64,000 nucleotides of DNA from the NCBI RefSeq assembly GCF_013002705.1, contig NZ_JABEND010000002.1, positions 496,001 through 560,000 of the forward strand. The letters are read 5' to 3'. The notes under the pieces are model-generated. The model was not told the origin of the DNA. It saw nothing but the letters and a program-made list of their open reading frames with translations, and did not search any database. The position numbers and the translations under genes were made by a program. Below, piece by piece: positions 1-64,000 of this stretch. How positions within the stretch are numbered: the first letter of the stretch is position 1; every line of letters starts with the position of its first letter. This stretch comes from Nakamurella aerolata (GTDB lineage Bacteria > Actinomycetota > Actinomycetes > Mycobacteriales > Nakamurellaceae).

Positions 1-415
1 TCTCCCAGGCGACCTCGTTGGGGCGACCCCCGGCGTCGGGCCGCTCGGCCGGGCTCGTGCCGCGGTGACCGGCGGTGCCCTGCAGACTGCTGTGTTGGCT
101 GTTGCCCGGTACGGCACCGACCTGGCCGGAAACCGTTGCCGTGCAGGCGCTCAGCGCTACCGCGGCAGACACCGTGAGGACGGCGGTCCGGGTGAGAACG
201 GCGGACCGCGGACGACCATCAGGCAGTGCGAGAGCAGCGGGCAGCGCGAGAGCAGCGGGCGGCGCGGGAGCAGCGGGCGGCGCGAGGGCGGCGGGCCGAC
301 TTCGAACAACAGGCGACGGCGCTGTTGCCCGGCGCCGGCAGAGCGCCGCGAGCAGCGTGGCCGACCCACGCAGCCTGCCCCATCGGTCCCGCCTGAGATT
401 CGGTGCTCTGCGCAT
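1..415 (-). CDS. Lipoprotein, N-terminal part only (runs off left edge)
   Basis: An open frame reads leftwards from an ATG at 415 to the window edge without a stop. The N-terminus is Arg-rich, then Ala/Pro-rich (encoded by a CGCGAGAGCAGCGGG-type repeat at about 225-300), followed by a hydrophobic stretch ending in a lipobox, Leu-Ser-Ala-Cys, at about residue 91. After the Cys comes a CTATVSGQ-like segment, as in many actinobacterial secreted lipoproteins. The real start may be an internal codon nearer the signal sequence, because the first 65 residues are unusual for a leader. The function cannot be read from the 48 mature residues visible. It diverges from the winged-helix gene at 531. Confidence 0.45.
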   Translation of the reverse strand, partial: MRRAPNLRRDRWGRLRGSATLLAALCRRRATAPSPVVRSRPAALAPPAAPAPPAALALPAALALPDGRPRSAVLTRTAVLTVSAAVALSACTATVSGQVGAVPGNSQHSSLQGTAGHRGTSPAERPDAGGRPNEVAWE

Positions 416-530
416 GTGCTGATGACATCCCGTTCACCTCGGCCGCGGCCACCACGGCCGGCGGCGCCTTCCACCCCGCGACGCTAGGCCGGCTCCGGCT
501 GCTGTCGGTGGGGTTGTCCACAATGGACTG

Positions 531-1784
531 ATGGCAGATCCATGGGCCGAGATCCGGCGGCGCACCCTGGCCCGGCAGTTCCCCGCGGTGCGGAAACCGG
601 CAAGCGTTGCGGCGGTTGCCGAGTTGCTCGACCGCATCGGGCCCATCCAGTCGCAAACCGCGCGATCCACGTTTCTCGGGCTGGCGGCGCGGGCTCCCGG
701 CGTCAGCAACCGCGTGATCAGCGACGCCTTCCGGCAGGCACAGCTGTTGCGCGGCAGCGTGATTCGCGGAACGGTGCACACCGGCACGCCGGCCCAACTC
801 GCGGTGCTCGACCGGATCACCAGAATCGGCCAACGCCGGGAATGGGAGCGCAGGTTGACGCTGCAGAGCGACGAGGTGCACCAGCTGTGGGCCAGCCTTG
901 AGACCTTCGCCGAAAACTGGCGCAGCGTCGACGAACTCACCGGCCACCTCCACGGCTGGCTGCGCCGGCACCGCTCAACCGGTGCGGTGCCGGGGCCGAC
1001 GACGGAGCCGAGGCCGGAGCCGTCACCGGGCATGAGCCGGTATCTCGCCTTCGGGCACGGCGGGCTGATCCGCCGCCCCAGCAACGACGACTGGGCCGGA
1101 CAGACGGCCGCCGAGTACCGCCACCGGGCAGCGGTGCTGGCCGACCACGCCGTCACCGGTGCCGATGCTGCCGCCTCCGTCACCGATGACGCTGCCGCCG
1201 AATCGACTGTGCCGCAGCCGGATCCGCACGGCGGCGACACCGACCCGGTGCGGGTCGCGATACTTCTGCACCTGCGGGCGCACGGACCGGCGAGCCGGCG
1301 CGACCTGGCGTGGTGGTCCGGCCTCGGTCTGACCGTGGTGGACGCGGCGATCGCCGCGCTGCTGGCCGACGGCCGGATCGAGCGGGTCGATGGCCCTGGT
1401 TCGGAGCAGCTGTTCGACGCTCCCGGCGCGCCGATTTCCGGCGGCAGCCGGCGGCGGGTCCGGTTGCTGCCCGAGTTCGACGCGCTGCTGTGCGGCTACC
1501 ACCCGGCGGGACGCGGCCGGTTCGTCGGCGACGACGAGCATCGGCGGTTGTGGAACCAGAACAACGGGCTGGTGCTGCCGCCGGTGTTGATCGACGGACG
1601 CATCGGCGGCTACTGGCGAGCCGGCGGGTCGGCGAAAGTCCGTCCGCTGCAGGTGGTGTTGTTCGACTCGGCACCCGACATCGATGCGGCCGAACTGGCA
1701 TCGGCAGTCGGCGGAATCGAGGCGGCGCTCGGCATCACCGTCGACGACGTGACCGTCGTCCGCGATCGCGACCAGCCGGGCTGA
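531..1784 (+). CDS. Winged-helix DNA-binding protein, AlkZ/HTH_42-like
   Basis: The 417-aa product matches the layout of the winged-helix family that includes the AlkZ/YcaQ DNA glycosylases. An N-terminal helix carries a Gln-rich motif (RIGPIQSQ, residues 37-44), followed by a second winged-helix segment near residues 240-290 (RRDLAWWSGL) and a C-terminal half with the family's LLPEFDALLCGY signature near 310. In characterised members a Q-x-Q motif is catalytic for alkyl- or crosslink-base removal; here Gln-Ser-Gln sits at that place. Residues 145-240 look like a low-complexity insertion. A DNA-repair role is inference from family; many members are uncharacterised. Single gene, not obviously in an operon. 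Confidence 0.75.
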   Translation: MADPWAEIRRRTLARQFPAVRKPASVAAVAELLDRIGPIQSQTARSTFLGLAARAPGVSNRVISDAFRQAQLLRGSVIRGTVHTGTPAQLAVLDRITRIGQRREWERRLTLQSDEVHQLWASLETFAENWRSVDELTGHLHGWLRRHRSTGAVPGPTTEPRPEPSPGMSRYLAFGHGGLIRRPSNDDWAGQTAAEYRHRAAVLADHAVTGADAAASVTDDAAAESTVPQPDPHGGDTDPVRVAILLHLRAHGPASRRDLAWWSGLGLTVVDAAIAALLADGRIERVDGPGSEQLFDAPGAPISGGSRRRVRLLPEFDALLCGYHPAGRGRFVGDDEHRRLWNQNNGLVLPPVLIDGRIGGYWRAGGSAKVRPLQVVLFDSAPDIDAAELASAVGGIEAALGITVDDVTVVRDRDQPG

Positions 1785-1841
1785 TACCGGCCGAGACCGG
1801 CTGTGGATTGGCGGAGGAGGCTGCGGATCGGCCGAGACCGG

Positions 1842-2561
1842 TTACCGACCGGCGCCGCTGGCCGAGTCTCGTTCTGCCGCCAGGGTTTTCGCGGCCCGCG
1901 CCGCGGCCGACTCGACGCGTTCGTGCAGGTCTGCGAAGTGTTCGGTCATGGCGGTGGCCGCCGCATCGGCGCCGCCGGACTCCAGGGCGTCGACGATGCG
2001 CCGGTGCCGGCGCACGGTGGCGTCGAACGCTGCCTCGGTGAGCTCGCGGAGCTGCGGCACCACCACGTGGTAGGCGTCCCAGAACACGTCGACCAGCTCA
2101 CCGACAAGCGAATTGGGTTGCCCGGCATACAGAGTCCGGTGAAAATCTCGGTCGGCGGCCACCCGCTGCTGCGCGTCGGCCATCCGGTCGGCAAGCTCAC
2201 ACAGGGTGGCCAGCCGCTCGGCGGACAGCGTGCCGGCAAGGCGGCGGGCCATCGACACCTCGATCAGCTCGCGCATGTCGAGCAGTTCCCGCATGCCGAT
2301 CAGCTCACCGGAGGGGTTCGAGATCACCCGGAACACCAGGGTCCGGCTGACGGCTTCCAGCGCCGCCGCGCCGACAAAGGTGCCGAATCCGTGCCGGACT
2401 TCGACGATGCCGAGCGTGCGTAGCTCGCGGATCGCTTCCCGCACGGTGTTGCGGGCGACGCCGAGCTCGGCGATCAGCTCCTGTTCGGTCGGCACCGGAT
2501 CTCCGGGGCAGAGCCGGCGCTCGCGCAGCAACTCGACGATGCGATCAGCGGTAGAGGCCAC
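1842..2561 (-). CDS. GntR/FadR-family transcriptional regulator (NanR-like)
   Basis: The 239-aa protein has an N-terminal GntR winged helix (residues about 5-70, with the PTEQELIAELGVARNTVREA helix-turn-helix) and a C-terminal all-helical FCD ligand domain (about 85-215). The usual metal ligands of that domain appear in DFHRTLY, RRHRRIV and HFADLHE. A GTG start at 2561 is chosen because GGAGGGAG lies 5 nt upstream; the frame stays open further upstream, but that part is arginine/proline-rich and non-homologous. It diverges from a ROK kinase and NanE, so it probably controls amino-sugar or sialic-acid catabolism, with an FCD-bound metabolite as inducer. The ligand is inferred from neighbours only. 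Confidence 0.85.
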   Translation of the reverse strand: MASTADRIVELLRERRLCPGDPVPTEQELIAELGVARNTVREAIRELRTLGIVEVRHGFGTFVGAAALEAVSRTLVFRVISNPSGELIGMRELLDMRELIEVSMARRLAGTLSAERLATLCELADRMADAQQRVAADRDFHRTLYAGQPNSLVGELVDVFWDAYHVVVPQLRELTEAAFDATVRRHRRIVDALESGGADAAATAMTEHFADLHERVESAAARAAKTLAAERDSASGAGR

Positions 2562-2727
2562 AGCAACTCCCTCCGGTGTGGTGCGCGATCGAGCCCGCGG
2601 TGGCGTGGCCCGGCCTGGCCGGGAACCGCCGGTCACCGAGCCCGGATGGCTGCCTCGCAGCAGGCTATCCGGCTCGGCGCCGCCGGCTCGTTGACGGCCC
2701 TGCGAAGCGCGCGCTACCGTGATCATA

Positions 2728-2749
2728 GGACGTTGGACGTCCGACATCC
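2728..2749. promoter_or_regulatory. Palindromic operator between the GntR gene and the ROK-nanE operon
   Basis: Two 11-bp half-sites face each other: GGACGTTGGAC at 2728-2738 and GTCCGACATCC at 2739-2749. They match at 9 of 11 positions and share the perfect core GGACGTCC. The site lies in the roughly 300-bp divergent intergenic region, 167 bp upstream of the GntR start and 116 bp upstream of the kinase start. This is where a FadR-type dimer would be expected to regulate both transcripts. Binding is inferred. Confidence 0.6.
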
Positions 2750-2865
2750 AGAGGTCACTGAGAACAGCAGCATGATCGGTAGTAGGCCCCGACGCATTCG
2801 GTGAGGAGTTCAACGGTGAGCAACGCGGAGGCAACCCCGCGGTACCCGGAGGTCAACGGTCAGCA

Positions 2866-3993
2866 ATGGCGGAAGTAGCGGTTCCGGCGGCGTGCCGTCC
2901 GCGCCGGCCGGTACCTGCTCGCCCCGGCCGGCCGGCGCTGGCCGTCGGGTTGGACGTCGGCGGCACCAAGATCGCTGCCGGATTGGTTCGATGCAGCACC
3001 TCGTCCCCGATCGACACGGGATCGGAACGGCCGCAAGAACCCGAGGTGCTGGCACGGCGGCAGGCAGCGACGCCGGCGGGTGCCGACGCCATTCTGGACA
3101 CCTGCGCCGCGCTGGTCGACGAGCTGCGCGAGCTCGCGAAAACGCAAGAGGGACAACAAGTCAGCGCCGTCGGGGCAGGTCTGCCCGGCGTGATCGACTC
3201 GGCGCGGGGGATCGTACTGGCGGCCGGCAGCACCGTCCCCGGCTGGGCCGGCACCCCGGCAGCCGCCGAGCTGGGCAGGCGCACCGGGCTGCCGGTCAGG
3301 GTCGACAACGACGTCCGGATGGCCGCCCTCGGCGAGCTGGCCGCCGGCGCCGGGAGGGGACAGCGGCGGGTGCTGCTGCTCAGCCTCGGGACCGGGGTCG
3401 GCGGGGCCGTCGTCCTTGACGGGACGCTGCAGACGGGCGCGGTCGGCACCGCTGGTGAGCTGGCGCATCTCGCCGTTACCGAGCCCGGCGTCATCCGGTG
3501 CGGGTGCGGTAGCCGGTGGCACCTGGAGGCGGTGGCCAGCGGTCCGGCGATCGCCGCCGAGTACGCGCACCGAACCGGCTCGATGGCGGCCAGGACGGAC
3601 GCCGGGGCAGCAGGTCCGGGGGCGCCGGTCCCCGGCTCCGGGGTCGACCTGCGCGCGGTCGGCATCGCCCTGGCTGCTGGCGATCCCGTTGCCGCCCAGG
3701 TGGTTTCGCGGGCGGCAACGCTCGCCGGTACCGCGATTGCCGGCCTGGTCACGGTGCTCGATGTCGACACCCTGATCTTGGCCGGCGGAGCCTGGCAGGT
3801 GGGCGAGCAGCTACGGAAGGATTTCGCGCTGACCGTCGCAGCCGGCAGCTGGCCGGCCGACCGACGGCTGACGATGGTGCCGGCCGCACTTGGCACAGCT
3901 GCGCCGATCGTCGGTGCCGCGGTGACCGCGCTCCGCGAACACCCGAGAGCACAGCGAGCACCAGGGACCTCAAGGGAGGGAAACGATCGATGA
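2866..3993 (+). CDS. nanK: ROK-family sugar kinase, probable N-acetylmannosamine kinase
   Basis: The 375-aa product carries the ROK ATP site DVGGTK (residues 30-35), the sugar-binding DND segment near residue 146, the second phosphate loop SLGTGVGG near 176 and a zinc-type motif near 212. The zinc motif reads CGCGSRWHLE, where the family normally has CxCGxxGCxE or, in many actinobacterial members, GHLE. The missing glycine (Trp here) and second Cys are noteworthy. Its stop overlaps the start of nanE by 4 bp (ATGA), which is the main reason to call it a ManNAc kinase rather than a glucokinase. A 20-codon frame starting at GTG 2816 overlaps its 5' end and might couple translation. The first 25 residues are Pro/Arg-rich, so a later start is possible. 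Confidence 0.75.
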   Translation: MAEVAVPAACRPRRPVPARPGRPALAVGLDVGGTKIAAGLVRCSTSSPIDTGSERPQEPEVLARRQAATPAGADAILDTCAALVDELRELAKTQEGQQVSAVGAGLPGVIDSARGIVLAAGSTVPGWAGTPAAAELGRRTGLPVRVDNDVRMAALGELAAGAGRGQRRVLLLSLGTGVGGAVVLDGTLQTGAVGTAGELAHLAVTEPGVIRCGCGSRWHLEAVASGPAIAAEYAHRTGSMAARTDAGAAGPGAPVPGSGVDLRAVGIALAAGDPVAAQVVSRAATLAGTAIAGLVTVLDVDTLILAGGAWQVGEQLRKDFALTVAAGSWPADRRLTMVPAALGTAAPIVGAAVTALREHPRAQRAPGTSREGNDR

Positions 3994-4880
3994 GCAATCC
4001 GTTGCACGGCACTGGATCTCACAGCAGTGGGTTGGACAGTGCTGGATCCGACACTGCTGGATCCGACAGCGCGGCGGCGAACCACCAGGAGCCCGACAAC
4101 CAGGAGCCCGACAACCAGGCGTCGAACAACGAGGCGTCGAACAACACGGCGCTGCTGGACCGACTGGCCGGGGGCCTGATCGTGTCGTGTCAGGCGTCCG
4201 CAGGCCACCCGCTGCGGGACAGCGCGACCATGGCGCGGCTGGCCGCGGCTGCCGAAGCCGGTGGGGCAGTGGGCATCCGGGCCGGCGGCGTCGGCGGAGT
4301 CGCCGACCTGCGTGCCGTGCGCGCCGCCGTCACCGTTCCACTGATCGGGCTGATCAAGCTGGACGCCCCGGTCTCGATCACCTCGACCCTGCAGGCGGTG
4401 CGCGAGTGCGCCGCCGCCGGTGCCGACATGGTGGCGATCGATGCCACCGCGCGGCCACGGCTGGACGGGTCGTCGTTGGCCGAGCAGATCGTGCTGGCGC
4501 ACCGGCTGGGAGTGCTGGTGCTGGCCGACGTCGCCACCGCGGCGGAAGCGGATGCGGCGCTGGCCATCGGTGCCGACGCGGTCGCCACCACGCTGTCCGG
4601 CTACACCCCGGACACCGCACCCCAGGGCCGGGCGGTGCCCGGCACGGCTGCGGGGCCGGACCTCGATCTGGTGGCCGACATCCGGCGGCGGCAGCCGGAG
4701 GCGACGCTGATCGCCGAAGGACGGATCGGCAGTCCGGATCAGGTAGGCGCCGCGGTTGCCGCGGGCGCCAGCGCGGTGGTGGTCGGCACGGCGATCACCG
4801 ATCTCACCGCGGTGACGGCGCGGTTCGTCGCCGGGCTGGGTGTTTCCGGCATGAGCGAAATATCCCAGCAGAGCCAGTAG
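3990..4880 (+). CDS. nanE: N-acetylmannosamine-6-phosphate 2-epimerase
   Basis: Residues 49-290 form a complete NanE TIM barrel: GGLIVSCQA at the start, GIRAGGV, a PLIGLIK strand, MVAIDATARPR, VLADVAT, GADAVATTLSGYT, LIAEGRI and the phosphate-binding AVVVGTAIT. The enzyme turns ManNAc-6-P into GlcNAc-6-P. The ATG at 3990 overlaps the kinase stop and follows a GGGAGGG ribosome site. Unusually, about 48 residues precede the barrel and consist of short repeats (SAGSDTAGSD, EPDNQEPDNQ, ASNNEASNN), mirrored as direct repeats in the DNA at 4028-4145. NanE proteins normally begin directly with the barrel. Confidence 0.9.
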   Translation: MSNPLHGTGSHSSGLDSAGSDTAGSDSAAANHQEPDNQEPDNQASNNEASNNTALLDRLAGGLIVSCQASAGHPLRDSATMARLAAAAEAGGAVGIRAGGVGGVADLRAVRAAVTVPLIGLIKLDAPVSITSTLQAVRECAAAGADMVAIDATARPRLDGSSLAEQIVLAHRLGVLVLADVATAAEADAALAIGADAVATTLSGYTPDTAPQGRAVPGTAAGPDLDLVADIRRRQPEATLIAEGRIGSPDQVGAAVAAGASAVVVGTAITDLTAVTARFVAGLGVSGMSEISQQSQ

Positions 4881-5435
4881 TCGGGGTCGACAGTCATGTC
4901 AGGAGTCGGGTCGGGCGGGCGCGCCGCCCCCGGAAATCCACCGCTTCGCGAAGCGTGATTGTCGCCGATGCGATTAGCCCGTTAGTGACGTCACTCTAAC
5001 GAATGATGGCAGGCCGATACGCGGAGCGCACGCGGCGCTGATGCGCCCCGCGAGCGTTCACTCGATCGATAAAGAACTCGAATCCGCCCATGGGTGAGCG
5101 GTCGGCGCGGGGCGGCCACGTGGGCGCGCAATCGCGTCCCTGTCGAGGCGCCGGACCGTGGCGGCGCCGGGAATCTCCCAATCGCTGCAGGTCACACCCA
5201 TAGTTACGGAGAGTTCTCGTGGACTTGATCACACCTCGATGAGGTGAAACGGCGTTGCACTATCAGTTCAGAACGCGTTACTGCAGGTGACGCGTCACGA
5301 ATGGTGACTCTTGTTGGATCTGTTGCGGATCCGGGTGAGCACTCATAGGCCATTCGGATGAAGAACGAGATTGTCTGACTACCAACGGTGACCTACCGTA
5401 AAGGCTGCACACGCCCCCGTCGCAACGGAGTAGTG
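4881..5435. other. Intergenic region with three short palindromes upstream of the polysaccharide locus
   Basis: No convincing gene was seen in these 555 bp. The region holds a perfect 14-bp palindrome CGCTTCGCGAAGCG (4941-4954). It also has a GTGACGTCAC core with outer CGTTA/TAACG arms (4979-5000), CACCTCGATGAGGTG (5232-5246) and GTGACGCGTCAC (5287-5298). The first may serve as a terminator stem for nanE, without a T-run. The two GTGAC...GTCAC sites, about 300 bp apart, look like related protein-binding sites. A weak TTGCAC, 18 bp, TACTGC pair at 5255-5284 could be a promoter for the downstream cluster. Confidence 0.4.
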
Positions 5436-7109
5436 ATGGTCAGCCTGCCCACGCTGAAGAGGACTCGGTCCACCCGCGACAGCGACGTCGTCACCACACA
5501 CCCTTCCCCGCTCGGAAGCCCCGACTCGTCGGCCCCAGCGCGCACCGGTGCCAGTCCGGCTCCGGCCCGCCCTGGCAGCGCCCCGACGTCGACCCAGCCG
5601 ACGGCCGGTCCGGTGTCGACCCGGCCGACCGCCGGTCCGGCGTCGACCCAGCAGACGGCCGGTCCGGCGTCGGCTCGGCCGCTAACAACAAGTCAGCCGC
5701 TGACAACTCAGCCGCGAACCACGCCGGCGCCGCTGGCGACAGATCCGGACGAGCCCGCCCCGGCCGCTCGCGCCATCGGCGTCCTGCGCCGGCTGCGGGC
5801 CTGGATGCTGGTGCTGCCGGTCGATCTGCTGATCCTGCTGTCGCCGATCCTCTGGGCGCCGCAGCAGTGGAAGGCCATCGTCGCCATGGCCGCGGTCGCG
5901 CTGGTGCTGCTGACCGGCGGCGGCCGGTACCGCGCCCGGCTGCACCTGTCGGTGCTCGACGAGCTGCCGGCGCTGCTGCGCAACCTGTTGACCGCGGCTG
6001 CCCTGGTCGGCATCGTGGTCGCGCTGCGGCACGACGCCGACGGTCTGATGATCTTTCTGCATGGCGCCGCCATCGCGATGGCGATGCTGGTGGCCGGCCG
6101 GTTCGTCACCACGGCGGTGATCAACTCCAGTCGTCGCCGCAAGATCACCCGGCACGCCACCGTGCTGGTCGGCGGCGGGCAGGTGGCCGCGGATCTGGCC
6201 CGCTACCTGGCGGAGCGGCCGCGGTACGGCCTCGGTGTTGTCGGTTTTGTCGACAACTCGGCCGGCGTCGTCGATCGGGCGATCGCGCCGCGCCTCGGCG
6301 CCCTTGACGACCTCGACGACGTGGTCGCCCGCACCCACGCCGACGTGATCCTGTTGGCCGACGGCGACCTCGACGAGGTGCAAATGGTTGCCGCGCTGGA
6401 CAATCCGCGACTGGCCAGCGTCGACAAGCTGGTGGTGCCGCGCATGCACATGCTGCGTACCAAGGGCGGCATGGACGACCACATCGGCTCCATCCCGGTG
6501 ATGCGGATCGCGTCGCCGAACCTGTCCGGATTCGGTGCATTCGCAAAGCGCAGCATCGACATTGCCGTGTCCGGCCTTGCGCTGCTGGTGCTGTCGCCGC
6601 TGTTGGGCGTCGCCGCACTCGCGGTCCGGATGGACGGCGGTGGCAGCGTGATCTTCCGGCAGACCAGGGTCGGCCGGGACGGTCGCACCTTCGAATGCCT
6701 GAAGCTGCGGTCGATGCGCCCGGTGCGTGAGGGTGAGGAAGCGGCCTGGGGCACGGCGAACAACACCAACCGGATCACCAAGGTCGGCGCCTTCCTGCGG
6801 CGGTCGTCCATCGACGAGCTCCCGCAGCTGTGGAACGTGCTGCGCGGCGACATGACGCTGGTGGGCCCGCGCCCGGAGCGGCCGACGTTCGTCGAGCAGT
6901 TCTCCGCCGAGCACACCGGTTACGCGCGCCGGCACCGGATGCGGACGGGGCTCACCGGGATGGCGCAGGTCAGCGGTCTGCGCGGGGACACCTCGATCGC
7001 CGACCGGGCCAGGGCCGACAACTACTACATCGAGAACTGGTCGCCCTACCTCGACATCAAGATCGTGCTGCGGACCTTCAGCGAGGTGCTGTTCGGCAAG
7101 GGCCGCTGA
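5436..7109 (+). CDS. Polyprenyl-phosphate sugar phosphotransferase (WcaJ/CpsE type)
   Basis: The 557-aa membrane enzyme would load the first sugar-phosphate onto undecaprenyl phosphate to start a repeat unit. After a Pro/Thr-rich tail (residues 20-110, with imperfect GPASTQPTA-like repeats) come about four membrane helices and a nucleotide-binding-like middle domain (HATVLVGGGQVAADLARYL). The C-terminal sugar-transferase domain has FAKRSIDIAVSGLALLVLSP, the FRQTRVGRDG and LKLRSM motifs, RRSSIDELPQLWNVLRGDM, LVGPRPERP and the terminal D-NYYIENWS. An ATG at 5436 is preferred because GGAG lies 7 nt upstream; an in-frame GTG at 5388 would add 16 residues. It is the first gene of a plus-strand cluster. 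Confidence 0.88.
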   Translation: MVSLPTLKRTRSTRDSDVVTTHPSPLGSPDSSAPARTGASPAPARPGSAPTSTQPTAGPVSTRPTAGPASTQQTAGPASARPLTTSQPLTTQPRTTPAPLATDPDEPAPAARAIGVLRRLRAWMLVLPVDLLILLSPILWAPQQWKAIVAMAAVALVLLTGGGRYRARLHLSVLDELPALLRNLLTAAALVGIVVALRHDADGLMIFLHGAAIAMAMLVAGRFVTTAVINSSRRRKITRHATVLVGGGQVAADLARYLAERPRYGLGVVGFVDNSAGVVDRAIAPRLGALDDLDDVVARTHADVILLADGDLDEVQMVAALDNPRLASVDKLVVPRMHMLRTKGGMDDHIGSIPVMRIASPNLSGFGAFAKRSIDIAVSGLALLVLSPLLGVAALAVRMDGGGSVIFRQTRVGRDGRTFECLKLRSMRPVREGEEAAWGTANNTNRITKVGAFLRRSSIDELPQLWNVLRGDMTLVGPRPERPTFVEQFSAEHTGYARRHRMRTGLTGMAQVSGLRGDTSIADRARADNYYIENWSPYLDIKIVLRTFSEVLFGKGR

Positions 7110-7168
7110 CCTGCCCGCCAGCACAACACCGGCCAGCACACCGACCCGTACCGCCCGACGCCGCCGGC

Positions 7169-7290
7169 GCCGGGCGGTGCGGTGTGAGCCGGGCGGTGCG
7201 GTGTGAGCCGGGCGGGCGATCTGGTCAGGGTTGACCAGCACGGGTGTTGACCAGCACGGGTGTTGACCAGCACAGGGTTCGACCAGCACC
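7169..7290. repeat. Two small tandem repeats in the gap before the GT fusion gene
   Basis: A 19-bp unit GCCGGGCGGTGCGGTGTGA occurs twice in a row (7169-7187 and 7188-7206). A 16-bp unit TTGACCAGCACGGGTG then occurs at 7231 and 7247, with a decaying third and fourth copy to about 7290. The gap from 7110 to 7382 holds no gene. The units look like slippage products; no hairpin terminator was found here. Confidence 0.75.
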
Positions 7291-7382
7291 GTGATCACCC
7301 GCAGCGGGTGAACCCACCGGGTCACCAGCCACAGGGCGAACCCGCACATGTCTTGCCGCTACACAGAACGACAGGAAGTCAG

Positions 7383-9890
7383 TTGAGGATTCTGCATGTC
7401 AGCCAGCCGGTCGAGGCCGGAGTGCCGCAGGTCGTGGTGGACCTGGTGGCCGACGAGGTGTCGGAGGGACACCAGGTGCACCTCGCCTGCCCTGCCGACG
7501 GCACCCTCGGCACCAGGGCCGCCGCCCTCGGCGCCCGGGTGCATCGCTGGGAGGCGGTGCGCGACCCGGGCCGGAGTGTGCTCTCCGAGGCCAGGGCGTT
7601 GCGCCGGATTGCCGAGTCCGTCGACCCCGACGTGATCGTCCTGCACTCGGCAAAGGCGGGGCTCGCCGGGCGACTGCGCCGGCTCACCCGCCGCCGGGTG
7701 CCGGTGGTGTACGTGCCGCACGCCTGGTCGTTCGAGGCCGGCACCGGCGCGTTGGCGGCCGCCGCCGGGCAGTGGGAGATCCTGGCCGGACGCCGCACCG
7801 ATGTGATCGTCTGCGTCAGCGCGGACGAGCGGGTCCGCGGCGAGCAGCTCGGCATCGGTGCCCGCATGCAGGTGATCACCAACGGGATCGACCTGCAGCG
7901 CCGGCAACCGGCCGATCGCTCGGCGGCCCGGCGCGAGCTCGGTCTCGCCGATGCGCCCACCGTTGTGTGCGTCGGGCGGCTGGCCGAGCAGAAGGGCCAA
8001 GACCTGCTGCTGCAGCTGTGGCCGCAGGTGCGGCGTCAGGTGCCGGACGCGCAACTGCTTGTCGTCGGGGACGGACCCGACCGGGAATCGTTGCAGCGCA
8101 TGGTTTCCGATGGAGTCACGCTGGTGGGCGCCAGCGATGCCGTCGACCGGTACTACGCCGCCGCCGACGTGGTGGCCCTGCCCAGCCGGTGGGAATCCAC
8201 CTCGCTGGTGGCCGCCGAGGCGATGGCGGCGGCCCGCCCCGTCGTCGCCTTCGAGGTGGACGGGGTGAGCGTGCTGCTCGGAGACACCGGGCGGGTGATC
8301 CCCGCCGGCGACAGCGCCGCCTTCGCCGACGCCCTTGTGCAGCTGTTGACCGACCCCACGGCCGCCGCGGCTGCCGGGCGGGCCGCGCGGCACCGCGCCG
8401 AGCAGCGCACCGACCTGCGCACCAGCCAACGCGCCTGGCGAGACCTGTTGCGGTCGTTGGTGTCCGGCGCCGACCGGCCGGTTGCCGGGCCGGTGCCGGC
8501 GGTGCCGGCCGACGGGTCGCCGGCCGAACTGCGCACGGTACGGCTGACCAAACCGGTCAGCCAGCTGGCCGGCGGTGCCCTCACCGGCGCCGACCTTGTG
8601 CAGGTTCCGCAGCGCCGCCGGCTGGCCGCCGGGCTGCTCTCGGCGCTGGGCTACCCGGTGCAGCTGACATCCGAACCCGATGGTTCGGCTCCGCGCTCGG
8701 TGCGCTCGGAGCCCCCGCGCTCGAACCAACCGCCCCGCGCCATCGGTGGCCCGGTGCTGCCGCCGATCCACGACCCGACGGCCGGCGCCGTCGCCGCGTC
8801 CATCGCGGCAGCGCGTCCCGGCGTCGGGGTGCCGGGAACAGCCGAACGGGAGCAGCCGCTGAGCGTCGTCGTCACCGTGCTGAACGAGGGTGACGCCACC
8901 GCGACGCTGGTGGAAGACCTTGCGCCACAGCTACTCCCCGGTGACGAGCTGATCATCGTCGACGGCGGCTCCACCGACGGCAGCCTGCAGCAGCTGCGCC
9001 AGCTGCGGGCCGACGTCCCGCAGCTACAGGTGCTGGAGCACCCCGGCGCCGGGATTTCCCAGGGACGCAACATCGGCATCGCGGCCGCCGGCAACGAGTT
9101 CGTGGTGTGCACCGACGTCGGCTGTGTCCCGGTGCCTGGCTTCCTGGCGGCGTACCGAAGGGCATTCGCGTTGCCGGAGCCGCCGGCGCTGGTGTCCGGC
9201 GTTTACCGGGTCACCGCCCGCAACGCCATGGAGCTGGCCCAGGCGCTGGCCTGCTACCCGCAACCGTCAGAGGTGAGGCGCCGCAGCCTGCTGGTGCGCG
9301 GCTACACCGCGGTGTTCGGCACCGGCTTCGACCCGCGGTTCGCCGTCGGCCGGTGCGTCGGATTCACCAAGACTGCCTGGCGCCAGGTCGGCGGATTTCC
9401 CGAGCACCTCGCCACCGGGGAGGACGTGTCCTTCGGCCTGGCCATCGCCGAGCACGGCGACTGTCTCGGCGCTGTCGACGGCGAAGTGGCGTGGCAGCAG
9501 CGGGACGGGGTGGCAGCGACCTGGCGGATGTACCGCGGTTACGGCCGGGCGTCCACCGACGGGGGAGACCGGGCGTTGCTGGTGCGCGACGGCGCCAGAG
9601 CACTGGCCTACCTGGCCACGCCCGCGCTGCTGGCCTCGCGCCGCGGCCGCTGGATGGCCGCCGCGGGCGCGGCGGGTTATTTGTCGCTGCCGGTGGTGCG
9701 GGCGCTGCGGGTCGGAGCCGGCCCGGCGGCGATCGGGCTGCTGCCGGTGGCGATGGCCGTCAAGGATCTCGGCAAGGTGGCCGGTGCACTGCAAGGGGAA
9801 TGGCGCAGGCGGCGCCGGGCAACCGGTACCGCGGCGGGCAGTGGCGACGCGTCCGAAGATGGACGCCCCGGTGCGGAAGAAGCGAAGTGA
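7383..9890 (+). CDS. Two-domain glycosyltransferase (GT4 fused to membrane-anchored GT2)
   Basis: The product is 835 aa from a TTG at 7383, chosen because AGGAAG lies 5 nt upstream and the frame begins directly with the GT4 strand RILHVSQPVEAG; an upstream ATG at 7260 would add 41 non-homologous residues. Residues 1-360 are a GT-B retaining transferase with VGRLAEQKG, the E-x7-E motif (WESTSLVAAEA, near 270) and GDGPDRESL. A linker of about 125 residues follows. From about residue 490 there is a GT-A (GT2) inverting domain with VVTVLNEGD, IIVDGGSTDGS and LATGEDVSFG, then hydrophobic helices at the C-terminus. It probably adds two sugars in succession to the lipid-linked unit. The fusion is unusual; these are normally separate proteins. 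Confidence 0.85.
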   Translation: MRILHVSQPVEAGVPQVVVDLVADEVSEGHQVHLACPADGTLGTRAAALGARVHRWEAVRDPGRSVLSEARALRRIAESVDPDVIVLHSAKAGLAGRLRRLTRRRVPVVYVPHAWSFEAGTGALAAAAGQWEILAGRRTDVIVCVSADERVRGEQLGIGARMQVITNGIDLQRRQPADRSAARRELGLADAPTVVCVGRLAEQKGQDLLLQLWPQVRRQVPDAQLLVVGDGPDRESLQRMVSDGVTLVGASDAVDRYYAAADVVALPSRWESTSLVAAEAMAAARPVVAFEVDGVSVLLGDTGRVIPAGDSAAFADALVQLLTDPTAAAAAGRAARHRAEQRTDLRTSQRAWRDLLRSLVSGADRPVAGPVPAVPADGSPAELRTVRLTKPVSQLAGGALTGADLVQVPQRRRLAAGLLSALGYPVQLTSEPDGSAPRSVRSEPPRSNQPPRAIGGPVLPPIHDPTAGAVAASIAAARPGVGVPGTAEREQPLSVVVTVLNEGDATATLVEDLAPQLLPGDELIIVDGGSTDGSLQQLRQLRADVPQLQVLEHPGAGISQGRNIGIAAAGNEFVVCTDVGCVPVPGFLAAYRRAFALPEPPALVSGVYRVTARNAMELAQALACYPQPSEVRRRSLLVRGYTAVFGTGFDPRFAVGRCVGFTKTAWRQVGGFPEHLATGEDVSFGLAIAEHGDCLGAVDGEVAWQQRDGVAATWRMYRGYGRASTDGGDRALLVRDGARALAYLATPALLASRRGRWMAAAGAAGYLSLPVVRALRVGAGPAAIGLLPVAMAVKDLGKVAGALQGEWRRRRRATGTAAGSGDASEDGRPGAEEAK

Positions 9891-11194
9891 TGAGCGTGAT
9901 CGGTATGGAGCAGGACGTGGATGTGAACGGCAGGGACGGCGAGATCACCGAACCGCGGACGGTGCTGATCGTGCTGGCGTCGTTGCAGCGCGGTGGCGCC
10001 GAACGGCACGGTGTCTGGCTGGCCACCCAGATCGACAGAGCCCAATGGCGACCGGTGGTGCTGGCGTTCGCGGACGGCCCGTGGCGGGCCGAGCTGGAGC
10101 AGGCCGGCGTCGAGGTGCGCATCGCCGACCTGCCCGGCGGCTGGCGGTCGGTGCCGGCGTCGGTCGCGGTGGTGCGCAGCACCCTGGCGGAACTACGACC
10201 AGATCTGGTGACCGGCAACCACTTCCGGGTCGAGCTGGCGCTGCGCGGCGCGTTGCGGAAGCTGGCAGGCAGCGGGCTCAGAGTGCCGTACCTGGCGTGG
10301 AAGCACACCTACGGGCACATCGGCTACCGCGGCCTGCGGGAGCGCTTGGTGGAGAAGGCCACCGGCGGCTGGGTCACCAGGTACGGCGCCGTGTGCCACA
10401 CCCAGGTGCGCTACCTCACCGACGAGCTCGGACTGCCGCCGCAGAAGATCTCGGTGCTGGCCAACAGCGTGCCGAGCCCGGCCGACCTTCCCCAGCCGCC
10501 GGCACCGGTCCAGCCGACCGCGCCCGGCGAGTTCGCCGGCCCTGCTGTGCTGATGACGGCCGCCATGCGGGCCGACAAGGACCACGCAGCGGTGTTGCGG
10601 GCCTGGCCGGCCGTGCGCGCCGCGGTGCCGGGTGCCCAGCTCCGGCTGGCCGGTGACGGACCCTGCCGCCCCGAGCTCGAGCGGCTGGCCGCCGACCTCG
10701 GAATCACCGACTGCGTCAGGTTTCTGGGTGTCAGGGGCGACATCGACGACCAGCTCGCGCAGGCCAGCCTGCTGGTGCTGGCCTCGTACGCGGTCGAGTG
10801 CTTTCCGTACGCCGTACTCGAGGCCATGGCCGCCGGCCGCGGCGTGGTGAGCACCGATGTCGCCGGCCTGCCCGAGATGGTGGACGACGGCATCACCGGG
10901 CGGCTGGTGCCCCCGCACGATCCGCGCGCCCTCGCCGACGCGCTGATCGAGGGCCTTGTCGACAATGCCGCCGCGGCCAAGGCCTGGGGGACGGCCGGCT
11001 ACCTGCGCGGCCGCGAGGTGTTCGGGTTCGCGGACTGGTCGGCCGCGGCCACGGACCTGTTCAACGATGTCGCCGCCCATGGCGGCGGTGCTGCCGATGG
11101 CCGGCGCCGCGATTCCGGCCGAAAGGTCACCACCGACCCGGCCATGGCCGGGGTGGGGGCGACAATGGCAGGCGCGTTCGCCACCAGCCCGTGA
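9890..11194 (+). CDS. Glycosyltransferase family 4
   Basis: A 434-aa GT-B enzyme. The N-terminal acceptor domain starts LIVLASLQRGGAERHGVWLA, the typical GGAE opening. The C-terminal donor domain shows LRLAGDGPCRPELERLA, VRFLGVRGD and the E-x7-E motif ECFPYAVLE followed by AMAAGRGVVSTDVAGLPEMV. It would transfer a sugar from a nucleotide donor to the growing repeat unit at the inner face of the membrane. Its ATG shares one base with the stop of the GT fusion gene (TGATG), so the two are translationally coupled. The last 40 residues are low-complexity. Confidence 0.88.
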   Translation: MSVIGMEQDVDVNGRDGEITEPRTVLIVLASLQRGGAERHGVWLATQIDRAQWRPVVLAFADGPWRAELEQAGVEVRIADLPGGWRSVPASVAVVRSTLAELRPDLVTGNHFRVELALRGALRKLAGSGLRVPYLAWKHTYGHIGYRGLRERLVEKATGGWVTRYGAVCHTQVRYLTDELGLPPQKISVLANSVPSPADLPQPPAPVQPTAPGEFAGPAVLMTAAMRADKDHAAVLRAWPAVRAAVPGAQLRLAGDGPCRPELERLAADLGITDCVRFLGVRGDIDDQLAQASLLVLASYAVECFPYAVLEAMAAGRGVVSTDVAGLPEMVDDGITGRLVPPHDPRALADALIEGLVDNAAAAKAWGTAGYLRGREVFGFADWSAAATDLFNDVAAHGGGAADGRRRDSGRKVTTDPAMAGVGATMAGAFATSP

Positions 11195-11273
11195 GCGTCC
11201 CAGCCGATGAGATTGCCGAGATTCCGGTGCGTTCTGAGATTTTCAGTGACCGGTCCGATGAGGGGAACACAGC

Positions 11274-12197
11274 ATGACTGACCGCCAGCAGCGCGATGCT
11301 GCCGAACCGCCACCGCCGCAGCCGACAGCGCAGGTGACCCCGGACGCGCCGGACTCCCCGGCCGTCCCGGATGCGCCGGCAACCCCTGGCATGCCGGACG
11401 CGCCGGCAGCCTCGGACCCGCCGTCGACACCGGTGGAGCAGGCGCCGGCGGCCGGAGCCGTTGCCTCGCGCGGTTTCCCGTGGAAGTTGGCGGCGGTGCT
11501 GCTGGTGGGGCTTGCGGTGCTCGGGGCGGTGGCCGGATTCGTCATCGACCGGGTGCGCGGCCCGCAGTTCGAGGCCTCGTCGGTGGTGCAGGTGCAGGCC
11601 ACCCCGAACTCGGCGCTGGCCATCCTGATCGGCGGCAATGCCGAGCCGGTCAACCCCGGGGACATGGTGGACGTCACCAACCTGGCCACCACCAGCACCG
11701 TGCTGGACGCGGCCGCCAAACAGTTGTCGGCCGCCGGCACGCCGACCAGCGCCGCCGACCTTTCGGCGGCCGTCAGCGCCGAGGCGGTAGCAGCCGCGCA
11801 CCTGGTGACCATCACCGCCGCCACCGCGGAGGCGACCCGCTCGCAGGACTATGCCAGGGCCGTTGCTGACGCCCTGGCGGCCGAGCAGCAACGGCAGGTC
11901 GCCGCCACCCTGCGCGCCGTGCCAGCGGCGACCGAGGCGGCCGGTGACAGCCAGAGCAGCGGGACCGATTCGGCAGCCGCGATCAGAGTTCGGGCCGGGC
12001 TGCTCAACGGCAATCTGGTTCCGATCAAACGAGTCTCGGACGATCCGGCGACCCAGACGGTACCGGGGAACACCCTGCCCCTCGCGCTCGGAGTGGTCGG
12101 GCTGGCCGCCGGCGCGCTGATCACCATCGGGCTCAGCCTCGGCCGCCGGCGCGGCGCCGAACCGGCGCCCAGCGTCCGAGCGGACGCTGCTCGGTAA
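11274..12197 (+). CDS. Wzz/YveK-like polysaccharide chain-length protein
   Basis: The 307-aa membrane protein has a Pro/Ala-rich cytoplasmic tail (1-66), a first membrane helix (about 70-91) and an external domain. In that domain FEASSVVQVQATPNSA and DVTNLATTSTVLDAAAKQL resemble the Wzz fold. A second helix lies near residues 268-290. It lacks a fused or adjacent BY-kinase. Such proteins set polymer length by interacting with the Wzy polymerase encoded 10 bp downstream. The ATG at 11274 follows GAGGGGA. Sequence similarity is weak, so the assignment rests on topology and context. Confidence 0.65.
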   Translation: MTDRQQRDAAEPPPPQPTAQVTPDAPDSPAVPDAPATPGMPDAPAASDPPSTPVEQAPAAGAVASRGFPWKLAAVLLVGLAVLGAVAGFVIDRVRGPQFEASSVVQVQATPNSALAILIGGNAEPVNPGDMVDVTNLATTSTVLDAAAKQLSAAGTPTSAADLSAAVSAEAVAAAHLVTITAATAEATRSQDYARAVADALAAEQQRQVAATLRAVPAATEAAGDSQSSGTDSAAAIRVRAGLLNGNLVPIKRVSDDPATQTVPGNTLPLALGVVGLAAGALITIGLSLGRRRGAEPAPSVRADAAR

Positions 12198-12207
12198 GCC
12201 ACCGCCG

Positions 12208-13812
12208 ATGACCGTCCTGCCCCCAGCAGCGCGGGCCCTGCCGACCGGCAGGGCCCGGCATGCGCTACCGGTGAACTGGCCGCGGCGCTGGTTGCTGGGG
12301 ATCGGCGCGGTGTTGTTGCCGCTGGCCGTTGCCGCCGTGGCGGTGGCACCGCAGCACGCCCGCCTGGTCGCGGCCGCGGTGCTCGGTGGCTGCGCCGCGG
12401 CCGCCGCGACGGCGGCGTTGGTGCGCCGGCCGGAGCTGCTGGTGTGGGCGGCGCTGGTGCTCTTCTCCTTGTCCGGCGAACTGCAGCTGCGGGTGTCAGC
12501 GTCGTTCGGGCTGGTCAAGGACGCACTGCTGGTGGTGGCCGCACTGGCGACGGCGATCACGTTGCTGCGCAAGGACGTTCGACTGGCACGGGTGCGCCGG
12601 TTCGCGCCGGCGTTGGCGCCGCTCGCGGTGCTGGTCGGGCTGTACCTTGTCAACCCCGCCGGCTCGTACGACACCCCGTGGCTGTTCGGGACAAGGCTGT
12701 TGCTGTCCGCCCTTGCGCTGCTGCTGATCGGGTTGCTCACCGCGGCGCCCGGCCGCTCCGTGCAGGCGCTGGTGCGCTGTTGCGCGGTGCTGCTGCCGTT
12801 CGAGGCGGTGTTCGCCTGGGCGCAACAGTTCGCCGGTGCCGACGCCCTGGTGTTCTCCTGGGGGTACGAGTTCGGCTCGCAGGTCCGGCTCACCAGCACC
12901 GGCGGACTACGCACCTCGGGAACCTTCCAGGATCCGTTCCAGCTGGCCGCACTGGCGGTGATCGGCCTGGCTGTTGCGCTGTTCCTGGCCCGTCCGGCGC
13001 TCGGCCTGCTGATCGGCGCCGCATCGCTGGCGGTACTGGCCGCCGCCGACGTGCGCACCGCGTTCCTGCAGGCCGGCGTGCTGCTGGCGGTCTGGGTGAT
13101 CTCTCGCGGGTTCTGGCGGCAGGCGCTGCTGGCCGGGCTGGTCGCCGCCGTCGCCGGAATCCTGGCGCTGGCCACCATCACCACCTCGGAGACGCCCGGC
13201 GGGCCGGAAAAGCCGTTGCTGCTCAGCCTGAACGGCCGGTCCACCTCGTGGGCGCTGGCCGTCACCGATTGGCAATCGGTGGCGGTGGGAAACGGCGTCG
13301 GGGACAGGGGCATCGGTTCCACCAGGGTGGACACCACCATCGCCGACGCGCCCAGCTACGACCCGACCCAGGCTCCCACCGCCGTCTTCGCCGGCAACAC
13401 GGCATTTCTGGACTCGGCATACGCGCAGGTGCTGTCCGACGTCGGCATCGTCGGGGTGGCCGCGTTGATCGCCGGGTTCGGCTCGCTGCTGTGGCTGTTG
13501 CTCCGCGGGGCCCGGCCGCTGCCGCTGCGCGGGCCTGCCGACCGCATCCAACGACGCGGCCCGCCGCCGCCGGTCCGTGCCGCCTGGGCCGGGCTGGCCG
13601 TGCTGCTGACCACCGCGATCGACTGGATCGGCCGCGCCTCGCTGGCCAGCTACACCACCGGTTACCTGACCATGCTGGTGCTCGGCGTCCTGGCCGCAGC
13701 GGCGGTGGGCACCCAGCCCCGACCCGGTCCTCCGGCAGCGACGCCGTCCGAACCCGACCGGTTGTCGCCGCCCGCGCTCGCCCCCATGAGCGCCCGCTAC
13801 CCAAACCCCTGA
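12208..13812 (+). CDS. O-antigen ligase/polymerase-like membrane protein (Wzy-like)
   Basis: The 534-aa protein is very hydrophobic, with about ten to twelve predicted membrane helices. A large external loop in the second half carries the RTSGTFQDPFQLAAL and GNGVGDRGIGS segments. The pattern R-x-x-G-x-F-x-[DN]-P and the later G-x-G-x-G are typical of the O-antigen ligase/polymerase superfamily. It most likely joins lipid-linked repeat units into polymer outside the membrane. It lies 10 bp after the chain-length gene and 35 bp before the flippase, within the same plus-strand run. The substrate is unknown. Confidence 0.78.
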   Translation: MTVLPPAARALPTGRARHALPVNWPRRWLLGIGAVLLPLAVAAVAVAPQHARLVAAAVLGGCAAAAATAALVRRPELLVWAALVLFSLSGELQLRVSASFGLVKDALLVVAALATAITLLRKDVRLARVRRFAPALAPLAVLVGLYLVNPAGSYDTPWLFGTRLLLSALALLLIGLLTAAPGRSVQALVRCCAVLLPFEAVFAWAQQFAGADALVFSWGYEFGSQVRLTSTGGLRTSGTFQDPFQLAALAVIGLAVALFLARPALGLLIGAASLAVLAAADVRTAFLQAGVLLAVWVISRGFWRQALLAGLVAAVAGILALATITTSETPGGPEKPLLLSLNGRSTSWALAVTDWQSVAVGNGVGDRGIGSTRVDTTIADAPSYDPTQAPTAVFAGNTAFLDSAYAQVLSDVGIVGVAALIAGFGSLLWLLLRGARPLPLRGPADRIQRRGPPPPVRAAWAGLAVLLTTAIDWIGRASLASYTTGYLTMLVLGVLAAAAVGTQPRPGPPAATPSEPDRLSPPALAPMSARYPNP

Positions 13813-13847
13813 CGATGGAACGAGTATCGACGTGACGAGCCACGCAC

Positions 13848-15275
13848 ATGGCTGACCCCGACGGCAGCACCCCGGCAACGCCCCACCGGCCGGACCAGCG
13901 GCCGCACCGGCCGACGGCGGTGGACCTCGGGCAGGCCGGCGTGCCCGACGCCCCGCCGTCCGAGATCGAACTGTCCACCGAACCCGCCGGTGCCGACGGC
14001 GCCGCGGCGGCGACCGGCGAAAGTGAGGCGGCCGGTTCCCGGCTGGCCAAACTCGGGCTGATCGCGGCGCTGGTGTCGCGGGTGTTCGGTCGGCTGGTCG
14101 GCATCATTCTGGTGATCTTCCTGGCCCGCGAGGCCAGCGACGAGACGGTGGCCGTCTACGGCTATCTGCTCGGCACCGCGACGCTGGTGCTGGTGCTCAC
14201 CGACCTCGGCGTCGCCGCCATTGCCGGCCGCGAGGTGGCCGCCGGTCGGTTGCCGGCCGGTGGCGCCTTGCGCAGTGCCCTTCCCCTGCAAGCGTTCTCG
14301 GTGGCAGCGGCGGCACTGGCCACCGTGCTGCTCACGGTGTTCTTCGGGCCGAAGGGGGTGCCGGTCTCTGCGCTGTTGCTGACCGTCGCCTTCGTGGTGG
14401 TGAGCGGCTTCAACGGGCTGTGGGCCGAGCTGCTGCGCGCCACCGGACGTGTGATGCTTGAGGGCGCGCTGCAGATGGGCGGTGCCGTCGCGCTGGTGAT
14501 CGGCGGCCTGATCGTGGTGTACAGCGGCGGCAGCGCCACCGCGCTGATGGTGGTGGTGTTCGCCAAAGAGCTCGTGGTGCTGGTGATCTGCATCGTGCTG
14601 CTGCCGCCGAGGGACGAGCCCAGCCTCGCCTGGAAATCGCTGCTGGGCCAAAGCATCTGGGTGGCGGTGGCCGGCACCGCGATGGTGGTGCTGTGGCGGC
14701 AGGGCACCATCGTCGCCGGGACCGGATCGACGGCGGTACTGGCCGCGTACGTGGTGGCCTCGCGGTACCTTGACGCCGGCGTCACCGTGGCACATACCGT
14801 CGGATTCGGCCTGGTGCCGGGGATGTCGGCGCTGTCCAACGACCCGGCAGCGTTGCGCCGGGCCGCCATCCGCTATCTCAAGCTCGGCACCATCGCCGGA
14901 CTTGCGGTGGCGGTGATCGGCTTCGTCGGTGCGCCCTGGCTGGTCGAGGTGCCGTTCGGTGCCAGGTGGGAGGGCGCGATTCCGGCGGTACGCTACCTGG
15001 CGATCAGCGCGCTGCCGATCCTGCTCAGCTTCGTGCTCTGGCCGGTGCTGTTGGCCCAGCACCGGGTGAAGCTGTTGGCCGGCGCAGGGATTGCCGCGGT
15101 GCTGGTCGGACTTCCGACCGGGTTGGTGCTGTTCAAGCTCTGGCACGATCCGGCCGCCCCTGTGGTCGGCACCGGGGTAGGGGCGGTGGTGTTGCTCGCG
15201 GTGCTGCTCTGGGGAGTCAAAGACCTGTTGCGCGGCAACGACACCAGGCAGCTCAGCCGGCAGCGTCCCGAATGA
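13848..15275 (+). CDS. Polysaccharide flippase (Wzx-like, MOP superfamily)
   Basis: The 475-aa protein has a hydrophilic N-terminal tail of about 65 residues followed by 12-14 membrane helices. The opening SRLAKLGLIAALVSRVFGRLVGIILVIFLA segment and DEPSLAWKSLL-type loops are typical of O-antigen and capsule translocases. It would flip the finished lipid-linked repeat unit to the outer face for the polymerase encoded just upstream. It is the last plus-strand gene of the cluster; its 3' end overlaps the 3' end of the minus-strand glycosyltransferase by 23 bp (15253-15275), a convergent overlap. Confidence 0.82.
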   Translation: MADPDGSTPATPHRPDQRPHRPTAVDLGQAGVPDAPPSEIELSTEPAGADGAAAATGESEAAGSRLAKLGLIAALVSRVFGRLVGIILVIFLAREASDETVAVYGYLLGTATLVLVLTDLGVAAIAGREVAAGRLPAGGALRSALPLQAFSVAAAALATVLLTVFFGPKGVPVSALLLTVAFVVVSGFNGLWAELLRATGRVMLEGALQMGGAVALVIGGLIVVYSGGSATALMVVVFAKELVVLVICIVLLPPRDEPSLAWKSLLGQSIWVAVAGTAMVVLWRQGTIVAGTGSTAVLAAYVVASRYLDAGVTVAHTVGFGLVPGMSALSNDPAALRRAAIRYLKLGTIAGLAVAVIGFVGAPWLVEVPFGARWEGAIPAVRYLAISALPILLSFVLWPVLLAQHRVKLLAGAGIAAVLVGLPTGLVLFKLWHDPAAPVVGTGVGAVVLLAVLLWGVKDLLRGNDTRQLSRQRPE

Positions 15276-16461
15276 CGTCGAGCAGCCGGTTGGCCGTGAT
15301 GGTGACGTCAAGGTCTTCCTGAACCCGCCTGCGGGCCCGCTCGCCGAGTCGCCGGCGCTCGTCCGGATCGTCGAGCAGCCGGGTCAGCGCGCTGCTGATG
15401 CTGTCTTCGCTGACGGTGTCGAGGACGACGCCGGCGGCTCCGTCCAGCACCATCTCCGGCATCCCGCCGACACCGGACACCACCGGCGTGACGCCGTGAG
15501 ACATGGCCTCCATCACCGCATTCGGCCACTGGTCGATGCTGCTGGGCAGCGCCATGATGTCGGCGTTGGCGAGCTGGGCGTCCACCTTGCCGTCGCCGGG
15601 GCGGGCGTCACCGACAACGGTGACGTTGCGCAGTGGCCGGTCGATCCCGGCGGCCGCCGCGACGGCGTCGACATCGTCGCCGGTGACCAGCACCAGCTCG
15701 GCGCGATCGGCGAGGTCACGCTGGTGGGCCCGCAGCAGGTCGATGCCGCCCTTGCGCTGCATCGACCGCCCGATGAACAGCACCCGCGGCAGGGTCGGTG
15801 CCCCGCTCGCCGGCTGAGCGCTTGTCGACTGAGCGCCCGCCGACTGAGCGCTTGCCGACTGCTGGCCGGGCGGGGTACTGGTCGCCGCGGGCAGCGGGAC
15901 GCCCATCGGCAGGGTGCTGATCTGCTCGGGGTCGAGGCCGTAGTGCCCAGTGAGTGAGTCGGCCGCCCAGCGACTGTTGGCCACCACCCGCGCGGCGCCG
16001 CGGTACAGCCGCCGCTCGAACGGCGTCACCAGCGGGGTGGACAGCGCCGAGAACCTGGTGGTCGGGCGGATCGGATGCAGCAGGTTGCTCTGCGCGTTGG
16101 TGGAGTCAAGGGTCACCACGTATGGCGTGCCGCGCAACGCTTTCCCGGCCAGCAATCCGGTGTTGTGGGTGTACAGGTGCACCACGTCGGCCGGCTCTTC
16201 GGCCAACCAGCGGGGCAGCATCCTTGCCACCCACGCCGACTGCGCCAGCTGGTAACGGACCGGGCGGACATCGGCGTCCCAACGCGAGAGCAGCGGCACC
16301 GGTGCGGCGGCAAGCTTGCGGATCAAATTGGGTGGCGGCACCTCGACAATCCTGATGCTGATGTCGTCGCGCTGGGCGGCGACCGTGCGCAGGTGGTGGT
16401 GCACCGTCGCGTGGCCGCCGATGTTCTCGTTGACCAGCAACGCTTTTACCGGGCGGCTCAT
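15253..16461 (-). CDS. Glycosyltransferase family 4
   Basis: A 402-aa GT-B enzyme beginning with ALLVNENIGGHATVHHHL. The donor domain has RVLFIGRSMQRKGGIDLL and the SIDQWPNAVMEAMSHGVTPVV region. The first glutamate of the E-x7-E signature is aspartate here (D-x7-E), a conservative change. A short run AGAQSTSAQPASG near residue 205 is encoded by direct repeats (15818-15870). It is the last gene of the minus-strand operon: its ATG overlaps the stop of the glycoside hydrolase by 4 bp. It probably acts on the same polymer as the facing cluster, or on a glycolipid. Confidence 0.86.
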   Translation of the reverse strand: MSRPVKALLVNENIGGHATVHHHLRTVAAQRDDISIRIVEVPPPNLIRKLAAAPVPLLSRWDADVRPVRYQLAQSAWVARMLPRWLAEEPADVVHLYTHNTGLLAGKALRGTPYVVTLDSTNAQSNLLHPIRPTTRFSALSTPLVTPFERRLYRGAARVVANSRWAADSLTGHYGLDPEQISTLPMGVPLPAATSTPPGQQSASAQSAGAQSTSAQPASGAPTLPRVLFIGRSMQRKGGIDLLRAHQRDLADRAELVLVTGDDVDAVAAAAGIDRPLRNVTVVGDARPGDGKVDAQLANADIMALPSSIDQWPNAVMEAMSHGVTPVVSGVGGMPEMVLDGAAGVVLDTVSEDSISSALTRLLDDPDERRRLGERARRRVQEDLDVTITANRLLDVIRDAAG

Positions 16462-17816
16462 GCGACTCCGAACTGGGAAAGGGCGCCGGCGAAGGCGCTG
16501 AACGCCGGCTTCTGGCTTCCGTCGACGCGCAGCAGCCCGAACGAGTTCTCGTAAGGAGTGGAGTCGTCGCGGTCGCGCAGGCAGAACCAGAACGCGGCGG
16601 TGACATACGAATACTGCTGCATCACCGCGACCGAGCGGCGCAGATAGTCGGCCTGCACGGTCTCGCTGACGCCGGGTCGGTCGCCGCCGGTCGGGGTGCT
16701 CCAGCCGTACTCGGTGAACCAGATCGGCTTGCCGGCATCACCGTTCTGCTCCATCACCTGCCGCACCGCGGCGACCTGGTTGATCCGGTAGATGTTCTGG
16801 GCGGCAGGCAGTTCCGGCGCTCCGGTGGTCGGGTCGATGTACGGGTGGGTGGCGAGTACGTCGAAGTAGGCGTTGCCGCCCAGCTCGTAGAGCCGCAGGA
16901 CCCAGCCGACGTCGTTGCCGCTGATCCCGCCGGACACCACCAGCGCGTCCGGATCGCCGGCGCGGACCCCGGCAAAGCCTGCCCGCAGCACCGGAAGGTA
17001 GCTGTCTGCGGTGACCTTGGTGCACATCGGCTCGGTGCAGTCCGGTTCGTTCCAGATCTCCCAGGCCTGCACCCGGCCGGCGTAGCGGTTGGCCAGGTAG
17101 CCCATGGCGCGCTGAAACTGCGCAGGGGTGTTGGGGAAGTTGTGATAGGTGCGTTGACCGTCCCAGGTGGGGGTGCAGCCGACCGTCATCAGAATGTTGA
17201 AACCCTTGCCGCGCAAGGTGTCGACAATGGTGTCCAGTCGCTGCTGATACCAGCCGGACACGATGCCGGGACCACGCTCTTCCAGCGAACACCAGCCGAT
17301 GTCGACTCTGATCCACTTGACCCCGGTGGACGCCGCCGCATTGGCCAACGGGGCGAGCCGTTCCCAGTCCCGCCAGGCGGCGAACATGGTCAGCCCGACG
17401 TGCAAACCCTGGCCGGGGGCCATGTTGAGCTCGGAAAGGCTGCTCGGTGGCGATGCCGGTTGTTGACCGGTCCAGGTCGGTTCGCCCAGCGTTGTCGAGG
17501 CGGCAGTCTGTGCTGGGGTTTGGGCGGGCGGAGCGGCCGGCGCGTTCTGCTGGCCGGGAATGGCCGGCCCGTTCTGCAGCGCCCCGATCGCCCGGTGACT
17601 CTCCGGTGCGGTTGCCGGGGCAGCGCCGTTGCCACTGGAACAGGCCGCCGCGACCAGCGCGGTCACCACCAGGGTGACAACGGTGCCGGCCAGACTCAGC
17701 CCGGCGACGCGGCCGGACGTGCGGCGCCGCCGCCACCGCGCGGCGCTGCCCCGCGTCGGCCCGCCGTGATCGGTGTTGTCGGTGGTGCTGTTTTGCGTGC
17801 GCTTCGGTTGAATCAT
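16458..17816 (-). CDS. Exported glycoside hydrolase, clan A (PslG/GH39- or GH5-like)
   Basis: The 452-aa product has a polar 35-residue N-terminus, a hydrophobic segment ending in Ala-Ala-Ala-Cys (Cys59, lipoprotein-like), a Pro/Ala linker and then a (beta/alpha)8 catalytic domain from about residue 130. The acid/base is seen in AWEIWNEP (Glu257) and the nucleophile in IWFTEYGWS (Glu369), the paired signature of clan GH-A. Such enzymes in exopolysaccharide loci (PslG is the known case) trim or release the polymer. The start at 17816 is set by a 4-bp ATGA overlap with the upstream acyltransferase; an in-frame start 59 codons upstream lies inside that gene. Confidence 0.82.
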   Translation of the reverse strand: MIQPKRTQNSTTDNTDHGGPTRGSAARWRRRRTSGRVAGLSLAGTVVTLVVTALVAAACSSGNGAAPATAPESHRAIGALQNGPAIPGQQNAPAAPPAQTPAQTAASTTLGEPTWTGQQPASPPSSLSELNMAPGQGLHVGLTMFAAWRDWERLAPLANAAASTGVKWIRVDIGWCSLEERGPGIVSGWYQQRLDTIVDTLRGKGFNILMTVGCTPTWDGQRTYHNFPNTPAQFQRAMGYLANRYAGRVQAWEIWNEPDCTEPMCTKVTADSYLPVLRAGFAGVRAGDPDALVVSGGISGNDVGWVLRLYELGGNAYFDVLATHPYIDPTTGAPELPAAQNIYRINQVAAVRQVMEQNGDAGKPIWFTEYGWSTPTGGDRPGVSETVQADYLRRSVAVMQQYSYVTAAFWFCLRDRDDSTPYENSFGLLRVDGSQKPAFSAFAGALSQFGVA

Positions 17817-18841
17817 GTTCGCAGCCAAGCGGTTTCGGTCGCCCTGGCCCACATGCCGGGACGGATGGGATTGTTCAGGTGCTCGGGCGCGCCGGAGACG
17901 GCGGCGTCGTGCACGTCGGCTAGCGCCTGATGCAGCGCGCCGGTGTCCGGGTAATCGGCAGGGTCGAGCGCAGGGAACAGCTGCAGGTACCAACTGCGTC
18001 CCCGTGGCAGCGCAGTTCCCGGCACAATCAGCGCGTTGGCCAGCCCGGCCAACCGTGCGGTGCCGTCCACCATCTCGACATCGCGGCCGAGGTAGCGCGT
18101 CACCCGCTTGCCCGGCAGGTCCATCGCCAGCATGATGATGCCGCCGGCCTTCAGCGCTCGCAGCAGCACCGACGCCGAGCCACCCGAGTAGGCGATGCCG
18201 AATCCGTTGCGGCGCAAGATGCTGCGCTTCTTCTCCACCTGCAGCCCGGCGAATCCGTCCGGCACGGCCTCGGTGACCCAGTCGCCGTTGACGGCGACTA
18301 TGGGTGCGTGCCGACCGAGAATGGTCCAGGCCATCTCCGGTCCGTAGTGCACGAACGAGATGATGATGCCGCGACCGCTGGCGCGGGCCTCGGCGAGGTG
18401 GTCGAGACCGTGAATCGGTATGCGCTGCAAGGCTTTCGGTCGGTAGTACAGCTCCCAGCCGCGGGCCAGGGCCCGCACCTGGGCTCGGGCCAGCCGGGCG
18501 ATCTCCGGCGCCGGGGTGTCCGGCGGCAGTACCGCGCGCATGGCGTTCTCCGCCGCGGCCCGGCGACCGGGAAGCAGTCGGGTGGCCAGCCCGTACACCA
18601 GGTCGGTGGCGGCCAGCGCCAGCGGCGTCGGCAGCAGCGCATGCACCCGGTCGCTGTCGCGCAGCCGCGCCAGCAGGCCGGCGTTCGGCACCGGGCGGGG
18701 CCGGGTGAGGGCAGGGTCGGCGCCGGGGAAGGCGTCGGACGGCAGTGGCGGCGTCGTCGCCGACTCAACGGCGGCGTCGGCAGACCCCGACGCCGGCACC
18801 TGCTCGGCCGCCGTCGCTGATTCGGGCGATGTGTGCGCCAC
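17813..18841 (-). CDS. Lysophospholipid/lipid A-type acyltransferase (PIM acyltransferase-like)
   Basis: The 342-aa protein belongs to the LpxL/HtrB/PatA superfamily of membrane-associated acyltransferases that add fatty acyl chains to glycolipids. The catalytic region reads IIISFVHYGPEMAW, followed by PIVAVNGDW, and later GGIIMLAMDLPGKR. The His-to-acid spacing is H-x3-E rather than the usual H-x4-D/E, which may matter for activity. A GTG start at 18841 is chosen because GGAGGGG lies 4 nt upstream; the open frame upstream to 18949 has no homology. It is the first gene of an operon with the hydrolase and GT4, so it may acylate a glycolipid precursor or anchor. Confidence 0.78.
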   Translation of the reverse strand: MAHTSPESATAAEQVPASGSADAAVESATTPPLPSDAFPGADPALTRPRPVPNAGLLARLRDSDRVHALLPTPLALAATDLVYGLATRLLPGRRAAAENAMRAVLPPDTPAPEIARLARAQVRALARGWELYYRPKALQRIPIHGLDHLAEARASGRGIIISFVHYGPEMAWTILGRHAPIVAVNGDWVTEAVPDGFAGLQVEKKRSILRRNGFGIAYSGGSASVLLRALKAGGIIMLAMDLPGKRVTRYLGRDVEMVDGTARLAGLANALIVPGTALPRGRSWYLQLFPALDPADYPDTGALHQALADVHDAAVSGAPEHLNNPIRPGMWARATETAWLRT

Positions 18842-19134
18842 GCTCCCCTCCACTGTTGCTGGCCCCGTGTGTCTTTTAGCTCGCGGCGGTGCCTCGCACG
18901 GTGCGACGCACCGGCGCTGGGCACCGTGCTGATCACCCGGGTGGGCCATGCCGGTCGCAGCTCACCCGCACGGCATCGGACGCCCTACCATTTTCGCATA
19001 CCATGGCGCTTCGGTCGCGCGCTCAGCGACCCGCAGTTCCGCCGCGCCGGTGCGGGGGTTCCCCGCCTCGCCAGGCCCGCATCGGGTCGGCCGGGCGAGA
19101 AGACAATCGCCAACCAGCGGCAGGAGTGTGACAG
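18842..19134. other. Divergent intergenic region
   Basis: The region lies between the acyltransferase operon and the SGNH hydrolase. An AT-richer patch around 18985-19005 is the only place resembling core promoter sequence. AGGAG at 19120-19124 serves the hydrolase ATG. No other feature was seen. Confidence 0.4.
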
Positions 19135-20292
19135 ATGCGGTCAACGGTGCTGGCGGCGACACCGCAACCGCCGCCTCAGCCGCCTCAGCGGACGGCCCGC
19201 CGGCGCAGGGGACGGCGCACCGTCACCGCGACGCTCACCGCGCTGGCCCTTGCGGTGCTGGCCGGCTGCTCGCCGGGCGGCAGTGCCACTACGGACGGCA
19301 GGGCCACCACGGACGGCAGTGCCACCACGGACGGCAGTGCCACCACGGACGGCAGTGCCACCGCGGGCGGCACCGGCATCGTGCCGTCCGGACCGACCGG
19401 CACCGGTGCGGCCAGCCCCGGCCCCGCATCGAGCGGCGGGGCCGGCCCGGCCGACGTCTACCTCTCGCTCGGCGATTCCTACGGCGCCGGCTACCGGCCC
19501 CTGCCACAGGGCGGCTTCGGCACCACAAGGGACGGGTTCGCCTACCGACTCACCGCAGCGCTCGCCGATGCCGGCAATCCGGTGGAGTTGGTGAACCTGG
19601 CCTGCTCTGGCGCGACCACCCAAGACATGCGCAGCAGCAACGGTTGTGACCCGAACCTGCTCGGTCCTGGCGCGCCCCGGTATTCGACCCCGCAGCTGGC
19701 CGCGGCGCTGGAGCTGATCCGGCAGCGACCCGGCGCCGTCAAGCTGATCACCCTGGTGATCGGCGGCAACGACTTTCAACCCTGCTTCACCGGGGCGGTG
19801 TCGGCGATGGGCACCGCATCCAGCGCCACCGCGGTGCCGACCGATGTCGAGGCCACGGCCCAGCGTTGTCTGGACGAGAAGCTGGCCGCCATGTCGACCA
19901 ACCTTGCCGACATCGTCGGCCAGTTGCGCGCGGCGGCCGGTCCGGACGTCACCATCGTCGGCTTGACCTATCCGGATGTCTTCCTCGGGGTGTATCCCAG
20001 CGGGAACCGAGCGGTGGCGACGGCCAGCATCAGCGTCTTCCGCGACCAGATCAACCCGCGGTTGCAGCGTGCCTACGCCGCCGCCGACGCCAGGTTCGTC
20101 GATCTGACCGCGGCGTTCGGTGGCTACCAGCCGATGGGCAACACACAGCCGGTGGAAGGTATCGGCACGCTCCCGGTGCCGGTCGCCCGGATCTGCACGC
20201 TGACCTTCGCCTGCAGTCAACAGGACGTGCATCCGCAACCAGCGGGGCATCAGCTGATCGCCGATCAGATTCAGCAGGCGCTTGCCGGTTGA
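19135..20292 (+). CDS. SGNH/GDSL-family esterase, lipoprotein
   Basis: The 385-aa protein has an Arg-rich N-terminus and a hydrophobic helix ending in Leu-Ala-Gly-Cys (Cys45), so it is probably a lipid-anchored exported enzyme. A Gly/Ser/Thr linker built from a hexapeptide repeat (residues 48-78) follows. The catalytic domain starts VYLSLGDSYGAG with the nucleophile Ser115, has VNLACSGATT (block II glycine), LVIGGNDF (block III Asn) and ends with DVHPQPAGH (catalytic Asp/His). Substrates could be acylated glycans or lipids of the envelope. It is transcribed away from the acyltransferase operon. Confidence 0.85.
   Translation: MRSTVLAATPQPPPQPPQRTARRRRGRRTVTATLTALALAVLAGCSPGGSATTDGRATTDGSATTDGSATTDGSATAGGTGIVPSGPTGTGAASPGPASSGGAGPADVYLSLGDSYGAGYRPLPQGGFGTTRDGFAYRLTAALADAGNPVELVNLACSGATTQDMRSSNGCDPNLLGPGAPRYSTPQLAAALELIRQRPGAVKLITLVIGGNDFQPCFTGAVSAMGTASSATAVPTDVEATAQRCLDEKLAAMSTNLADIVGQLRAAAGPDVTIVGLTYPDVFLGVYPSGNRAVATASISVFRDQINPRLQRAYAAADARFVDLTAAFGGYQPMGNTQPVEGIGTLPVPVARICTLTFACSQQDVHPQPAGHQLIADQIQQALAG
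19279..19368 (+). repeat. Five in-frame 18-bp tandem repeats in the SGNH hydrolase linker
   Basis: The unit GGCAGTGCCACCACGGAC is repeated five times with a few substitutions; the two central copies are identical. It encodes Gly-Ser-Ala-Thr-Thr-Asp and lengthens the flexible linker between the lipid anchor and the catalytic domain. A multiple of three keeps the frame, so copy number could vary between strains. Confidence 0.9.
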
Positions 20293-20791
20293 TCCGGACC
20301 GAGCTGACTAGCTCGCCGATGTAAATTTCTGACACGTTCAGCCGCTCTTTGAGCAACTTCACTCCATTGAATCGCGATGGGGAGCCGGGGTCACCGACGG
20401 TGCGCAACACGGCGTCCACCCGTCCGGGCGCTGGCGCGATCGGTTGAGGCAGCGCTCCCGCAATGCCCTGTTCGGCTGATGTCATCAACGCGGCGTTGCC
20501 GCCGTACCGTTCGGCGATCGATCGCAGCTGGTGCGTCGTCGGCGAATCCGGCATAGAGTCCGAGCGTCGCGACGATCCTGGCCTCGGCCACCCGGGGGCA
20601 GCACATCAGCGGGCCGTCGAACCTTTCGCCGGGCCGCGCCGCCTCCGTCCTTCGGATCGCTTCTCGACGGGCCACCCGGCCCCGGATGTCGCGGGCGCAC
20701 CCGCCCGTTGCTCCTGTTGTTGTCCATGTGTTGCCCGGTTGATGTCAGGGACTCACCGTCTTCTCGACTCGTCGAACGAAAGGTGTCGTGC
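20293..20791. other. Intergenic region with a possible decayed minus-strand ORF
   Basis: About 500 bp separate the SGNH and GH25 genes. On the minus strand, two frames overlapping near 20530-20560 together read like an ordinary protein (REAIRRTEAARPGERFDG then HQLRSIAERYGGNAALM and FNGVKLLKERLNVSEIYIGEL). The codons are less GC-rich than those of the neighbours. A shift between frames and the run into the SGNH gene suggest a remnant rather than a working gene. The last 60 bp would hold the GH25 promoter; no riboswitch fold of the kind often found before cell-wall hydrolases was recognised. Confidence 0.25.
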
Positions 20792-21676
20792 ATGTCCATC
20801 ACCACAGCTACCCAAGCGTCCGCTACCCGAACCAGCCCTAGGAGGACCAGACGACGGCTGAGCGGCCTCGGTGCCGTCGCCGGCGTCGCCGCCCTGCTGC
20901 TGACCGCAGCGCCGGCCGCGCAGGCGGCCCCGGCCGCGCAACCGAAGGCAGGCGACGGCGTCCAACTTGCTCCCGGGCAGGCCTACCTCGGCTGGTCGAC
21001 GCCGAAGAGCAGCGGTGACGCCCGCGCTCGCACCTCCAGCGCCACTGCTGCTGCCGTCGCGAGGGTTTCCGGAATCGACGTCTCCAGCTACCAGGGCAAC
21101 GTCAATTGGAGTTACTACTACGGCCAGGGTTTCCGGTTCGCCTACGTCAAGGCGACCGAAGGCAACTACTACACCAACAACTACTTCACCCAGCAATACA
21201 ACGGTTCGTACAACGCCGGATTCATCCGCGGCGCTTACCATTTCGCCCGGCCCGACATCGGATCCGGTGCGGCGCAAGCGGATTACTTCGTTGCCCGCGG
21301 CGGCGGTTGGTCGAGGGACGGAAAGACGCTGCCGGGGGTGCTCGACATCGAGTTCAACCCGTACGGCTCAACCTGCTACGGGCTGTCGCAGTCGGCGATG
21401 GTGTCGTGGATCCGGAGCTTCACCAATCAGTACAAGGCGCGTACCGGACGCGACGCGGTGATCTACACCAACACCGGCTGGTGGCAGCAGTGCACCGGCA
21501 ACAACGCCAGCTTCGGAGCCACGAACCCGTTGTGGGTGGCCAACTACAGCACCTCAACGCCGCCGCTGCCGGCCGGCTGGAGCTACTACACGTTCTTCCA
21601 GTGGACCTCGACACCGCTGGACAAGGACTACTTCAACGGTGCCTACGACAGGTTGCAGGCGCTGGCCAACGGCTGA
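20792..21676 (+). CDS. Secreted GH25 lysozyme (N-acetylmuramidase)
   Basis: The 294-aa protein has a signal peptide cleaved after Ala-Gln-Ala (about residue 46), a short spacer and one GH25 domain. Catalytic residues appear in VSGIDVSSYQG (Asp96), FAYVKATEG and PGVLDIEFNP (Asp185, Glu187). Later signatures are VIYTNTGWW and PLWVANYS. It would cleave the MurNAc-GlcNAc bond of peptidoglycan outside the cell. No cell-wall-binding repeats are present. The ATG at 20792 is chosen because the signal peptide starts there; the longer open frame upstream is non-homologous. It is followed by a strong terminator. Confidence 0.92.
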   Translation: MSITTATQASATRTSPRRTRRRLSGLGAVAGVAALLLTAAPAAQAAPAAQPKAGDGVQLAPGQAYLGWSTPKSSGDARARTSSATAAAVARVSGIDVSSYQGNVNWSYYYGQGFRFAYVKATEGNYYTNNYFTQQYNGSYNAGFIRGAYHFARPDIGSGAAQADYFVARGGGWSRDGKTLPGVLDIEFNPYGSTCYGLSQSAMVSWIRSFTNQYKARTGRDAVIYTNTGWWQQCTGNNASFGATNPLWVANYSTSTPPLPAGWSYYTFFQWTSTPLDKDYFNGAYDRLQALANG

Positions 21677-21723
21677 TCGGCAACACGCCGGCCACCGATT
21701 CACCCACACCCGCTACCCGGCAG

Positions 21724-21763
21724 GCGGCCGGTGCTCACCCCGTGAGGAGTGAGCACCGGCCGC
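21724..21763. terminator. Bidirectional hairpin terminator between GH25 and gntP
   Basis: A perfect 15-bp stem (GCGGCCGGTGCTCAC and its complement) encloses a 10-nt loop. It lies between two convergent genes, 47 bp after the lysozyme stop and 45 bp after the gntP stop on the other strand. It has no long T-run, as is common in high-GC actinobacteria. Confidence 0.85.
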
Positions 21764-21808
21764 TCGTGCTGTTACCGCTGTTGCTGCGTCACGGCAGCGG
21801 GACCGGCG

Positions 21809-23371
21809 TCAAAAGATCACCCAGAGCAGCGCGGTGAGCCCGAGGCCGATCACCGAGATCATCGTCTCCATCACCGACCAGGTCTTGAAGGTCTGACCCA
21901 TGGTGAGCCCGAAAGACTCCTTCACCAGCCAGAACCCGGCGTCGTTGACGTGGGAGAGGAACAGCGAGCCGGCACCGAGAGCCAGCACCAGCAAAGCCAT
22001 ATGGGTGTTGGACAGGTCCGCCGCCGCTGCCAGCGTGGTGATGATGCCGGCCGCGGTGGTGATGGCGACGGTCGCCGAACCGGTGGCGACCCGGATCAAC
22101 ACCGCCAACAGCCAGCCGAGCAACAGGATCGGCACGCCGAGGTTGATGGCCGCCTTCGCCATCGTGATGTCGGCACCGGCGCCCACCAGGCTGCCCTTGA
22201 AGCCGCCGCCGGCCCCGATCACGAACACCGCGAGCGCCACCGGGCCGATGGAATCGCCCACCCGCTTGCTGATCGACGACCCGGAGAAGCCCACCGCGTA
22301 CCCGAACGTGACCATGGCCAGCAGCACCGCAAGCACCATCGCCACCAGCGGTTCGCCGAGGAAGTCGAGGATGCGGCGCAGCATCAGGTCGGGGTTGTTC
22401 TGCCAGATCACATCCGCCAGTGCACGCAGCAGCATCAGCACCACCGGGAACAGAATCGTGGCGATGGTGATGCCGAAGCTGGGGCGGCGCTTCAGTTCCG
22501 GGTCGTCCGCGGCCTGCTTGCCGTGCCAGTCGGCGGCGGTATCGTCGTCGGTGCCGCCGTCGGCCGGTGGCCGTCCCGTCCCCGATGCGGTGCCGCCGTT
22601 GCCGGCTGCCACGCCGAGCAGCTTGGCCATCGGGGCGTGATCTCCGCCCACCGGAACCCATTTCACGCACCACTTGGCGAACAGCGGGCCGCAGATGATC
22701 ACGGTCGGGATGGCGCAGAGCAGGCCGAGTGCGATGGTCGGGCCGAGGATGGCCCCGCCGCCGTTCGGGTCGAGCGAGGCGATGGCCGCCAGCGGTCCCG
22801 GGTGCGGCGGCACGAATCCGTGCAGCACCGAAAGGCCGGCCCAGGCCGGAACCGCCACCAGCATCAGCGGGATCTTGCTGCGCACCGCCACCAACACCAC
22901 CACCGGCAGCAGCAGCACCAGGCCGATTTCGAAGAACATCGGGATGCCGATGATCACGGCGACCAGTGCCATCAGCCATGGCACGTGTCTGGGTTTGGCG
23001 TGCGAGATCAGTTTGTCCACCACCTGATTCGCCCCGCCGGAGTCGGCCAGCAACTTGCCGAGCATGGCGCCGAGCGCCACCAGCAGACCCACCTCCTTCA
23101 GCACGGAGCCGACGCCGAAGTCGCCTGACTCGAAGTTGCCGACGGCGTCGGCCACCGGCACGCCGGAGGCCAGCGACATGAACGCCGACCCAAGGATCAG
23201 TGCCAGGAACGGGTTCATCTTGGCCCAGGCGATCAGCAGCACGATGATCGCGATGGAGCCGAAGGTGACCAGCAACAGCCGGGTGTCGTGGCCGGTCCAC
23301 GGCTCGGCTGCGGCCTTCGCCTTCTCGGCGGGAGTCAGGGTGGCGGCCAAGAAACTCGAGGCAACGCTCAT
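21809..23371 (-). CDS. gntP: Gluconate permease, GntP family
   Basis: A 520-aa proton symporter with about 12-14 membrane helices. Family signatures include NPFLALILGSAFMSL, KLLADSGGANQVVD, PMFFEIGLVLLLPVV, the GFVPPHPGP motif, GAGGGFKGSLVGAG and FLSHVNDAGFWLVKE. It imports gluconate, which the overlapping upstream kinase phosphorylates. A polar cytoplasmic loop near residues 255-300 is longer than in typical members. Its ATG overlaps the gntK stop by 4 bp. Confidence 0.93.
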   Translation of the reverse strand: MSVASSFLAATLTPAEKAKAAAEPWTGHDTRLLLVTFGSIAIIVLLIAWAKMNPFLALILGSAFMSLASGVPVADAVGNFESGDFGVGSVLKEVGLLVALGAMLGKLLADSGGANQVVDKLISHAKPRHVPWLMALVAVIIGIPMFFEIGLVLLLPVVVLVAVRSKIPLMLVAVPAWAGLSVLHGFVPPHPGPLAAIASLDPNGGGAILGPTIALGLLCAIPTVIICGPLFAKWCVKWVPVGGDHAPMAKLLGVAAGNGGTASGTGRPPADGGTDDDTAADWHGKQAADDPELKRRPSFGITIATILFPVVLMLLRALADVIWQNNPDLMLRRILDFLGEPLVAMVLAVLLAMVTFGYAVGFSGSSISKRVGDSIGPVALAVFVIGAGGGFKGSLVGAGADITMAKAAINLGVPILLLGWLLAVLIRVATGSATVAITTAAGIITTLAAAADLSNTHMALLVLALGAGSLFLSHVNDAGFWLVKESFGLTMGQTFKTWSVMETMISVIGLGLTALLWVIF

Positions 23372-24150
23372 GGCATCTCCTGCTGTTGCTGTTGCTGTGA
23401 AGGAGTGGGTTCGGGTGAGACTGGTTGGGCGGCAACCCGATCGGGCTCGGTCGTGGGCGGCGGCTGCGGCCCTGGGTCGGCCCGTCGGCCATCAGGAGCG
23501 GCTCTGGCGCCGGCCGAGTCGGCGCCTGGCTCTGCGGCGCCCAAGCCGGACGAGCCCACGTCCGGCCGCAGTGCCAGTCGGGTCACCACCTCGGCCGCGA
23601 TGGCGGCCGGCGGGCGGTCGATGTCCACCACGACGGCCCGCTCGTCCTGGCCGGGTGGTTCCAGGATCGACAGCTGAGAATCCAGCAGCGAGGTCGGCAT
23701 GTAGTGCCCGGTGCGCATCGCCATCCGCCGTCCGATGCGATTGGCGTCGCCGGCCAGCAGCACGAACACCACATGCTGCCCGCGCAGCACATCGCGGTAG
23801 CTGCGTTTGAGCGCCGAGCAGGTGATGATGCCGGGGATACCGGCCAGATTGTGCTCGGTGATCCAGCAGCAGACCGTTTCCAGCCACGGCCAGCGGTCGT
23901 CGTCGGTGAGCGGCTCACCCGCGGCCATCTTGGCGACGTTCTCCTCCGGATGCATGTCGTCGCCCTCACCCAGATCCCAGCCGAGCTGACCGGCCAGGAT
24001 CCCGGCGACGGTCGACTTGCCTGAACCGGAAACCCCCATCACCACCAGCACCGGTTGCTGCCGATCGCCGACACCGGGTTGCCGCCGGTCAGCGGTACCG
24101 GCCGCCGGGTCGGCCTGCCGGTCCGGGTCTGGCTGCGGGTCTGAGTCCAC
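23368..24150 (-). CDS. gntK: Gluconokinase with extended tails
   Basis: Residues 33-190 are a complete gluconokinase: P-loop GVSGSGKST, DLGEGDDMHPEENVAKM, PLTDDDRWPWLE, CSALKRSYRD and MPTSLLDSQLSILEP. It makes 6-phosphogluconate from imported gluconate. At 260 aa it is longer than usual (about 165-180): 32 polar residues precede the domain and about 70 Pro/Gly/Gln-rich residues follow, ending in a run of six Gln encoded by CAGCAA repeats next to the gntP start. It lies 57 bp after the sialidase stop on the same strand, so read-through is possible. Confidence 0.9.
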   Translation of the reverse strand: MDSDPQPDPDRQADPAAGTADRRQPGVGDRQQPVLVVMGVSGSGKSTVAGILAGQLGWDLGEGDDMHPEENVAKMAAGEPLTDDDRWPWLETVCCWITEHNLAGIPGIITCSALKRSYRDVLRGQHVVFVLLAGDANRIGRRMAMRTGHYMPTSLLDSQLSILEPPGQDERAVVVDIDRPPAAIAAEVVTRLALRPDVGSSGLGAAEPGADSAGARAAPDGRRADPGPQPPPTTEPDRVAAQPVSPEPTPSQQQQQQEMP

Positions 24151-24207
24151 CCGCAGACACTAAACCCGGCCGCGTGCAGGCGCGCTCGCGCGGGCCGGAG
24201 CGCTGGA

Positions 24208-27200
24208 TCAGCGCGGGCTGCCGAGCACCTTCAGCTCGGCGGCGTTGGCGAAGCCGCCGACGCCGGCCGTCGCGGTCAACCGCAGATAGCGCGCGCTCCG
24301 GGCGGTGAACGTCGCCGACTTTTCGGCGGCATCGGCGCCCCAGCTGCCCGATGTCACCGGGGTGAAGGTGGTCCCGTCGGTGCTGGCCGAGATGGTGTAG
24401 CCGGTGATGATCCCGTTGCTGCCGCCGGACTGGCGCGGCAGGTAGCGCAGTCCATTCAGGTTGTATGGTGCGCCCAGATCGAGGGTGATCCATTGGGGCA
24501 GTGGCGGTGTGCTCGGCGAATACTGGGTGTGCCAGAAGGTGTCGGGCTTGCCGTCGATGGCCAGCGATGCCACGTTGCCAGGTGCCTGCTGGCTGCTGGC
24601 GGTGGCCGTCATCGCTTCCCGCGGGACCAGGCCGACCGAGACCGACATGCTCGGTGACACCGCCCGGTAGTCGTCGGAACCGATGGAGTACCCGGCCTGG
24701 GCGTGCAGCTGGAAGCTGCCGGGTTCGGTGCCGGCGGGCGGCGTCACCACCCACCGCACGGTCACACTCTGGCCCGGCCGCAGGGTGCCGGGCAGGTTCG
24801 CCGTCGAGGTGCTCCAGCCGGCCGGCGTCACCAGGAACGCCTCGGCGTTGTTCACCGCCACCGACGCGGTGTTGGTGAGGGTGCTGGTGACGGTGATCGG
24901 CCGCCCCGGCCCGGTGGCCGCGGCAGAGGTGGTGAGTGCGGCCAGTTTCGGTGCCGGTTGCGTGTGCCCGGCCAGGTACAGGTCGTCGATGAACAGTTCG
25001 GTGTGCGCCGGTGCCAGCCCGTCGGAGCGCCACTGCAGGCCGGCCAGCGAGTCGGCGTCTTCACTGCGCAGGGTGGTGGCCGGGAACCGCTGCCCGTTGA
25101 TCGTCACCGTCGCCGACGAGGGGCCGGCTTCGACGCCGATCGTGTTCCATTGGCCGAGGTTGGACGCCGCGTCGGTGACCGGGAACGAGCGCACCGGGCC
25201 CAGCGACTTCCAACTGCCGCCGTTGAGCACCTGCAGCGTCGGCGCCGAACTCGGCGCAGCCACCCGGAATTGCCACGGCGCAGTCTGTTTGCCCGCTGAC
25301 GTGCCGACAACCGAGAAGTACACAGGGTTGGCGCCGAACTCGTAGGCCAACTGGAACTCGGCCGACTGGTACGGCGCTTGCGGACTGGCCTTGGTGATGG
25401 TCGCGTCCTGGTCGTAGCGCCGGTCCAGCAACCGCAGTGACCGTTGCGAGTGGGCTCCGCCCGCCTCAACGTCGGTGACGGTGGCGTTGACCCCGCCGGT
25501 GAAACCACGCGGAATGGCGAACGGTGCATCGTTCTCGAAGGTGTCGAGCTGCTGCGCGTACAGCTCAAGCTCGACCACCGGAGTGGTGGCGCCGGCCTTT
25601 CCGGTGACCTTGACGTACTGCGCGGTCACCGGCGTCAGATCGTGGTAGCGCATCGCCCGGTCCTGGGTGCCGCGGATCGTGAGAACCGGTGCACCCCAGG
25701 CTTTCCCGTCGGCGGAGACCTGAACATCGGCGTCCAGCGGTTGCCCGGTGCCGAGCATGATGCCCAGCTTGTCCAGCCGGTACGGGCGGTCCAGCCGCAG
25801 CACCATCGACGGCGCGGCGCCGTCGGCGCGCTGCAGCACGGTGGCGGCCCGCTCGGCCGAGCTGCCGTCGAAGGCGCCCTCGGCCCGCTGTTCCGGGTAG
25901 ATCTTGTTCGGTGCGGCGAAGTCGCCGGTGACGGTCGCCGTCTTGTCCAGCAGCCGGCTCATCACGTCGATCTTGCCGACGCCGGGGGTGACGGCGTCGA
26001 TGTATTTGGCCTGGATGCCGTACTGCTCGTTGTACGACTTGCACCAGTTGTTGGTGATGCAGGTGTCGTAGAACAGCAGCGAGCGGTTCGCGGCCACCAG
26101 AAGGATGGAGGTGTTGCCACCGGAGCCGTAGCTGCGCTGTTGGTTCTGCTCGATCGGGGTGGTGGTGTCGAAGGCGTTGCTGAAGGTCACCTGGTGGTCG
26201 GTCCAGCTACGCCCGGTGCCGTCCTCGGAGACCAGCAACTGGTTGTCAGGACGACCGTACGACAGCAGCAGCATGCCGTTGGGCTGCAGGCTGAAGTTCG
26301 GGTCGATGCCCTTCACAACGGTGCCGCCGGCGGTGGTGAGAGGCGTTGGGGTCGACCAGGTTTGGCCGACGTCGTCCGAATAGGAGACGAGCAGTTCGGT
26401 CGGCGCCACCTGCACCGGCTTGTAGTCGGTCCGCATGATCGCGATCAGCCGGTTGTCGGTGGTCCAGCTGATGCCCGGCTCGACGATGTTCTTGGTCGGT
26501 GTGCCCTTGGCGATGGTGGAGCGGACCGACCAACTGGCCCCGTTGTCCGTCGACTGCAAGATGATCACCCGCGCCGCCGGGTCGCCGGTGACCTGGGTGT
26601 AGGCGGGCATCAGCAGGGTGCCGTCCGGCAGCTGGTATAGCCCGCGCGCGACCCGAAGGCCCCGCTCCATCGGGCCCCAGTTGGTGCCGGCCGGGGGAGC
26701 GACCGGCACCGTTGACCTGGTGAAGGTGCTGCCACCATCGGTGGATCGGTAGCTGACCAGTACCACGTTGCGATGGCTGGCGTCGGTCCACTCCGGGATG
26801 AAGTCGACGGTCAGCAGCGACCCGTCGGCCAGCTTGGCCATGTTCAACGCCATCCAGTCGCTGGGGCCAACGGTGTTCCAGGTCTGGCCGCTGTTGCCGG
26901 AGCGGGCGACGACCGACACGGCATCGGCGCTGGCCAGGTCGGCGTTTGCGCTGAAGCTGACCGCCATTTTCTTGGCGGTGCGGCCGGTCGCGTCGACGGT
27001 GTCCCATTGACTGGCCCGCGGTGCACTGGCTTTGAACCCAGGAGCCGGGTTGTACACGCCCCACGCCGGGCCGAGCTCGATCCCGGCCTTGTCCACCGCG
27101 GTGCCATCCCCGGACGGGGCGGTGCCGGGGGGCAGGTCGGTGTAGTTGCCGGTCGCCAGCGGGGAGACCGCCGATCCGGGGATGACGGCGACCGCGGTGG

Positions 27201-27267
27201 CGCCGGCGCCGATCAGTGCGCCGGCCAGCCAGGCGGACAGTCGTGATCGTCGCGAGTTGCTGCGCAT
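24208..27267 (-). CDS. nanH: Secreted exo-alpha-sialidase with NEW3 and F5/8 type C domains
   Basis: The 1019-aa protein has a signal peptide (MRSNSRRSR then a hydrophobic run to about residue 35) and a six-bladed sialidase propeller. Four Asp-boxes are visible: SGNSGQTW (123-130), STDGGSTF (175-182), STDNGASW (239-246) and SDDVGQTW (297-304). The middle of the protein looks like a lectin/jelly-roll spacer. Next comes a NEW3-like beta domain (about 830-890), then a C-terminal discoidin domain (about 895-1019, SLAIDGKPDTFWHTQYS and ARYLRLTA). It would release terminal sialic acid from glycans, feeding the nanK/nanE pathway 20 kb away. The ATG at 27267 is chosen for the signal peptide and an AGGCAGGA ribosome site. 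Confidence 0.9.
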   Translation of the reverse strand: MRSNSRRSRLSAWLAGALIGAGATAVAVIPGSAVSPLATGNYTDLPPGTAPSGDGTAVDKAGIELGPAWGVYNPAPGFKASAPRASQWDTVDATGRTAKKMAVSFSANADLASADAVSVVARSGNSGQTWNTVGPSDWMALNMAKLADGSLLTVDFIPEWTDASHRNVVLVSYRSTDGGSTFTRSTVPVAPPAGTNWGPMERGLRVARGLYQLPDGTLLMPAYTQVTGDPAARVIILQSTDNGASWSVRSTIAKGTPTKNIVEPGISWTTDNRLIAIMRTDYKPVQVAPTELLVSYSDDVGQTWSTPTPLTTAGGTVVKGIDPNFSLQPNGMLLLSYGRPDNQLLVSEDGTGRSWTDHQVTFSNAFDTTTPIEQNQQRSYGSGGNTSILLVAANRSLLFYDTCITNNWCKSYNEQYGIQAKYIDAVTPGVGKIDVMSRLLDKTATVTGDFAAPNKIYPEQRAEGAFDGSSAERAATVLQRADGAAPSMVLRLDRPYRLDKLGIMLGTGQPLDADVQVSADGKAWGAPVLTIRGTQDRAMRYHDLTPVTAQYVKVTGKAGATTPVVELELYAQQLDTFENDAPFAIPRGFTGGVNATVTDVEAGGAHSQRSLRLLDRRYDQDATITKASPQAPYQSAEFQLAYEFGANPVYFSVVGTSAGKQTAPWQFRVAAPSSAPTLQVLNGGSWKSLGPVRSFPVTDAASNLGQWNTIGVEAGPSSATVTINGQRFPATTLRSEDADSLAGLQWRSDGLAPAHTELFIDDLYLAGHTQPAPKLAALTTSAAATGPGRPITVTSTLTNTASVAVNNAEAFLVTPAGWSTSTANLPGTLRPGQSVTVRWVVTPPAGTEPGSFQLHAQAGYSIGSDDYRAVSPSMSVSVGLVPREAMTATASSQQAPGNVASLAIDGKPDTFWHTQYSPSTPPLPQWITLDLGAPYNLNGLRYLPRQSGGSNGIITGYTISASTDGTTFTPVTSGSWGADAAEKSATFTARSARYLRLTATAGVGGFANAAELKVLGSPR

Positions 27268-27720
27268 GGTTCCTGCCTTTGCTGTGTCCGAGCCGGCGTC
27301 GGCAGCCGGTGGCCGGCCACCGAGACGTCGCTGTCCGGAAGTCGGTGAGCGGAGTTCGGGGGAGTGGAGCAGGCTCGGCACGTCCGTTGTGGGCGGTTCT
27401 GTGCGAGTTCGTGGAATTCTGTTTCAGATGATGGCACTGAGCCGTGATGCTGGCAACAACGGCGAGCGAAAATGCCACCTTCGGGTGGTGGACGCTGCGC
27501 TCGGCCGATTCCCGGCACTCGTGGCCGGGTTCGAACCGATGTCGCGGGAATCGTTGGGTCGCAACGGATGCGGTGGTTGCAGGCTCCAACGAGCGGCGAT
27601 ACCCGCCGCGTGCAAGAGTGAGCCCATGATGGTCGGGTCTGCGCGGCTGGTCGGTTTTGCGCGGCTGGTCGGTTCTGCGCGGCACCGTCGCGCTGTCGGT
27701 GGCTGCCCGGTGACCGTGGC
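27268..27720. other. Divergent intergenic region, sialidase/esterase
   Basis: No gene was seen in these 453 bp. A direct repeat GCGCGGCTGGTCGGTT occurs at about 27645 and 27660 near the esterase end. The sequence around 27410-27450 is the most AT-rich part and may hold the sialidase promoter. The GGACGTCC-centred operator found before nanK was looked for and is not present. Confidence 0.4.
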
Positions 27721-28536
27721 GTGACTGCTCACCATGGCTGGTACAGCTACGACCCGTCGACGGATTCCGCTGAGCCGGTGCCTCCCGATGGGAGCGTGCT
27801 GCGCGGTTTGCCGGCGTCCGACCCGGGAGCGCCCGCGGTACTGGTGCTGCCCGGCGGCGGGTACCAGCTGCATGCCGACCACGAAGCCGAGCCGGTCGCG
27901 GAGTGGTTTCACCAGCGTGGGTTTGCGGCGTTCGTGCTGCGGTACCGCGTGGCGCCGCATCGGTTTCCGGCCGGTCTGCTGGACGCATGGCGCACGCTGC
28001 GCTGGCTCCGACGGCACGCCGGCCAGCTCGGGTTCCGGCCGGATCGCGTTGTGGTACTGGGATTCTCGGCGGGCGGGCATGTCGCCGCGCTGCTTGCGGT
28101 CGGGTTCGACCCTGAGGCGGCCGTGGCCGAATCCGCCTCACTCGGCGGCACAACGGACGATCGTCCTGACGGGTGCGTCCTGGGTTACCCGGCCACCAGA
28201 GTGTCGGACCCGGTGACAGCAGAACTATTGGGCGACAACCTGTTCGGCGAGCCGCGATCGGCGAAGCTGCGGAAGCTGGATGTGGCCGACCTGGTGGACG
28301 CGGCCACCCCGCCGACCTTCATCTGGCACACGGCCCCGGACCGGGTGGTGCCCGCTGCCCAATCGCTGGACTACACCAACGCCTTGGTCAGGGCCGGTGT
28401 GCCCGTCGAGCTGCACCTGTTTGACGACGGGCCGCACGGAATCGGCCTGGCCGCGGCGCAGCCAGGGGCGCGGCAGTGGCCGGCTCTTGTGGACAGCTGG
28501 CTCGACGTGCACGGATTCGTGCCGGCGTCGCACTGA
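27721..28536 (+). CDS. Alpha/beta-hydrolase esterase (acetyl-esterase type)
   Basis: The 271-aa protein has the oxyanion segment VLVLPGGGYQLHA (near residue 44) and the nucleophile elbow VVLGFSAGGHVAALL (Ser116). Asp and His candidates lie in HTAPDRVVP and DDGPHGIGL. This is the pattern of small carbohydrate and acetyl-xylan esterases. No signal peptide is visible, so it acts in the cytoplasm. It diverges from the sialidase gene, which makes a sialic-acid O-acetyl esterase role conceivable but unproven. The GTG start at 27721 has no clear ribosome site and may be leaderless. Confidence 0.78.
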   Translation: MTAHHGWYSYDPSTDSAEPVPPDGSVLRGLPASDPGAPAVLVLPGGGYQLHADHEAEPVAEWFHQRGFAAFVLRYRVAPHRFPAGLLDAWRTLRWLRRHAGQLGFRPDRVVVLGFSAGGHVAALLAVGFDPEAAVAESASLGGTTDDRPDGCVLGYPATRVSDPVTAELLGDNLFGEPRSAKLRKLDVADLVDAATPPTFIWHTAPDRVVPAAQSLDYTNALVRAGVPVELHLFDDGPHGIGLAAAQPGARQWPALVDSWLDVHGFVPASH

Positions 28537-28713
28537 TGCCGCGTCTGCTTGAAGCCGCGTCTGCTGCTACGGCACCGCCCGCACTGAGCCATATGCACCC
28601 GGCCGCCAGGCGGTCGGCCGGTGCCCTGGTGGGGTGCCACGCCTGGCGCGCCAGGCACCCAACCGGACGCCGGCCGACCCTGACCCCGGTACCCGCGGGA
28701 CGTCGAGCGCCGG

Positions 28714-30993
28714 TCAGCCCCGCTGCCACATCCGGTGCTGGGCAAGGAGTTCGGTGAGTTCGTCCACCACCGCGCTGGCGGAGCCGGTGGCGACTCCCGG
28801 AGCACCGAGATCCACCACGTCGGCGATGCCGGAGTCGTCCAGCCCGTCGAGCACACCGATCGGCTTGGCCTGCCGGAACAGTTCACCGAACAGCTTGACC
28901 ACCCGTGGATCCAGCTGCCCGGCCGGCTGATGGCCGGCCTTGCTGTCGCGCGCGGGGAAGGCGTCGTCCGCCGGCGCCGCCAGCCCGGCCAGGACCGCGG
29001 CGTCCAACTCCACCGACGCCGCCGTGAGATAGCTGCGCTGGATGGCTTGCTTGCCGAATGTGCCGCCGGTCGGCGCGATCAGCAGCGGCAGCATGCCGGC
29101 GGACCGCACCGCGTCGGCCACCGCAGCCGCCACCGTGGGATCGGTGTCGGCGCCGACCACAACGCCGACCCTGCGCCCGGCCACCGGCCACCGCCCGCCC
29201 AGCTGACTCAGCGCCGGGCTGGGCTCGGGAGTGGTGAGCTTCTCCGTCGGTTTCGGAGCCGGCAGGCCCAGACCTGCGGCCACCTGCTGGCACAGCTCGG
29301 CGTCGATGTTCGCCAGGCAGCCGAGTTGGCGCAGTTTGATGTTCTCCTCGTAGCACTTGGCCAGCTCGAAGGTGTAGGCAGCGATCACGTGCTGCTTCTC
29401 CACCTCGCCCAACGATGCGTAGAACAACCGGCATTGGGTGTAGTGGTCTTCGAACGACTCCGACAGCTCGCGCACCTTGGCGCCGTGCACCTCGGTGGGG
29501 ATGTCGATGAAGGCGCCCTCCGCGGTGCTGGCGGTGAACGGACAGCCGCCGTCGAGCGAGTTCGGCCGGTACGCGGCGACCCCACCGGGAACCGCGTCCT
29601 GGTGGCTGCCGTCCCGCAACAGATCGTTGACCGCGGCATGCGGCCGGTTGATCGGCAGCTGGCTGAAGTTCGGGCCGCCGAGCCGGCTGAGCTGGGTGTC
29701 GATGTAGGAGAACAACCGCGCCTGCAACAGCGGATCGTTGGTGACGTCGATACCGGGCACCAGGTGACCGGGGTTGAACATCACCTGCTCGGTCTCGGCA
29801 AAGTAGTTGATGGGATTGCGATTCAGCGTCATCGTGCCGATGATCTGCACCTCGGCCAGTTCCTCGGGGACGAGCTTGGTGGGGTCCAGCAGGTCGATCC
29901 CGGAGAAGGTCTGCTCGTCGTTGTCCGGCATCACCTGCACCCCGAGGTCCCAGACCGGGTAGACGCCGGCCTCGATGGCGTCGGCTAGATCCCGCCGATG
30001 GAAGTCCGGGTCGAGGCCCTGGGTCAGCTGCGCTTCTTCCCAGGTCTGCGAGTGCACACCCTGCCGTGGCTTCCAGTGGAACTTGACAAGGCAGGTCTCG
30101 CCGGCGTCGTTGATCATCCGGAAGGTGTGCAGCCCAAAACCTTCCATGGTGCGGAAGGACGCCGGCAGGGCCCGGTCCGACATGTTCCACAGAGTGTGGT
30201 GCTGGGCCTCGGTGTGCAGCGAGACGAAGTCCCAGAAGGTGTCGTGGGCGCTCTGCGCCTGCGGAATCTCGCGGTCCGGCTGCGGTTTGCCGGCATGGAT
30301 CAGATCGGGGAACTTGATGCCGTCCTGGATGAAGAACACCGGGATGTTGTTGCCGACGAGGTCGTAGATGCCCTCGTCGGTGTAGAACTTGGTGGCGAAT
30401 CCGCGGGTGTCGCGCACCGTGTCGGCCGAGCCCCGGCTGCCCAGAACGGTGGAGAAGCGGACGAACACCGGTGTCTCGACGCCCTTGGCCAGAAAGCCCG
30501 CCTTGCTGATGCCGGCGGCCGCGCCGTTGGCGACGAAGGTGCCGTGCGCCGCGGCGCCGCGGGCGTGCACCACCCGTTCCGGGATGCGCTCGTGGTCGAA
30601 GTGGGTGATCTTCTCGCGCAGATGATGGTCCTGCAGCAGTACCGGCCCGCGCGGGCCGGCCTTGAGCGAATGGTCGGTGTCGCCCAGCCGCACCCCGGTC
30701 GAAGTGGTCAGATACCTGCCCTGCTGGGCATTGGTCTCCGGGGGTGCGTTGTAGTCGGCCCCGGTGGGCGAGACGTTCGCCGGACCCTGCTGGTCGGCCT
30801 TGGGCGGCAACGGATCGCGGGCCTTGGTCGGCTCCGCCAGGCTGGGCGGCTCGCTCGCCGGTACGCCGGGGACGACGGCATCGCCGGTCTTGCGCCTACC
30901 GGCGCTGTCGCCGCCGGTCCGACGGGGTTCGCTCGACCTACTGTTGGATGCTGAGTTCTCGGTTGAGTTCTTGGCTGGCTTCTTGGTTGGCAA
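28714..30993 (-). CDS. katE: Large-subunit catalase (HPII/KatE type)
   Basis: The 759-aa product is of clade II size. A basic, disordered N-terminus precedes the core, with catalytic His in ERVVHARGAAAHG, Asn in LVGNNIPVFFIQD and the haem-ligand Tyr in RLFSYIDTQLSRLG. The last 150 residues form the class I glutaminase-like flavodoxin-fold domain typical of large catalases (RRVGVVVGADTD). It degrades hydrogen peroxide in the cytoplasm. A TTG at 30993 is preferred because GGAGAGG lies just upstream; an in-frame GTG at 31050 has no such site. It stands where the elongation-factor genes often precede the S10 operon in other actinobacteria. Confidence 0.92.
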   Translation of the reverse strand: MPTKKPAKNSTENSASNSRSSEPRRTGGDSAGRRKTGDAVVPGVPASEPPSLAEPTKARDPLPPKADQQGPANVSPTGADYNAPPETNAQQGRYLTTSTGVRLGDTDHSLKAGPRGPVLLQDHHLREKITHFDHERIPERVVHARGAAAHGTFVANGAAAGISKAGFLAKGVETPVFVRFSTVLGSRGSADTVRDTRGFATKFYTDEGIYDLVGNNIPVFFIQDGIKFPDLIHAGKPQPDREIPQAQSAHDTFWDFVSLHTEAQHHTLWNMSDRALPASFRTMEGFGLHTFRMINDAGETCLVKFHWKPRQGVHSQTWEEAQLTQGLDPDFHRRDLADAIEAGVYPVWDLGVQVMPDNDEQTFSGIDLLDPTKLVPEELAEVQIIGTMTLNRNPINYFAETEQVMFNPGHLVPGIDVTNDPLLQARLFSYIDTQLSRLGGPNFSQLPINRPHAAVNDLLRDGSHQDAVPGGVAAYRPNSLDGGCPFTASTAEGAFIDIPTEVHGAKVRELSESFEDHYTQCRLFYASLGEVEKQHVIAAYTFELAKCYEENIKLRQLGCLANIDAELCQQVAAGLGLPAPKPTEKLTTPEPSPALSQLGGRWPVAGRRVGVVVGADTDPTVAAAVADAVRSAGMLPLLIAPTGGTFGKQAIQRSYLTAASVELDAAVLAGLAAPADDAFPARDSKAGHQPAGQLDPRVVKLFGELFRQAKPIGVLDGLDDSGIADVVDLGAPGVATGSASAVVDELTELLAQHRMWQRG

Positions 30994-31464
30994 TGACCTC
31001 TCCTCTCGCGGGGTGACCGATGACGAACGCTCGGCGGGACAGCCCCTCACGGTTTCGTTACCCCGGTTGCCGCCCCCGAAACCTCATGAGGCTTCGGTGG
31101 TCGGTGTCCGAGAACCGTTATGCGGCAAAGGAAACCGATGCCCAGTACTCCCCAGATGCCCACGAAGCCAGGAATGGCCGGGAATGGCCGGGAATGGCCG
31201 GGAATGGCCAGGAATCCGTAGAACGCGCAGAATGCGCGGGCCGCGTAGAGCGGCAGCCGAGGCGTGCGATGCAACGAGCGACGCAACGGCGCGACGCAAC
31301 GAAGCGACGCGACGACCGCGTGCCATCCAACGGCTGCGCGCGGTGCGGCCGGCGCCTCAGCAAGCTGACCGTGCCGGTGACGCAGGTGCCGGTGATGCAG
31401 GTGCCGGTGACGGAGATCTGAGCCACACGCGGGGACGTCCAGCGTGCTCGCGACGTCCGGCGAT
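30994..31464. other. Intergenic region with short tandem repeats between katE and the S10 promoter
   Basis: No convincing gene was found. The minus strand has an open stretch reading like a small membrane peptide (FVGIWGVLGIGFLCRITVLG, about 31115-31175), interrupted by the 10-bp repeat at 31171. It may be a decayed small ORF. A 15-bp unit GTGCCGGTGACGCAG occurs three times (31371-31415). Confidence 0.35.
31171..31210. repeat. Four 10-bp tandem repeats (GGAATGGCCG)
   Basis: Three identical copies and a fourth with one change follow one another directly. The period of 10 would place each unit on the same face of the helix. The simplest explanation is slippage. Confidence 0.85.
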
Positions 31465-31960
31465 TTGAACCGGCCCGCCATGGTGGGGCATACTCGTTGA
31501 GTTGCCCTTCCGGGGTGCTGCTTTCGTGCGGCCTGCGGCAGGGGAACAACCAGCAGTTCGGTGCTCCTCGCGAGCACAGCTGGTTCACGCCAGGACAGCG
31601 TTGCAGATGTTGCCCGGCGGCCCCGTCACCGACGTCCGGAGAATCCTCCAGCGGCACACGGTAGGGGCACGCCTGTGTGCATCATCCGCGACACGCCCGG
31701 CCGCGTGGACCGGTGAACCTGCACTGATGAACAGCGGCAGCGGCCCTCGCGGCGCGCACCACCGGGCTTGCCCGGGCAGTCGGCTTGCTCGCCGGCCGCG
31801 GTGCGCCGGAGCGGACCACTGGACTGGAGGCGGCAGCCTCGCGCTGGCATCGGCGCGGGTGCAGTGCAGGCAGACCAGTCAAGACCCAGTAGTCAAGACC
31901 CAGTGCAGCAACGCGTTCGACCGCCCGGTCGAGCGCCGGCTTGAGAAGAAGGACGGCAAC
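31465..31960 (+). promoter_or_regulatory. Putative promoter and long leader of the S10 operon
   Basis: TTGAAC at 31465-31470 and CATACT at 31489-31494 are separated by 18 bp, a plausible housekeeping promoter. It would give a leader of roughly 460 nt before the rpsJ GTG. Within it, GCACAC (31654-31659) can pair with GTGTGC (31675-31680), close to a CGACACGCCCGGCCGCG segment. Long leaders on S10 operons are known sites of feedback control by L4 in other bacteria; whether that applies here is open. Confidence 0.4.
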
Positions 31961-32266
31961 GTGGCGGGACAGAAGATCCGCATCAGGCTCAAGGCCTACG
32001 ACCACGAAGCGATCGACGCCTCGGCGAAGAAGATCGTCGAGACGGTGACCCGTACCGGTGCCAGGGTCGTCGGCCCGGTGCCGCTGCCCACCGAGAAGAA
32101 CGTTTACTGCGTCATCCGCTCGCCGCACAAGTACAAGGACTCGCGCGAGCACTTCGAGATGCGCACGCACAAGCGGCTGATCGACATCCTCGACCCGACG
32201 CCCAAGACGGTTGACGCGCTGATGCGCATCGATCTGCCGGCGTCGGTGGACGTCAACATCCAGTAA
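31961..32266 (+). CDS. rpsJ: 30S ribosomal protein S10
   Basis: A 101-aa S10 of normal length, [25 protein letters not shown] through [19 protein letters not shown]. It is part of the 30S head and, with NusB, of antitermination complexes. The GTG at 31961 is chosen because homology begins at residue 2 and GAAGAAGG lies upstream; the frame stays open another 450 bp upstream without homology. It is the first gene of the S10 operon. No tuf or fusA gene precedes it in this window. Confidence 0.97.
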
Positions 32267-32310
32267 TTCGAGTCCACCGCCATCAGTCGGCAGGAGATGG
32301 GTTTTCAGAC

Positions 32311-33000
32311 ATGGCAAACACGCTGAAGGGCATCCTCGGGCACAAGCTCGGGATGACGCAGGTTTTCGACGACACCAACCGGGTCGTCCCGGTGACCGTC
32401 GTCGCCGCCGGACCGGTGGTGGTGACCGCCGTCCGCACCGCAGACAAGGACGGCTACAACGGGGTCCAGTTCGCGTTCGGCGCGATCGACCCGCGCAAGG
32501 TGAACAAGCCGCAGGCCGGCCACTTCGCCAAGGCCGGGGTCACCCCGCGCCGGCACCTGGCCGAGCTGCGCACCGAAGACGTCTCCGGCTACCAGGTGGG
32601 CCAGGAGCTCACCGCCGAGCAGGTCTTCGCCTCGGGTGACGTCATCGACGTCACCGGCACCTCCAAGGGCAAGGGCACCGCCGGTGTCATGAAGCGCCAC
32701 GGGTTCGCCGGTCTTTCCGGTGGCCACGGCGTGCACCGCAAGCACCGCGCTCCCGGCTCCATCGGTGGCTGCGCCACCCCCGGCCGGGTGTTCAAGGGCC
32801 TGCGGATGGCCGGTCGCGCCGGCCAGGAGACCGTCACCACCCAGAACCTGACCGTCCACGCAGTGGATGCCGACAAGGGTCTGGTGCTGATCAAGGGCGC
32901 CATCCCCGGCCCCAAGGGCGGCCTGCTGATGATCAAGACCGCAGTGAAGTCGCCGGCAGCGGGGGTTCCCGCCGCAGCGCAATCCTCGGACGCGAAGTAA
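32311..33000 (+). CDS. rplC: 50S ribosomal protein L3
   Basis: A 229-aa L3 with the actinobacterial start [16 protein letters not shown] and the conserved [20 protein letters not shown] and [14 protein letters not shown] loops that reach the peptidyl-transferase region. It is one of the two proteins that start 50S assembly. It sits 44 bp after rpsJ, with GGAG upstream of the ATG. The C-terminal 15 residues ([16 protein letters not shown]) are an Ala/Ser-rich tail. Confidence 0.97.
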
Positions 33001-33012
33001 GGACACGGCCCG

Positions 33013-34059
33013 ATGAGCACCGTTACCGTTACGAATCCGGCCGGCAAGGCCGACGGCAGCGTTGAGCTGCCCGCTGAGATCTTCGACGTCCAGTCGAACA
33101 TCCCGCTGATGCACCAGGTGGTGGTGGCCCAGCTGGCCGCCGCCCGTCAGGGCACGCACTCGGCCAAGACCCGCGGCGAGGTCCGCGGCGGCGGCGCCAA
33201 GCCGTACCGCCAGAAGGGCACCGGCCGGGCCCGCCAGGGTTCCACCAGGGCCCCGCAGTTCGTCGGCGGCGGCACCGTGCACGGACCCATCCCGCACGGC
33301 TACAGCCAGCGCACCCCGAAGAAGATGAAGGCGGCCGCGCTGCGCGGTGCCCTCTCCGACCGGGCCCGCGGCGGCCGGGTGCACGTGCTGAGCGCACTGG
33401 TCGATGGCGACGCCCCGTCCACCAAGGCCGCGCTTGCCACCCTCGGCGCTGTCGAGGCACTGGCCGCCAGCAAGAACATCCTTGTGGTTGTCGAGCGCAC
33501 CGACGAGGCCGGCTGGAAGTCGCTGCGCAACGCGGCCACCGTTCAGCTGATCTCCGCCGATCAGCTCAACACCTACGACGTGCTGTGCGCCGACGACGTG
33601 GTCTTCACCAAGGCCGCGCTCGAGGAGTTCCTGTCGTTCGCCAAGCCCGGCAAGGCTGCTGCCGTTGACGGCGCCGTCGAATCTTCGGGGGCGGCCGAGT
33701 CGGCGAGCGGCAAGGGCGGCGCCACTGCCGCCCCGCGTGGACTGGTGGACACCGCCAAGGCTCCCGCCGAGTCTGCCGACACTGCCGAGGCCGGGTCGGG
33801 TACCGACTCCGACAAGGGCGCGGACACCGGCGCTGCCAAGGACTTTGGCCCGGACAGCCACGCCCCGCTGGCCGACGGCAGCGAGCCGGAAGGGTTCCCG
33901 ATCAAGGGCAACGCCGACTCGATGCTGTACCACGTGCCGGGCAGCCGGTTCTACAACTCCACCGTTGCAGAGGTCTGGTTCCGTAGCCCGGAAGCCGCCG
34001 AGGCCGCTGGTTTCCTGCTGCCGCCGAGCCAGCGCAAGAAAGATGAGGAGAGCAAATGA
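33013..34059 (+). CDS. rplD: 50S ribosomal protein L4 with extra C-terminal domain
   Basis: Residues 1-211 are ordinary L4, including the extended loop [26 protein letters not shown] that lines the exit tunnel. L4 normally ends there (about 205-220 aa), but this protein is 348 aa. Residues 212-293 are an acidic Ala/Ser/Asp-rich linker. Residues 294-336 form a compact motif, [21 protein letters not shown] then [17 protein letters not shown]. This matches the small G-IKGN...YHxPGS...WF...A-AGF module seen at the end of various actinobacterial proteins (I recall it as the sunset domain). The stop overlaps rplW by 4 bp, so the extension is translated just before L23. Confidence 0.93.
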
Positions 34060-34349
34060 CCGCCAACCCGCGCGACATCATCCTGCGCCCGGTCGTCTCC
34101 GAGAAGAGCTACGGGTTGCTGGAATCCGGCCGGTACACCTTCGAGGTGCACCCGGACGCCAACAAGACGCAGATCAAGATCGCCATCGAAGAGATCTTCG
34201 ATGTCACCGTTACCGCGGTGAACACCCTCAACCGGCAGGGCAAGCGCAAGCGCACCCGATTCGGTTACGGCCAGCGGAAGTCCACCAAGCGCGCGATCGT
34301 CACGCTGTCGCCCGACAGCAAGCCGATCGAGATCTTCACGGGCGCCTGA
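34056..34349 (+). CDS. rplW: 50S ribosomal protein L23
   Basis: A 97-aa L23, with [21 protein letters not shown] at the start and the basic tunnel loop [21 protein letters not shown]. It sits at the exit tunnel mouth and forms part of the docking site for SRP and trigger factor. Translation is coupled to rplD by an ATGA overlap. It has no unusual length or residues. Confidence 0.97.
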
Positions 34350-34373
34350 GCGGGATAGGGAACGAGAAGAACA

Positions 34374-35213
34374 ATGGGTATCCGTAAGTACAAGCCGACG
34401 ACCCCAGGTCGCCGCGGCGCCTCGGTGAGCGATTTCGCCGAGATCACCCGCGACACCCCGGAGAAGTCGCTGCTGGCTCCGCTGCACTCCAAGGGCGGCC
34501 GCAACGTGCACGGGCGGGTCACCGCCCGGCACCAGGGCGGCGGCCACAAGCGCAGCTACCGGGTGATCGACTTCCGCCGCGCCGACAAGGACGGCGTGCC
34601 GGCCAAGGTCGCGCACATCGAGTACGACCCGAACCGCTCAGCGCGGATCGCGCTGCTGCACTTCGCCGACGGCGACAAGCGCTACATCATCGCGCCGAAC
34701 CGGCTCCGGCAGGGCGCCACCATCGAGACCGGGCCGAGCGCAGACATCAAGCCGGGCAACAACTTGCCGCTGCGCAACATCCCGGTCGGCACCGTCGTGC
34801 ACGCCATCGAGCTGCGCCCGGGTGGCGGCGCGAAGATCGGCCGCAGCGCCGGCGCCCGCGTCCAGCTGGTCGCCAAGGACGGTCCGTACGCCCAGCTGCG
34901 GATGCCGTCCGGTGAGGTCCGCAACGTGGACGCCCGCTGCCGGGCGACCATCGGCGAGGTCGGCAACTCCGACCACGCGAACATCAACTGGGGCAAGGCC
35001 GGCCGCATGCGCTGGAAGGGCAAGCGCCCGACCGTCCGCGGTGTGGCGATGAACCCGGTCGACCACCCGCACGGTGGTGGCGAGGGCAAGACCTCCGGAG
35101 GCCGGCACCCGGTCAACCCGGCGGGCAAGCCCGAGGGCCGCACCCGTCGTCCGAACAAGGCGAGCGACAAGCTGATCGTCCGCCGTCGTCGCAAGTCCGG
35201 CAAGAAGCGGTAA
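34374..35213 (+). CDS. rplB: 50S ribosomal protein L2
   Basis: A 279-aa L2 of normal length, starting [15 protein letters not shown] and carrying the functionally important [16 protein letters not shown] loop with its conserved His near the peptidyl-transferase centre. It is basic at the C-terminus ([11 protein letters not shown]). It is required for 50S assembly and subunit joining. It sits 24 bp after rplW. Confidence 0.98.
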
Positions 35214-35225
35214 GGAAGCCAGCAC

Positions 35226-35507
35226 ATGCCTCGTTCATTGAAGAAGGGCCCCTTCGTCGACGACCACCTGCTCAAGAAGGTGGACGTCGCCAACGACAAG
35301 GGCTCCAAGCAGGTCATCAAGACCTGGTCCCGCCGGTCCACGATCATCCCGGACATGCTCGGCCACACCATCGCGGTGCACGACGGCCGCAAGCACGTCC
35401 CGGTGTTCATCACCGAGTCGATGGTCGGTCACAAGCTGGGCGAGTTCGCACCCACAAGGACCTTCAAGGGCCATATCAAGGACGACCGCCGCGCCCGCCG
35501 CGGATAG
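35226..35507 (+). CDS. rpsS: 30S ribosomal protein S19
   Basis: A 93-aa S19 ([47 protein letters not shown]). It lies in the 30S head near the A site and contacts S13. It is 12 bp downstream of rplB, preceded by AGGAAG, and of normal length. Confidence 0.98.
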
Positions 35508-35548
35508 TCGCGCCGACCGCCCACGAGTACCACGAGTAAAGGAAGAAC

Positions 35549-36010
35549 ATGCCTGAAAAAGCTGAAGCAGCTGCCGAGCAGCTGCCGCGCGCTCGGGCTC
35601 AGGCGCGGTACGTGCGCATGACTCCGATGAAGGTGCGCCGGGTCGCCGACCTGGTGCGCGGCCGGTCCGCCGCCGACGCCCTTGCCATCCTGAAGTTCCA
35701 GCCGCAGGCCGCCGCCGAGCCGGTGGCCAAGCTGGTGGCCTCGGCCGCGGCCAACGCCGAGAACAACCACGGCATGGATCGCGAGAGCCTCGTCATCGAC
35801 AAGGTTTTCGTCGACGAGGGGCCGACCCTGAAGCGGTTCCAGCCGCGAGCCCAGGGCCGGGCGTTCCGGATCCGCAAGCGCACCTGCCACATCACCGTTG
35901 AACTGGCCGAGGATCAGCGCGCGGCCGCCAAGCAGGCGGTCAATGCCACCAAGTCCAGCCGGGGCCGCCGTGCCGCCGGCTCGTCGAGTGCGAAGGGAAG
36001 GACCCGCTAG
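35549..36010 (+). CDS. rplV: 50S ribosomal protein L22
   Basis: Residues 12-122 are a standard L22 ([26 protein letters not shown], the tunnel-loop segment [19 protein letters not shown]). The 153-aa protein ends with about 30 extra Ala/Ser/Lys/Arg residues ([19 protein letters not shown]), longer than bacterial averages but common in actinobacteria. It shares one base with rpsC (TAGTG). Confidence 0.97.
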
Positions 36011-36867
36011 TGGGTCAGAAAATCAACCCGCACGGGTTCCGTCTCGGTATCACCACCGACTGGAGCTCCCGCTGGTACGCCGACAAGGCCTACTCCGAGT
36101 ACGTCGCGGAGGACGTTGCCATCCGCAAGCTCATGTCGACGGGCATGGACCGCGCCGGCATCGCCAAGGTCGAGATCGAGCGCACCCGGGACCGGGTCAG
36201 GGTGGACATCTACACCGCCCGTCCCGGCATCGTCATCGGCCGCCGCGGCGCCGAGGCCGACCGGCTGCGTGGCCAGCTGGAGAAGCTCACCGGCAAGCAG
36301 GTGCAGCTGAACATCCTCGAGGTCCGCAACCCCGAGTCTGATGCGCAGCTGGTCGCCCAGGGTGTTGCCGAGCAGCTGTCCAACCGCGTCTCGTTCCGGC
36401 GTGCCATGCGCAAGTCGATGCAATCGGCGCAGCGCAGCAGCAACGTCAAGGGCATCAGGATCCAGTGCTCCGGCCGGCTCGGCGGCGCCGAGATGAGCCG
36501 CAGCGAGTTCTACCGCGAGGGCCGGGTGCCGCTGCACACCCTGCGCGCCGACATCGACTACGGCTTCTTCGAGGCCAAGACCTCGTTCGGCCGGATCGGC
36601 GTGAAGGTGTGGATCTACAAGGGCGACAAGAGCGGCACCCTCGCCGAGCAGCGCGCCGCCGAGGCCGCCGCAGCAGCGGCCGGCCGTGGTGGCGGCGGGC
36701 GCTCCCGTGACGACCGTCCGCGCCGCCGCGGCGGAGCCTCAGGCACCACCCCGACCTCCACCGAGGCCGGCCGCGCTGCCGACGCTCCCGCCACCGCCGG
36801 CGCGTCCGCTGGTGCTGGCTCGGCGACCGCCGACGCGCAGCCCACTACCGCAGGATCGGAGGGCTGA
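36010..36867 (+). CDS. rpsC: 30S ribosomal protein S3
   Basis: A 285-aa S3 beginning at GTG with [17 protein letters not shown]. It has the KH domain ([19 protein letters not shown]) and the C-terminal mRNA-entry domain ([28 protein letters not shown]). The last 65 residues form an Ala/Gly/Thr-rich tail with an [17 protein letters not shown] stretch. This makes it longer than the usual 210-240 aa form and resembles tails found in other high-GC actinobacteria. Confidence 0.97.
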
Positions 36868-36869
36868 CC

Positions 36870-37289
36870 ATGCTGATCCCCCGCAAGGTCAAGCACCGCA
36901 AGCAGCACCGCCCGCACCGCACCGGGTTGGCCACCGGAGGCACCAAGGTGACCTTCGGCGACTTCGGTATCCAGGCGCTGGAGCCGGCGTACATCACCAA
37001 CCGGCAGATCGAGTCCGCTCGTATCGCCATCAACCGGCACATCAAGCGTGGCGGCAAGGTCTGGATCAACGTGTTCCCCGACCGGCCGCTCACCAAGAAG
37101 CCCGCCGAGGTCCGAATGGGTTCCGGTAAGGGTTCGCCGGAGTGGTGGGTTGCCAACATCAAGCCGGGCCGGGTCATCTTCGAGATGACCTACCCGTCCG
37201 AGGAGACCGCGCGTGAGGCACTGCGCAGGGCCATCCACAAGCTCCCGATGAAGTGCCGCATCGTGACCCGCGAGGGTGGTGACAACTGA
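36870..37289 (+). CDS. rplP: 50S ribosomal protein L16
   Basis: A 139-aa L16 of normal length: [19 protein letters not shown], the conserved [21 protein letters not shown] region, [19 protein letters not shown] and [12 protein letters not shown]. It organises the A-site region of the large subunit. The start is 2 bp after rpsC and the stop shares one base with rpmC. Confidence 0.98.
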
Positions 37290-37645
37290 TGGCCAAGACC
37301 GACACCAAGGCTGATTCCAAGGCCGGTTCGAAGGCTGACTCCAAGGACGCGCAGACCGAGGCTCCGGCCCGGGTGAGCGCCGCCGACGAGCTGCGCGAGC
37401 TGGGCCGGGACGAGCTGCTGGCTCGCCTGGCCGAGGCCAAGGAAGAGCTGTTCAACCTGCGGTTCCAGATGGCCACCGGCCAGATGGACAACAACCGCCG
37501 GCTGCGCACCGTCCGGCACGACATCGCGCGGATCTACACCGTGCTGCGCGAGCGCGAGCTGGGCCTGAGCATCGGCCCCGACGAGACCGCAGCGGCCGGC
37601 GCCGGAGCTGGCGCCACCGCTGGAAGCAAGGAAGGTGCCGCATGA
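37289..37645 (+). CDS. rpmC: 50S ribosomal protein L29 with extended ends
   Basis: The core L29 helical hairpin is residues 30-95 ([34 protein letters not shown] ending near TVLRERE). The protein is 118 aa instead of the usual 60-80. The first 28 residues repeat a Lys-Ala-Asp-Ser pattern ([15 protein letters not shown], encoded by AAGGCTGAC/TTCCAAG repeats), and about 20 Ala/Gly residues follow the core. L29 sits at the tunnel exit beside L23, so both tails would be exposed there. It overlaps rpsQ by 4 bp. Confidence 0.95.
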
Positions 37646-37953
37646 GCGAGCAGACCCCCACCGCCGTTGAGGAAACCGCCGAGACCGCGGAAACCACCGA
37701 GAGCCGCGGCGAGCGCAAGGTCCGCGAGGGCTACGTCGTCTCCGACAAGATGGACAAGACCATCGTGGTGGAGCTCGAAGACCGCGCCAAGCACCCGCGC
37801 TACTCCAAGGTCATCCGCCGCACCACCAAGGTGAAGGCGCACGACGAGAACTCGGACGCCGGCATCGGCGACCGGGTGCTGCTGGCCGAGACCCGGCCGC
37901 TGTCGGCCACCAAGCGCTGGCGGCTGGTCGAGGTGCTGGAGAAGGCCAAGTAA
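37642..37953 (+). CDS. rpsQ: 30S ribosomal protein S17
   Basis: A 103-aa S17. About 23 acidic Glu/Thr-rich residues ([17 protein letters not shown]) precede the standard fold [22 protein letters not shown], then [19 protein letters not shown] and the [19 protein letters not shown] end. It binds 16S rRNA helices 7 and 11. It is the last gene of this half of the superoperon and is followed by a strong terminator; in most bacteria rplN would follow directly. Confidence 0.97.
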
Positions 37954-37980
37954 GCCAGCCCCAGCAGCCGCATACCAACA

Positions 37981-38023
37981 CGCACAAACCCCGGAAACCA
38001 CAACGGTTTCCGGGGTTTGTGCG
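37981..38023 (+). terminator. Strong intrinsic terminator closing the S10 operon
   Basis: A perfect 19-bp stem (CGCACAAACCCCGGAAACC with its complement) surrounds a 5-nt ACAAC loop, starting 28 bp after the rpsQ stop. The outer AAAC/GTTT part supplies U residues in the RNA. It shows that transcription is meant to end here. Confidence 0.93.
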
Positions 38024-38115
38024 CGTTGTGGGGCCGCAGTGGCCCCGCCCCGCGCCTGCATCCGGCCGAGTGAGGCACCAGTCGCACACCCCGGACGGCG
38101 GCGACGGACGGACCG

Positions 38116-39719
38116 TCAGGCGGTGGCCTCGCCGAGCGCGGTGCCGGCCGGTGACTTACCGCCCGACACCGGCGTGCCCGACACCGGCGTGCCCGGCACC
38201 GGCGTGACCGGCACCGCGGTGCCGGCCGGCGTGACCGGCACCGTTGGCTCCGGTGCCGGGATGCCACGGCTGGCTGCGGCCTCGGAGTTCCTGACGAACA
38301 GCGAGACCACAACACCGAGCGCGGCGACGGCGGCGGCTACCCAGAACACGTCCTGGTAGGCGGCGAACGAGGCCGCCGTCCTTGCCGCGTCGTCGACCGG
38401 GGCGGTCAGCTCACCGAGATGTGCAGACAACCGGACGGTCAGCGTGGTGGCCAGTAGGGCAACGCCGATGCTGGAGGCCACCTGCCGCGTGGTGGAGAAC
38501 AGGCGCTGGCCCGAGCGGTCTGCAGCGGCGTGATGGTGGAGAACGCCGCGGCCTGCACCGGCACCATGATGAAAGCGCCGGCCAGGCCCATGGCGAACAT
38601 CGCGCCGCGGATCAGCCACAGGCTGGAACCGGCTTCGATGGTCGCCAGCATGACGAGGCTGGCGGTCACCACCACGAAACCACCGGCCAGCATCCGCCGC
38701 GGGCCGAGCCGCTGGAACACCCTGTTGGTGAAAGGCAGCACCGCCACCATGCCGATGGCCTGCCACATGGTCAGCAGACCGGACTCGGTGGCGCTCAGTC
38801 CCATGGTGGTCTGCACCAGCAGCGGTACCACGAACAGTGCGCCCATGGTGGCACCCGCGGCCGGCAGCATGATCAGGTTGCCGAGCCGGAACATCCTGTT
38901 GCCCAACAGCTTCAGGTCGACCATCGGCGCCTTGACCCGGCCTTCGATGACGACGAAGGCCACCAGCGCGAGCGCGCCGATCGCCAGCAGCAGCAGTGAC
39001 GGGACGTCGCTCCAGCCCTCCCGGGCGCCGCGTTCCAGGCCAACCAGCAGAGTCGCAAGACCGGCACCGCCGGCGACGAACCCTCCGACGTCCAGCCGTC
39101 CGGAGGCGGTGCGCTCACCCGGCCGCAGCGCCAGCATGCTGAAGATCAGACCGATCACGCCGACCGGCACTTTGAGCAGGAACACCCAGCGCCACGACAC
39201 GTTGTCGGCCAGCCAGCCACCGAGCACCGGGCCGAGGGCCGGTGCCAGCGAGGTCGGGATGGCCAGCACCGCGGAGGCACGGGCGCGTTCGTTGGCCGGG
39301 AAGGCGCGGAACAGCATGGCGGTACCCACCGGGGTGAGCAGACCGCCGCCGACGCCCTGGACGATGCGGGCCACCAGCAGCTCGGACACCGAGTTGGCAA
39401 GCCCTGCCCACAGCGACGCCGCGGTGTAGATGCTCAGCGCGAGCACGAAGGTGTTCTTGTCACCGAACCGGTCAGCCACCCAGCCCGACGCAGGAATGAA
39501 CACCGCGAGGCTGATCAGGTAACCGGTGACGAGCCATTGCAGCGTCGACGTCTGCGCACCGAAGTGTTCACCGAGAATCGGCAGTGCGGTGTTCAGCACC
39601 GTCATGTCGAGGATCTCCATGAACAGCGCCATCACGAAAGCTGTTGCTACCAACCACTTGTACTGCACCGAGCGGAACAGCGAGCGTCGCCGGGAGGGGT
39701 GCGAAGGTGCCATCGACAT
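38116..39719 (-). pseudogene. MFS multidrug transporter (DHA2/EmrB type), frameshifted
   Basis: The first reading frame (39719 to about 38503) encodes about 405 residues of a 14-helix drug pump: FMEILDMTVLNTALPIL, WLVTGYLISLAVFIPASGWVADRFG, RIVQGVGGG. After ITPLQTARASA the frame is lost. The continuation LFSTTRQVASSIGVALLATT, with the last helix and a Pro/Val/Thr-rich tail, is found in another frame down to 38116. One extra G in the GG at 38502-38503 (plus strand) would restore a continuous protein of about 535 aa. This is either a genuine recent mutation or a sequencing error. The start overlaps the DoxX stop by one base; MarR is divergent. Confidence 0.85.
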
Positions 39720-40072
39720 CAGACGGTCACGATCTGGAAGATCAGCACCACGACGGACAGCACCAGCAGGTACACCGCGCCGGACATCTCCTTGAAGCTG
39801 TCGCGGGCGCGGACGTGGAACACCAGCGCGCCGATCATCATCAGCACCAGGCCGCTGGTGGCGATGATGCCGAGCGGCTGCAGCCAGAAGCCGACGATGG
39901 CGGCGATGCCGCCGAGCACCTCGAGCACGCCGACCATGCGCTGCAGACCGGGGGAGACGCCGAGCCGGACCAGGACGCCGGTGACCGGCTCGGCCCGGCG
40001 CAGCTTGCCGAGGCCGGCGCCGATGAAGGCCAGTCCCAGCAGAGCAGACAGAATGATGGTCGCGATGGTCAC
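39719..40072 (-). CDS. DoxX-family membrane protein
   Basis: The 117-aa protein has four hydrophobic helices. DoxX features include IILSALLGLAFIGAGLGKL near the start, LEVLGGIAAIVGFWL in the middle and RARDSFKEMSGAVYLL near the end. The family is linked to redox or quinone functions in the membrane, but biochemical roles are poorly defined. A GTG at 40072 is chosen because TTGGAGG lies 8 nt upstream. It forms an operon with the MFS gene and is divergent from marR. Confidence 0.8.
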   Translation of the reverse strand: MTIATIILSALLGLAFIGAGLGKLRRAEPVTGVLVRLGVSPGLQRMVGVLEVLGGIAAIVGFWLQPLGIIATSGLVLMMIGALVFHVRARDSFKEMSGAVYLLVLSVVVLIFQIVTV

Positions 40073-40131
40073 GACGGGAACCTCCAACAGGATGGGAGCG
40101 AAGCAGGGGAAGACAACAGGCAGCACAACCG

Positions 40132-40168
40132 TTCACTGAGTGAAGTTATTCCTTGGTTGAGTGAAGTT
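40132..40168. promoter_or_regulatory. Probable MarR operator in the divergent promoter region
   Basis: A 13-bp palindrome TTCACTGAGTGAA occupies 40132-40144. GAGTGAAGTT is repeated at 40138-40147 and 40159-40168, exactly 21 bp apart (two helical turns), in an AT-rich stretch. It sits between doxX and marR, where a MarR dimer would repress both directions. Binding is inferred. Confidence 0.6.
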
Positions 40169-40253
40169 TCTCGAATGCGGCGCGCGGCGCTGTCGGCCGC
40201 GGCCGGGAGAAGCCAAGAGCAGTGCAAGGACAGCGCAAGGTCAGGAGGGTGGC

Positions 40254-40742
40254 ATGAGCGAACAACGCCGAGCCCGGTCGTCCGGGGGGCACAACAGCAC
40301 CGGCCACGTCGCGGGTCAGGCAGGTGCCGCGGCCGGACCGGCCGCGGACCGCTCGGTACGGCTGGCGGCGTTCGACGAGCTGTTGCGGGTGGCGATCCGG
40401 CTGCGCCGGCACGTCGAACAGGTGGCGCGGGAGTACGACCTCAGCGCACCGCAGGCCCGGCTGGTGATCACCCTGGAACAGCCGTTGCGGATGCAGCTGG
40501 CGGCTGAGTTGACTGCGTGCGAGCCGTCGCACCTGACGGCGCTGGCCGACCAACTGGAGCAGCTGGGGCTGATCACCCGGGAACCCGATCCCGACGACCG
40601 CAGGGTACGGCAGTTGTCGCTCACCACGGCCGGGCGCCGGTTGCGCGCCAGGTTGGTCCCGGCCATGCTCGATGCAGCACCGGTGATCGCCGACCTGGAC
40701 GAGGCCGACTGCGCCACCCTGCGTCGACTGATCGACAGTTGA
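40254..40742 (+). CDS. MarR-family transcriptional regulator
   Basis: The 162-aa protein has a winged helix typical of MarR: LSAPQARLVITLEQPLRMQLAAEL, the recognition segment EPSHLTALADQLEQLGLI and the DPDDRRVRQLSLT wing. The first 30 residues are low-complexity. AGGAGG precedes the ATG. It is divergent from the doxX-MFS operon and probably represses that pump; the ligand is unknown. If the pump is truly broken, the regulator may be on the way to losing its function. Confidence 0.85.
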   Translation: MSEQRRARSSGGHNSTGHVAGQAGAAAGPAADRSVRLAAFDELLRVAIRLRRHVEQVAREYDLSAPQARLVITLEQPLRMQLAAELTACEPSHLTALADQLEQLGLITREPDPDDRRVRQLSLTTAGRRLRARLVPAMLDAAPVIADLDEADCATLRRLIDS

Positions 40743-40779
40743 TGGGGTTGCCGCTCATCCGAGGGTAGGTGGGCCCGCC

Positions 40780-41694
40780 GTGAGCCTGTCGAGTAGGCCG
40801 CTGTTCTCCTTCGCGGCAAACGTGCCGTTCGGCCAGGGCGCCGCCGCCGAGGCGGTGGTGCGGGCCGCTGAGGCGGCCGGCTTCGACCTCTTCTCGATGA
40901 CCGATCACCCTTACGGCGCACAGTCTTTCGAGCCCTACGCTGCGGTGCCGTTCCTGCTCGGTCGCACCGAGCGGATCAGCGGCTACGTCGGGGTGACCAA
41001 CCTGCCACTGCGGCCGGCGCCGATGCTGGCCAGGACGGTCGCGTCGCTGACGTCGTTGTCCGGCGGCAGGTTCGCGCTCGGTCTCGGGTCAGGCGGATTC
41101 TGGGAACAGATCACCAGGATGGGGGTGCAACCGCTCTCGCCGCGCCAGGCGGTGGACGCCTTCGCCGAGGCCATCGAGGTGATCCGCGGAATGACGGGTG
41201 GGCCTGGGCGTTCGCTGGACTTCGCCGGCAGCTTCTACCGCGCCGATCACCTGGCGCCGTCGGCGGTGCCGACCGCTCCGATCTGGACCGGCGCCGGCGG
41301 GCCGAGGTCGCTGGCCGTCACCGGGCGGCTGGCTGACGGGTGGATCCCACCGAACGGGGCCGACTGGACCACCGAGAAGTTCCGGGAAGGACGCCGGCGG
41401 ATCGATGCCGCCGCGACCTCCGCCGGTCGCGACCCGGCGGAGGTGATCAGCGTGATCAACCTCGGTGCGCCGGTGCTCACCGCGGCGGACCTGCCCACTA
41501 CTCGTGGCCCCGACGGGCGCTTTGCCGGCGGCTCGGCCAGGCAGTGGGTCACCGAACTCACCGGCGCCGTCACCGGGTACGGCGTCGCCGGCTTCAACAT
41601 GGCGGTGCTGGACGAGACCGGCGCCATCAGCGGCGAGGTGATCGACCGGTTCGGCGCCGAGGTGATCGGCCCGGTGCGGGCGGCCGTCGGTTAG
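40780..41694 (+). CDS. LLM-class (F420-dependent type) oxidoreductase
   Basis: A 304-aa luciferase-like TIM barrel: FDLFSMTDHPYGAQSFEPYAAVPFLLGRTERI, LARTVASLTSLSGGRFALGLGSGGF, the RQAVDAFAEAIEVIRGM helix and PIWTGAGGPRSLAVTGRLADGWIP. In actinobacteria this subgroup usually uses the deazaflavin F420; FMN cannot be excluded from sequence alone. The substrate is unknown. It begins at GTG 40780 after marR and ends with a 4-bp convergent overlap with the DsbA-like gene. Confidence 0.82.
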   Translation: MSLSSRPLFSFAANVPFGQGAAAEAVVRAAEAAGFDLFSMTDHPYGAQSFEPYAAVPFLLGRTERISGYVGVTNLPLRPAPMLARTVASLTSLSGGRFALGLGSGGFWEQITRMGVQPLSPRQAVDAFAEAIEVIRGMTGGPGRSLDFAGSFYRADHLAPSAVPTAPIWTGAGGPRSLAVTGRLADGWIPPNGADWTTEKFREGRRRIDAAATSAGRDPAEVISVINLGAPVLTAADLPTTRGPDGRFAGGSARQWVTELTGAVTGYGVAGFNMAVLDETGAISGEVIDRFGAEVIGPVRAAVG

Positions 41695-42482
41695 CTGCGC
41701 TGCCCGGCGGCGGGCGTCGCGGTGCTGCCCGGCCCGCCGGCCGAGTCGGCCGTTGCGCCCGATTCGGTGGTGGTCGCGCCCGGGACCGCGCAGCTGTCGT
41801 CGGTGCAGACCGCGCCGGCGCCGGCATCACCGACCATCTGGATCGGGTGCTCGGCGGCCCACACCTGGTCGAGCGCAGACTCGAACGCCGCCACCGGCTG
41901 GGCACCGGAGACCGCGTACTTGCCGTCGATCAGGAAGAACGGCACACCGGTGATGCCGAGGGTGCCGGCGGTCTGCTCGTCCGCCCGGACATCGGCGGCG
42001 AACTCGTCGCCGGCCAGCACCTGCTTCACCCTGGCTTCGTCGAGGCCGACATCGACGGCCACCGCGGTCAGCGCGTCGTGGTCGCCGGCCTTCAGCCCGT
42101 TGGCGAAATAACCGCGCATCAGCGCGAACAACAGCTGCTTGCCCTTGCCCTGTTGCTCGGCCAGATGCACCAGCCGATGAGCATCAAAAGTGTTGGCAGT
42201 GCTGGCGTTCGTGGTGTCGAAGTCGAGGCCGACCGCATGCGCCTTGTCGGCGATCCCGCGCTGCATGGCAGCGACCTGCGCGGTGCTGGTGCCGAACTTC
42301 GCCGCCAGCGCCTCGTCCATCCGCTTGTGCACGCCCGGCTCAGCGGCCGGGTCCAGCTCGAAGCTGCGCGGCACCACCTGCACCTGGTCGCGGTGCGCGA
42401 ACGACTCGAGCGCCAGCTCCAGGTGGCGCTCACCGATGTAGCAGAACGGGCAGGCGACGTCTGACCAGACTTCAATCTTCAT
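41691..42482 (-). CDS. DsbA-family (FrnE-like) thioredoxin-fold oxidoreductase
   Basis: The 263-aa cytoplasmic protein has the active-site motif SDVACPFCYIG (Cys11-Pro-Phe-Cys14) and the cis-proline loop GVPFFLIDGKY. Between them lies the helical insertion seen in FrnE and 2-hydroxychromene-2-carboxylate isomerase relatives. No signal peptide is present. About 45 extra residues (VCTDDSCAVPGATTTESG and onward) follow the fold and add another Cys pair. A role in thiol-disulfide exchange or oxidative stress is inferred from family. Confidence 0.85.
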   Translation of the reverse strand: MKIEVWSDVACPFCYIGERHLELALESFAHRDQVQVVPRSFELDPAAEPGVHKRMDEALAAKFGTSTAQVAAMQRGIADKAHAVGLDFDTTNASTANTFDAHRLVHLAEQQGKGKQLLFALMRGYFANGLKAGDHDALTAVAVDVGLDEARVKQVLAGDEFAADVRADEQTAGTLGITGVPFFLIDGKYAVSGAQPVAAFESALDQVWAAEHPIQMVGDAGAGAVCTDDSCAVPGATTTESGATADSAGGPGSTATPAAGQRS

Positions 42483-42638
42483 GCCAGGTTCAAGAACTTC
42501 ACCGGATGAGATATTCCCCGTGCCCGGCGCCCCGGGCGGCTACGCTCCCGTCCTGGACGAGGCGCACCGGTGTGCGCTGGGCCGGCTGACCCGCTCCCCG
42601 GGAGTCGAGTCGATGCCACGGACCGGTTGGATGGCGTC

Positions 42639-43286
42639 ATGACCCAGCACTACTTCAACACGCCAGACGGTCCGGCGCAGGCGTCGACGATCAGCATCGA
42701 GCTCGCCGGCCGGCCGGTCACCCTGCACACCGCTGACGGTGTGTTCTCCGGGCGCCGGCTGGACCAGGGCACGGCGGTACTGCTGGACGTCGCCGATGCG
42801 CAGTTGCCGCCACCGGGCGCCGGCAACCTGCTCGACCTCGGCTGCGGCTACGGTCCGATCGCGCTCTGGATGGCACTGCAGACGCCGGGCGCGACGGTCT
42901 GGGCGGTCGACGTGAACGACAGGGCGCTGGAGCTGACCGCGGCCAACGCCGCCGAGCTCGGGCTCGACAACGTGCGGGCGAGCCGCCCCGAGGACGTGCC
43001 GGCGGATGTGCGCTTCGACCGGATCATGTCGAATCCGCCGATCCGGGTGGGCAAGCAGGCGCTGCACGACATCCTCGCCGGCTGGCTGCCACGGCTGACC
43101 CGAGACGGCGATGCTGACCTGGTGGTGAACCGCAATCTCGGCGCCGACTCGCTGGCCGGCTGGTTGTCCCGGCAGGGCTACCTGGTGGAAAAGCTCGCGT
43201 CCCGCAAGGGCTTCCGGGTACTCCAGGTGACTGCCACCGCCGGGGGTGCCGGCCCCGCCGCCGGCACCGACACCGAGCCGAGTTGA
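42639..43286 (+). CDS. Class I SAM methyltransferase, RsmC/MTS-like
   Basis: The 215-aa protein opens HYFNTPDG and has VFSGRRLDQGTAVLL. The SAM-binding motif is LLDLGCGYGPIALWMA and the catalytic motif is FDRIMSNPPIRVGK. The NPPI form and single domain match the small RsmC-like group that methylates guanine N2 in 16S rRNA; the exact target is inferred. The ATG at 42639 is chosen because homology starts there, in preference to an in-frame upstream start at 42570. Confidence 0.82.
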   Translation: MTQHYFNTPDGPAQASTISIELAGRPVTLHTADGVFSGRRLDQGTAVLLDVADAQLPPPGAGNLLDLGCGYGPIALWMALQTPGATVWAVDVNDRALELTAANAAELGLDNVRASRPEDVPADVRFDRIMSNPPIRVGKQALHDILAGWLPRLTRDGDADLVVNRNLGADSLAGWLSRQGYLVEKLASRKGFRVLQVTATAGGAGPAAGTDTEPS

Positions 43287-43307
43287 GCTGAGCCGACCCG
43301 GCAGCGA

Positions 43308-44042
43308 TCAGGGACGCGCGGGCGCGGTGGCCGCCGCCGGCCCGGCCAGCCGCTTGGCCGCCGACCTGGCGCCGGTGCTCGCCACCAGCCACAGCCCCAT
43401 CGCCGCGGTCGCGGCGATCTCGGAGAAGACGATGCCGCGTTCCATCAGGCCCAACGGCACCGCGTGCCACCACGGCGGCCCGCCGAAGACCATCCGGGCG
43501 GCGGCAAACACCAACGGCGCCAACCACAACAGCGCGACAACGGCCAGCGTCAGCGCGGCCCGGCGCAGCGCGGTTGCGGCGGCGCTCTCGCCGGCCCTGC
43601 GCCTGGCGGCGAGCGCGATGATGCCAAGCGGTGCACCGATGAAGGCGACAAGGCTGGCCAACCGATGCAGCTGACCGTGCCAGCTGTCGCCCTGCGACCA
43701 ATCCGTCTTCGGGAACACCAGCAGCACCACCAGCGAGATGCCGGCGATCAGCAGCAGCACGGTGCCGAACGACCGAGCGGTCGCCAACCGGGCTCGGATC
43801 ACCCCGGCCACCAGGGCCGCGCAGCCGATGATCAGCGCCGCGATCGCCAGTTGGAATGCCCACTCGCCGTCGGTGAAGACGTAGGCCGAGATGGTGCTGC
43901 CGACTCCCGGCGGCAGGCCGAGCAGCAGGTCGAGGCCGGCCAGCAGGGCCGCGGCCAGCACCGCGGCCGTCGTGGTCACCCCGCCGAGCAGCCGCACACT
44001 CGCGGCCCGATCCCGGCTCCGGCCCGGCGCGACTGTGGTCAT
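43308..44042 (-). CDS. DUF998-family membrane protein
   Basis: A 244-aa protein with six to seven predicted membrane helices. LLIAGISLVVLLVFPKTDW, DSWHGQLHRLASLVAFIGAPLG and the MERGIVFSEIAATAAMGLWL end match the DUF998 pattern, including its conserved H-x3-H. The function is not known. It is convergent with the methyltransferase (21 bp gap) and lies downstream of the oxidoreductase gene on the same strand. Confidence 0.75.
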   Translation of the reverse strand: MTTVAPGRSRDRAASVRLLGGVTTTAAVLAAALLAGLDLLLGLPPGVGSTISAYVFTDGEWAFQLAIAALIIGCAALVAGVIRARLATARSFGTVLLLIAGISLVVLLVFPKTDWSQGDSWHGQLHRLASLVAFIGAPLGIIALAARRRAGESAAATALRRAALTLAVVALLWLAPLVFAAARMVFGGPPWWHAVPLGLMERGIVFSEIAATAAMGLWLVASTGARSAAKRLAGPAAATAPARP

Positions 44043-44127
44043 GTCAACCGACAGTACCGACGGCAGCGCAGATCCGGCTCGGCCCTGGTGGGGGATTCAT
44101 CGGGATCAGTTGTGATGTCGATGCGGC

Positions 44128-45402
44128 TCAGGGACGGACCGGCCGGCCGCCGGTGGCAGCGCTGCGGTAGGCGGCGTCGGTGAGCGCGCACACGGTGACG
44201 GCCCGGTCGGCGTCCAGATAATCCGGGACGGGGGCGCCGCGGGCGGCCCGCAGCAGCGCAAGGGTGGGCACCGTCGGGTCGTACGCGGACGGCAGCCACT
44301 GCTGGTGCACCACCGGCGGCGGTTCGTCCCGGACGTCGGGCCGCTGGTGCCGCTGCACCGCGTTCTGCGCGTGCGGCTGCACCTGGGGCGACGCTTGTGG
44401 CCGGACCGGCCGGACCGACCCGACCGGCCGGACCGCGGAGCGCAACTCGCCGAGCCAGCCGTCCGTGGTTGCCGCGGTGTCGGCGGTGCCGGAGTCGGCG
44501 GGTCCGGGGGTGCCGGCGTCAGCCGGGGTGGCCGCGCGGGATGCGGTGGCCGGGCTGGGGCCGGTCAGCGGGCCGGAGTCGAGTGACAGCTGACCGGACG
44601 ACCCGGCGATGTCCAGCCGCCAGTGCGGGGCCGGCCGGTCCGGCAGGGTGGCCGAGCTGGTGAGCACCAGCTGGCCGCCGTCGGCGCGGGTCAGCGTGAG
44701 GGCGGCGTGCCGGTCGATCCAGGGCCGCACCGCCGCGCCGGGAGCTGGTTCCGGGGGTGGGAAGGTCTGCGCTGCAACGGTTTCGGCGTCAATTCCGCCG
44801 AGCAGCCAGTCGATCATCCCGAGCTGGTGCGACATCGATACCGCCAGCGTGCCGCCCGCGGAAATCTCCGGGTCGGTGTAGGTGGCCGGCCCGGTGGACA
44901 ACAGCTCGCCGATGCCCACCGCCAGGTGGCACACCAACTGCTCGATGCGCCCGAGCCGCCCGGACGCCAGCAGCTCACCGGCGGCGGCGAACAGTGGGGT
45001 AGCGGGCCAGCCGAAGCCGACCAGCAGCCGCCGCCCGGCTGCGGCGGCGGTGTCCCGCAGCGCCGCCGCCTGCGCGGCGTTCGGGGCGAATGGCTTCTCC
45101 ACCAACACGTCCGCACCCCGGCGGAGCGCCGCCGTCGCCATGTCCAGGTGCGCGGCCGGCGGACTCGACACCACAACGACATCGGGTTCTCTCGCCAGCG
45201 CTGCCCGCCAGTCGGCCACCGGTGGCGGCATCCCTGGCAGTTGCCCGATGCGTTGCCGCGCAACCGGATCGGGGGAGGAGACCGCCACCACCTGGCACCC
45301 CGGGTCGCTCAGCAGCGCCGGCAGGTGCGCGGTCTGCGACCAGCCGCCGGCGGACAGCACCGCCGCCGTCAGCGGGGTGGTCGGCACGCATGGGTCTGTC
45401 AC
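44128..45402 (-). CDS. Gfo/Idh/MocA-family oxidoreductase
   Basis: The 424-aa protein has an N-terminal Rossmann domain (AVLSAGGWSQTAHLPALL, then DVVVVSSPPAAH), the family EKP motif in ADVLVEKPFAPN and a C-terminal alpha/beta domain (GTLAVSMSHQLGMIDWLLGG). The dinucleotide-binding loop is GGWSQ instead of the usual GxGxxG. Residues 285-340 are an Ala/Pro-rich insertion. It would oxidise or reduce a sugar, sugar lactone or inositol. It follows the ABC importer genes after a 90-bp gap and probably processes the imported substrate. GTG start. Confidence 0.8.
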   Translation of the reverse strand: MTDPCVPTTPLTAAVLSAGGWSQTAHLPALLSDPGCQVVAVSSPDPVARQRIGQLPGMPPPVADWRAALAREPDVVVVSSPPAAHLDMATAALRRGADVLVEKPFAPNAAQAAALRDTAAAAGRRLLVGFGWPATPLFAAAGELLASGRLGRIEQLVCHLAVGIGELLSTGPATYTDPEISAGGTLAVSMSHQLGMIDWLLGGIDAETVAAQTFPPPEPAPGAAVRPWIDRHAALTLTRADGGQLVLTSSATLPDRPAPHWRLDIAGSSGQLSLDSGPLTGPSPATASRAATPADAGTPGPADSGTADTAATTDGWLGELRSAVRPVGSVRPVRPQASPQVQPHAQNAVQRHQRPDVRDEPPPVVHQQWLPSAYDPTVPTLALLRAARGAPVPDYLDADRAVTVCALTDAAYRSAATGGRPVRP

Positions 45403-45446
45403 GGTTGTCTCGTCACGGTTGTGTCGTCACGCTGTCTCGTCACGCC
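45394..45446. repeat. Four 13-14-bp tandem repeats at the 5' end of the Gfo/Idh gene
   Basis: Units of the form GTCTCGTCACGGTT are repeated four times with small changes (45394-45406, 45407-45420, 45421-45433, 45434-45446). They reach the GTG start of the oxidoreductase, so no normal ribosome site is present. Slippage here may have altered translation initiation. Confidence 0.75.
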
Positions 45447-45492
45447 GCTCCGGACGCGTCCTTGACGGGCGGCGGTGCCGTGGCACCGGGCG

Positions 45493-46443
45493 CTACTTGT
45501 CATAGCCGGAGGCCAGGGCGCCGACAACGTAGCGCTGGAAGATCAACACCAGTACCACCGGTGGCAGCAGCGCCAGCACGGTTGCGGCAGCCAGCGAGTT
45601 CCACGAGAACGCCTGCACCGACTGGAATCCGACCAGCAACGGCGGAACGGTGAGCTGATCGGTCAGCACCAGCGCGTAGAAGAACTCGCTCCAGGCCTCA
45701 AGAAAGACCAGCACGCCGGCGGCCACCAATCCGGGCCGGGCCAGCGGCGCCACCACCAGCAGCAACGTCTGGATGCGCCCCGCCCCGTCGATCCTGGCGG
45801 CCTCCTCCACCTCGATCGGCAGCTGGTCGAAGTAGTTCTTCAGGATGAGAATGGCCAGCGGCAGGGTGATGACGTTGTAACTGATCACCAGCGCCCACGG
45901 GGTGTCCAACAACCGCAGGATGCGCATCGCGGCGAAGATCGGCCCGACAACGGCGATGGCGGGCACCACCCGGCTGACGATGATCGAGGTCTGGAACGCG
46001 CGCGACCCCCGGAACGGGTACCGCGACATCGCGTAGGCGGCAACGCCTGCCACCACCAGGTTGACGATCACCACAACAACGGCCACCAGCAGGCTGTTGC
46101 CGATGGCGGCGACCAGTCGCGACGATCCGCTCTCCGAGCCGAAAGAGGTGCCCTCGGTGCGGCCCGACAACAGCGCGCTGAAGTTGTCAACAGTGACCGC
46201 CTTCGGCACGAAGCTGAACCCGCCGGTGCTGGAGGCGGGGGTCAACGCGGACACCACCAAGAACCACACCGGGATCAGCACCCAGCCGGCAAACAGCAAC
46301 GCACACAGGTAGATCAGCACGGTCAGCGGCCACGGGCGGCGGCGGCCGGGATTGCTGCGCACCCGCCGCTTGGTCGGTGCGCCGGCGGTGGTTGCGGCTG
46401 GGGCGGTGCCGGTGCTGCTGGGCGCCGGGGTCCTGGTCGTCAT
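45493..46443 (-). CDS. Carbohydrate ABC transporter permease (MalG-like)
   Basis: The 316-aa protein has six membrane helices after a 35-residue polar tail. The cytoplasmic EAA loop is seen as EVEEAARIDGAGRIQTLLLVVAPLARPGL, and the second-permease hallmark ALVISYNVITLPLAILILKNYF is clear. It pairs with the upstream permease; no ATPase gene lies nearby, so a shared MsiK-type ATPase is likely. The ATG overlaps the upstream stop by 4 bp. The frame continues upstream without homology to this family. Confidence 0.88.
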   Translation of the reverse strand: MTTRTPAPSSTGTAPAATTAGAPTKRRVRSNPGRRRPWPLTVLIYLCALLFAGWVLIPVWFLVVSALTPASSTGGFSFVPKAVTVDNFSALLSGRTEGTSFGSESGSSRLVAAIGNSLLVAVVVVIVNLVVAGVAAYAMSRYPFRGSRAFQTSIIVSRVVPAIAVVGPIFAAMRILRLLDTPWALVISYNVITLPLAILILKNYFDQLPIEVEEAARIDGAGRIQTLLLVVAPLARPGLVAAGVLVFLEAWSEFFYALVLTDQLTVPPLLVGFQSVQAFSWNSLAAATVLALLPPVVLVLIFQRYVVGALASGYDK

Positions 46444-47423
46444 CGGGTCACCGCGCCGTTGTCTGAGCGGGCCACCAGCCGAACCGTCAGCAGCCCGCCG
46501 AGCAGCGCCAGCACCGCCAACACCACAGCCAGTGCCGAGCCCAGCCCGATGTTGGTCACCACGAACAACTGTCGGTACACCACGATGCTCAACACCTGGG
46601 TGGCATCGCCGGGGCCGCCCTGCGTCATCGCAAAGATCACGTCGAAGCTGAGAAAGGCGTAGATCACGTTCAGCACCGTCACGGTGGCGGTGACCGGGCG
46701 CAGCCACGGCAGGGTCAGGTAGCGAAAGCGTTGCCAGACACCGGCTCCGTCCAGCTGCGCGGCCTCGGCCATGTCGGTCGGCATGGTCTGCAGGCCGGCC
46801 AGGAAGAGAATGCCGGCGAAGCTGGCCTGCCGCCAGATCGATGCCACCGTCACCAGAATCAGCGCCGACGTCGGGTCCGCCAGGTAGTCGCGTTGGCCGT
46901 CCTGCAGACCGATGCCGGTGAGCAGCACGTTCAGGCCCCCGACGTCGCCGTCGGCGAACCAGCGCCAGAGGATACCGAGCACCAGCCACGGCATCGCCCA
47001 CGGAATGATGAGCAGCGTGCGGCACAGCCCGCGGCCGACGAAACGCTGGTTCAGCAGCACCGCGATGGCCAGCCCGAGCACCGTCGAACCGACAACGAAG
47101 CCGATCGAGAACAGCAGCGTGGTAAGCGCCGATTTCCAGAACACCTCGCTGGACAGCACGGTGCCGTAGTTGCTGAGACCGACAAACGGTCCGAGGTGCC
47201 GACCCGACGCCGGCGGGCGAAATACGCTGTACACCACGGTGATCACCGTGGGAATCACCATCAGCGCGGCCAGGATGACGATGGCCGGTGACGTCATCAG
47301 CAGGCCGAACCGGCGCCGGGACCTGGCCGCAGGATGGTTCCGGTCGGTGTCGCCGGGCCGGTTGCCTGAGCCGGCGGCCGGTCGCCCGGTGGGCGCCATG
47401 GTCCCGGTAGCGGTGGGACTCAC
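46440..47423 (-). CDS. Carbohydrate ABC transporter permease (MalF-like)
   Basis: The 327-aa permease has six predicted helices and the EAA loop DMAEAAQLDGAGVWQRFRYLTLPWLRPV, followed by the FDVIFAMTQGGPGDAT signature of first permeases in sugar importers. It starts at GTG 47423, overlapping the stop of the solute-binding protein gene by 4 bp (GTGA), and is coupled to the MalG-like gene downstream. The substrate is inferred to be a sugar or sugar acid from context only. Confidence 0.88.
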   Translation of the reverse strand: MSPTATGTMAPTGRPAAGSGNRPGDTDRNHPAARSRRRFGLLMTSPAIVILAALMVIPTVITVVYSVFRPPASGRHLGPFVGLSNYGTVLSSEVFWKSALTTLLFSIGFVVGSTVLGLAIAVLLNQRFVGRGLCRTLLIIPWAMPWLVLGILWRWFADGDVGGLNVLLTGIGLQDGQRDYLADPTSALILVTVASIWRQASFAGILFLAGLQTMPTDMAEAAQLDGAGVWQRFRYLTLPWLRPVTATVTVLNVIYAFLSFDVIFAMTQGGPGDATQVLSIVVYRQLFVVTNIGLGSALAVVLAVLALLGGLLTVRLVARSDNGAVTR

Positions 47424-48766
47424 AGGCCACCGTCCTTTCGAGTAGCCCGCGCCGCGTCGGCCAGATCGGCCACGCACTGGCGGGGAGAGTTCTGCCCGAG
47501 CAGCAACCCGTGCACCAGATCGCCCACCTTGGCCTGGAATCCCGGGTACCAGGTCTCGGTGCGGGCCGGCACCACTTGTGAGCCCGAGGCAAAGGTGCGA
47601 TCCAGCAACGTCAGGTCGTAATAGTCCGGATATGCCTGTTGCACAGCGGGATCGGTGAAGAACCCGCGGTAGGGGGCCGCCAACCCCGCAGCCTTGGCCC
47701 ACTGCGTCGAAACGGTGAACTTGCCGGCCGCGTCCTTCCAGCCGTAGTAGCGCATCAACGCCCACGCGTCGGTGCGGGCCGGCGGCTGCGACACCGCCCC
47801 CATCTGCAGTACCTCGCCGATCTGCAGGGTCTGCACGGCGCCCATCGCCAACTGCACATGCTGCGCCTGCGGACCGTCCAACTGCCGCACCGTGGACAGG
47901 AAATAGTGGTGCAGCGCAAAGAAACTCGCCTCGCCGTTCGCCATCAGGCCGGCGCTCTTGGCCGGGTCGTCGGTCAGCGCCGAGGTCGGGGTGAGGCCCT
48001 CGCGATACATGCTCTGCCACCAGGCCAGCACGTCCTCCGACGTCGGGTCGTCGGCGAACACCGGGTCGCCGGCATCGTTGAACGGCACCACCCCCTCGCT
48101 GAGCAGGTACCGGATCAGGAACTCCTCGCAGTACTCCTTGACCCAGTACGACACGTAGGGGGTGGGCTGGCCCGCGGACTTGAGGGCCTTGCACTGTCGG
48201 TAGGTCTGCTCCAGTCCGACGGGCGGGTCGGCAAAACCGTGTTGGCGCAGCAGCTCCGCGTTGTACATCAGCATGTGGACGGCGGAGAAGTACGGGACCG
48301 ACAGCACCTGCCCGCTCGCAGTCACGTGCCGCTCCCGCGCCGATGGATACAGCTCGTCGAGCAGCTGGTCGATCTGCGGTTGCCCGGCCAGGTCGGCTGC
48401 CCATTCCTCCTGCACGAATTTCCGGCTGTTGTACGAGTAGTTGTAGTAGACGTGTGGGATGTCGCCGCCGCGCAGCCTGGTCTGCAGTGCTGCGCCATAT
48501 CCCAACGACGGCAACACATTCACCTCGACCGGCACCGTCGACTGCGCGCTCCACTGCGACACCAGCGACTGGATGGTCTGTGGCTGGAAGTCCCAGGTGA
48601 GCAGGTTGAGGGTGCCGGTCCATTCCGGTTCCACTGTGCACCCGGTCAACGTGCCGAGGCCGCCGACCGCGGCGGTGCCGGCCAGCCCGGCCAACCCGGC
48701 CCAGCGCAGCGCTGAACGGCGACTGAGGGTCGCTCCGGCGGCAGGGGATGGTGGTGCAGTCATCAT
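47420..48766 (-). CDS. ABC transporter solute-binding lipoprotein (carbohydrate type)
   Basis: The 448-aa protein has a twin-arginine-like leader (SRRSALRW) running into a hydrophobic segment and a lipobox Leu-Thr-Gly-Cys (Cys43). The mature part has the family 1 extracellular sugar-binding pattern (NLLTWDFQPQTIQSLVSQW, VEVNVLPSLGYGAALQTRL, the FADDPTSEDVLAWW region). It captures the ligand and delivers it to the two permeases encoded next. The ATG overlaps the lactonase stop. Confidence 0.86.
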   Translation of the reverse strand: MMTAPPSPAAGATLSRRSALRWAGLAGLAGTAAVGGLGTLTGCTVEPEWTGTLNLLTWDFQPQTIQSLVSQWSAQSTVPVEVNVLPSLGYGAALQTRLRGGDIPHVYYNYSYNSRKFVQEEWAADLAGQPQIDQLLDELYPSARERHVTASGQVLSVPYFSAVHMLMYNAELLRQHGFADPPVGLEQTYRQCKALKSAGQPTPYVSYWVKEYCEEFLIRYLLSEGVVPFNDAGDPVFADDPTSEDVLAWWQSMYREGLTPTSALTDDPAKSAGLMANGEASFFALHHYFLSTVRQLDGPQAQHVQLAMGAVQTLQIGEVLQMGAVSQPPARTDAWALMRYYGWKDAAGKFTVSTQWAKAAGLAAPYRGFFTDPAVQQAYPDYYDLTLLDRTFASGSQVVPARTETWYPGFQAKVGDLVHGLLLGQNSPRQCVADLADAARATRKDGGL

Positions 48767-50163
48767 CGGTCTCGCTGTTCGGTAGGTGACGGCCGGCCCC
48801 CGCGATCAGCGTGCCATGGCAGCAGCCAGGCAGCGCCGGGACACTCCACCAGCGCCGGCGGTTGCGGTCCCGACAGTCCGTCGTCGTCGAGCATCAGCAT
48901 GCTGAGCTGCCCCGAGTCCCAGCCAGCCACCAGCAGTACCCCTGGCTGCGGGCACAGGTGTTGCGGCCATCGGACCCCGCTGGACACCTCGGCCAGCAGC
49001 CGCGGTGCCGGGTCCGCGGCGAACACCGAGATGGTGTCGTGCCCGCGGTTGGCGAAGTAGACAGGGCCGGGAGTGCCTGCGGCACCGGCGATGTCGCCTG
49101 GATAGTTGCGCTCCGAACGGCTGAGCGCGGCGCCGGTTCGCTCGCTTCCCGGCAGCCGCACCCAGGCCGGACGGGCCGGACGGGCCGGACGAGCCGGACG
49201 GGCCGGGACGTCGGCCGGGTCCGTCGCTCCGGCCGAGTCTTGGGACCCGGCTTCCGGCAGCTGCGCCGGCGCTTCGTCCAGGGTTCCCACCAGCAGCTCA
49301 CCGGAGAGCTCCGCGGACACGGCGACCCGCAGCGGATTCGCGGCGCCGGCTTCGGCGCCGGTGGCGACAACGGCATGGGCCGCGGCATCGGCTGCGGTAG
49401 TCACGGAGGTGCCGGTGGTGCCGGCGGCGTCCGTGGTGCCGGCGGTGCCGGCCGCACCGGCGGGCACGCCGACGGCGGTGCTGGGGTGCTGCGGGTCGGG
49501 CAGCAGCACCAGATGCCGTGGGCCGGCGCCGGGCGGGGTCGCCCACCGCCCGGTGGGCAGTAGCCGGCCGGACGGGTCGATCCGCATGCGCCGCAACAGG
49601 TCCGCACCGAGATCGGTGATTAGCAGCTGCCCGTCGGACAGTGTTGTCAGCTGGTGCGGGTGCGGCGCCTTTTGCCGTGCCGGCTCGGCGTTGCTGCCGG
49701 CGCCGCCGAGCAGGGTGAGCACCGGATCGCCGCTGGGCCAACCGGTTTCGTCCAGCGGTATGGCCGCCACCGTGCCCGAGGTGTAGTTGGCGACCAGCAG
49801 CCAGTGCCCGTCCGCGGCGACCGCGAGGTGACAGGGCTCGGCGCCGCCGGAGGGCAGCGTCATCGACTCGCCGACCCGGCCGCGCCCGGTCACCCGCCAA
49901 CAGTGCACGGTGCCGTCGTCGCCCTCGCCCGCGGTGCCGTACACCACCGGCAGCGTCGGGTGTGCGGCCAGCGCCGACAGCCGGTCGGCCACGGCCACCA
50001 GCCGCGGAGCCAGCGCCGGATCGCCGTCCCACCAGGTCAGGCCGAACGATCCCGCGGGTTGTCCGGGGTGCGGCCGCTGCGGCCCCGTCGGTAACCACGA
50101 CGGGGCCGGCCTGGTCGCGATCCAGTAGCCCGACCCAGCGTCGGTATCGCCACGAAACGCCAT
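48763..50163 (-). CDS. Lactonase family protein (6-phosphogluconolactonase-like propeller)
   Basis: The 466-aa protein reads as a seven-bladed beta-propeller. LVAVADRLSALAAHPTLPVVYG, PCHLAVAADGHWLLVANYTSGTVAAIPL, KAPHPHQLTTLSDGQLLITDLGADLL, GAGPRHLVLLPD and VYFANRGHDTISVFA are the repeated blade signatures of the YbhE/Pgl family. Ala/Thr- and Pro/Arg-rich inserts (about 245-265 and 320-335) interrupt the blades. It would hydrolyse a sugar lactone made by a dehydrogenase such as the Gfo/Idh protein of this operon. It is the first gene of the operon. The ATG at 50163 lacks a clear ribosome site. Confidence 0.82.
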   Translation of the reverse strand: MAFRGDTDAGSGYWIATRPAPSWLPTGPQRPHPGQPAGSFGLTWWDGDPALAPRLVAVADRLSALAAHPTLPVVYGTAGEGDDGTVHCWRVTGRGRVGESMTLPSGGAEPCHLAVAADGHWLLVANYTSGTVAAIPLDETGWPSGDPVLTLLGGAGSNAEPARQKAPHPHQLTTLSDGQLLITDLGADLLRRMRIDPSGRLLPTGRWATPPGAGPRHLVLLPDPQHPSTAVGVPAGAAGTAGTTDAAGTTGTSVTTAADAAAHAVVATGAEAGAANPLRVAVSAELSGELLVGTLDEAPAQLPEAGSQDSAGATDPADVPARPARPARPARPAWVRLPGSERTGAALSRSERNYPGDIAGAAGTPGPVYFANRGHDTISVFAADPAPRLLAEVSSGVRWPQHLCPQPGVLLVAGWDSGQLSMLMLDDDGLSGPQPPALVECPGAAWLLPWHADRGGRPSPTEQRDR

Positions 50164-50180
50164 CCGCTGATTCAACCAAA

Positions 50181-50192
50181 ACAACGTTTCAT
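50181..50192. promoter_or_regulatory. Possible LacI-type operator upstream of the sugar operon
   Basis: ACAACGTTTCAT has a central AACGTT with partial dyad symmetry and sits 18 bp upstream of the lactonase start, inside an AT-rich stretch. LacI-family sites commonly have a CG centre flanked by such arms. No regulator gene is in view, so this is a weak call. Confidence 0.3.
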
Positions 50193-50290
50193 TCAGGTTT
50201 CGTCGCTGACTCCAGCGGCGGGTCGGACCCTGGGGCGAGCGCCACGGCGGCGCGGCAGGGCGGGGCGGCGGCTGCTGCCTACCATGGGGC

Positions 50291-51298
50291 GTGCCCGCCA
50301 CTCCGCCACTGCCGCAACGGTTCGGGCTGGATCCGGCCAGGATTCGGCTGCCGGCGATCAGCGCCGCGGCGAGCGCCGGCGCCGAGGGTACGCCCGGTAC
50401 CGGCGGTGCTGACGGTGTCGGCGGTACCAGGGACGATGCCGGGGGACCGGCCGGCACCATCAGGGACCACCTGGTCGCGTTGCTGCGCGGCAAGGTGTCC
50501 GCCGAACGGATCGACGGCATGTTCGCCGAGGGCCGCTACGTCGACGACGCCGGGCAGGTGATCACCGCCGACGCGCCCTATCGACCGGGACTGCGGATCT
50601 GGTTCCACCGCGATCTGCCGGACGAACCGCAGGCGCCGTTCCGCGCCGAGGTGCTGTACCGGGACGAGCGCATCGTGGTGGTGGACAAGCCGCACTTCTT
50701 GGCCACCATCCCGCGCGGGCAACACATTCAGCAGACGGTGGTGGTGCAGCTGCGCCGTGAACTCCAGCTGCCGGAACTGGTGCCGGCGCATCGGCTGGAC
50801 CGGGCCACCGCTGGCGTGCTGCTGCTCACCGCCGACCGCCGCTACCGCGGCGCATACCAGAATCTGTTCAGGGATCGCCTGGTGCACAAGCAGTACCGAG
50901 CGGTGGCCGGCTTCACCCCGAAGCTGCGGCTGCCCACAACGGTGACCTCGCACATCGTCAAGGAGCGGGGGGTGCTGCGGGCCTACGAGGTGCCGGGCGT
51001 GCCGCCCAACGCCAGCACCCTGATCGAGCTGATCACGGCAGCGGGCGGCGTTGGGCTCTACCGGCTGACTCCTGAGACCGGCAAGACGCACCAACTGCGG
51101 CTGCATCTGGCCGGGCTTGGCATCGGCATTGTGAACGACCCGTTCTACCCCGATCTGCTGGACGTCCCGCGGGACGATTTCAGCCGACCGCTGCAGCTGC
51201 TGGCCCACACCCTGCGCTTCACCGACCCGATCGACGGCCGGGTCAGGGAGTTCACGTCCCGGCAGCGGCTGCAGCTGGAGCCGGCCCGACCGGGTTGA
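50291..51298 (+). CDS. RluA-family pseudouridine synthase
   Basis: The 335-aa protein starts at GTG 50291. The catalytic motif is PAHRLDRATAGVLLLT (Asp170), with the usual Ser/Thr-Gly replaced by Thr-Ala-Gly. Other motifs are VLYRDERIVVVDKPHFL, KQYRAV and the RNA-binding GLYRLTPETGKTHQLRLHLAGLG. It isomerises uridine in rRNA or tRNA; the exact site is not deducible. A Gly/Ala-rich insert lies at residues 28-50. It diverges from the lactonase operon. Confidence 0.86.
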   Translation: MPATPPLPQRFGLDPARIRLPAISAAASAGAEGTPGTGGADGVGGTRDDAGGPAGTIRDHLVALLRGKVSAERIDGMFAEGRYVDDAGQVITADAPYRPGLRIWFHRDLPDEPQAPFRAEVLYRDERIVVVDKPHFLATIPRGQHIQQTVVVQLRRELQLPELVPAHRLDRATAGVLLLTADRRYRGAYQNLFRDRLVHKQYRAVAGFTPKLRLPTTVTSHIVKERGVLRAYEVPGVPPNASTLIELITAAGGVGLYRLTPETGKTHQLRLHLAGLGIGIVNDPFYPDLLDVPRDDFSRPLQLLAHTLRFTDPIDGRVREFTSRQRLQLEPARPG

Positions 51299-51457
51299 CC
51301 GGACGCCGGGGCCGGCGGCAGCTGCGAGCTGGATAGATCTGGACGGAACCGCACGGCGGGGGCAGCGTCGTATCAACAGTTCCGGGGAACGCGACCGCAG
51401 GGCCGCGTACCGGCAGCGAACGACACGTCAACCAGAACGCATCGCGGGGAGAGCATC

Positions 51458-52303
51458 ATGAATTTCATCCGACGCACCACTGTCGCGGCCGGCGCGGGTC
51501 TGCTGGCGCTGATCGGCGCTGCCGCGCCTGCCGTCGCGATGCCGGCGCCGACCGAATCGACCGCGCCGGCCCAGCAAACCGTGCCGGCCGCGGTGGCGAG
51601 CACCTTCCGGTCCATGGCCGACGTGCTGCGCAGCTACGTGTTCACCACCGACCTCGCGACGCTGCCGGAGGCGCAGCGGGCCGTGCGCGCGTCGGTGATC
51701 GATCCGGCGCAGGCCGCCGAGGTTTCCGCAGCCATCAAGAAGATGCCGGCGGCTCAGGCCACGCAGCCGCGCACCGGCACGGTGTTCTCGGTCGAGCCGT
51801 TGCGCGAGGGCGCGGTCAGTTCGGCCATCGCCTTCTACATGGCCGAGCTGAAACCCGCGAACGAGCCGCCGTACGGCTATCAGGTGCTGCAGTGGACCTG
51901 GTCGTACCGCGACGACGCGGCCGCCAGCGCCGCTCTCACCAGGCACCTGGAATTCTTGAAGTCGGATCAGCTCGATTTCGGTGATCTCGAGGCCGACGGC
52001 TCGTACGAGGACATGCGGGTGACGTCGCTGACCAACGGCGGCTACAGCGACATCAACGACGGCTACCTGGTGCAGTCCAGCTGGCGCGGGACCAGCGAGG
52101 GTGCCTTCTACTTCCGTGAGGGCAATGTCGTCACCAAACTGCAGGCGCAGGAGTACTTCGACAACAAGACCTCCGCGCCCACCCGCGGTGCCTTCGCGCT
52201 GGCCGACACGCTGGCCAAGCGGCAGGCCAGCACCCACGGTGCCGCGACCGTCACCCCCGCGGTCCAGCAGCTGGAGACCACCCCCATCGACCGGCAGCGC
52301 TGA
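51458..52303 (+). CDS. Secreted protein of unknown function
   Basis: The 281-aa product has a clear signal peptide (MNFIRRTTVAAGAGLLALIG to Ala-Val-Ala, cleavage near residue 27). The mature part is a mixed alpha/beta sequence with no family I recognise. It has several aromatic-rich strands (EPPYGYQVLQWTWSYRDD, GYSDINDGYLVQSSWRGTSEGAFYFREGNVV) and no cysteines, so no disulfides. It could be a small extracellular binding or inhibitor-like protein, but nothing in the context says which. It is preceded by GGGGAGAG and followed by a strong terminator. Confidence 0.8.
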   Translation: MNFIRRTTVAAGAGLLALIGAAAPAVAMPAPTESTAPAQQTVPAAVASTFRSMADVLRSYVFTTDLATLPEAQRAVRASVIDPAQAAEVSAAIKKMPAAQATQPRTGTVFSVEPLREGAVSSAIAFYMAELKPANEPPYGYQVLQWTWSYRDDAAASAALTRHLEFLKSDQLDFGDLEADGSYEDMRVTSLTNGGYSDINDGYLVQSSWRGTSEGAFYFREGNVVTKLQAQEYFDNKTSAPTRGAFALADTLAKRQASTHGAATVTPAVQQLETTPIDRQR

Positions 52304-52333
52304 GGCGCTCCGCCGCACGTCGACTCGACAACA

Positions 52334-52373
52334 CCGATGTTGACCGTCACCGTGAGGTGGCGGTCAACATCGG
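52334..52373 (+). terminator. Hairpin terminator after the secreted-protein gene
   Basis: The stem CCGATGTTGACCG (52334-52346) pairs with 52361-52373. CACC and GGTG inside extend it by four more pairs across one T-G wobble, leaving a 4-nt GTGA loop. It lies 31 bp after the stop and isolates the spc operon from upstream transcription. Confidence 0.88.
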
Positions 52374-52518
52374 CATGTTGCCGACCACCGCCGGGTCGGT
52401 GCCGGTGGCCACCCTGAGATGAGTGAACGCCCGTACCGGCGCGGGCACGCGCGGATGAGTCAACGACCCGACCGGCGGGCGTCGTGGACGAGTCCATCTG
52501 TGAGTGAACCCGGGCGAT

Positions 52519-52547
52519 TTGGGGAACGGCCGACCGATCGGTACAGT
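52519..52547 (+). promoter_or_regulatory. Putative promoter of the spc operon
   Basis: TTGGGG (52519-52524) and TACAGT (52542-52547) are 17 bp apart. The predicted RNA start near 52554 gives a leader of about 250 nt before rplN. A separate promoter is required here because a terminator precedes the region and rpsQ is 14.8 kb away. Confidence 0.55.
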
Positions 52548-52558
52548 TGACGGCGGTC

Positions 52559-52744
52559 TGTCGTGCGCAAGCACGACACGGCTACTGGCCTGGCGGGGTC
52601 GGAAATCCTGCCAGGGCTCGTCACTGCAGTGTTCTACACGTTCTGGCCGATCGGCCGGCATCGCTTCCGACGCGAATGCCCCGGTCCGCCGCGGACAAGA
52701 GCGAAAAGGCGAGAGCGCAGTTCTCGTACTTCCTCTTGTCTTTT
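52559..52744 (+). ncRNA. Structured leader of the spc operon with a terminator-like hairpin
   Basis: The first hairpin is TGTCGTGC (52559-52566), a GCAA tetraloop and GCACGACA (52571-52578). The second is nested: GACAAGAG (52694-52701) pairs with CTCTTGTC (52733-52740), and inside it CGAGA (52710-52714) pairs with TCTCG (52722-52726). TTTT (52741-52744) follows. A stem followed at once by U residues about 60 nt before the rplN start suggests an attenuator or a protein-binding leader. The pairing is read from sequence; function is inference. Confidence 0.5.
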
Positions 52745-52806
52745 CGTGTGTCCAACGGCAGGGCCGAGTCAGCACCAGACCCAACGACCGACAAGGAACG
52801 ATTGCT

Positions 52807-53175
52807 GTGATTCAGCAGGAGTCGCGTCTCCGGGTCGCCGACAACACCGGCGCCAAGGAGATCCTGTGCATCCGCGTGCTGGGCGGTAGCTCCCGGCGCT
52901 ACGCGGGCATCGGAGACAAGATCATCGCCACCGTCAAGGACGCGCTGCCCGGCGCAGGCGTCAAGAAGGGCGACGTGGTCAAGGCCGTCATCGTGCGCAC
53001 CGTCAAAGAGCGGCGCCGCCCGGACGGCAGCTACATCAAGTTCGACGAGAACGCCGCCGTGCTGATCCGCGACGACGGCGACCCGCGCGGTACCCGCATC
53101 TTCGGGCCGGTCGGCCGCGAGCTGCGGGACAAGCGCTACATGAAGATCATTTCGCTGGCTCCGGAGGTGCTGTGA
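52807..53175 (+). CDS. rplN: 50S ribosomal protein L14
   Basis: A 122-aa L14 of exact family length: [28 protein letters not shown] through [23 protein letters not shown]. It binds 23S rRNA near the subunit bridge with L19. The GTG at 52807 is set by family homology and AAGGAA upstream. It is the first gene of the spc half; the stop overlaps rplX (TGATG). Confidence 0.98.
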
Positions 53176-53495
53176 TGAGCATGAAGGTTCGCAAGGGCGA
53201 CACCGTGCTGGTCATCGCCGGCAAGGACAAGGGCGCCAAGGGCAAGGTGATCCAGGCCTACCCGGAGACCAGCCGGGTGCTGGTCGAGGGGGTCAACCGG
53301 ATCCGCAAGCACACCAAGGTGTCCACCACCCAGCGTGGGGCCAAGTCGGGCGGCATCGTCACCCAGGAAGCCCCCATCCACATCTCCAACGTGATGGTCG
53401 TCGACGGCGACAACAAGGCGACCCGAGTCGGCAAGCGCACCGACGAGTCCGGACGGCGCGTCCGGACCTCGCGTCGGTCGGGTAAGGACCTGTGA
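53175..53495 (+). CDS. rplX: 50S ribosomal protein L24
   Basis: A 106-aa L24 with the KOW motif [24 protein letters not shown] and the [10 protein letters not shown] and [12 protein letters not shown] segments. It is one of two initiators of 50S assembly. The ATG at 53175 shares a base with the rplN stop; an ATG two codons later is also possible. It shares one base with rplE. Confidence 0.97.
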
Positions 53496-54079
53496 TGACC
53501 ACCGCCACCGAAAACGCAACAACCGAAGAGAAGATCGTCCCGCGGCTGAAGACCCGCTACGCCGACGAGATCAAGCCGGCGCTGAACGGCGAGTTCAACT
53601 ACGCCAACGTCATGCAGATCCCCGGCGTCACCAAGGTTGTCGTCAACATGGGGGTCGGCGAGGCCGCCCGCGACGCCAAGCTGATCGAGGGCGCCGTCCG
53701 CGACCTGGCCACCATCACCGGGCAGAAGCCAGAGGTGAAGCGGGCCCGCAAGTCCATCGCGCAGTTCAAGCTGCGCGAGGGCATGCCGATCGGCGCCAAG
53801 GTCACCCTGCGGGGCGACCGGATGTGGGAGTTCCTCGACCGGCTGCTGACCATCGCGCTGCCGCGTATCCGCGACTTCCGCGGCTTGTCGCCCAAGCAGT
53901 TCGACGGCAACGGCAACTACACCTTCGGCCTCAACGAGCAGAGCATGTTCCACGAGATCGACATCGACAAGATCGACCGGCCGCGCGGCATGGACATCAC
54001 CGTCGTCACCACGGCCACCAACGATGACGAGGGCCGGGCGCTGTTGAGGCACCTGGGCTTCCCGTTCAAGGAGAACTGA
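53495..54079 (+). CDS. rplE: 50S ribosomal protein L5
   Basis: A 194-aa L5 with a short polar N-terminus, then [70 protein letters not shown] and the C-terminal [27 protein letters not shown]. It binds 5S rRNA in the central protuberance. It is coupled to rplX by a one-base overlap (TGATG). Confidence 0.98.
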
Positions 54080-54082
54080 TCC

Positions 54083-54268
54083 ATGGCCAAGACCGCCCTG
54101 ATCAACAAGTCCAAGCGCAAGCCGAAGTTCGCCGTGCGGGCCTACACCCGCTGCAACCGTTGCGGCCGCCCGCATTCGGTGTACCGCAAGTTCGGCCTGT
54201 GCCGGGTGTGCCTGCGCGAGATGGCGCACAACGGCGAGCTGCCTGGCGTTTCCAAGAGCTCCTGGTGA
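54083..54268 (+). CDS. rpsN: 30S ribosomal protein S14, zinc-binding (type Z)
   Basis: The 61-aa S14 has the zinc ligands Cys-x2-Cys...Cys-x2-Cys in [21 protein letters not shown], which defines the short C+ form; zinc-free forms are about 100 aa. It belongs to the 30S head. It sits 3 bp after rplE. A strong hairpin follows before rpsH. Confidence 0.98.
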
Positions 54269-54356
54269 GCTGAGCGCGGCCAGCCCGCGCCGGCGCCGAC
54301 GGCGCCACCCGCACCGACCATCCACATCAGCATTCGAATCACCGCTTCGTCACAGG

Positions 54357-54397
54357 CCCGTTGCGGGGCAACGCGACAAACGTTGCCCCGCAACGGG
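54357..54397 (+). promoter_or_regulatory. Perfect 17-bp hairpin inside the spc operon (rpsN-rpsH gap)
   Basis: CCCGTTGCGGGGCAACG (54357-54373) is exactly complementary to 54381-54397 across a 7-nt CGACAAA loop. It lies 88 bp after rpsN and 28 bp before the rpsH start, within the 157-bp gap. No T-run follows. It could be a partial terminator that lowers downstream expression, a processing site, or a binding site for S8, which represses spc mRNA in E. coli through a different structure. Confidence 0.8.
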
Positions 54398-54425
54398 AAC
54401 CAGGCGAGAAAGGTAGCTGCACGCC

Positions 54426-54824
54426 ATGACGATGACCGATCCGATCGCGGACTTCCTGACCCGCATCCGGAACGCCAACTCTGCTTTCCACGAGCAGGTG
54501 ACCATGCCGTTCTCCAAGCTCAAGGGGAACATCGCCGACATCCTGGTCAAGGAGGGGTACATCTCCGACTGGACCACCGAGGATGCCGAGGTGGGCAAGG
54601 CGCTGGTGGTCAACCTCAAGTACGGCCCCAACCGCGAGCGTTCCATCGCCGGCATCAAGCGGGTGTCCAAGCCAGGTCTGCGCGTCTACGCGCGCAGCGG
54701 CAACCTGCCGAAGGTGTTGGGCGGCTTGGGTATCGCCATCATCTCCACCTCGACCGGTCTGCTCACCGACCGCCAGGCCGCTCGTCAGAAGGTGGGCGGG
54801 GAAGTCCTCGCCTACGTCTGGTGA
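54426..54824 (+). CDS. rpsH: 30S ribosomal protein S8
   Basis: A 132-aa S8: [44 protein letters not shown] to the conserved [26 protein letters not shown]. It binds the central domain of 16S rRNA and, in E. coli, regulates the spc operon. GAGAAAGG precedes the ATG. It has normal length. Confidence 0.98.
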
Positions 54825-54862
54825 CGGACCGCTCGTACCTCTTCAGCTAAGGAACTCATCAC

Positions 54863-55399
54863 ATGTCGCGAATCGGAAAACAGCCGATCCCCGTGCCTTC
54901 GGGGGTCGACGTGACAATCGACGGCTCGCAGGTGACGGTCAAGGGCCCCAAGGGCAGCTTGCAGCACACCGTCGTCGAGCCCATCACCGTCAGCAAGGGT
55001 GACGGCGTGCTCGAGGTCAGCCGCCCTGACGACGAGCGCGAGTCCCGCGCCCGGCACGGCCTGACCCGCAGCCTGGTCAACAACATGGTGGTCGGCGTCA
55101 CCGAGGGCTACTCCAAGACCATGGAGATCGTCGGCGTCGGTTACCGCGTCACCGCCAAGGGCAAGGACCTTGAGTTCGCGCTCGGTTACTCGCACTCGGT
55201 GCCGGTGGCCGCCCCCGAGGGCATCTCCTTCGTGGTGGAGTCGCCGATCAAGTTCCGCGTCGAGGGCATCGACAAGCAACTGGTCGGCGAGGTTGCCGCC
55301 AACATCCGCAAGCTGCGCAAGCCCGACCCGTACAAGGGCAAGGGCGTGCGGTACAGCGGCGAACAGATTCGCCGCAAGGTTGGAAAGACGGGTAAGTGA
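54863..55399 (+). CDS. rplF: 50S ribosomal protein L6
   Basis: A 178-aa L6 with two repeated alpha/beta domains: [56 protein letters not shown] and the C-terminal [26 protein letters not shown]. It lies near the factor-binding stalk base. It is 38 bp downstream of rpsH. Confidence 0.98.
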
Positions 55400-55401
55400 C
55401 C

Positions 55402-55776
55402 ATGTCGAACTCTTCAAGCATTTCCGCCCGTCGGGCCGTCGGCCGGACCCGCAGGCACTTCCGGCTGCGCAAGAAGGTCGTCGGCAGCGCCGAGCGACCC
55501 CGCCTTGTCGTCACCCGCTCCAGCCGGCACATCGGTGCCGCCCTGGTGGACGACGCGATCGGCCAGACCGTGGCGTCGGCGTCAACTCTGGAGGCGGACC
55601 TGCGTTCGCTGGACGGCGACAAGACCGCCAAGGCCCGCAAGGTCGGCGAGCTGATCGCCGAGCGCGCCAAAGACAAGGGCGTCGTCGCGGTGGTTTTCGA
55701 CCGCGCCGGCGACAAGTACCACGGTCGCGTTGCGGCCCTGGCTGATGGCGCCCGCGGCGCCGGACTGGAGTTCTGA
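55402..55776 (+). CDS. rplR: 50S ribosomal protein L18
   Basis: A 124-aa L18 ([81 protein letters not shown]). It binds 5S rRNA with L5. The ATG at 55402 lies 2 bp after the rplF stop; an in-frame GTG at 55396 is possible but would overlap. Confidence 0.97.
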
Positions 55777-55777
55777 G

Positions 55778-56395
55778 ATGCCCGGACAGCAACGAGGCAA
55801 CTTCGGCGGCGGCGGAGATCGCGGCCGGCAGGGTCGCGACGGCCGTCGCGGCCGCGACGGTGGCCGCGAGGCCGCCGAGAAGAACCCGTACATGGAGCGC
55901 ATCGTCACCACCAACCGGGTGGCGAAGGTGGTCCAGGGTGGCCGCCGCTTCTCCTTCACCGCGCTGGTCGTCGTCGGTGACGGCGACGGGCACGTCGGCG
56001 TCGGCTACGGCAAGGCCAAGGAAATCCCGGCAGCCATCAGCAAGGGCGTCGAGGAGGCCAAGAAGGCCATGTTCCGGGTGCCGCGGATCGCGCAGACCAT
56101 CCCGCACCAGGTGCAGGGCGAAGCGGCCGCCGGTGTCGTGCTGCTCAAGCCGGCCAGCCCCGGTACCGGCGTCATCGCCGGTGGCCCGGTGCGTGCCGTG
56201 CTGGAGTGCGCCGGGATCAACGACGTGCTGAGCAAGTCGCTCGGATCGGACAACCCGATCAACATCGTCCACGCCACTGTGGCGGCGCTGAAGTCGCTGC
56301 AGCGGCCCGAAGAGGTTGCGGCCCGCCGCGGTCTCCCGATCGAAGACGTCGCTCCCGCCGCCATGCTGCGGGCGCGCGCCGGCCAGGGAGTGTGA
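55778..56395 (+). CDS. rpsE: 30S ribosomal protein S5
   Basis: A 205-aa S5. A Gly/Arg-rich tail of about 40 residues ([19 protein letters not shown], then [12 protein letters not shown]) precedes the normal fold [30 protein letters not shown] and the [27 protein letters not shown] region. It is involved in decoding accuracy. The tail is typical of actinobacterial S5. The ATG is 1 bp beyond the rplR stop. Confidence 0.97.
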
Positions 56396-56396
56396 G

Positions 56397-56609
56397 ATGG
56401 CTCAGCTCAAGGTGACCCAGATCCGCTCGACCATCGGCACCAAGCGCGGTGCCCGTGAGTCGCTGCGCAGCCTGGGCCTGAAGCGGATCCACCAGTCCGT
56501 TGTGGTCGAGGACACCCCGGTGGTGCGCGGTTACCTGCGCACCGCCACCCACCTGCTGTCGGTCGAGCCGGCAGCGGCGGGTTCCACCAAGAACGAGAAG
56601 GGAGCCTGA
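56397..56609 (+). CDS. rpmD: 50S ribosomal protein L30
   Basis: A 70-aa L30 starting [32 protein letters not shown], with [15 protein letters not shown]. The last 13 residues are a short Ala/Gly/Lys tail beyond the usual 58-60 aa. It sits 1 bp after rpsE and 2 bp before rplO. Confidence 0.97.
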
Positions 56610-56611
56610 TC

Positions 56612-57055
56612 ATGTCGATCAAGGTTCATCACCTTCGCCCGGCCCCTGGCGCCAAGACCGCCAAGACGCGGGTCGGCCGCGGTGAGGGCTCCAAGGGCAA
56701 GACCGCCGGCCGCGGCACCAAGGGCACCGGCGCGCGCAAGAACGTCCCCGCCGCCTTCGAGGGCGGGCAGCTGCCGTTGCATATGCGGCTGCCCAAGCTC
56801 AAGGGCTTCCGGAACCGGTTCCGCACCAGCTACCAGGTGGTCAACATCGGTCAGTTGGCCGAGCTGTTCCCGCAGGGCGGCACCGTCGGCGTCGACGAGT
56901 TGGTCGACGCCGGAGCGGTCCGCAAGGGCCAGCTGGTGAAGGTGCTCGGCAACGGCGACCTGAACGGCGTCAGCCTGCAGGTCACCGCGCACGCCTTCTC
57001 CGGCTCCGCGTCGGACAAGCTGGCCGCCGCCGGCGGTAGCGCCACCACGCTCTGA
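56612..57055 (+). CDS. rplO: 50S ribosomal protein L15
   Basis: A 147-aa L15: [38 protein letters not shown], the [18 protein letters not shown] segment and the C-terminal ALS-type end [20 protein letters not shown]. It takes part in late 50S assembly. In most actinobacteria secY follows within about 200-300 bp; here repeats and an unrelated gene intervene. Confidence 0.98.
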
Positions 57056-57057
57056 CG

Positions 57058-57137
57058 TTCAGCACCACCGAGTTTCAGCACCACTGAGTTTCAGCGACAC
57101 CGAATCTCAGCAGCACCGAACTTCAGCCACACCGAAC
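57058..57137. repeat. Five 16-bp tandem repeats directly after rplO
   Basis: Five contiguous units of the form TTCAGCACCACCGAGT begin at 57058, 57074, 57090, 57106 and 57122. They begin 3 bp after the rplO stop and decay gradually; the last runs into the terminator stem. The core TTCAGCACCAC is the same as the arm of the large palindromic repeats that follow. Confidence 0.85.
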
Positions 57138-57173
57138 GGCCCCGCGACCACCTGGTCGCGGGGCCGTTCGGTG
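57130..57173 (+). terminator. Strong terminator of the spc operon
   Basis: A perfect 20-bp stem, CACCGAACGGCCCCGCGACC (57130-57149) with its complement (57154-57173), closes a 4-nt ACCT loop. It shows that spc transcription ends after rplO and that secY needs another promoter. Confidence 0.92.
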
Positions 57174-57176
57174 TTG

Positions 57177-57655
57177 CGGGCGGTTCACAGATTCAGCACC
57201 ACTGCCATTCCCGGCAGTTGCGGGCCGATACGAGCGCGGAATGGCCCGGGTTTGTCGGTGGTGCTGAATTTCGGCGACGGCATCGGTCATGATCGGCGCC
57301 GGTCACGAGCGTGGGGTGGCTGCGGTGTGTTGCGGGCGGTTCACAGATTCAGCACCACTGCCATTCCCGGGCAGTTGCGGGCCGATACGAGCGCGGAATG
57401 GACCGGGTTTGTCGGTGGTGCTGAATTTGGCGACGGCATCGGTCATGATCGGCGCCGGTCACGAGCGTGGGGTGGCTGCGGTGTGTTGCGGGCGGCTCGG
57501 TGTTGCGGGCGGTTCACAGATTCAGCACCACTGCCATTCCCGGGCAGTTGCGGGCCGATACGAGCGCGGAATGGACCGGGTTTGTCGGTGGTGCTGAATT
57601 TTGGCGACGGCATCGGTCATGATCGGCGCCGGTCACGAGCGTGGGGTGGGGCTGC
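57177..57655. repeat. Three copies of a ~156-bp palindrome-bearing direct repeat
   Basis: Nearly identical copies begin at about 57177, 57333 and 57506 (spacings 156 and 173 bp; the second gap includes an extra 17 bp). Each contains an inverted repeat with 12-bp arms ATTCAGCACCAC/GTGGTGCTGAAT: 57191-57202 with 57258-57269, 57347-57358 with 57415-57426, and 57520-57531 with 57588-57599. Inside the arms a second pair, CCATTCC/GGAATGG, could extend each to a large stem-loop. A constant flank of about 75 bp follows (GGCGACGGCATCGGTCATG and onward). The copies lie between rplO and the DUF559 gene; the third is truncated on its right. Confidence 0.9.
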
Positions 57656-57779
57656 CGGCCCGGCGCATGAGCGCGGGGTGGCGGAGGCCCGGCGAACGAG
57701 CGTGGGGTGGGTGCGGCCGGTCGACCGAGCGTTGTGGACAACTGCGAGGAGACGCGGCGTTGTCTTACACAGTTGTTTG

Positions 57780-58646
57780 GTGGGAGAAACGCCGACCGAG
57801 TTGCTCGCTCCCGGCTCCGGCGTCGCCATGGCCGGGACGAGCAAAACCCGGCGGAATCGGCTCGACTACCTGACCAGGACCGGCCGGCTAGTCAAGATAT
57901 TGCCAGGCACCTACACCGCGCCGCGATTCGCCGAGAATCCGACCATCCTGGCGCGGGCGTTCACCGCGGCGCATCCGACCGCCGTCGTCGTTGGGCGCTC
58001 GGCCGCTGCGCTGACCTACTGGCCCGAGCTAGAGGGCCTCCCGGTGGAGATCGTCGACTCGCACCTCGTCGAGAATCCGCTCTTTCGCGTTCGGCGCGCC
58101 TCGATCCCGGACGAGCTGATCGGCCTGGTGCACGGGATACCGGTGACAAGGCCCGCGCTGACAGCGCTCGATCTCTGCCTCGGTGACGTTGGGCCCGAGG
58201 CGATCGACAGAGTGCTGTTGCGAGGCGGAACCACCCTGGACGATCTGCACCGCGCCCTGCGGCTCACGCGCGGCCGCTGGGGAAACCGGGCTCGCCGGCG
58301 GCTGCTCAAGGACTCGGCGACCATGGGTTGCTCGGAGCTCGAACGCCGGGCGCACCGCGTCCTCAGGCGCGCGGGTATCACCGAGTGGGTGGCCAACCGC
58401 CGCTACCGGATTGGTGACTCGATCCTCATGCCCGACATCAGGTTCACCCGCGTCCGGCTGCTCCTGGAGTTCGACGGCTACGCCTTTCACCACCAACGAG
58501 AGGCGTTCGAGTCGGACCGGACCAGAGACAACTTGGCGCAGCTGCACCGCTTCATCGCGCTGCGGTTCACCCACCTCAGCCTTGAGGACGAGGGGGAGTT
58601 CGTTCGCCAGGTGCGCGCCGCGGAGCGGTTGGCGCAGCCGTACTGA
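57780..58646 (+). CDS. AbiEi-like antitoxin/DUF559 domain protein
   Basis: The 288-aa protein has an N-terminal winged-helix-like region (TRTGRLVKILPGTYTAP), a middle domain (AAHPTAVVVGRSAAALTYWPEL, GIPVTRPALTALDLC) and a C-terminal DUF559 domain of the PD-(D/E)xK nuclease type (LMPDIRFTRVRLLLEFDGYAFHH then RDNLAQLHRFIALRFTH). Such proteins are common and scattered in actinobacterial genomes; their role (nuclease or regulator) is not established. No toxin partner is adjacent. Starts at GTG 57780 or ATG 57828 are both possible, and neither has a good ribosome site. It sits between rplO and secY, an unusual place. Confidence 0.7.
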   Translation: MGETPTELLAPGSGVAMAGTSKTRRNRLDYLTRTGRLVKILPGTYTAPRFAENPTILARAFTAAHPTAVVVGRSAAALTYWPELEGLPVEIVDSHLVENPLFRVRRASIPDELIGLVHGIPVTRPALTALDLCLGDVGPEAIDRVLLRGGTTLDDLHRALRLTRGRWGNRARRRLLKDSATMGCSELERRAHRVLRRAGITEWVANRRYRIGDSILMPDIRFTRVRLLLEFDGYAFHHQREAFESDRTRDNLAQLHRFIALRFTHLSLEDEGEFVRQVRAAERLAQPY

Positions 58647-59161
58647 GCCGGCAGCGGCCGACGCCGGCGCCGATCCGGCTGGTCAGATCACCGCGGTCAG
58701 ATCACCACGGTCAGATCACCACGATTCAGCACCACCGACAGAAGTGAGGCATTCGTCGGACGCGCGCGCCCGGATGGCGCCGAGTTTGCGGCCGGGGCTG
58801 AATCTCGGCCGACCGATCGTGCGGGCCGGCAGCGAGCGCAGACCAGCCGCGCCGCGAGCCGCCAGCCGCCGGCCGCCGAACGGCCAGCGAGGAAGCTCAC
58901 CCGCCAACCCCGCCGCTCGACGCGGCAGCAACTCCGCCGCTCGACGCGGCAGCGGCGGGCCTCGTCGTGACTGTCCGATCCAGAGCCGGCTGCGCGGAAA
59001 GTTGCTCACGCAGTGTGCAGTAAGCTCCTAGAGCGGCAGTCGCTTTCGCTGTCGGGCACCGCTGTGCCCGCGTCCGCGCTGCCAGGTTGTGCACCCCGGT
59101 CGCCATGCCAGGCCGGCCGAAATCCGGGCCAGGTAATGCGGCGGCACCAACAGGAGGACCC
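58647..59161. repeat. Repeat-rich gap before secY
   Basis: The gap has no gene. A 14-bp unit GGTCAGATCACCAC is repeated three times (58681-58722). It is followed at 58724-58735 by ATTCAGCACCAC, with a partial inverse copy GGCTGAAT at 58797-58804, a degenerate relative of the 57-kb repeats. A 20-bp direct repeat CCGCCGCTCGACGCGGCAGC occurs near 58910 and 58933. The last 150 bp must contain the secY promoter (a TTGCTCACG region near 59003 is a candidate), and GGAGG at 59153-59157 is its ribosome site. Confidence 0.6.
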
Positions 59162-60490
59162 TTGCTGAAAGCCTTCGTCTCGGCGTTGAAGACGCCGGAT
59201 CTTCGCAAGAAGATCCTCTTCACGCTGGGCCTGATCGCCGTGTACCGGCTCGGGGCCACCGTGCCGACCCCCGGGGTTGACTACACCAACGTCAACTACT
59301 GCTCCCAGCAGTCTGGCTCCAACAACGACCTGCTGTCGCTGCTGAACCTGTTCTCCGGTGGCGCGCTGCTGCACGTGTCGGTGTTCGCGCTGGGCATCAT
59401 GCCGTACATCACCGCGTCGATCATCATCCAGCTGCTCGGCGTGGTGATCCCGCGGTTCGAGCAGCTCAAGAAGCTCGGCCAGGCCGGCCAGGCCAAGCTG
59501 ACCCAGTACACCCGCTACCTCACGGTCGGCCTCGGCGTGCTGCAGTCGACCGCGTACGTCGCGCTGGCCAAGAACGGCGGCATCTTCCAGAACTGTGACC
59601 GTGAGGTCGTCCCGGAGAGCGGGTTCGGTCTTGTCGTCATGGTGCTGGTGATGACGGCCGGGACCGCCGCCGTGATGTGGATGGGTGAGCTGATCACCGA
59701 CCGCGGCATCGGCAACGGCATGTCGCTGCTGATCTTCACCTCGATCGCCGCCCGGATCCCGCAGGAGGGCATCAATATCCTGCGGCAGAACGGTGGGGTC
59801 GTCTTCGGCGTCGTCGTGGTGATCGCCCTCGGCATCATCGCCGCCGTGGTGTTCGTCGAGCAGGCGCAGCGCCGCATCCCTGTGCAGTACGCCAAGCGGA
59901 TGATCGGCCGCCGCATGTACGGCGGCACCTCCACCTACCTGCCGCTGAAGGTGAACCAGGCCGGCGTCATCCCCGTCATCTTCGCGACCTCGCTGCTGTA
60001 CATCCCGCAGCTGATCATCAGCCTGATGAACCCGACCATCGACCCGAACACCGGCCAGGTGACCGGCGGTGGCTGGCAGCAGTGGGTCAGCTTCAACATC
60101 GTGAACCAGAACAGCTGGATTCACATCGTCCTGTACTTCGCGCTGATCATCTTCTTCACCTACTTCTACGTCGGCATCACGTTCAACCCGACCGAACGGG
60201 CGGACGACCTGAAGAAGTACGGCGGCTTCATCCCCGGCATCCGACCGGGCCGCCCCACCGCCGAATACCTGCAGTACGTGCTGAGCCGGATCACCTTCCC
60301 CGGGTCGCTGTACCTGGGCATCGTGGCGATCCTGCCCAACCTGTTCCTGTCGATCACCGGTGACGGGCAGAACCAGAACTTCCCGTTCGGTGGCACCGCT
60401 GTGCTGATCATGGTCGGTGTCGGCCTCGACACCATCAAGCAGATCGAGTCGCAGCTGATGCAGCGCAACTACGAAGGGTTCCTGCGCTGA
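59162..60490 (+). CDS. secY: Preprotein translocase subunit SecY
   Basis: A 442-aa, ten-helix channel protein: LKAFVSALKTPDLRKKILFTLGLIAVYRLG, ALGIMPYITASIIIQLL (plug/helix 2 region), RGIGNGMSLLIFTSIAARIP, the cytoplasmic loop RRIPVQYAKRM and NPTERADDLKKYGGFIPGIRPG. It forms the SecYEG pore. TTG at 59162 is chosen because GGAGG lies 4 nt before it and the family begins there; an upstream in-frame start would add 25 residues without homology. It shares one base with adk (TGATG). Confidence 0.97.
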   Translation: MLKAFVSALKTPDLRKKILFTLGLIAVYRLGATVPTPGVDYTNVNYCSQQSGSNNDLLSLLNLFSGGALLHVSVFALGIMPYITASIIIQLLGVVIPRFEQLKKLGQAGQAKLTQYTRYLTVGLGVLQSTAYVALAKNGGIFQNCDREVVPESGFGLVVMVLVMTAGTAAVMWMGELITDRGIGNGMSLLIFTSIAARIPQEGINILRQNGGVVFGVVVVIALGIIAAVVFVEQAQRRIPVQYAKRMIGRRMYGGTSTYLPLKVNQAGVIPVIFATSLLYIPQLIISLMNPTIDPNTGQVTGGGWQQWVSFNIVNQNSWIHIVLYFALIIFFTYFYVGITFNPTERADDLKKYGGFIPGIRPGRPTAEYLQYVLSRITFPGSLYLGIVAILPNLFLSITGDGQNQNFPFGGTAVLIMVGVGLDTIKQIESQLMQRNYEGFLR

Positions 60491-61080
60491 TGCGGGCGAT
60501 GATCATCGGTCCGCAGGGCGCGGGCAAGGGCACCCAGGCGACCCGGATCTGCGGCGAGCTCGGCATCCCGCACATCTCCACCGGCGACCTGTTCCGCGCG
60601 AACATCGCCGGCGGTACCGAGCTGGGCAAGCTGGCGCAGAGCTACACCGACGCCGGCAAGCTGGTCCCCGACGACGTCACCCAGGCGATGGTGGCCGACC
60701 GGCTGGCCCAGCCGGACACCGACAACGGTTTCCTGCTTGACGGGTTTCCGCGCAACCTCAAGCAGGCCGAGTGGCTCAGCACCCTGCTGGCCGAGCGGGG
60801 CACCCCGATCGAGCGGGTGCTGCTGTTGACCGCGCCGGACGAGGTGCTGATGGAGCGCATGTTGGCCCGCGGTCGTGCGGACGACACCGAAGAGGCGATC
60901 CAGCAGCGGCTGGACATCTATCACGCCGAGACGCTGCCGCTGGTCGAGTACTACGGCGACCGGGTGGTGCAGATCGACGGTGTCGGCGAGGTTGACGACG
61001 TGCACGACCGCATCGCCGCAGCATTGGACGGCACCGGGCCGGATCCGCAGCCGGCCACCACCGACGCCGTCGGCGGCTGA
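60490..61080 (+). CDS. adk: Adenylate kinase
   Basis: A 196-aa enzyme making 2 ADP from ATP and AMP. The P-loop is GPQGAGKGT (residues 7-15), with ISTGDLFRANIA, FLLDGFPRNLKQAEWL and RGRADDTEEAIQQRLDIYHAET. The lid is the short form without a zinc insert. A Pro/Thr/Ala tail of about 15 residues ends the protein. It is coupled to secY and lies 4 bp before map. Confidence 0.97.
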   Translation: MRAMIIGPQGAGKGTQATRICGELGIPHISTGDLFRANIAGGTELGKLAQSYTDAGKLVPDDVTQAMVADRLAQPDTDNGFLLDGFPRNLKQAEWLSTLLAERGTPIERVLLLTAPDEVLMERMLARGRADDTEEAIQQRLDIYHAETLPLVEYYGDRVVQIDGVGEVDDVHDRIAAALDGTGPDPQPATTDAVGG

Positions 61081-61084
61081 GCGA

Positions 61085-61948
61085 GTGCGCTGGCCGTTCG
61101 GATCGGGCTCGCCAGGACGCAAACGACGGATCGAGCTCAAGACCCGCGGCGAGCTGCAGGCGATGCGCGCCAGCGGCCTGACCTTGGCCGGCATCCTCGA
61201 CTCGGTGCGGGGCAGCGCTGCCGCCGGCATCACCACCGGCCGGCTCGACGAGGTGGCCCGGCAGGCGCTGATCGACGCGGGAGCGACTTCCAGTTTTCTT
61301 GGCTACCAAGGGTTTCCGGCCGCCATCTGCACCAGCGTCAACGACGAAGTGATCCACGGCATCCCCGGCGACCGGGTGCTGCAGGCCGGTGACCTACTCA
61401 GCGTCGATGCCGGCTGCATCGTCGACGGGTGGCACGCCGACGCCGCCTGGTCCATCGTGGTGCCGGGGGACCCTGCGCAGATGGACGACGACCAGAACAC
61501 CGCAGACCAGCAGCTCATCGACGCCGCGTGGGCCGCGCTGTGGGCCGGAGTTGCGGCCGCCAAGGCCGGGGCAAGGCTCGGTGACGTCTCCGCCGCGATC
61601 GAGGCGGCGGCCGGAGATTACGCGCCGATCAAGGACTTTGGCGGGCACGGCATCGGCACCGCGATGCACATGGACCCGTACGTCGCCAACCGCGGCAAGC
61701 CCGGTCGCGGCCAACGGCTGGTGCCGGGGACGGCGTTGGCGATCGAACCGATGCTGGCCGCCGGTCGCGGCGCGGTGTCGGAGCGGTCGGACGGCTGGAC
61801 GGTGGTGACCAGGGACGGCCGGCGCGGCGCCCACGTCGAACACACCATCGCGGTGCTGTCCGACGGCGTCACCGTGCTCACCGCCCGCGACCGCGGCGCC
61901 AGCGGACTGAGCGAGCTCGGCGTCGAGCCGGTCAACCTCGATCTGTAG
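61085..61948 (+). CDS. map: Type I methionine aminopeptidase
   Basis: The 287-aa protein has all five metal ligands: Asp in LLSVDAGCIVDG, Asp in WHADAAWSI, His in GGHGIGTAMH, Glu in LAIEPML and Glu in GAHVEHTI. It removes initiator Met from nascent proteins. The GTG at 61085 gives a start of family type (ELKTRGELQAMRASGL at residue 17). It completes the secY-adk-map unit. An initiation factor gene does not follow, unlike the usual infA-rpmJ order. Confidence 0.95.
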   Translation: MRWPFGSGSPGRKRRIELKTRGELQAMRASGLTLAGILDSVRGSAAAGITTGRLDEVARQALIDAGATSSFLGYQGFPAAICTSVNDEVIHGIPGDRVLQAGDLLSVDAGCIVDGWHADAAWSIVVPGDPAQMDDDQNTADQQLIDAAWAALWAGVAAAKAGARLGDVSAAIEAAAGDYAPIKDFGGHGIGTAMHMDPYVANRGKPGRGQRLVPGTALAIEPMLAAGRGAVSERSDGWTVVTRDGRRGAHVEHTIAVLSDGVTVLTARDRGASGLSELGVEPVNLDL

Positions 61949-61974
61949 CTCGATCGGGCAGCCAGAACGGCCCG

Positions 61975-63564
61975 TCACCGCAGCGCGAGCACCTGTTCGG
62001 CGATCTCGGTGCCAGCCTCCCGCAGCCGATCGGCGCTGGTCGCGGCGTAGCCGAGCACCAATCCCCGCGGTGCGGCGGCGATGGCGTGCCAGGACAGCGG
62101 CTGCACCCGGATCCCGTTGCGCAGCAGCCGTTCGGCCAGCACCGTGTCGGGAACGGTCAACTCCGGCAGGCCGACAACGAGGTGCAGCCCGGCGGCCACC
62201 CCGTGCAGCACGAACGGCGCCCGCCCGGTCAGCCCACCCTGCAGTGCCGACACCAGCGCGTCGCGGCGCTGGCGGTACCGAGTCCGCACCGCTCTGATGT
62301 GCCGCTCGTGCCGGCCGCTGCCGATCCACTGCGCCAACACCAGCTGCGGCAGCACGCAAGCGCCCAGGTCCGTCGCGTGCTTCACCGAAACCACCTCGGC
62401 CAGCAGGTGTTTCGGCGGTACCAGCCAGCCGAGCCGCAGCCCAGGGGCAAGCGTCTTTGACGTGCTTCCGGTGTAGGCAACCCGGTGCGGCGCGCTGGCC
62501 TGCACCGCAGGCACCGGTGGGCGGTCGTAGCGGAACTCGGCGTCGTAGTCGTCCTCGATCAGCAATCCGTCGGCGGCTTCGGCCCAGGCCAGCAGCTGCT
62601 GCCGCCGGGCGGGCGACAGCACCACCCCCATCGGGAATTCGTGCGCCGGTGTCAAGCTGGCCGTGCGGACCGACAAACGTTGCAGCGCAGCGGTATCGGC
62701 GCCGTCGTGGTCAACAGGCAGGCGTTCGGTGGACAGCCCCCAGTACTCGAACTGCTCTCTCGCGCCCCGCGAACCTGGATCCTCCACCGCCACCGAGGTC
62801 TGGCCGGCCCGCAGCAACACCTGGGCCAGCAGTGCCAGCGCCTGCGCCACCCCGTTCACCACAACGATGCCGTCCGGATGGGTGCGCACCCCGCGGCTGC
62901 GGCCCAACCAGTCGGCCAGCTCGGCCCGTAACCGCGGGTGGCCGCGCGGATCGCCGTAGCCGAGGTCGGACGCCGTCGCGCCGGCCAGCGCTCGCCGGCC
63001 GGCCGCGGCCCACTCCTGATGGGGGAACCCGGCCAGGTCGGGCAGCCCTGGTGACAGGTCGATGCGGACCGTCGGGTCGGGTCCGGCGGCGCCGGCAGGC
63101 AGCGTCGGGCTGTTCGGAAGCAGCGGGGCGGTCGCCGTGGGCTGCCCAGCGCCGTCGTCCTCGCCCGGGTCGGACGGGCGGGCCAGAACGATGGTGCCGG
63201 AGCCGCGGCGGGCCGCGATCAGCGCTTCGTCGGTCAACCGGCGGTAGGCCTCAACCACCACCCCGCGGGACAACCGCAGCTCGCCGGCAAGGGTGCGACT
63301 GGCCGGCAGCAGCGTCCCGGCGCCCAGTCGGCCGTCGATGATGGCCGCCCTGATCTGGGCGGTGAGCCAGTCGGTCAGCCCCGGCCCGCCGATGCCCCGG
63401 TCCGGTGCGGACAACTGCAAGAAGTCGGACCCGGCCCGCGGTGGCTGCCGCTGCGCCGGCGTCGGGACGGTGGCCCTCCCTCGGGCCGTAGCTCGGGCGG
63501 CCGCTCCTGGTGCTGCTCCGGGTGCCGGCCGGGTCGGAGGCTGGGCGGGGGAGTCGGCCGACAT
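61975..63564 (-). CDS. MocR/PdxR-type regulator (GntR fused to aminotransferase fold)
   Basis: The 529-aa protein joins an N-terminal GntR winged helix (about residues 60-125, LTDWLTAQIRAAIIDGRLGAGTLLPASRTLAGELRLSRGVVVEAYRRL) to a fold-type I aminotransferase domain. The PLP lysine lies in AYTGSTSKTLAPGLRLGW. Such regulators sense PLP or an amine and control adjacent transport or metabolic genes. The ATG at 63564 is chosen because the Pro/Ala tail and homology begin there. It is divergent from the EamA transporter, its likely target. Confidence 0.88.
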   Translation of the reverse strand: MSADSPAQPPTRPAPGAAPGAAARATARGRATVPTPAQRQPPRAGSDFLQLSAPDRGIGGPGLTDWLTAQIRAAIIDGRLGAGTLLPASRTLAGELRLSRGVVVEAYRRLTDEALIAARRGSGTIVLARPSDPGEDDGAGQPTATAPLLPNSPTLPAGAAGPDPTVRIDLSPGLPDLAGFPHQEWAAAGRRALAGATASDLGYGDPRGHPRLRAELADWLGRSRGVRTHPDGIVVVNGVAQALALLAQVLLRAGQTSVAVEDPGSRGAREQFEYWGLSTERLPVDHDGADTAALQRLSVRTASLTPAHEFPMGVVLSPARRQQLLAWAEAADGLLIEDDYDAEFRYDRPPVPAVQASAPHRVAYTGSTSKTLAPGLRLGWLVPPKHLLAEVVSVKHATDLGACVLPQLVLAQWIGSGRHERHIRAVRTRYRQRRDALVSALQGGLTGRAPFVLHGVAAGLHLVVGLPELTVPDTVLAERLLRNGIRVQPLSWHAIAAAPRGLVLGYAATSADRLREAGTEIAEQVLALR

Positions 63565-63565
63565 T

Positions 63566-63594
63566 GGTCCATTGTGCGGGTCGCCGATTGGACC
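63566..63594. promoter_or_regulatory. Probable MocR operator
   Basis: GGTCCA (63566-63571) and TGGACC (63589-63594) form an inverted repeat with 17 bp between the arms. ATTGGTCC and ATTGGACC also make a near-direct repeat 24 bp apart. The site touches the regulator start and precedes the transporter start by 38 bp, so autoregulation and control of the transporter are plausible. Confidence 0.55.
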
Positions 63595-63631
63595 TGGCAG
63601 GTGGGCCACGGGTGCGCAGAGGATGTGGGCC

Positions 63632-64000
63632 ATGACCAACACCGTCAACGGGGCGGGCGCGCCCACCACCGCGGCAGCTCCGGTCGCCACACAGCGCGGC
63701 CGGCTGGTGCTCGGGGCGCTGCTCGGCGCCGCTGCGATGACGCTGGTCGGTGGCAGCATCGCCGCGTCCAGGGTGCTGGCCGACGCGCCGTCGCTGACCG
63801 CGCAGGCCGTGCGGTACGCGCTGGCCACTGCCCTGCTGGCCGGGTACGCCAAGCTGCGCAGGGTGCCGTTGCGGCGCCCGCGCGGGTGGCAGTGGGCTTG
63901 GCTGCTCGCGGTTTCCGGCTGCGGTCTTGTGGTGTTCAACCTGGCGTTGATGGCCGGGTCACGGCACGCGGAGCCGGCCGTGTTCGGGGTGGCGATGGCA
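63632..64000 (+). CDS. EamA-family transporter, N-terminal part (cut by right edge)
   Basis: The first 123 residues are visible: a polar 25-residue tail, then hydrophobic helices (LVLGALLGAAAMTLVGGSIAASRVL, RYALATALLAGYAKL, WAWLLAVSGCGLVVFNLALMAGSRHAEPAVFGVAMA). The pattern is that of ten-helix drug/metabolite exporters. Together with a divergent MocR regulator, this is a common pairing for amino-acid or vitamin efflux or uptake. The gene continues beyond 64000. Confidence 0.8.
   Translation, partial: MTNTVNGAGAPTTAAAPVATQRGRLVLGALLGAAAMTLVGGSIAASRVLADAPSLTAQAVRYALATALLAGYAKLRRVPLRRPRGWQWAWLLAVSGCGLVVFNLALMAGSRHAEPAVFGVAMA

Follow-up and report, generated by a model that had tools for sequence, protein, structure and literature searches.

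Ribosomal proteins that end in a small C-terminal module, the sunset domain, are already catalogued. Besides the L4 kind (NF051449, '50S ribosomal protein L4, sunset domain variant'), NCBIfam holds sunset variants of L17 (NF051448), L20 (NF051450), S2 (NF051451) and ArfC (NF051433), in which the same C-terminal domain as that of L4 sits on different hosts. The domain is also present in uL4 of C. acnes (PDB 8crx chain e, a sequence that recurs in five further PDB entries), where phmmer aligned positions 5-57 of our query with chain residues 243-295 (E 3e-14). The portion of the C. acnes 70S paper available to us describes a uL4 C-terminal extension that is 100 residues longer than that of E. 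coli and solvent-exposed, and states that cryo-EM density is absent for it (PMC10085706). In the open-access PMC literature we found no paper on the function of the sunset domain, and none on L17 extensions in mycobacteria.

We analysed a 64,000-nucleotide stretch of the Nakamurella aerolata genome (the window) in which rplD (33013..34059, + strand) encodes an L4 (uL4) protein of 348 aa, longer than the 301 aa of its C. acnes counterpart. This protein is a member of the catalogued kind: as a whole it scores 444.2 bits against NF051449 (curated cut-off 385), and it shares the layout of the NF051449 proteins, from which it differs in nothing essential. A previous, sequence-only reading of the locus had called a tethered domain on a universal ribosomal protein uncommon, which may be true of bacteria in general but not of Actinomycetota, where it is a curated NCBIfam kind. 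What we add here is the breadth of hosts, the tandem copies on membrane anchors and the kinship with the Ada zinc-binding domain, for none of which we claim priority.

Layout of the L4 protein and its tail

Within the window rplD belongs to the S10 operon and lies between the genes for L3 and L23 (neighbours named from reading the ORFs). Terminal tails are common across this operon in N. aerolata: S3 (36010-36867) has a long Ala/Thr/Gly tail with no sunset domain, and L29 (37289-37645) has a Lys/Asp/Ala-rich N-terminal extension, both proteins being named by reading. A search of positions 30500-36000 for known RNA families returned none at E up to 0.05.

The L4 core spans residues 17-214 (33061..33654) and is the only Pfam match of the protein (PF00573 at residues 17-206, 205.1 bits, cut-off 25.8). 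AlphaFold2, run on 17 L4 sequences, modelled the core with confidence except for the loop at 47-99, where pLDDT is below 50. The core is followed by an Ala/Gly/Ser-rich linker (residues 215-276, 33655..33840) that is predicted to be disordered over most of its length, with pLDDT below 50 at 215-253 and 255-273. The sequence-only reading had described an 80-residue acidic linker; the linker is there, but it is shorter (about 62 residues) and, in N. aerolata, only mildly acidic (10 D/E, 5 K/R).

The extra C-terminal domain proposed by that reading, and its identification as a sunset domain, are borne out by the profile NF051437, which matches residues 297-334 (33901..34014) with 73.7 bits in the full protein and 77.9 bits in the tail alone, against a cut-off of 27. 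The suggested structure prediction gave a confident domain at residues 281-340 (ten-residue block means of pLDDT 85-94) behind the disordered linker, and together with the profile match it upholds the view of an independent, tethered unit. When the domain was modelled alone from 47 sequences, the mean pLDDT was 79 and the model contained three short strands and a helix, with a second, low-confidence helix in the tail. A 17-residue lead-in motif (residues 278-294, 33844..33894) is conserved along with the sunset domain, in other hosts too, and most of it is modelled at fair-to-good confidence; it seems to be part of the folded unit, though it lies outside the 42-position NCBIfam model. A distinct module had been placed at 294-336; it is indeed a distinct unit, but with this lead-in it begins earlier. 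The protein ends in a short polar tail (residues 335-348, 34015..34056), with pLDDT below 50 at 345-348.

Hosts of the sunset domain

In the N. aerolata genome (an assembly rated 95% complete) four sunset matches lie above the cut-off: L4, L17 (336 bits against NF051448, cut-off 280), S16 and a Lys/Ala-rich helical membrane protein. S16 was named by reading, and its counterpart in genome G402 passes the S16 models. Two weak places (C12:512432, E 0.70; C4:41250, E 1.68) were treated as chance. Since L4, L17 and S16 have one match each in the genome, every ribosome should bear sunset tails unless they are cleaved, and the N. aerolata ribosome should carry three sunset domains provided that the tails are kept. 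Surface display of the module, as the sequence-only reading had it, accords with the available portion of the C. acnes paper, in which the uL4 extension is solvent-exposed (PMC10085706). Such display is special to neither L4 nor the ribosome, since NusA, NuoC and numerous membrane-anchored proteins bear the domain as well.

Among 17 Nakamurella genomes, eight have a sunset match of any kind and five have one on a ribosomal protein. Only two of the 16 genomes with an L4 match carry the domain on L4, and the other 14 carry other tails without it. Close relatives thus manage without the domain, which is optional, not required, for Nakamurella ribosomes.

The membrane protein of N. aerolata (L002, G000:C6:67330-70503) has one hydrophobic segment and a weak apolipoprotein match below the Pfam cut-off. 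Nakamurella proteins of this type were named by reading, and the script query for them was derived from these proteins themselves. Homologues were found (L171-L178, L180); those in six other Nakamurella genomes lack the sunset domain, several adjoin a gene read as lipoyl synthase, and the domain ends proteins of this type in some Nakamurella species only. Most of the positive charge of L002, as read from its sequence, precedes the hydrophobic segment. The predicted topology would place its cysteine-free domain outside the cell, contrary to the general pattern described below.

Across Actinomycetota, a sunset match with E up to 0.01 was found in 45 of 396 genomes of the phylum sample (above the cut-off in 34), and 105 of 298 genomes of the order sample were sunset-positive. 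We collected 280 distinct sunset proteins, a set that mixes a biased search with the genome samples; the 80 named loci of that search are the best 80 of at least 560 matches to a query drawn mostly from ribosomal hosts, so that their host shares are biased. With this caveat on the shares, 121 proteins are ribosomal and fall into seven kinds: L17 (53), L4 (39), L22 (22), S2 (3), S16 (2), L20 (1) and S3 (1). The non-ribosomal hosts are LGFP-repeat membrane proteins (31), SNase-like proteins (8), the Nakamurella membrane protein (3), NusA (2), NuoC (2), F1-gamma (1) and an aquaporin-like protein (1), and 111 are without an assigned family. One example each of the NusA, NuoC and LGFP hosts was confirmed by Pfam, and one each of the NusA, L22, S16, S2 and F1-gamma hosts exceeded the cut-offs of its own NCBIfam model. 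The L20 host was named by reading, the script query having come from that host itself. When one L22, S16, NusA, F1-gamma and aquaporin-like host each was searched, none matched, at E up to 1e-5, a sunset variant model for its type of protein.

Several of the rarer hosts deserve description. NusA with a C-terminal sunset domain occurs in two genomes that belong to a single genus (L041 in G113, on one contig, and L384 in G767). The two NuoC proteins (L045 in G353 and L053 in G097) have a very long acidic tail that encloses the sunset domain and runs on for 116 and 121 residues after it. The S3 host (L345/L388 in G767), assigned by reading, was seen once, and the same short contig encodes a sunset L22 and a sunset L4. 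Two hosts were set aside. The start of the F1-gamma host (L135) matches an arginine repressor fragment, and its low-coverage contig is probably chimeric, so it was not relied on; the aquaporin-like host (L151) comes from a single MAG and scores below the curated cut-offs.

The domain lies close to the C-terminus in nearly all hosts. In 98 ribosomal hosts a median of 11 and a maximum of 34 residues follow it, and the exceptions are the two NuoC proteins (116 and 121 residues after the domain) and a small number of TM hosts, in which as many as 56 and 124 residues follow. On a domain tree that is poorly resolved (67 columns, 100 rows, 47 of 97 branches open) and was used for this count only, the minimum number of host-label changes was 22, where the least possible is 10 and shuffled labels gave 46. 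On such a tree this suggests that the domain switched hosts more than once, though it mostly follows its host. The wider family extends beyond Actinomycetota, since the sunset profile was also over its cut-off in the Bacillus subtilis control genome. No phage copies were found; one viral-contig scan returned 27 pattern-matching stretches and no relatives among them.

Topology was predicted by a charge-based script for the 87 TM hosts without an assigned family, of which 66 were assigned as C-in and 16 as C-out, with five ties. The two-cysteine pattern is absent from the domain in 63 of the 66 predicted C-in hosts and present in three, and a single cysteine occurs in 29 of the 66. Two cysteines are present in all eight SNase-like hosts and in 10 of the 16 C-out TM hosts, and in 0/98 ribosomal and 0/31 LGFP hosts. 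In its cysteine-free form the domain is mostly predicted to lie in the cytosol.

Tandem copies occur on both kinds of host, with two to four domains on membrane proteins and two on L17 and L4. In genome G722 one membrane protein carries four copies and L17 carries two; in G733 a membrane protein and L4 carry two each. The surveys of the order and of the G113 family include 37 ribosome-positive genomes, of which G722 and G733 are the only ones with a tandem ribosomal host and also the only ones with a tandem membrane host, a coincidence that would arise once in 666 cases if the two were independent and that was noticed after the fact. The four-copy protein of G722 (L238, 3561-5786, - strand) combines its sunset domains with a membrane segment at the N-terminus and is a natural scaffold candidate. 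ArfC-like proteins with two sunset copies were found in four genomes read as mycobacteria; the one that was scanned passes NF051433.

In these samples ribosomal and membrane hosts also tended to co-occur. In the order sample, a membrane host was among the stronger places, those listed, for 9 of 17 ribosome-positive genomes versus 74 of 281 others (p 0.025), nine of the 105 sunset-positive genomes being unclassified and scored as having neither class. In the G113 family, membrane hosts were present in 18 of 20 ribosome-positive genomes versus 3 of 40 others (p 2e-10); here membrane hosts were recognised by visual inspection, and one of 24 genomes (G766), being unclassified, was left out. The G113-family membrane host is mostly a small two-cysteine protein with a possibly extracellular domain, and since the sunset-free genomes of this family are mostly small, ancestry and genome size may explain the association. 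With both tests uncorrected for kinship, the co-occurrence is suggestive only. Nor is the ribosome-membrane pair obligatory: in the order sample the listed places include no membrane host for 8 of the 17 genomes with a ribosomal one, and in the phylum sample G214, G085 and G316 have the domain on a ribosomal protein alone.

Relation to the Ada zinc-binding domain

In its motif pattern (YH.PG.. / GF) the sunset domain resembles the zinc-binding domain of Ada. In Ada, zinc is bound by four cysteines, in the arrangement CxPxC ... CxxC, and this motif was seen in the 30 Ada domains that we used for comparison. In a profile-profile comparison, a sunset-family alignment of 137 sequences matched these Ada domains with a score of 30.6 and a probability of 83. 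In the controls, 200 column-permuted alignments reached at most 16.9 (0/200 attained the real score) and the reversed alignment reached 7.7. A narrow, low-diversity sunset alignment gave a probability of 1.4 only. The 137-sequence alignment left out a bridging protein from a different actinobacterium: L056 (G083:C67:2000-5500, - strand ORF) scores 32 bits against the sunset profile (cut-off 27) and 39.5 bits against Ada_Zn_binding (cut-off 23). It has two Ada-like zinc motifs behind hydrophobic segments, and it is the first of these that bridges both profiles.

Direct and structural comparisons gave less. The Ada metal-binding model PF02805 had no match at E up to 1 in L4 or in its tail. Foldseek against the PDB returned 16 hits, none of them significant (best E 4.1); N-Ada (1u8b) had the best TM-score (0.45) and the best probability (0.10) of the 16, with a non-significant E of 6.1.

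What sets the two families apart is the metal site and the charge. The sunset domain of L4 lacks cysteine, with H, S, P and Q at the four Ada cysteine positions in the wide alignment, and all 121 of the 121 ribosomal-host domains are free of cysteine. Their net charge averages -6.2 (-10 to -2), versus +7.0 for the 30 Ada domains, over stretches of similar but not equal length. The sunset domain thus appears to be a distant relative of Ada (PF02805; N-Ada, 1u8b) that has lost its zinc ligands and become acidic, a conclusion that is well supported by the sequence comparisons. A second relative is the C-terminal domain of SNase-like proteins of Actinomycetota, which the same profile finds (IKGN...YH.PG..Y..T..E..F) and which differs in having two cysteines in 8/8 proteins and a net charge between -4 and +5.

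Constraint on the domain and its possible roles

We compared the parts of L4 between N. aerolata (G000) and G402, a relative whose L4 bears the same tail. For the sunset domain (58 codons including the lead-in) dN is 0.031 and dN/dS 0.075; the corresponding values are 0.133 and 0.36 for the L4 core (195 codons) and 0.665 and 0.66 for the linker (41 alignable codons). In this pair, the sunset domain is under tighter constraint than the L4 core, and the linker is free to change. The L4 domain is 89% identical to that of N. lactea, the nearest named record. For the other hosts only the domains were compared: in the same pair, dN/dS is about 0.2 each on L17 and S16 and 0.41 on the membrane protein, and looser pairs gave 0.49 for L17 (versus G407) and 0.52 and 0.53 for the membrane protein (versus G411).

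Computation supports the domain, its tether, the selection on it, its spread over hosts and the loss of the zinc ligands. To account for these, we tentatively put first a reading in which the tail of L4 serves, on its tether, to dock the ribosome to membrane-anchored sunset proteins or to some partner that these have in common with it. The domain, small, acidic and without cysteine, would be suspended by a flexible linker from the solvent-facing side of the ribosome, on several ribosomal proteins at once (L4, L17 and S16 in N. aerolata). It would bind, weakly and multivalently, the sunset domains of membrane-anchored proteins or a partner common to them, and ribosomes would thereby be kept near one another or near the membrane. 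In other genera NusA, and hence RNA polymerase, and complex I might be kept likewise. That the domain binds at all, what it binds and what follows from binding are what we infer. Docking is favoured by a domain more conserved than the L4 core on a linker that is free to change (dN 0.031, 0.133 and 0.665 for domain, core and linker), by the spread over ribosomal, LGFP, NusA and NuoC hosts in a near-C-terminal position, and by TM hosts that are mostly predicted C-in, tandem copies on both kinds of host and co-occurrence in the order sample. It is disfavoured by the ribosome-only genomes and the patchy presence within one genus, by a G113-family association that is mostly with a two-cysteine, perhaps extracellular, membrane protein, by the charge of the Nakamurella membrane protein, which would place its domain outside, and by the weaker constraint in some pairs (dN/dS 0.41-0.53 for the membrane protein and 0.49 for L17 versus G407).

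The ribosome-only genomes, and the fact that the ribosome, NusA and NuoC are diverse machines with no common cell location, fit a domain that brings in a single soluble factor from the cytosol, be it a modifying enzyme, a chaperone, a protease adaptor or a hibernation factor, with the membrane hosts as clients rather than anchors. This would leave the multi-copy membrane proteins unexplained, however, and no candidate factor was found among the sunset proteins themselves; we rank it second and consider it rather doubtful. Dormancy, the other role that the sequence-only reading had floated as speculative, drew neither support nor contradiction from these results. Patchiness bears also on a further alternative, namely that domain and linker form a C-terminal cap for stability or solubility that has no specific partner, was spread by duplication and fusion and is often lost. 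The domain on two of 16 Nakamurella L4 proteins, with other tails in 14, would be in keeping with such a cap, as would the at least 22 host changes on the poorly resolved tree (least 10, shuffled 46). However, the 15 invariant columns in a 47-sequence sunset alignment point to a specific function, as does the strong purifying selection on the L4 domain relative to the core (dN/dS 0.075 versus 0.36), and we regard a mere cap as unlikely.

Binding of nucleic acid, as an inheritance from Ada-like and nuclease-associated relatives, would draw on the kinship with the Ada zinc-binding domain and the thermonuclease-like C-terminal domain, but the lost zinc ligands (no cysteine in 121/121 ribosomal-host domains) and the reversed charge (-6.2 versus +7.0) speak against it and make it very improbable. 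Least probable of all is that the L4 tail is cleaved or that the extension is an artefact of annotation or assembly, as the missing cryo-EM density stated for C. acnes uL4 in the available portion of the paper (PMC10085706) might suggest, for a flexible tether is expected to lack density, and the domain continues the reading frame, shares 89% identity with its N. lactea counterpart and is under purifying selection.

The docking reading can be widened to a hitherto unrecognised cytosolic docking code of Actinomycetota. Ribosomes, NusA, complex I and multi-copy membrane scaffolds would all bear an acidic domain of the Ada type that has lost its metal, and matched, multivalent contacts between such domains would gather the machinery of gene expression together and at the membrane; in this general form we think it improbable, on a par with the cap. 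The sunset L4 is catalogued without a published function in the open-access PMC literature, and the host survey offers a frame for testing one. If the docking code were true, it would amount to a new way of organising translation in space in Actinomycetota.
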